Shown one piece after another: positions 1-13,647 of a DNA stretch of 13,647 bases. Origin of the DNA: a bacterium (GTDB taxonomy: Bacteria; SAR324; XYD2-FULL-50-16); contig JAJRZQ010000005.1 in the NCBI GenBank assembly GCA_024275165.1, forward strand, positions 1 through 13,647, given 5' to 3'. Under the pieces are notes generated by a model. The model saw only the letters and a list, made by a program, of their open reading frames with translations. It made no database searches and had not been told where the DNA came from. Made by a program: the position numbers and the translations under genes. How positions within the stretch are numbered: the first letter of the stretch is position 1; the number at the start of each line of letters is the position of its first letter.

Positions 1-639
1 CTCGGCTTCTATCGCGGGATCGCTTAGTTCCGGTTTTTCCTCAAGCTCATCAAAGGGTTCCGGTTCCTCAATTTCATCAAAGGGTTCCGGTTCCTCAATT
101 TCATCAAAGGGTTCCGGTTTTTCCTCAAGATCATCAAAGGGTTCCGGTTCTTCAAGATCCTCGAAGGCATCCTCAGCTTCTATCGCGGGATCGCTTAGTT
201 CCGGTTTTTCCTCAAGCTCATCAAAGGGTTCCGGTTCCTCAATTTCATCAAAGGGTTCCGGTTTTTCCTCAAGATCATCAAAGGGTTCCGGTTTTTCCTC
301 AAGATCATCAAAGGGTTCCACTTCCTCCAGACTTGATTCTTCCTCAAGCTCATCAAGGGATTCCGGTTCTTCAAGATCCTCGAAGGCATCCTCAGCTTCT
401 ATCGCGGGCTCGCCTAATTCCGCTTCTTCCTCCAGCTCCGGCTCTTCGAGGTCATCAAAGGGTTCCGGCTCTTCGAGAACCTCGAAGGGTTCCACTTCCT
501 CCAGACTTGATTCTTCCTCAAGATCATCAAGGGATTCCGGTTCTTCGAGGTCATCGAAGGGTTCCGGTTCTTCAAGGTCATCGAAAGGTTCCACTTCCTC
601 CAGACTTGATTCTTCCTCAAGATCATCAAAGGGTTCTGC
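1..639 (-). repeat. In-frame acidic repeat array (27/30-bp units)
   Basis: Units of 27 or 30 bp encode EEPEPFDDL-like peptides. They sit inside a larger repeat: the segment starting with CTCRGCTTCTATCGCGGG occurs at 1, 172 and 391, offsets of 171 and 219 bp, both multiples of three. Copies are close to identical at the nucleotide level, which points to recent duplication by slippage or unequal recombination. The array continues past the left edge. Confidence 0.85.
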
Positions 640-1005
640 TCCCTCACCCAACTCAGAACCGGCGAGGTCATCAAAGAATTCTTCATCACTCTGTAAAACT
701 TCTAACGAATGAGACTGAAATTCGGCTAAATCTTCTTCTTCCGGCTCTTCCAATACAACATCGTTCTGCTCAGCTTCCACTACAGCCTGCGGGAGAGTAT
801 CACGGAGACGATCCAATTGCTCTGCCTCATTGAGTTGATCGAGCCCTTGGTCTACCAATTCCGGGCCTTCTTCCAAGTGATCAAAGTCATCCTCAGCAAG
901 GTTGTCCCAGTTTTCGGTTTGACCTTCCTCCCCCCTAGCGCTAGGGCTGGGCTGAACCTCATATTTAGCTTTGACGACCTGACGCAGATTAATCAGGTGG
1001 TGCAT
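1..1005 (-). CDS. Acidic repeat protein, 3' end beyond window (partial)
   Basis: Open frame of 335 codons from an ATG at 1005 with no stop before the left edge, so the C-terminus is missing. I do not recognise a family. The first ~120 residues are non-repetitive (start MHHLINLRQVVKAKYE) and already acidic. From about residue 123 onward the protein is built from 9-10-residue units such as EEPEPFDDL and EEKPEPFDDL, broken by longer modules containing EEESSLEEVEPF and PAIEAEDAFEDL. Asp, Glu, Pro and Phe dominate; no signal peptide or membrane segment is visible. The start sits 12 nt after the stop of the upstream receiver-like gene, with a weak AAGGG about 8 nt before it, so the two genes are almost certainly co-transcribed. 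The repeat-rich part is presumably disordered and very negatively charged; a folded domain may lie beyond the window. Confidence is high that it is coding, low on role. Confidence 0.8.
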   Translation of the reverse strand, partial: MHHLINLRQVVKAKYEVQPSPSARGEEGQTENWDNLAEDDFDHLEEGPELVDQGLDQLNEAEQLDRLRDTLPQAVVEAEQNDVVLEEPEEEDLAEFQSHSLEVLQSDEEFFDDLAGSELGEGAEPFDDLEEESSLEEVEPFDDLEEPEPFDDLEEPESLDDLEEESSLEEVEPFEVLEEPEPFDDLEEPELEEEAELGEPAIEAEDAFEDLEEPESLDELEEESSLEEVEPFDDLEEKPEPFDDLEEKPEPFDEIEEPEPFDELEEKPELSDPAIEAEDAFEDLEEPEPFDDLEEKPEPFDEIEEPEPFDEIEEPEPFDELEEKPELSDPAIEAE

Positions 1006-1017
1006 ATTGTCTGCCCT

Positions 1018-2742
1018 TTAATCCTCATCCAGGGCTAGGCTTTGGAAATCAAAGGCTTCATCGGAGGCCTCCTCTTGCAGGCTTAAGGGCTCTTCGGTTT
1101 CATTTTCCTCCCCAGGCAAAACCACCGAATCCCCCTCCATAGGAATCGACAAATCAACCACCTCTTCCCGCTCTAAGGTTTCACCAGATGGAGAGGCAGA
1201 GGCCTCGGCGCGGCTGAAATGATAGCCCTCTTGATCCTTTTCAACCTCAAAGGGAATCTCATCTGAGCTGTCAAAGGGTTGCTCTCCTTGATCCTCAACC
1301 AGATCAACCTCGGCTTCTTTTAAAGGAATCGCCTTGGCTTCGCTGCTCAAAAGATCGTTGGAGTGATCCATTTCCAAGCCTTCCACTTCCACAGACTGAA
1401 AGCTTAAATCTTCCTCCTCATGGAGTTCAAGCTCATCCTCTTCAATGGCGAAGGATTCTGCGTCCGAGTCGAATTCATTAAAGTCTTCCTCCTCATGGAG
1501 TTCAAGCTCATCCTCTTCAATGGCGAAGGATTCTGCGTCCGAGTCGAATTCATTAAAGTCTTCCTCCTCATGGAGTTCAAGCCCATCCTCTTCAATCGCG
1601 GAGGGTTCAAAATCCGAGTCGAATTCATTGAGGTTTTCTTCTTCATAAGCCATATCGAGGGGTTCTTCGGTCACCTCGAGATCAAACAGGCCCTCTTCAC
1701 CCAAAGCGACTTCCAGCGGTGTAGAAGGAACTAAAGAGATCGGGGACTTCGGACTCGGCTTGGCCCCCGGTTGCAGCAATTCGATATCCATATAGGGGAT
1801 TTGCTCTGGAGACTCCGCGATATTTTGCAAGCCTGGGCTAGGTGAACCGGAAGAAAAAAGAACCTCAATCTCCTTAACGGATTTCTTCTGTGAGGAAACC
1901 GGTTTTTCTGGGGAAATATAGGAGTCAGCCTGATAATGGCCCTCCATCAGGGTCATTTCATTGTCTGTCGCTTTGTCGGGTTCTGCGTAACTCTCTTGAA
2001 AGTTCTCATCCAATGAAAGGGCCGCATCCTCAGCGAGTCCTATTGACGCATCGCTGAGTTCAACCTCTGCGAATAAATCGGGCTCTTCTGCGGAGGTTTC
2101 CTCCAAAGGGAGGTCTGAGTCGAGAGCTTCTTCTTCCACCTCCAGGGGGAGGTCTTCCTCATCCAACTCTTCGCTAAAATCAATCGGTTCAATCTCACCA
2201 AAAGAGGGAACCGTGCGAAATTTTTGACTGGGGTCTAGTTCTTCACTCACCTCCTCAAGACTGACTTCTTGAAGTTGAAGCTTCTCTGAGTGGCTGTGCA
2301 ACAGGGTTTTGACCTCAGGGTCCACCAATTCAACCGCATCGAGTTGTTCTTTAATGTGAACCTCACGACCCTGTTCCGCCATGAGTCGGTTCAAATGGTC
2401 TTCCAGCGTGCTAAATTCAAAAGGTTTGCGAATAAACCCAGCGGCACCGAGGCCTTGAAGGTATTCTTCATCCACTCGGTCACGCGCTGAAGTGAGCAGC
2501 AAAACCGAAATCGAGCTCAAAAGCGGGTCCGCTTGGAGTGCCTTTAAAATCGCGTAGTCGTTTTTCGCGTCCTGATTGCTGAGTAGGATGATGTCAGGCT
2601 CAGCTTCGGCAGCAGTGGCGAGAAATTGGGAGGGCGTCTTTTCCACTAAGACCTTCCACCCCCAATCCTCTTCAGGAAGAGCGGACTGGAATAATTCAAG
2701 AACGAGATTGCTCTCTTCCAGTACCAAAAGCTTGTTCAGCAT
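1018..2742 (-). CDS. Pseudo-receiver protein with long acidic repeat tail
   Basis: 574 residues from the ATG at 2742. Residues ~1-120 look like a CheY-type receiver: alternating hydrophobic strands, acidic EES at 9-11, TS at 84-85 and the conserved Lys in RKPF (K106). The phospho-acceptor position, in a context IILLS, is Ser55 instead of Asp, so normal phosphorylation is not expected. Residues ~130-574 are strongly acidic and low in complexity, with three 25-residue repeats at about 370-445. No DNA-binding or enzymatic output domain is seen. An in-frame ATG at 2787 was rejected: it has no Shine-Dalgarno and lies upstream of the -10 of the best promoter. The 2742 ATG has GGTAAGG just before it and begins directly at the receiver fold. 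It is the first gene of an operon with the acidic repeat gene 12 nt downstream. Possible role: a scaffold or localisation protein, as for pseudo-receivers such as FrzS; this is inference. Confidence 0.85.
   Translation of the reverse strand: MLNKLLVLEESNLVLELFQSALPEEDWGWKVLVEKTPSQFLATAAEAEPDIILLSNQDAKNDYAILKALQADPLLSSISVLLLTSARDRVDEEYLQGLGAAGFIRKPFEFSTLEDHLNRLMAEQGREVHIKEQLDAVELVDPEVKTLLHSHSEKLQLQEVSLEEVSEELDPSQKFRTVPSFGEIEPIDFSEELDEEDLPLEVEEEALDSDLPLEETSAEEPDLFAEVELSDASIGLAEDAALSLDENFQESYAEPDKATDNEMTLMEGHYQADSYISPEKPVSSQKKSVKEIEVLFSSGSPSPGLQNIAESPEQIPYMDIELLQPGAKPSPKSPISLVPSTPLEVALGEEGLFDLEVTEEPLDMAYEEENLNEFDSDFEPSAIEEDGLELHEEEDFNEFDSDAESFAIEEDELELHEEEDFNEFDSDAESFAIEEDELELHEEEDLSFQSVEVEGLEMDHSNDLLSSEAKAIPLKEAEVDLVEDQGEQPFDSSDEIPFEVEKDQEGYHFSRAEASASPSGETLEREEVVDLSIPMEGDSVVLPGEENETEEPLSLQEEASDEAFDFQSLALDED
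1409..1633 (-). repeat. Three 75-bp tandem repeats within coding sequence
   Basis: Copies at 1409-1483 and 1484-1558 are identical; the copy at 1559-1633 has diverged. Each encodes 25 residues of the type EEDFNEFDSDAESFAIEEDE. The period is a multiple of three, so copy-number change would keep the frame. Confidence 0.9.
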
Positions 2743-3325
2743 AGCCTTACCAATAAAAATTAGGCGGATAACCAGAGTATAGGGCATGGGGGGAAAAAAT
2801 CAACCAATAGGAATCAGTTTTTCGCCCAAGAAAATGCCCTTGAGGCTTTATTTCCAAGTCAGAGCCGCTAAATCAATCAACCTTGCAACTGTTGGTTTTG
2901 AGGTTGAAAAAATCATCCGCGAAGCCCGCGAAACAAGTCCGGAAGTGGAGCTTTTCAGAGGTTTCTTTATAAAATGAAATAAAATCTAAAAAAAAACTGT
3001 CATGGACTTTACTACCTTGATCCTTATGAAAACTAAATTCGGGATTTTTACCCTGCTTATTACCGAGTTCGTTTATTTTGTTTATCCCCCCGGTTTCAAG
3101 GGCTGGGGCAGCCCCTTCAGCCCAACCCCCAAAAAAGGCCGCAAAAAAACCACCTTAGACCCCCACAGGAACAAGCCCCCCTCTCCAACCTGATCCCAAG
3201 CAGATGACCGGGGTTGTACGGGCCTGGCGAAGAAGGACAATGAACCCGATTCAAGGCATAAGATATGCATTTAGATATCTATAAGGAAAGGAAATTGAAA
3301 GGAATCTCAATTTTAAGGAGGCCAA
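2743..3325. other. Gene-poor intergenic region (583 nt)
   Basis: Open frames here are short, lack convincing ribosome binding sites and have compositions unlike protein. Visible content: the minus-strand promoter near 2776-2803; an A/T-rich block around 2965-2998; a G/C hairpin at 3098-3117 (AAGGGCTG, loop GGG, CAGCCCCTT with one bulge); a C- and A-rich stretch at 3121-3180; and a 10-bp perfect palindrome TAGATATCTA at 3272-3281, about 45 nt before the small gene at 3326. I see no clear promoter for that gene. Confidence 0.6.
2776..2803 (-). promoter_or_regulatory. Predicted sigma70-type promoter of the acidic protein operon
   Basis: Reading the minus strand, TTGATT (2803-2798) is followed after 16 nt by TATACT (2781-2776). 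The expected transcript start near 2769 gives a leader of about 27 nt to the ATG at 2742. It also excludes the longer upstream start at 2787. Match by eye only. Confidence 0.55.
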
Positions 3326-3547
3326 ATGGGCAACACCGAAACCCGCAGAACCCTTCGTCAGGTCTTAAATTATTCCGCTTTGTCTAAAAAACCCCATCAC
3401 CTTACGGTATCCGGATTAGGGACCTTTCACATCAACATCGACCCCAGTTACTCTGGAGTCGATGTCATACTCGATACCCCCGAGGGGGTGCATATGAGAA
3501 TCAACTTCGACAATTTAGAGTTTCGCCTCGCCCAATTGGTTCATTAA
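3326..3547 (+). CDS. Small hypothetical protein (73 aa)
   Basis: Preceded by an excellent Shine-Dalgarno, AAGGAGG at 3315-3321, four nt from the ATG, which makes translation likely despite the short length. I do not recognise the family. The N-terminus is basic (ETRRTLRQVL), followed by a stretch alternating hydrophobic and polar residues that suggests beta strands (LTVSGLGTFHINID, VDVILDTPEGVHMRINF) and a short final helix (LEFRLAQLV). There is no signal peptide, membrane segment or cysteine. It stands alone, transcribed toward the convergent oadB gene whose stop lies 39 nt away. A palindrome about 45 nt upstream could be an operator. It looks like a compact cytoplasmic domain; the function is unknown. 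Confidence 0.75.
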   Translation: MGNTETRRTLRQVLNYSALSKKPHHLTVSGLGTFHINIDPSYSGVDVILDTPEGVHMRINFDNLEFRLAQLVH

Positions 3548-3585
3548 GCGGCTTTTCAACTCAAAACGCAAATAAAATAAAGGCT

Positions 3586-5085
3586 CTACAATAAAGCGAG
3601 CAATACCCCAGCAGCGACCGCCGAACCAATCACCCCAGAAACATTCGGCCCCATGGCGTGCATGAGCAAGTGGTTTTGGTTGTTGTAAGACAACCCTACA
3701 TTGTTCACCACCCTAGCCGCCATCGGCACGGCAGAAACCCCGGCAGCCCCGATAAGAGGATTGATGGGGGTTTTGCTGAACTTATTCATCAGCTTGGCCA
3801 TCAAGACCCCACCGGCGGTGCCGATGGAAAACGCGATCATGCCCAAGAGCAAAATACCCAAGGTTTCTAAGTTTAAAAACTTATCCGCGCTCAGCTTGCT
3901 GCCCACGGCCAAGCCTAAAAAGATAGTCACGATATTGATCAAGGAATTTTGCATGGTGTCGCTCAAGCGATCCACCACGCCTGATTCTTTAGCGAGATTG
4001 CCCAGCATGAACATCCCGATCAAAGGGGCCGCGGAAGGCAATAAAACAGCGCAGAGCAGCAACACCATCAGGGGGAGCAAAATCTTTTCCAGCTTAGAAA
4101 CATGACGCAACTGCACCATTTGGATGCGCTTTTCCGCGTCCGTGGTTAACAGCTTCATGATCGGCGGCTGAATAATGGGCACCAAGGCCATATAGGAATA
4201 AGCGGCTACCGCGATAGAGCCCAAAAGGCGCGGGCTCAGTTGACTGGAGAGAAAAATCGCCGTCGGCCCGTCAGCCCCGCCGATAATCCCAATACTCGCC
4301 GCGTCGCGCAAGGAAAAGTTAATCCCCGGCACCGCGTTGAGCGCCAAGGCCCCCAAAAGGGTGGCAAAAATACCCAATTGAGCAGAAGCCCCCAGCAAAA
4401 TGGTTTTTGGGTTGGCGATCATGGGCCCGAAATCGGTCATGGCGCCCACCCCCATAAAAATCAACAGGGGAAACACCCCGGTGAGAATCCCCACATGGTA
4501 GATATAATACAGAATTCCACCGGGTTCACTAATCCCCGCCAAGGGGATATTGGTCAAAAGCGCGCCAAAACCAATAGGAACCAGCAATAAGGGTTCAAAC
4601 CCCTTCGCAATGCCGAGATAGAGCACCAACAACCCCACCAAGGTCATGAGGACGCGGCCTAGGCCATCGGTCCAATCTTTTTTGTTATTGGCGATTAAGG
4701 TAGCAATACCGGTGGTTTGATAGAGTTCACCAACAAGATGATTGAGGTCGGGCAGGGTTTTACCCATGCCGCCGACCGTTTTTTCGGCCACCACTTTTTC
4801 AGGTAAGATAATCGCGATCACCTGCTGGGGCAAAACTTGATCATGCACCGCGATGTCCAACTCTTGAACGCGCCCAGAAACCCCCGCCTTGAGCAGAATA
4901 GTATTCCCATCCTCGGTTTTAAACTCAGCGATTTGGTCACCTGCGTAGATAATCGAACCGGTTTGCACAAAAACATATTTGGTTTTCGCTTCCACAGAGA
5001 GCGTAATGACAACCGGTTTTTCCCCGGCAAAGGCAAGGGGGCTGAACAACATCCAACCCAAACACAACAACAGAAGATGCTTCAT
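3586..5085 (-). CDS. oadB: Na+-translocating decarboxylase beta subunit with secreted lipoyl-like N-terminal domain
   Basis: 499 residues. Residues ~115-499 are the OadB/GcdB/MmdB membrane subunit, which decarboxylates carboxybiotin and couples this to Na+ export. Signatures include [41 protein letters not shown] at 269-277 (Asp272 matches the family's essential Asp) and [14 protein letters not shown] at 476-489. Many hydrophobic helices are present. The N-terminus is longer than in the usual ~380-435-residue members: residues 1-20 are a signal peptide ending AFA, and 24-95 resemble a biotinyl/lipoyl barrel ([24 protein letters not shown]) without an attachment Lys at the hairpin. Its ATG lies 3 nt after the oadA stop and has no visible Shine-Dalgarno, so translation is probably coupled. 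Family assignment is certain; the role of the extension is not. Confidence 0.95.
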
Positions 5086-5088
5086 AGA

Positions 5089-6873
5089 TTATAATAGGGT
5101 AATCAAGGGTTCTGAGGCTTGAATGCTGTCTTTTTCCATCACATGAACAGCGACCACCGTGCCCACCTTGGGGCTTTTGATCTCGGTTTCCATTTTCATC
5201 GCTTCTAAGATCACTAAAGGTTGATCTTTTTCCACATGCTCCCCTTCGGAAACTAAGATTTTAAAAATCGTTCCCGGGGTGGGAGCCAACACCTCAAACC
5301 CATCAATATGGGTATCGCTTTGGGGTTTGTCGGCCTCCGCCTGGGTCGGTACCGCGGAAGTAACGACGCCCCCCTCGGCGACCTGCACGCTAAAGGCCTT
5401 CCCGTCTACGGTGATGGTGTAGGCACGGGGGCCGGCAGGGGCCGCTTTTTTGCCGCTTTTTACCGAGGCCGTTTCTTCCGGCGTTGTTTTGCGGATATTG
5501 ACGCTGGCCTTGCCCGTTAAGAAATCCAATCCCTTGGATTCGCAAGAGGCAATGATAAAGAGGTTCTCGTCGGTGACTTCTAAGTTGTGCTCTTTGAGGA
5601 TTTGGGTCGCTTTGGGAATCCCCGCTTCGATATTGTCCAAGGGGTTGCCCTCAAAGGGGGGCTTGCCGAGTTGCTCACTGGCCAGCTTAACGACTTCCGA
5701 ATCAGCGGGAACCGGGGTGCGACCAAAATAACCCAAGACCATATCGCCGTAATCGCGCCAGATTTTTTTCCAGCGGCCCTGGGTCACATTCATGTAGGCT
5801 TGCTGAAAATAAAATTGGCTCACCGGGGTCACGCTGGTGCCAAAACCGCCTTTTCGGACCACTTCACTCATCTCTTTGATCACATCGTTATAGAGATGTA
5901 GGGTTCCCGTGTCTCGCATCATCATGGTATTGGCCGTCAAGGCGCCACCGGGCATGGGACTTAAGGGGATGACGGGGCTGACCATTTTCGCTTCTGGGGG
6001 AATAAAGTAATCCTTCATGCAGTCTTCAAAGACTTCCGAAGCGATCAGAATTTTTTCAATATCCACATCCAAGGTGTAATCGGTCCCTTTTAAGGCGTGC
6101 CACATGGTGATGATGTCGGCCTGGGCCGTGCCGTGGCTGACCGGGGATTTGCAGAGGTCAATACCGTCGGCCCCGCCTTCAATCGCCGCTAAGTTGCAGG
6201 CAATGGCGGTGCCTGCCGTGTCGTGAGTGTGAAACCAGAGAGTGGTGTTTTCCCCTACCAATTGGCGCGCGCCCTTAAAAGTCTCATAGACCTTGTGAGG
6301 GTTCGCGGTGCCGCTGGCGTCTTTAAAACAAATGGAGTCATAAGGGAGACCCGATTTTTGAATTTGCCGCAAGCGCTCTAGGTAAAATTCGGCGCTATGG
6401 GCCCCCGCGCAGCCGGGAGGAAGATCCATAATGGAAACCACCACCTGATGATACAGCCCCTGGGCCTTGATGCGCTCGGCGGAGTATTCCAGGTTGCGGA
6501 TGTCGTTTAAGGCGTCGAAATTGCGGATGGTGGTCATGCCGTGTTGTTTAAACATCTTGGCATGGAGGTCGATGATGTCGCGGGGCTGCTGGCTTAAAGC
6601 CACTACATTGATCCCTCGCGCCAGGGTTTGCAAATTTGCCTCCGGGCCCGCTGTTTCCCTAAAGCTATCCATCATGTCAAAAGCGGATTCATTGCAATAA
6701 AAGAAAAGGCTCTGGAAACGGGCACCCCCTCCGGCCTCGAAATGGGTGATTCCCGCCTCCTTGCTTGCCTGTAAAGCAGGCAGGAAGTCCGGGGTCAAGA
6801 CCCTAGCCCCATGAACGGACTGAAACCCGTCGCGAAAGCTGGTATCCATAAATTGAATTTTTTTCTTGGCCAC
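5089..6873 (-). CDS. oadA: Biotin-dependent decarboxylase/carboxyltransferase alpha subunit (OadA/PycB-like)
   Basis: 594 residues. Residues 1-~290 form an HMGL-like TIM barrel with the metal-site pattern of the family: Asp10 (MDTSFRDG), the lysine carbamylated in relatives (K184 in CFKDASG) and His215/His217 (FHTHD). A conserved carboxyltransferase domain follows to ~465, then a linker, a short YTITVDGK barrel motif and a C-terminal biotinyl domain with EAMKMET; the biotin Lys560 is 34 residues from the end, as is standard. It transfers CO2 from a 2-oxo acid, probably oxaloacetate, to biotin for release by OadB. It departs from textbook OadA: EAGGGARFQSLFF replaces the usual WGGATFD-type motif and DGFQS replaces DAHQS. 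It recalls the 'biotin attachment protein' branch known from Campylobacterota (from memory). The start codon is GTG, supported by AAAGGAG 5 nt upstream. The gene lies between oadG (32 nt) and oadB (3 nt). No biotin carboxylase gene is present, so substrate and direction are unproven. Confidence 0.92.
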   Translation of the reverse strand: MAKKKIQFMDTSFRDGFQSVHGARVLTPDFLPALQASKEAGITHFEAGGGARFQSLFFYCNESAFDMMDSFRETAGPEANLQTLARGINVVALSQQPRDIIDLHAKMFKQHGMTTIRNFDALNDIRNLEYSAERIKAQGLYHQVVVSIMDLPPGCAGAHSAEFYLERLRQIQKSGLPYDSICFKDASGTANPHKVYETFKGARQLVGENTTLWFHTHDTAGTAIACNLAAIEGGADGIDLCKSPVSHGTAQADIITMWHALKGTDYTLDVDIEKILIASEVFEDCMKDYFIPPEAKMVSPVIPLSPMPGGALTANTMMMRDTGTLHLYNDVIKEMSEVVRKGGFGTSVTPVSQFYFQQAYMNVTQGRWKKIWRDYGDMVLGYFGRTPVPADSEVVKLASEQLGKPPFEGNPLDNIEAGIPKATQILKEHNLEVTDENLFIIASCESKGLDFLTGKASVNIRKTTPEETASVKSGKKAAPAGPRAYTITVDGKAFSVQVAEGGVVTSAVPTQAEADKPQSDTHIDGFEVLAPTPGTIFKILVSEGEHVEKDQPLVILEAMKMETEIKSPKVGTVVAVHVMEKDSIQASEPLITLL

Positions 6874-6905
6874 CTGTTCTCCTTTATATCATAAATGAGA
6901 AAGTT

Positions 6906-7154
6906 TTAATAAACTTCCTCTTCGTAGGTTTTAACCGCCGCGGCAATAATGGCTACCGGCGCCCCGGCAGCTTGTTTTGATTTCTTCGCTTTTTGCGCGC
7001 GGGCCGTTTTTTCCGCTTGAATCTGTTCCAACTCCTTTGCCGCGATGCCGCGAGTTAAACGGGCTACGAGCATCATCAAAAGGATCTGTAAAGACAGAAA
7101 AAGAAACACAATCGACATCCCGAGGATCATGAGTTTAACGCCTTCAAGTAACAT
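6906..7154 (-). CDS. oadG: Na+-translocating decarboxylase gamma subunit
   Basis: 82 residues. One N-terminal membrane helix (about 8-34, LMILGMSIVFLFLSLQILLM) is followed by a charged Lys/Ala-rich cytoplasmic segment and an acidic end (EEEVY). This is the OadG layout: an anchor that joins the alpha and beta subunits. Length and helix fit the family, and position as first gene of oadG-oadA-oadB confirms the call. Only a weak AAAG precedes the ATG. A good promoter lies about 50 nt upstream. The metal-binding or Pro-rich tail described in enterobacterial OadG is not evident here. Confidence 0.88.
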   Translation of the reverse strand: MLLEGVKLMILGMSIVFLFLSLQILLMMLVARLTRGIAAKELEQIQAEKTARAQKAKKSKQAAGAPVAIIAAAVKTYEEEVY

Positions 7155-7182
7155 TGAGTCTTTAGGGTTGGGGTTAGGGATA

Positions 7183-7198
7183 ACATTCTGTTGAATGT
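7183..7198 (-). promoter_or_regulatory. Hairpin at the 5' end of the oad leader
   Basis: ACATTC (7183-7188) and GAATGT (7193-7198) form a perfect 6-bp stem with a 4-nt loop. It begins within a few nt of the predicted transcript start, so it could be an mRNA-stabilising 5' stem or an operator dyad. Confidence 0.45.
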
Positions 7199-7207
7199 CT
7201 GTGAAAA

Positions 7208-7236
7208 TTTATAGCTAAAATTGAGGGAACTAGCAA
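7208..7236 (-). promoter_or_regulatory. Predicted sigma70-type promoter of oadGAB
   Basis: On the minus strand TTGCTA (7236-7231) is separated by 17 nt from TATAAA (7213-7208). The predicted start near 7201 leaves a leader of ~47 nt to the oadG ATG at 7154. Spacing is optimal and both boxes are close to consensus. Confidence 0.65.
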
Positions 7237-7310
7237 GCCTTATAGGTTACCGAAGAAAAGCGAAAAAGCCAACTCGACCCTGAACCTGACAAGGCGGAAG
7301 AGAGTAAAAG

Positions 7311-7514
7311 AAACTCTGAAAAACGCGGAGTTTCCCCGCAAGGCAGGGACGCCTTGCCAAATCAAAAAGCGGAATTTATTGATTCGCGTTGGGGTTGTGG
7401 ATTTCATTCCCCACCGAAAAGAGGGAAAAACTCGACGCGCCCCTAGGGCTATAATCAGCCCGAAGGGCACGAGCCTACCGCTTGAACAAGCGGTAGGCAA
7501 GGAGTTTTTCAGAG
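7311..7514. repeat. Hairpin-rich element bounded by 11-bp inverted repeats
   Basis: CTCTGAAAAAC (7314-7324) and its exact reverse complement GTTTTTCAGAG (7504-7514) flank a run of stems: AAACTC/GAGTTT (7311-7316, 7328-7333), GCAAGGC/GCCTTGC (7338-7344, 7351-7357), TGGGG/CCCCA (7390-7394, 7409-7413), GGGCT/AGCCC (7446-7450, 7457-7461) and a 12-bp perfect stem GCCTACCGCTTG/CAAGCGGTAGGC (7473-7484, 7487-7498). It could be a MITE-like or other repetitive intergenic element, or a structured RNA. No target-site duplication is obvious. Confidence 0.5.
7473..7498. terminator. Strong 12-bp hairpin, possible terminator or element end
   Basis: GCCTACCGCTTG and CAAGCGGTAGGC with only two nt between them. 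A short T run follows 7 nt later on the plus strand (7505-7509), too distant for a classical intrinsic terminator, and no plus-strand gene precedes it. It could instead be the core of a repeated element. Confidence 0.3.
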
Positions 7515-7715
7515 GGTCCTAAAATTAAAAAAAATCCCTGATAATTACGATTCCCCTGCTTTGCGCTTGGCGATTGCTCCGAGCGCGAGGGTATGTTATT
7601 CTTGCCGTCATGTGAACAATAAAAGGGGCTCCAGCGAGATAGAGCCTCCTCAACTCATTGCAGGGGCCCTTGCCCCGCCTTTCACCCGCCGAATCATCAA
7701 TGAAGGAGATGGTCC

Positions 7716-9605
7716 ATGAGTAGTGAACCTAAATTTTATCCCCCCCCCAAAGCCTTGGCAGAAAAGGCGAATGTAAAAGAATACGCGAACCTCTATCAAA
7801 GGTCGATTACGGATCGGCAAGGCTTTTGGGCAGAACAGGCCGAAGAGTTGGAATGGTACAAAAAATGGGATCAGGTCTTAGATGACAGCAACCCCCCTTT
7901 TTATCAATGGTTTGTGGGCGCAGAAACCAACATCATTCAAAACGCCATTGACCGCCACCTAACCACGGCAACCCGCAACAAACTCGCTTTCATCTGGGAG
8001 GGGGAACCAGGGGATGTTCGCAGCTTTACCTACTTTGCCTTAAATCAAGAAGTCTCGAAGTTTGCCAATATCTTAAAGTCCCTCGGGGTAAAAAAGGGAG
8101 AAATCGTCACCCTCTATATGCCCCAGGTTCCAGAATTGGTTTTTGCCATGTTGGCCTGCGCCAAAATCGGCGCGCCTCATTCGGTGGTTTATGGGGGGTT
8201 TAGCTCCGAAGCCTTGGCCGGAAGGATTCAAGACGCCGACTCAAAATTTTTGATCACCGCTGATGGGGGCCACCGAGGGGGTAAAAAAACTCGGCTCAAA
8301 GACATCGCCGATCAAGCCATGAAAATCTGCCCTACCCTAGAAATCTGCGTTACGGTGCGACGCACGGGCGAGCCTTGCTATATGGAAGAGGGAAGGGATT
8401 ATTGGTATCACGAGCTGGCCTTGATGCCCTTTGCCCGGCCCTCTTGCCCAACCGAGGTCATGGACGCGGAAGACATGCTCTTTTTACTCTATACCTCCGG
8501 CTCCACAGGGCGGCCCAAAGGCGTGGTGCATACCCATGGGGGTTATCAAGTCTACACCAGCGCCACCCTTAAAATGGTCTTTGACCTCAAGCCGGAAGAC
8601 CGTTTTTGGTGCGCCGCCGACCCGGGATGGATCACCGGACACAGTTACATCGTCTATTCTCCCCTCATCAACGGAGCCACCATCATGCTCTACGAAGGGG
8701 CCCCGGCCTACCCCCACCCTGACCGTTTCTGGCAGATCATCGAAAAATACGGAATCACCATCTTGTACACCAGTCCCACGGCGGTGCGTGGGCTGATGCG
8801 TTTTGGAGAGCAATGGCCGGCGCGTCATGATCTTTCCAGCTTAAGGCTCTTAGGCAGCGTGGGAGAACCCATCAACCCCGAGGCCTGGAAATGGTATCAC
8901 AAAAATATCGGCCAAGGCCGTTGCCCCATCATGGATACCTGGTGGCAAACCGAAACGGGCGGATTTATGATCACCCCCCTGCCCATCACCCCCTTAAAAC
9001 CGGGAAGCGCGACCCAACCCTTTTTCGGCAATGAAGTCGATGTGGTGGATGACGAAGGCAACCCCGTCCCCGCAGGGGAAGAGGGGAACCTCGTCATCCA
9101 GGCCCCCTGGCCGGGCATGGCCCGTACGATTCACCAAGACCCGGAACGCTTTAAGGAGACCTACTGGTCTAAATTCAAAAAGCAGGGCTGGTATTTTGTG
9201 GGGGACGCGGCCAAAAAAGACGAAGATGGATACTTTTGGATTATTGGCCGCATTGACGATGTGATCAAGGTTTCCGGGTATCGCCTCGGCACCGCTGAAG
9301 TGGAAAGCGCCCTGGTGAGTCACGAAGCGGTGAGCGAGGCGGCGGCCATTGCCCTGCCCCATGAGATCAAAGGCAATGCCATTCATGCCTATGTGATTTT
9401 GACCACGGGTTTTAAGGGCAGCGACAGCCTAGCCCGCGACTTAATTAAACAGGTGGGCAAGGTCATGGGGCCCATTGCCCGCCCCGAGGAGATTTGTTTT
9501 GTGGAAGCCTTACCCAAAACCCGCAGCGGCAAGATTATGCGCCGAGTCTTAAAAGCGCGGGCCTTAGGGCAAGACGAGGGAGACCTCTCTACCTTAGAAG
9601 AATAG
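7716..9605 (+). CDS. acs: Acetyl-CoA synthetase, AMP-forming
   Basis: 629 residues, within the usual ~630-655 range. It activates acetate with ATP to acetyl-AMP and then acetyl-CoA (EC 6.2.1.1) in the cytoplasm. Motifs are complete: P-loop YTSGSTGRPKG at 259-269, DTWWQTETGG at 407-416 (Trp410 fits the residue that restricts the pocket to acetate), YFVGDAA at 493-499, hinge region GRIDDVIKVSG at 511-521 and the C-terminal PKTRSGK at 600-606 with catalytic Lys606, the target of reversible acetylation in well-studied homologues. The ATG is preceded by AAGGAG with a 7-nt spacer. It is divergent from oadGAB across 561 nt and convergent with the TerB-like gene at 9619, only 13 nt beyond its stop. 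GYRLG replaces the common GHRLG; this is minor. Propionate use as a side reaction cannot be excluded. Confidence 0.96.
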   Translation: MSSEPKFYPPPKALAEKANVKEYANLYQRSITDRQGFWAEQAEELEWYKKWDQVLDDSNPPFYQWFVGAETNIIQNAIDRHLTTATRNKLAFIWEGEPGDVRSFTYFALNQEVSKFANILKSLGVKKGEIVTLYMPQVPELVFAMLACAKIGAPHSVVYGGFSSEALAGRIQDADSKFLITADGGHRGGKKTRLKDIADQAMKICPTLEICVTVRRTGEPCYMEEGRDYWYHELALMPFARPSCPTEVMDAEDMLFLLYTSGSTGRPKGVVHTHGGYQVYTSATLKMVFDLKPEDRFWCAADPGWITGHSYIVYSPLINGATIMLYEGAPAYPHPDRFWQIIEKYGITILYTSPTAVRGLMRFGEQWPARHDLSSLRLLGSVGEPINPEAWKWYHKNIGQGRCPIMDTWWQTETGGFMITPLPITPLKPGSATQPFFGNEVDVVDDEGNPVPAGEEGNLVIQAPWPGMARTIHQDPERFKETYWSKFKKQGWYFVGDAAKKDEDGYFWIIGRIDDVIKVSGYRLGTAEVESALVSHEAVSEAAAIALPHEIKGNAIHAYVILTTGFKGSDSLARDLIKQVGKVMGPIARPEEICFVEALPKTRSGKIMRRVLKARALGQDEGDLSTLEE

Positions 9606-9618
9606 CTCTTCTTTTCGA

Positions 9619-10014
9619 TTAGGCGGAAAAAAGCCGATTCGCCAAGTCGATGTATTCTTGCCTCCTTGCCAAATCCAGCGGCAAGGGGGCTAGTCGCAAA
9701 TCCTTGGCGTAGGTTGCCAACCCTTCAAGCTCTCCCACTGCTTTCTCCTCATCGCTGAGAGCCATGGCAGTGAGAGCCAACAAACACAACCTTTTTGCCT
9801 CCTCTGAAGAAAGAGTCGATAAATTCGGCTCGCTCCCGCTGGCGGCAAGGGCACGAAAATGAGCCTCTTGAGCTAGAGTAAGCCCGCTTAAACGAATCCA
9901 ATTTTTTAAAAGCTCTTGCTCGGCAGGGAAGAGTTTTTTATCCGCAATCGCCATTTTAAAGGCGGCATGCAGGATCAATTGTAAGTCCTTTAGGTTGATG
10001 TTGGTTCGGGGCAT
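9619..10014 (-). CDS. TerB-like domain protein (131 aa)
   Basis: All-helical, compact protein. The pattern LILHAAFKMAIADKKLFPAEQELL near the N-terminus and CLLALTAMALSDEEKAVGELEGL later is the duplicated '(A)D..(h)...E' helical motif of the TerB/DUF533-like superfamily, whose members bind metal or take part in envelope stress and tellurite-associated systems. No partner ter genes are present, so 'tellurite resistance' should not be assumed. It lies 26 nt downstream of a second TerB-like gene in the same direction, probably one transcript. No strong Shine-Dalgarno precedes the ATG. The stop sits 13 nt from the end of the convergent acs gene. Confidence 0.78.
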   Translation of the reverse strand: MPRTNINLKDLQLILHAAFKMAIADKKLFPAEQELLKNWIRLSGLTLAQEAHFRALAASGSEPNLSTLSSEEAKRLCLLALTAMALSDEEKAVGELEGLATYAKDLRLAPLPLDLARRQEYIDLANRLFSA

Positions 10015-10040
10015 GGCGAAATCAAAAAGGGGCAGGCGGC

Positions 10041-10487
10041 TTATAAGAGATCGAAATCACTCACCTGCTTGCTTTGAAGTTGTTTGGGTCGGTCTCTTCG
10101 CAAAAGCCTCAGCATGGTTGCCTCGGCTTTTTCATAGGTGAGGCGGTGCAGGTTGATGGTTCCCACTTGAAGCCGCTTTGCCAGGTGGTGAAATAAAGCG
10201 AGTTCTTCTTCTGCCAGTTGGCCATCCACCAAAGCGACCGTCGCCAAGGCGAGGAGAAAGGCTTTTTTGGCTTTCTCGCTGGTCAACTGACTTGCCAAGG
10301 CCGTGATATCCTCCGCAATCGGCTCGGTATATTCATCCACCGCAAAGGGTTCGATCCCCGCGGCAACGCGAATGGATTCCAGCAGATTTACCTCTGTCTC
10401 CACCACTTGGTTATCCTGCTGGGCCATTTTAATGGCTCCCTTGAGCAAGATGAGAGCCTCTGCTTTTTCAATTTGAGCCATGATCAT
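10041..10487 (-). CDS. TerB-like domain protein (148 aa)
   Basis: Same fold as the neighbour at 9619. An N-terminal ALILLKGAIKMAQQDNQVVETEVNLL helix pair and FLLALATVALVDGQLAEEELALF are typical TerB motifs, here with a clearer D-G-x-(hydrophobic)-x-x-E-E signature. The C-terminal tail is basic then acidic (LRRDRPKQ ... SDFDLL). Two in-frame ATGs, at 10487 and 10481, are possible; neither has a good Shine-Dalgarno. The second gives a more usual MAQIEKAE start. A promoter candidate lies just upstream. The tandem arrangement with a divergent paralogue suggests duplication and possibly a heteromeric partner; the function is unknown. Confidence 0.8.
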   Translation of the reverse strand: MIMAQIEKAEALILLKGAIKMAQQDNQVVETEVNLLESIRVAAGIEPFAVDEYTEPIAEDITALASQLTSEKAKKAFLLALATVALVDGQLAEEELALFHHLAKRLQVGTINLHRLTYEKAEATMLRLLRRDRPKQLQSKQVSDFDLL

Positions 10488-10516
10488 TTTTAGGACTTGA
10501 AACTACATAGACCCTA

Positions 10517-10545
10517 AAAATACACCCAGACCGAGCAAAGATCAA
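10517..10545 (-). promoter_or_regulatory. Predicted promoter of the TerB-like pair
   Basis: Minus strand: TTGATC (10545-10540), 17-nt spacer, TATTTT (10522-10517). The start near 10510 gives a short leader. Four of six bases match consensus in each box. Confidence 0.4.
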
Positions 10546-10570
10546 GCCGCGCTCCAGCGGGCAAAAAGGG

Positions 10571-11914
10571 TTAAAGTCGTTGCAGCTTTAAATATTGACT
10601 CAAGGCCTGCCTAGAAAAACCCAACATCTCAGCCGCTAAGGTTTGATTTTGGTTGGTTTGCTCTAGGGCCGCCTGAATAATGGCATCCTTAGCGTCTTTT
10701 AGGTTGAGGCTGGAAAGGGTGAGAAGGCGGCCCTCGGGTTGCTTGAGCTGTTTTACTTCCTCCCCCAGCAGGGGCTTGAACAGAGCGAGAGAAAGCATGC
10801 CTTGCCGATGTTGTTCCATCGCGCTTTCAATCAATCCCTTCAATTCCTTTACATTTCCGGGGAAAAAATAGGATTTTAAAATAGAATAAAGCTCCTTGGG
10901 AACAGTGGGCTTTTTCTTTTTTTGGGCTCTCGCCGCGTTCATCAAAAAATGCTCGACTAAAAGCCGCAGGTCGTTTTTGCGTTGCCGCAGCGGGGGAAGC
11001 ATCACCGAATAGGCGCTAATCAGGTGATAGAGATCCCTGCGAAACCGCCCCTCTTCCATGAGATCTCGAAAATCGCGCCCGGCCGCAACCAACAGTCGGC
11101 ATTGATGTTCCTGCAGCGGATTCGGCGTGCCTGGGGTGGGCGTGACAAGGCGCAAAAAAAGGGTTTGGCATTTTGCGGAAAGTTGATCCACATCCTTAAA
11201 CAACAGCGTCCCCTGTTGGGCCTGTCGAAAAAGACTGTTTTGGGAACTAAACAAAAACTCCTGCAAAATGCCAGGATTGACCCCCTTCAGACTCTGCGCC
11301 AAAAAAGGCCCCGGTCTACCGCTCGCCTTATGAATGGACTCAGCCAAGGTTTGCTTGCCTACGCCAGGTTCGCCTTGCAGTAATAAGGTTTCCTGACTTG
11401 GGGCCAAGGCTTCGCAATAGCGAAAAATCGAATCCATTACCGGGTCTTGCGAGAAAAAAGAAGCAAAGCAAGTGGTCTTGCGCTGTTTATCCGCGGCGAT
11501 CTCTTTATATTTTAAAATACTGTTTTCCCTTTTTAAGGCGAGCAACTCTAAAGCCTTGGTCGCGGTGGCGATTAAACGAGGGGTGTCGATCGGTTTCAGC
11601 AGATAGTCAAAAACCCCTGCATGGATTGCTTCCAACCCCAATTGATTTTGTTCCGTCTCCAGGCACAAAATCAGAGGGATGTCTTGTGCCCGCTCCACGG
11701 TTTGTTGAATCCAGTCGGCTCGATGGGCCTGACCTGAAGGAACCTCAAAAACCACAAAAGCGAAATGCTGCTTGGAGATCAGCTCATGGAAATTGGAAAA
11801 ATCACCAAGCTGCTTGATATTATGCAAACCATTGAGACTGAAAGTCAGCTCCAACACCTTACGGATTACATCGTCTTCAATCGCCAGCAAAATGGGTTGT
11901 TCTGAATTCAGCAT
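10571..11914 (-). CDS. Degenerate NtrC-type AAA+ regulator (pseudo-receiver, no GAFTGA loop)
   Basis: 447 residues in the order receiver (1-~125), AAA+ (~150-385), Fis-type helix-turn-helix (~405-447). Several hallmark residues are altered. The receiver phospho-acceptor is Glu57 (VVFEV) instead of Asp, while EDD at 13-15 and Lys107 (LLKP) remain. Walker A is intact (GEPGVGKQ, 181-188). The sigma54-contacting GAFTGA loop is absent, with FSSQNSLFRQA at 222-232 in its place. Walker B, usually TLFLDE, is TLLFKD at 236-241. Arg residues of GRFRRDL (289-295) and the PPLRQR motif are kept; GNVREL is GNVKEL. The HTH (TLAAEMLGFSRQALSQYL) looks functional. It probably binds DNA and perhaps ATP but does not activate sigma54 in the standard way. 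The ATG has a CGGAG 5-6 nt upstream. It follows the PAS/CBS protein gene by 123 nt in the same direction. Confidence 0.9.
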   Translation of the reverse strand: MLNSEQPILLAIEDDVIRKVLELTFSLNGLHNIKQLGDFSNFHELISKQHFAFVVFEVPSGQAHRADWIQQTVERAQDIPLILCLETEQNQLGLEAIHAGVFDYLLKPIDTPRLIATATKALELLALKRENSILKYKEIAADKQRKTTCFASFFSQDPVMDSIFRYCEALAPSQETLLLQGEPGVGKQTLAESIHKASGRPGPFLAQSLKGVNPGILQEFLFSSQNSLFRQAQQGTLLFKDVDQLSAKCQTLFLRLVTPTPGTPNPLQEHQCRLLVAAGRDFRDLMEEGRFRRDLYHLISAYSVMLPPLRQRKNDLRLLVEHFLMNAARAQKKKKPTVPKELYSILKSYFFPGNVKELKGLIESAMEQHRQGMLSLALFKPLLGEEVKQLKQPEGRLLTLSSLNLKDAKDAIIQAALEQTNQNQTLAAEMLGFSRQALSQYLKLQRL

Positions 11915-11939
11915 ACAAACTCCGTTACGATATACCCTT

Positions 11940-11968
11940 AGAATAGCTTTGCTGGACTTTCAGCGCAA
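11940..11968 (-). promoter_or_regulatory. Predicted promoter of the NtrC-like gene
   Basis: Minus strand: TTGCGC (11968-11963), 17-nt spacer, TATTCT (11945-11940). It lies 26 nt or more before the ATG at 11914, in the 123-nt gap after the upstream gene. Read-through from that gene is also possible. Confidence 0.4.
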
Positions 11969-12037
11969 GAAAAATTGACAACAATCCAAAATTCCAAGCT
12001 CAAATTCACGGTTTCAACCCTTTGGGGCCTCAACGGT

Positions 12038-13039
12038 TTACTTCTCCAAACTCTGCTCTAAAGCGCATTTAGACATTTGCGACAAGGAGGATAAGCGGAC
12101 CTCGATTTCTTTCATTTGCATCAACAGTTCACGGTTAATCTTGTGTTCCGGGAGATTGTTCGGGATAGTATACAAATTGGCGGTCAACGCCTTTAAGGGA
12201 GAAATCAAGGTTTGCAACTCCTGATTGAGCTGCTTTAAGACAATGCGCGAGGCATTTTGATACTCCAATGCACCGGAAAACTCTTTTTTGGTATCTTGAA
12301 AAAAAATGAGGTTGACTAAAAGTTTCTGAGGTAATTGCAAGATCCGCAACTCCCCTTGCCAAGGAAGAAAGACCGGCTTCAATTTGCAGGAAAAACAAAC
12401 CTCTTCTCCTACCGCGCGACGCAGATTGTTTTGCAGTAAAACATAATCGGACTCCGCAATGATCTGACAGATTTTTTTTAAGGCCTCTAAAGGAAAAAGC
12501 AGACCCGCTTGATCATTAACCTCCACCAAATTGCCTTGAAAGGAAAAGAGACATTGCGCATGGTGAGATTGTTTCCACAGGCGATACCATTGCTGTGCCT
12601 CCAGTTCATGGTTCAATTTGGCTTCTTGAAACTGAGAAAGAAGTTGTTCTTGTTCGCGCAAACGGGTTATAAATCGAATCTGAGCCGATTCGATCTCTCG
12701 GGTGAGAGAGCTTACCGCCAGTTCCAAGGTCTTTTTCAAAACCGGACCTAAAAAAACTTCTTGGTTATAAACCAAGCCTAAAGGAGCGTTTTTGAGCCGC
12801 ATTAAGGCGACCCGGCAGTCTAGGCTAGCGGCCAAATTCGGGGCGGGAATGGCCAAATCGGCGGCCAGACCATTTTCTACCCTTTGCACCTGAGATTTGC
12901 TGATATAACCTAAGGGGTTGCCTATTTCATCCATGACTAAGGCATAGCCCTGCGAGCGCAAAAGAGGCTTGAGCAGAGAAAGCTTGTCTCGACTATCCAC
13001 CTGGACAAAAGGTATACTGAGAAGAAAGCGCGTTTCCAT
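12038..13039 (-). CDS. CBS/PAS-like sensor protein ending in a kinase-like helix without His
   Basis: 333 residues, no signal peptide or membrane helix, so cytoplasmic. Residues ~10-55 resemble half of a CBS domain (SQGYALVMDEIGNPLGYIS). About 105-155 is a charged helix, likely a coiled coil. About 158-250 reads as a PAS-like fold (AQCLFSFQGNLVEVNDQAG ... LLVNLIFFQDT). About 255-330 is helical; LNQELQTLISPLKAL (271-285) resembles the histidine-kinase dimerisation helix motif SHELRTPL, but the phospho-acceptor His is Gln273 and there is no ATPase domain afterwards. It is therefore a kinase-shaped protein without kinase chemistry, possibly a ligand sensor that dimerises. The start has GGGAG only 2 nt from the ATG, which is close. 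The next gene is the degenerate NtrC-like regulator, a natural candidate partner. Domain calls are by eye; CBS and PAS are moderate. Confidence 0.75.
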   Translation of the reverse strand: METRFLLSIPFVQVDSRDKLSLLKPLLRSQGYALVMDEIGNPLGYISKSQVQRVENGLAADLAIPAPNLAASLDCRVALMRLKNAPLGLVYNQEVFLGPVLKKTLELAVSSLTREIESAQIRFITRLREQEQLLSQFQEAKLNHELEAQQWYRLWKQSHHAQCLFSFQGNLVEVNDQAGLLFPLEALKKICQIIAESDYVLLQNNLRRAVGEEVCFSCKLKPVFLPWQGELRILQLPQKLLVNLIFFQDTKKEFSGALEYQNASRIVLKQLNQELQTLISPLKALTANLYTIPNNLPEHKINRELLMQMKEIEVRLSSLSQMSKCALEQSLEK

Positions 13040-13087
13040 AACTCCCTATAAGCGTGTGACGGGTCGCTTAAAGGAGTAGCAAAGTTG

Positions 13088-13130
13088 AAGGGACTTAGGT
13101 TGCTTAAAAACTACCCAAATACTGTCCCTT
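13088..13130. promoter_or_regulatory. Inverted repeat upstream of the PAS/CBS gene
   Basis: AAGGGAC (13088-13094) and GTCCCTT (13124-13130) form a 7-bp perfect stem. An imperfect inner extension pairs TTAGGTTG with CTACCCAA (6 of 8 pairs). It lies just after the ankyrin gene stop and ~50 nt before the next ATG. No T tract follows on the minus strand, so it may be an operator or RNA processing stem more than a terminator. Confidence 0.35.
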
Positions 13131-13136
13131 TTCAAA

Positions 13137-13647
13137 TTACACACTGTGCAGCAAGGTGAAAATCTCCGGGCAAGCTGCCTTGGTAGCCAGCCCTAAAGGG
13201 GTTTTGCCCCGATAACCCCTCTGGCGTGGGTTTGCCTTAAAAGCAAGGAGCAATTCGACCAGAGGCAGGTTTTGGGTTAAAACCGCTTGGCTCAAGGGGG
13301 TTTCTCCAGCCAAGGTGCAAAGGTTTGGGTTGGCTCCCTTTTGCAAAAGGAGCTGCGCTAGGGGAAAATTATTTTCTCGAATGGCCCGAAACAAAGGGGT
13401 TTGTTTTTCCCGATCCGGAATGTCGATGGACGCTCCACTTTTCAGTAAGGGAGGCAAGCAGGGTAAATGATCGCCAAAACAGCTCCAGGTAAAGGCGCTC
13501 CACCCAGAAGCATCGACAGAATCAGCCTGGGCGCCTAAATCGAGCAATGTGGTCAGACTATCCAGGTTCCCTTGATAGGCGGCGCACATCAAGGGGGTAA
13601 ATCCATCGCTGTCGGCAAGGTTGACGAGGTCGCCCGCCCTGGCCCCC
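13137..13647 (-). CDS. Ankyrin repeat protein, 5' end beyond window (partial)
   Basis: The frame stays open from the stop at 13137 to the right edge. The residues upstream of the first in-frame ATG (AGDLVNLADSDGFTPL) complete a perfect ankyrin repeat, so the true N-terminus lies outside. About 170 residues are visible with five repeats: GFTPLMCAAYQGNLDSLTTL, GWSAFTWSCFGDHLPCLPPL, KQTPLFRAIRENNFPLAQLL, GETPLSQAVLTQNLPLVELL and a terminal GKTPLGLATKAACPEIFTLL. Consensus TPL and the inter-repeat GA.P/D turns are clear; repeat 2 is less regular. It ends directly after the last repeat with no further domain. Ankyrin arrays bind protein partners; no target can be told. It runs in the same direction as the PAS/CBS gene, 97 nt upstream of it. 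Confidence 0.9.
   Translation of the reverse strand, partial: GARAGDLVNLADSDGFTPLMCAAYQGNLDSLTTLLDLGAQADSVDASGWSAFTWSCFGDHLPCLPPLLKSGASIDIPDREKQTPLFRAIRENNFPLAQLLLQKGANPNLCTLAGETPLSQAVLTQNLPLVELLLAFKANPRQRGYRGKTPLGLATKAACPEIFTLLHSV

Follow-up and report, generated by a model that had tools for sequence, protein, structure and literature searches.

We wanted to know whether two adjacent minus-strand genes in the 13,647-nucleotide stretch analysed here (the window, contig C37 of a 2.69-Mb draft genome that is 98% complete) encode a former two-component pair in which, as the initial annotation had proposed, the kinase lost its His and the regulator its Asp in concert, leaving direct sensor-receiver contact as the means of signalling. 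Comparisons were made with a sample of one genome per genus. The reading that we favour, and hold to be the probable one, is that the regulator is a DNA-binding remnant, independent of phosphorylation and of sigma-54, that has been inherited together with an ankyrin gene and, in two genera, with the sensor-like protein, a possible contact partner.

The locus and its ankyrin gene

As shown in Table 1, an ankyrin ORF running in from the contig end is followed on the minus strand by ORFs of 333 and 447 aa and by two TerB-like ORFs, and an acetyl-CoA-synthetase-like gene (7716-9605) faces this run. Both central ORFs are intact and on the same strand, with the ankyrin ORF upstream and the TerB-like ORFs downstream, just as annotated. 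After dinucleotide shuffling, the frame was open in 0/2000 cases for the regulator gene and in 0/2000 for the sensor-like gene. Given the gaps flanking the latter (97 bases before, 123 bases after), a single transcript is no more than putative.

Table 1. Features of the locus, with positions in the window or in the regulator protein
Feature	Position	Strand	Evidence or remark
XRE-HTH/ankyrin gene, 3' part	13137..13647	(-)	ORF cut at contig end; rest on C25
Sensor-like protein, 333 aa	12038..13039	(-)	intact ORF; CBS/PAS labels via weak matches of the G004 homologue
Degenerate NtrC-family regulator, 447 aa	10571..11914	(-)	profile search, alignment, AF2 model
Pseudo-receiver	regulator aa ~7-120	(-)	profile, alignment, AF2
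Glu57 codon at phospho-Asp position	11744..11746	(-)	alignment
AAA+ without GAFTGA or Walker B	regulator aa ~155-303	(-)	profile, alignment
Codons 240-241, Lys-Asp replacing Walker B Asp-Glu	11192..11197	(-)	alignment
Lid	regulator aa 304-385	(-)	profile, alignment
Fis-type HTH, recognition helix SRQALSQ	regulator aa 403-443 = 10586..10708	(-)	profile, hhalign
TerB-like ORF 1	10041..10487	(-)	neighbour, not conserved member
TerB-like ORF 2	9619..10014	(-)	neighbour, not conserved member

The 5' part of the ankyrin ORF lies on contig C25 (L216:8485 onward), the end of which is identical to the window end over exactly 141 bases. The shared end is as long as an assembly k-mer, and the join is inferred from the contig ends; it is supported because the frame stays open across the overlap. 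The joined protein has 340 aa and an N-terminal XRE-type HTH (HTH_3 E 1e-5), and upstream of its gene lies a divergent Trypco1 gene (48.5 bits). A Trypco1-like gene diverges from the XRE-ankyrin gene in four genera (L216:8035-8352, L151:6206-6553, L202:9434-9784, and L217:2991-3320), the Pfam assignment coming from that of the window genome alone. The naming of Trypco domains goes back to NTP-dependent conflict systems (PMC7159879). By eye, the same XRE-like N-terminal domain looks fused to a STAND/NACHT-like NTPase in another genome (L209:1474-2952, G005:C18), and a WD40-repeat-like ORF adjoins this fusion.

Losses in the NtrC-like regulator

The order of receiver, AAA+ sigma-54 domain, lid, and Fis-type HTH identifies the 447-aa protein as a member of the NtrC family by descent (Sigma54_activat 66.5 bits, AAA_lid_14 58.3, HTH_8 24.8; Response_reg 30.0 in one scan, against a cut-off of 30.2, and 33.4 in another). 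It aligns with intact orthologues over 439 columns (hhalign E 8e-72), and its AF2 model (mean pLDDT 83.6) predicts a receiver fold. We aligned it with 12 same-class regulators and with 19 from the genome collection, the 19 intact comparators being drawn from many phyla. The phospho-site, read off the alignment as Asp in 19/19 comparators, is Glu57 in the window regulator; the acid pair is replaced by Ile12/Glu13 and the switch Thr by Leu85, and of the receiver site Lys107 alone survives. In the AAA+ domain, the P-loop GxxGxGK is kept, Lys240-Asp241 stands at the Walker B position, and the GAFTGA-bearing stretch is deleted just upstream (in the gene) of these two codons. Among the aligned regulators, each of these five changes is unique to the window regulator. 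The protein is scored as a receiver and carries Glu57, as befits an Asp-less pseudo-receiver; it has neither the phospho-acceptor Asp, acid pair, and switch Thr of a functional response regulator nor the GAFTGA loop and Walker B DE of a bEBP. Because of these catalytic losses, it should be neither phosphorylated nor able to drive sigma-54. The window genome encodes sigma-54 (202 bits) as well as paralogues of the regulator in which GAFTGA is intact, and the loss is therefore specific. The annotation as an Asp-less, NtrC-like regulator was therefore correct and understated: the losses are broader than first noted, they are predicted to disable two separate functions, and the sequence indicates a phosphorylation-incompetent protein.

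Glu at the phospho-site could also be read as a phosphomimic that locks the receiver in its active state and yields an always-on NtrC-type activator, and Glu at this position does activate NtrC (Klose 1993, as cited in PMC4395418). However, the acid pair, switch Thr, and Walker B are lost and GAFTGA is deleted, so that ATP-driven sigma-54 activation is not expected; we consider constitutive activation very improbable.

Intact regulators are found in the same family. The best matches come from G009, G007, G001, G006, and G003, at E 1e-79 to 1e-64; beyond the last members of the orthologue group, near 1e-57, the next matches stand at ~1e-42. Asp57, Walker B DE, and GA(F/Y)TGA are kept in G001, G007, and G009. 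The regulator has as its immediate neighbour a kinase with HE(I/L/V)N(N/Q)P in G009, G007, G006, G008, G003 (C43), G042, and G027 (C462), and none is visible on the 4-kb contig that carries the intact regulator of G001. In a full-length tree, the window regulator is sister to G001/G007/G009 (81/92) on a branch of 3.38, about nine times the median of 0.39. By eye, the intact orthologous pair at L050 and L049 adjoins rubredoxin/rubrerythrin-like genes, with cytochrome-bd-like genes too in G007, hinting at an ancestral redox role.

The decay is selective by domain. The window regulator shares with G001, G007, and G006 25-27% identity in the receiver, 32-35% in the AAA domain, 41-49% in the lid, and 32-44% in the HTH, compared with 44-56%, 59-74%, 48-60%, and 35-65%, respectively, between intact orthologues. 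By this measure its receiver and ATPase have dropped to roughly half the intact-orthologue identity, and the lid and, less clearly, the HTH near the intact level. The spared lid and HTH together with the open frames, as an identity comparison and not a dN/dS test, speak for selection on the DNA-binding end.

The sensor-like protein and the cassette across genera

The 333-aa protein, annotated as a His-less kinase-like sensor, has a CBS-like N-terminal half, a long coiled coil, a PAS-like part, and a two-helix C-terminus. The CBS and PAS labels derive from its homologue in G004, where both matches are sub-threshold (CBS E 0.008, 17.0 bits against a cut-off of 24; PAS E 0.08-0.1). Searched whole against Pfam, the window protein gave no match at E<=10, CBS included; searched in pieces, it gave nothing relevant, and NCBIfam returned no match. 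A HATPase segment is absent, and hhalign against eight real kinases of neighbouring loci gave E 0.087 on 12 columns, so that the DHp/HisKA plus HATPase_c combination of a histidine kinase or pseudo-histidine kinase was not found. A His-box-like string (LNQELQTLISP) is seen by eye only, and a single-sequence AF2 model (pLDDT 43) has a pair of long helices at the C-terminus besides a long coiled coil, a low-confidence prediction compatible with a DHp hairpin or any coiled coil. Since neither hhalign nor the Pfam and NCBIfam searches supported it, we rejected the kinase assignment; the idea, formed by eye, that the C-terminus of the G004 homologue is a HATPase remnant likewise drew no support from hhalign or Pfam pieces. 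The supposedly exact reciprocal losses of sensor and regulator are unproven because the sensor-like protein is not demonstrably a former kinase.

At the standard threshold the sensor has no homologues, a scan of the genome contigs included. A search for co-conservation did find regulator, sensor, and ankyrin genes in the same order in a second genus, G004, where a divergent Trypco1-like gene and an ankyrin gene precede a 396-aa sensor-like ORF and a 417-aa regulator ORF. The sensor match is sub-threshold in the genome search (E 0.02), yet syntenic; pairwise, the two sensors share 25% over 120 residues (E 3e-5), a homology that is weak by itself and leans on synteny. The regulators match over lid and HTH (pairwise E 2e-15), the only parts recognisable in G004 (hhalign E 2e-14). 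We abandoned tree placement of the G004 regulator, its branch (6.0 to 6.4) being too extreme, and its orthology therefore rests on best-hit clade, hhalign, and synteny: in a reverse search its best family matches outside G004 were G009, G007, the window, G001, and G006, which supports orthology to the window clade.

In a third genus, G002, the ankyrin gene is followed ~200 bases on by a 211-aa ORF in which only a C-terminal Fis-type HTH is recognisable (HTH_8 33.7 bits, hhalign E 5e-12); its N-terminus gave no match in Pfam or hhalign searches, and no sensor gene lies between the two. Genomes with only one member of the pair had been named as evidence against the proposed module, and G002, with ankyrin gene and regulator remnant and no sensor, is such a genome. 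The G002 and G004 cassettes share their genomic place, with MazG, FtsJ, HslV, and HslU on one side and MFS and Tpx-like genes on the other; in G001, the Trypco1/ankyrin pair stands alone, followed by flagellar-like genes. The cassette defined by synteny is a Trypco1 gene divergent from an XRE-HTH/ankyrin gene, an optional CBS/PAS-like sensor, and a remnant regulator, with ankyrin and regulator in three genera and the sensor in two. The one part common to all three degenerate regulators is the Fis-type HTH; a receiver was not detected in G004 or G002 by Pfam or hhalign.

The TerB pair, annotated as part of the module on assignments that are themselves weak (22 and 28 bits), is excluded by synteny: in G002 the TerB genes lie ~14 kb from the cassette, and in G004 they are on a different contig. 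In G002, too, a TerB pair and an acetyl-CoA-synthetase-like gene face each other (L067:5358-8262, G002:C27; the latter gene is 76% identical to that of the window), as a conserved block apart from the regulator cassette.

A neighbouring marker groups G000 (the window genome), G002, and G004 together (91/94). As they form one group, one origin suffices; the simplest account is that the cassette arose once and that G002 later lost the sensor and the AAA+ domain. One could argue instead that the cassette is under relaxed selection and heading for loss, its genes having no important present function. The very long branches of the window and G004 regulators and the weak cross-genus identity fit such a course, and the losses in G002 could reflect the gradual disappearance of a gene of little use. 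Nonetheless, frames of 1.0-1.3 kb are still open despite HslU proteins only 62-70% identical between these genera, lid and HTH are spared, and gene order is kept; we regard mere decay as unlikely.

An exact 16-mer, TGTCCGGTTTTTGTCC, lies in the space that separates the ankyrin gene from the gene after it in both G004 (L151:7895-7960) and G002 (L202:8150-8212), accompanied at both sites by further TGTCC repeats and CTCGAAA, and is possibly an operator. We rejected it as a family-wide operator: the window genome has no copy, and of the three exact copies in the family one lies inside an unrelated ORF of G001.

Proposed action of the remnant and its known relatives

The model of a kinase and regulator that changed together to direct contact draws on several observations: two genera have the genes side by side, kinases adjoin the orthologous regulators, Glu is the commonest D-site replacement in Asp-less receivers (PMC12632262), and DhaR, a GAFTGA-less relative, is controlled by binding dihydroxyacetone kinase, as the title of a paper cited in PMC3162934 states. 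Against it, the sensor has no kinase homology, G002 keeps a regulator remnant with the sensor absent, and a conserved contact surface is doubtful in G004 and G002 because no receiver was detected there. Further, the sigma-54 machinery was lost as well, a loss that replacing phosphotransfer by protein contact would not predict. Direct sensor-receiver contact as such may occur; the concerted model as a whole we judge to be improbable.

We return to the preferred reading, a co-inherited DNA-binding remnant. From the losses and the retained HTH, which are sequence evidence, we infer its functional consequences, partner contacts, and DNA target as follows. The ancestor would have been an ordinary sigma-54-dependent two-component response regulator, in which phosphorylation and sigma-54 activation were presumably lost in the common ancestor of the three genera and Fis-type HTH DNA binding was kept. 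Without being phosphorylated, the remnant may bind DNA, either repressing transcription or modulating it in a sigma-70-type manner, its own cassette being the probable target. How active it is would depend on how strongly it is expressed and on its contacts, both with the ankyrin protein and, in genera that have it, with the sensor-like protein, which may bind a small ligand through its CBS/PAS-like part. A bolder version, in which control of the NtrC remnant passed from the ancestral kinase to the XRE-ankyrin protein in a conserved cassette free of phosphorylation and sigma-54, with at least three successive stages of domain loss within one family, we offer only tentatively. In three related genera the regulator has been kept downstream of the same ankyrin gene, dismantled to different extents. 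The natural series runs from intact regulators (G001/G007/G009) through loss of catalysis (the window) to proteins in which only lid and HTH (G004) or only the HTH (G002) can be recognised; it lets one read directly in which order the domains went and which partners stayed, as a signalling protein is pared down stepwise to one that just binds DNA.

About 2% of bacterial receiver domains lack Asp, and how bacterial pseudo-receivers switch was called a mystery in a 2025 review (PMC12632262). The window itself holds a second Asp-less receiver (1018-2787, minus strand; Ser at the phospho-site by eye, PDIILLSNQD; Response_reg 27.7 bits, just below cut-off) fused to long acidic low-complexity repeats, and adjoining it a cut-off ORF of acidic EPFDDLEE-type repeats (1-1005, minus strand) with no family match in NCBIfam.

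Among the known systems nearest to this one are the intact orthologous pairs at L049, L050, L052, L054, L055, and L057-L060, whose regulators share ~28-35% full-length identity and the same domain order with the window regulator but keep Asp, Walker B, GAFTGA, and an intact His kinase next door. DivL-type pseudo-histidine kinases resemble the sensor-like protein by eye only, in a two-helix C-terminus with a His-box-like string, and the latter is without detectable HisKA or HATPase homology. The pseudo-receivers of FrzS, RitR, AmiR, HP1043, and NblR resemble that of the window in a fold (predicted here) without catalytic residues, a kept Lys, and Glu at the D site; unlike them, the window receiver is joined to an NtrC-type output that is itself degenerate, and it has intact-receiver orthologues in the same family. 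Finally, TyrR, DhaR, HupR, and VpsR share sigma-54-activator descent with a GAFTGA region changed or deleted, and TyrR, DhaR, and HupR are reported to be sigma-70 dependent (PMC3162934). By analogy with these three, the remnant may act in a sigma-70-type manner or as a repressor; unlike all four, the window regulator has also lost Walker B and has a dead receiver, and its counterparts in the sister genera no longer have a recognisable AAA+ domain at all.
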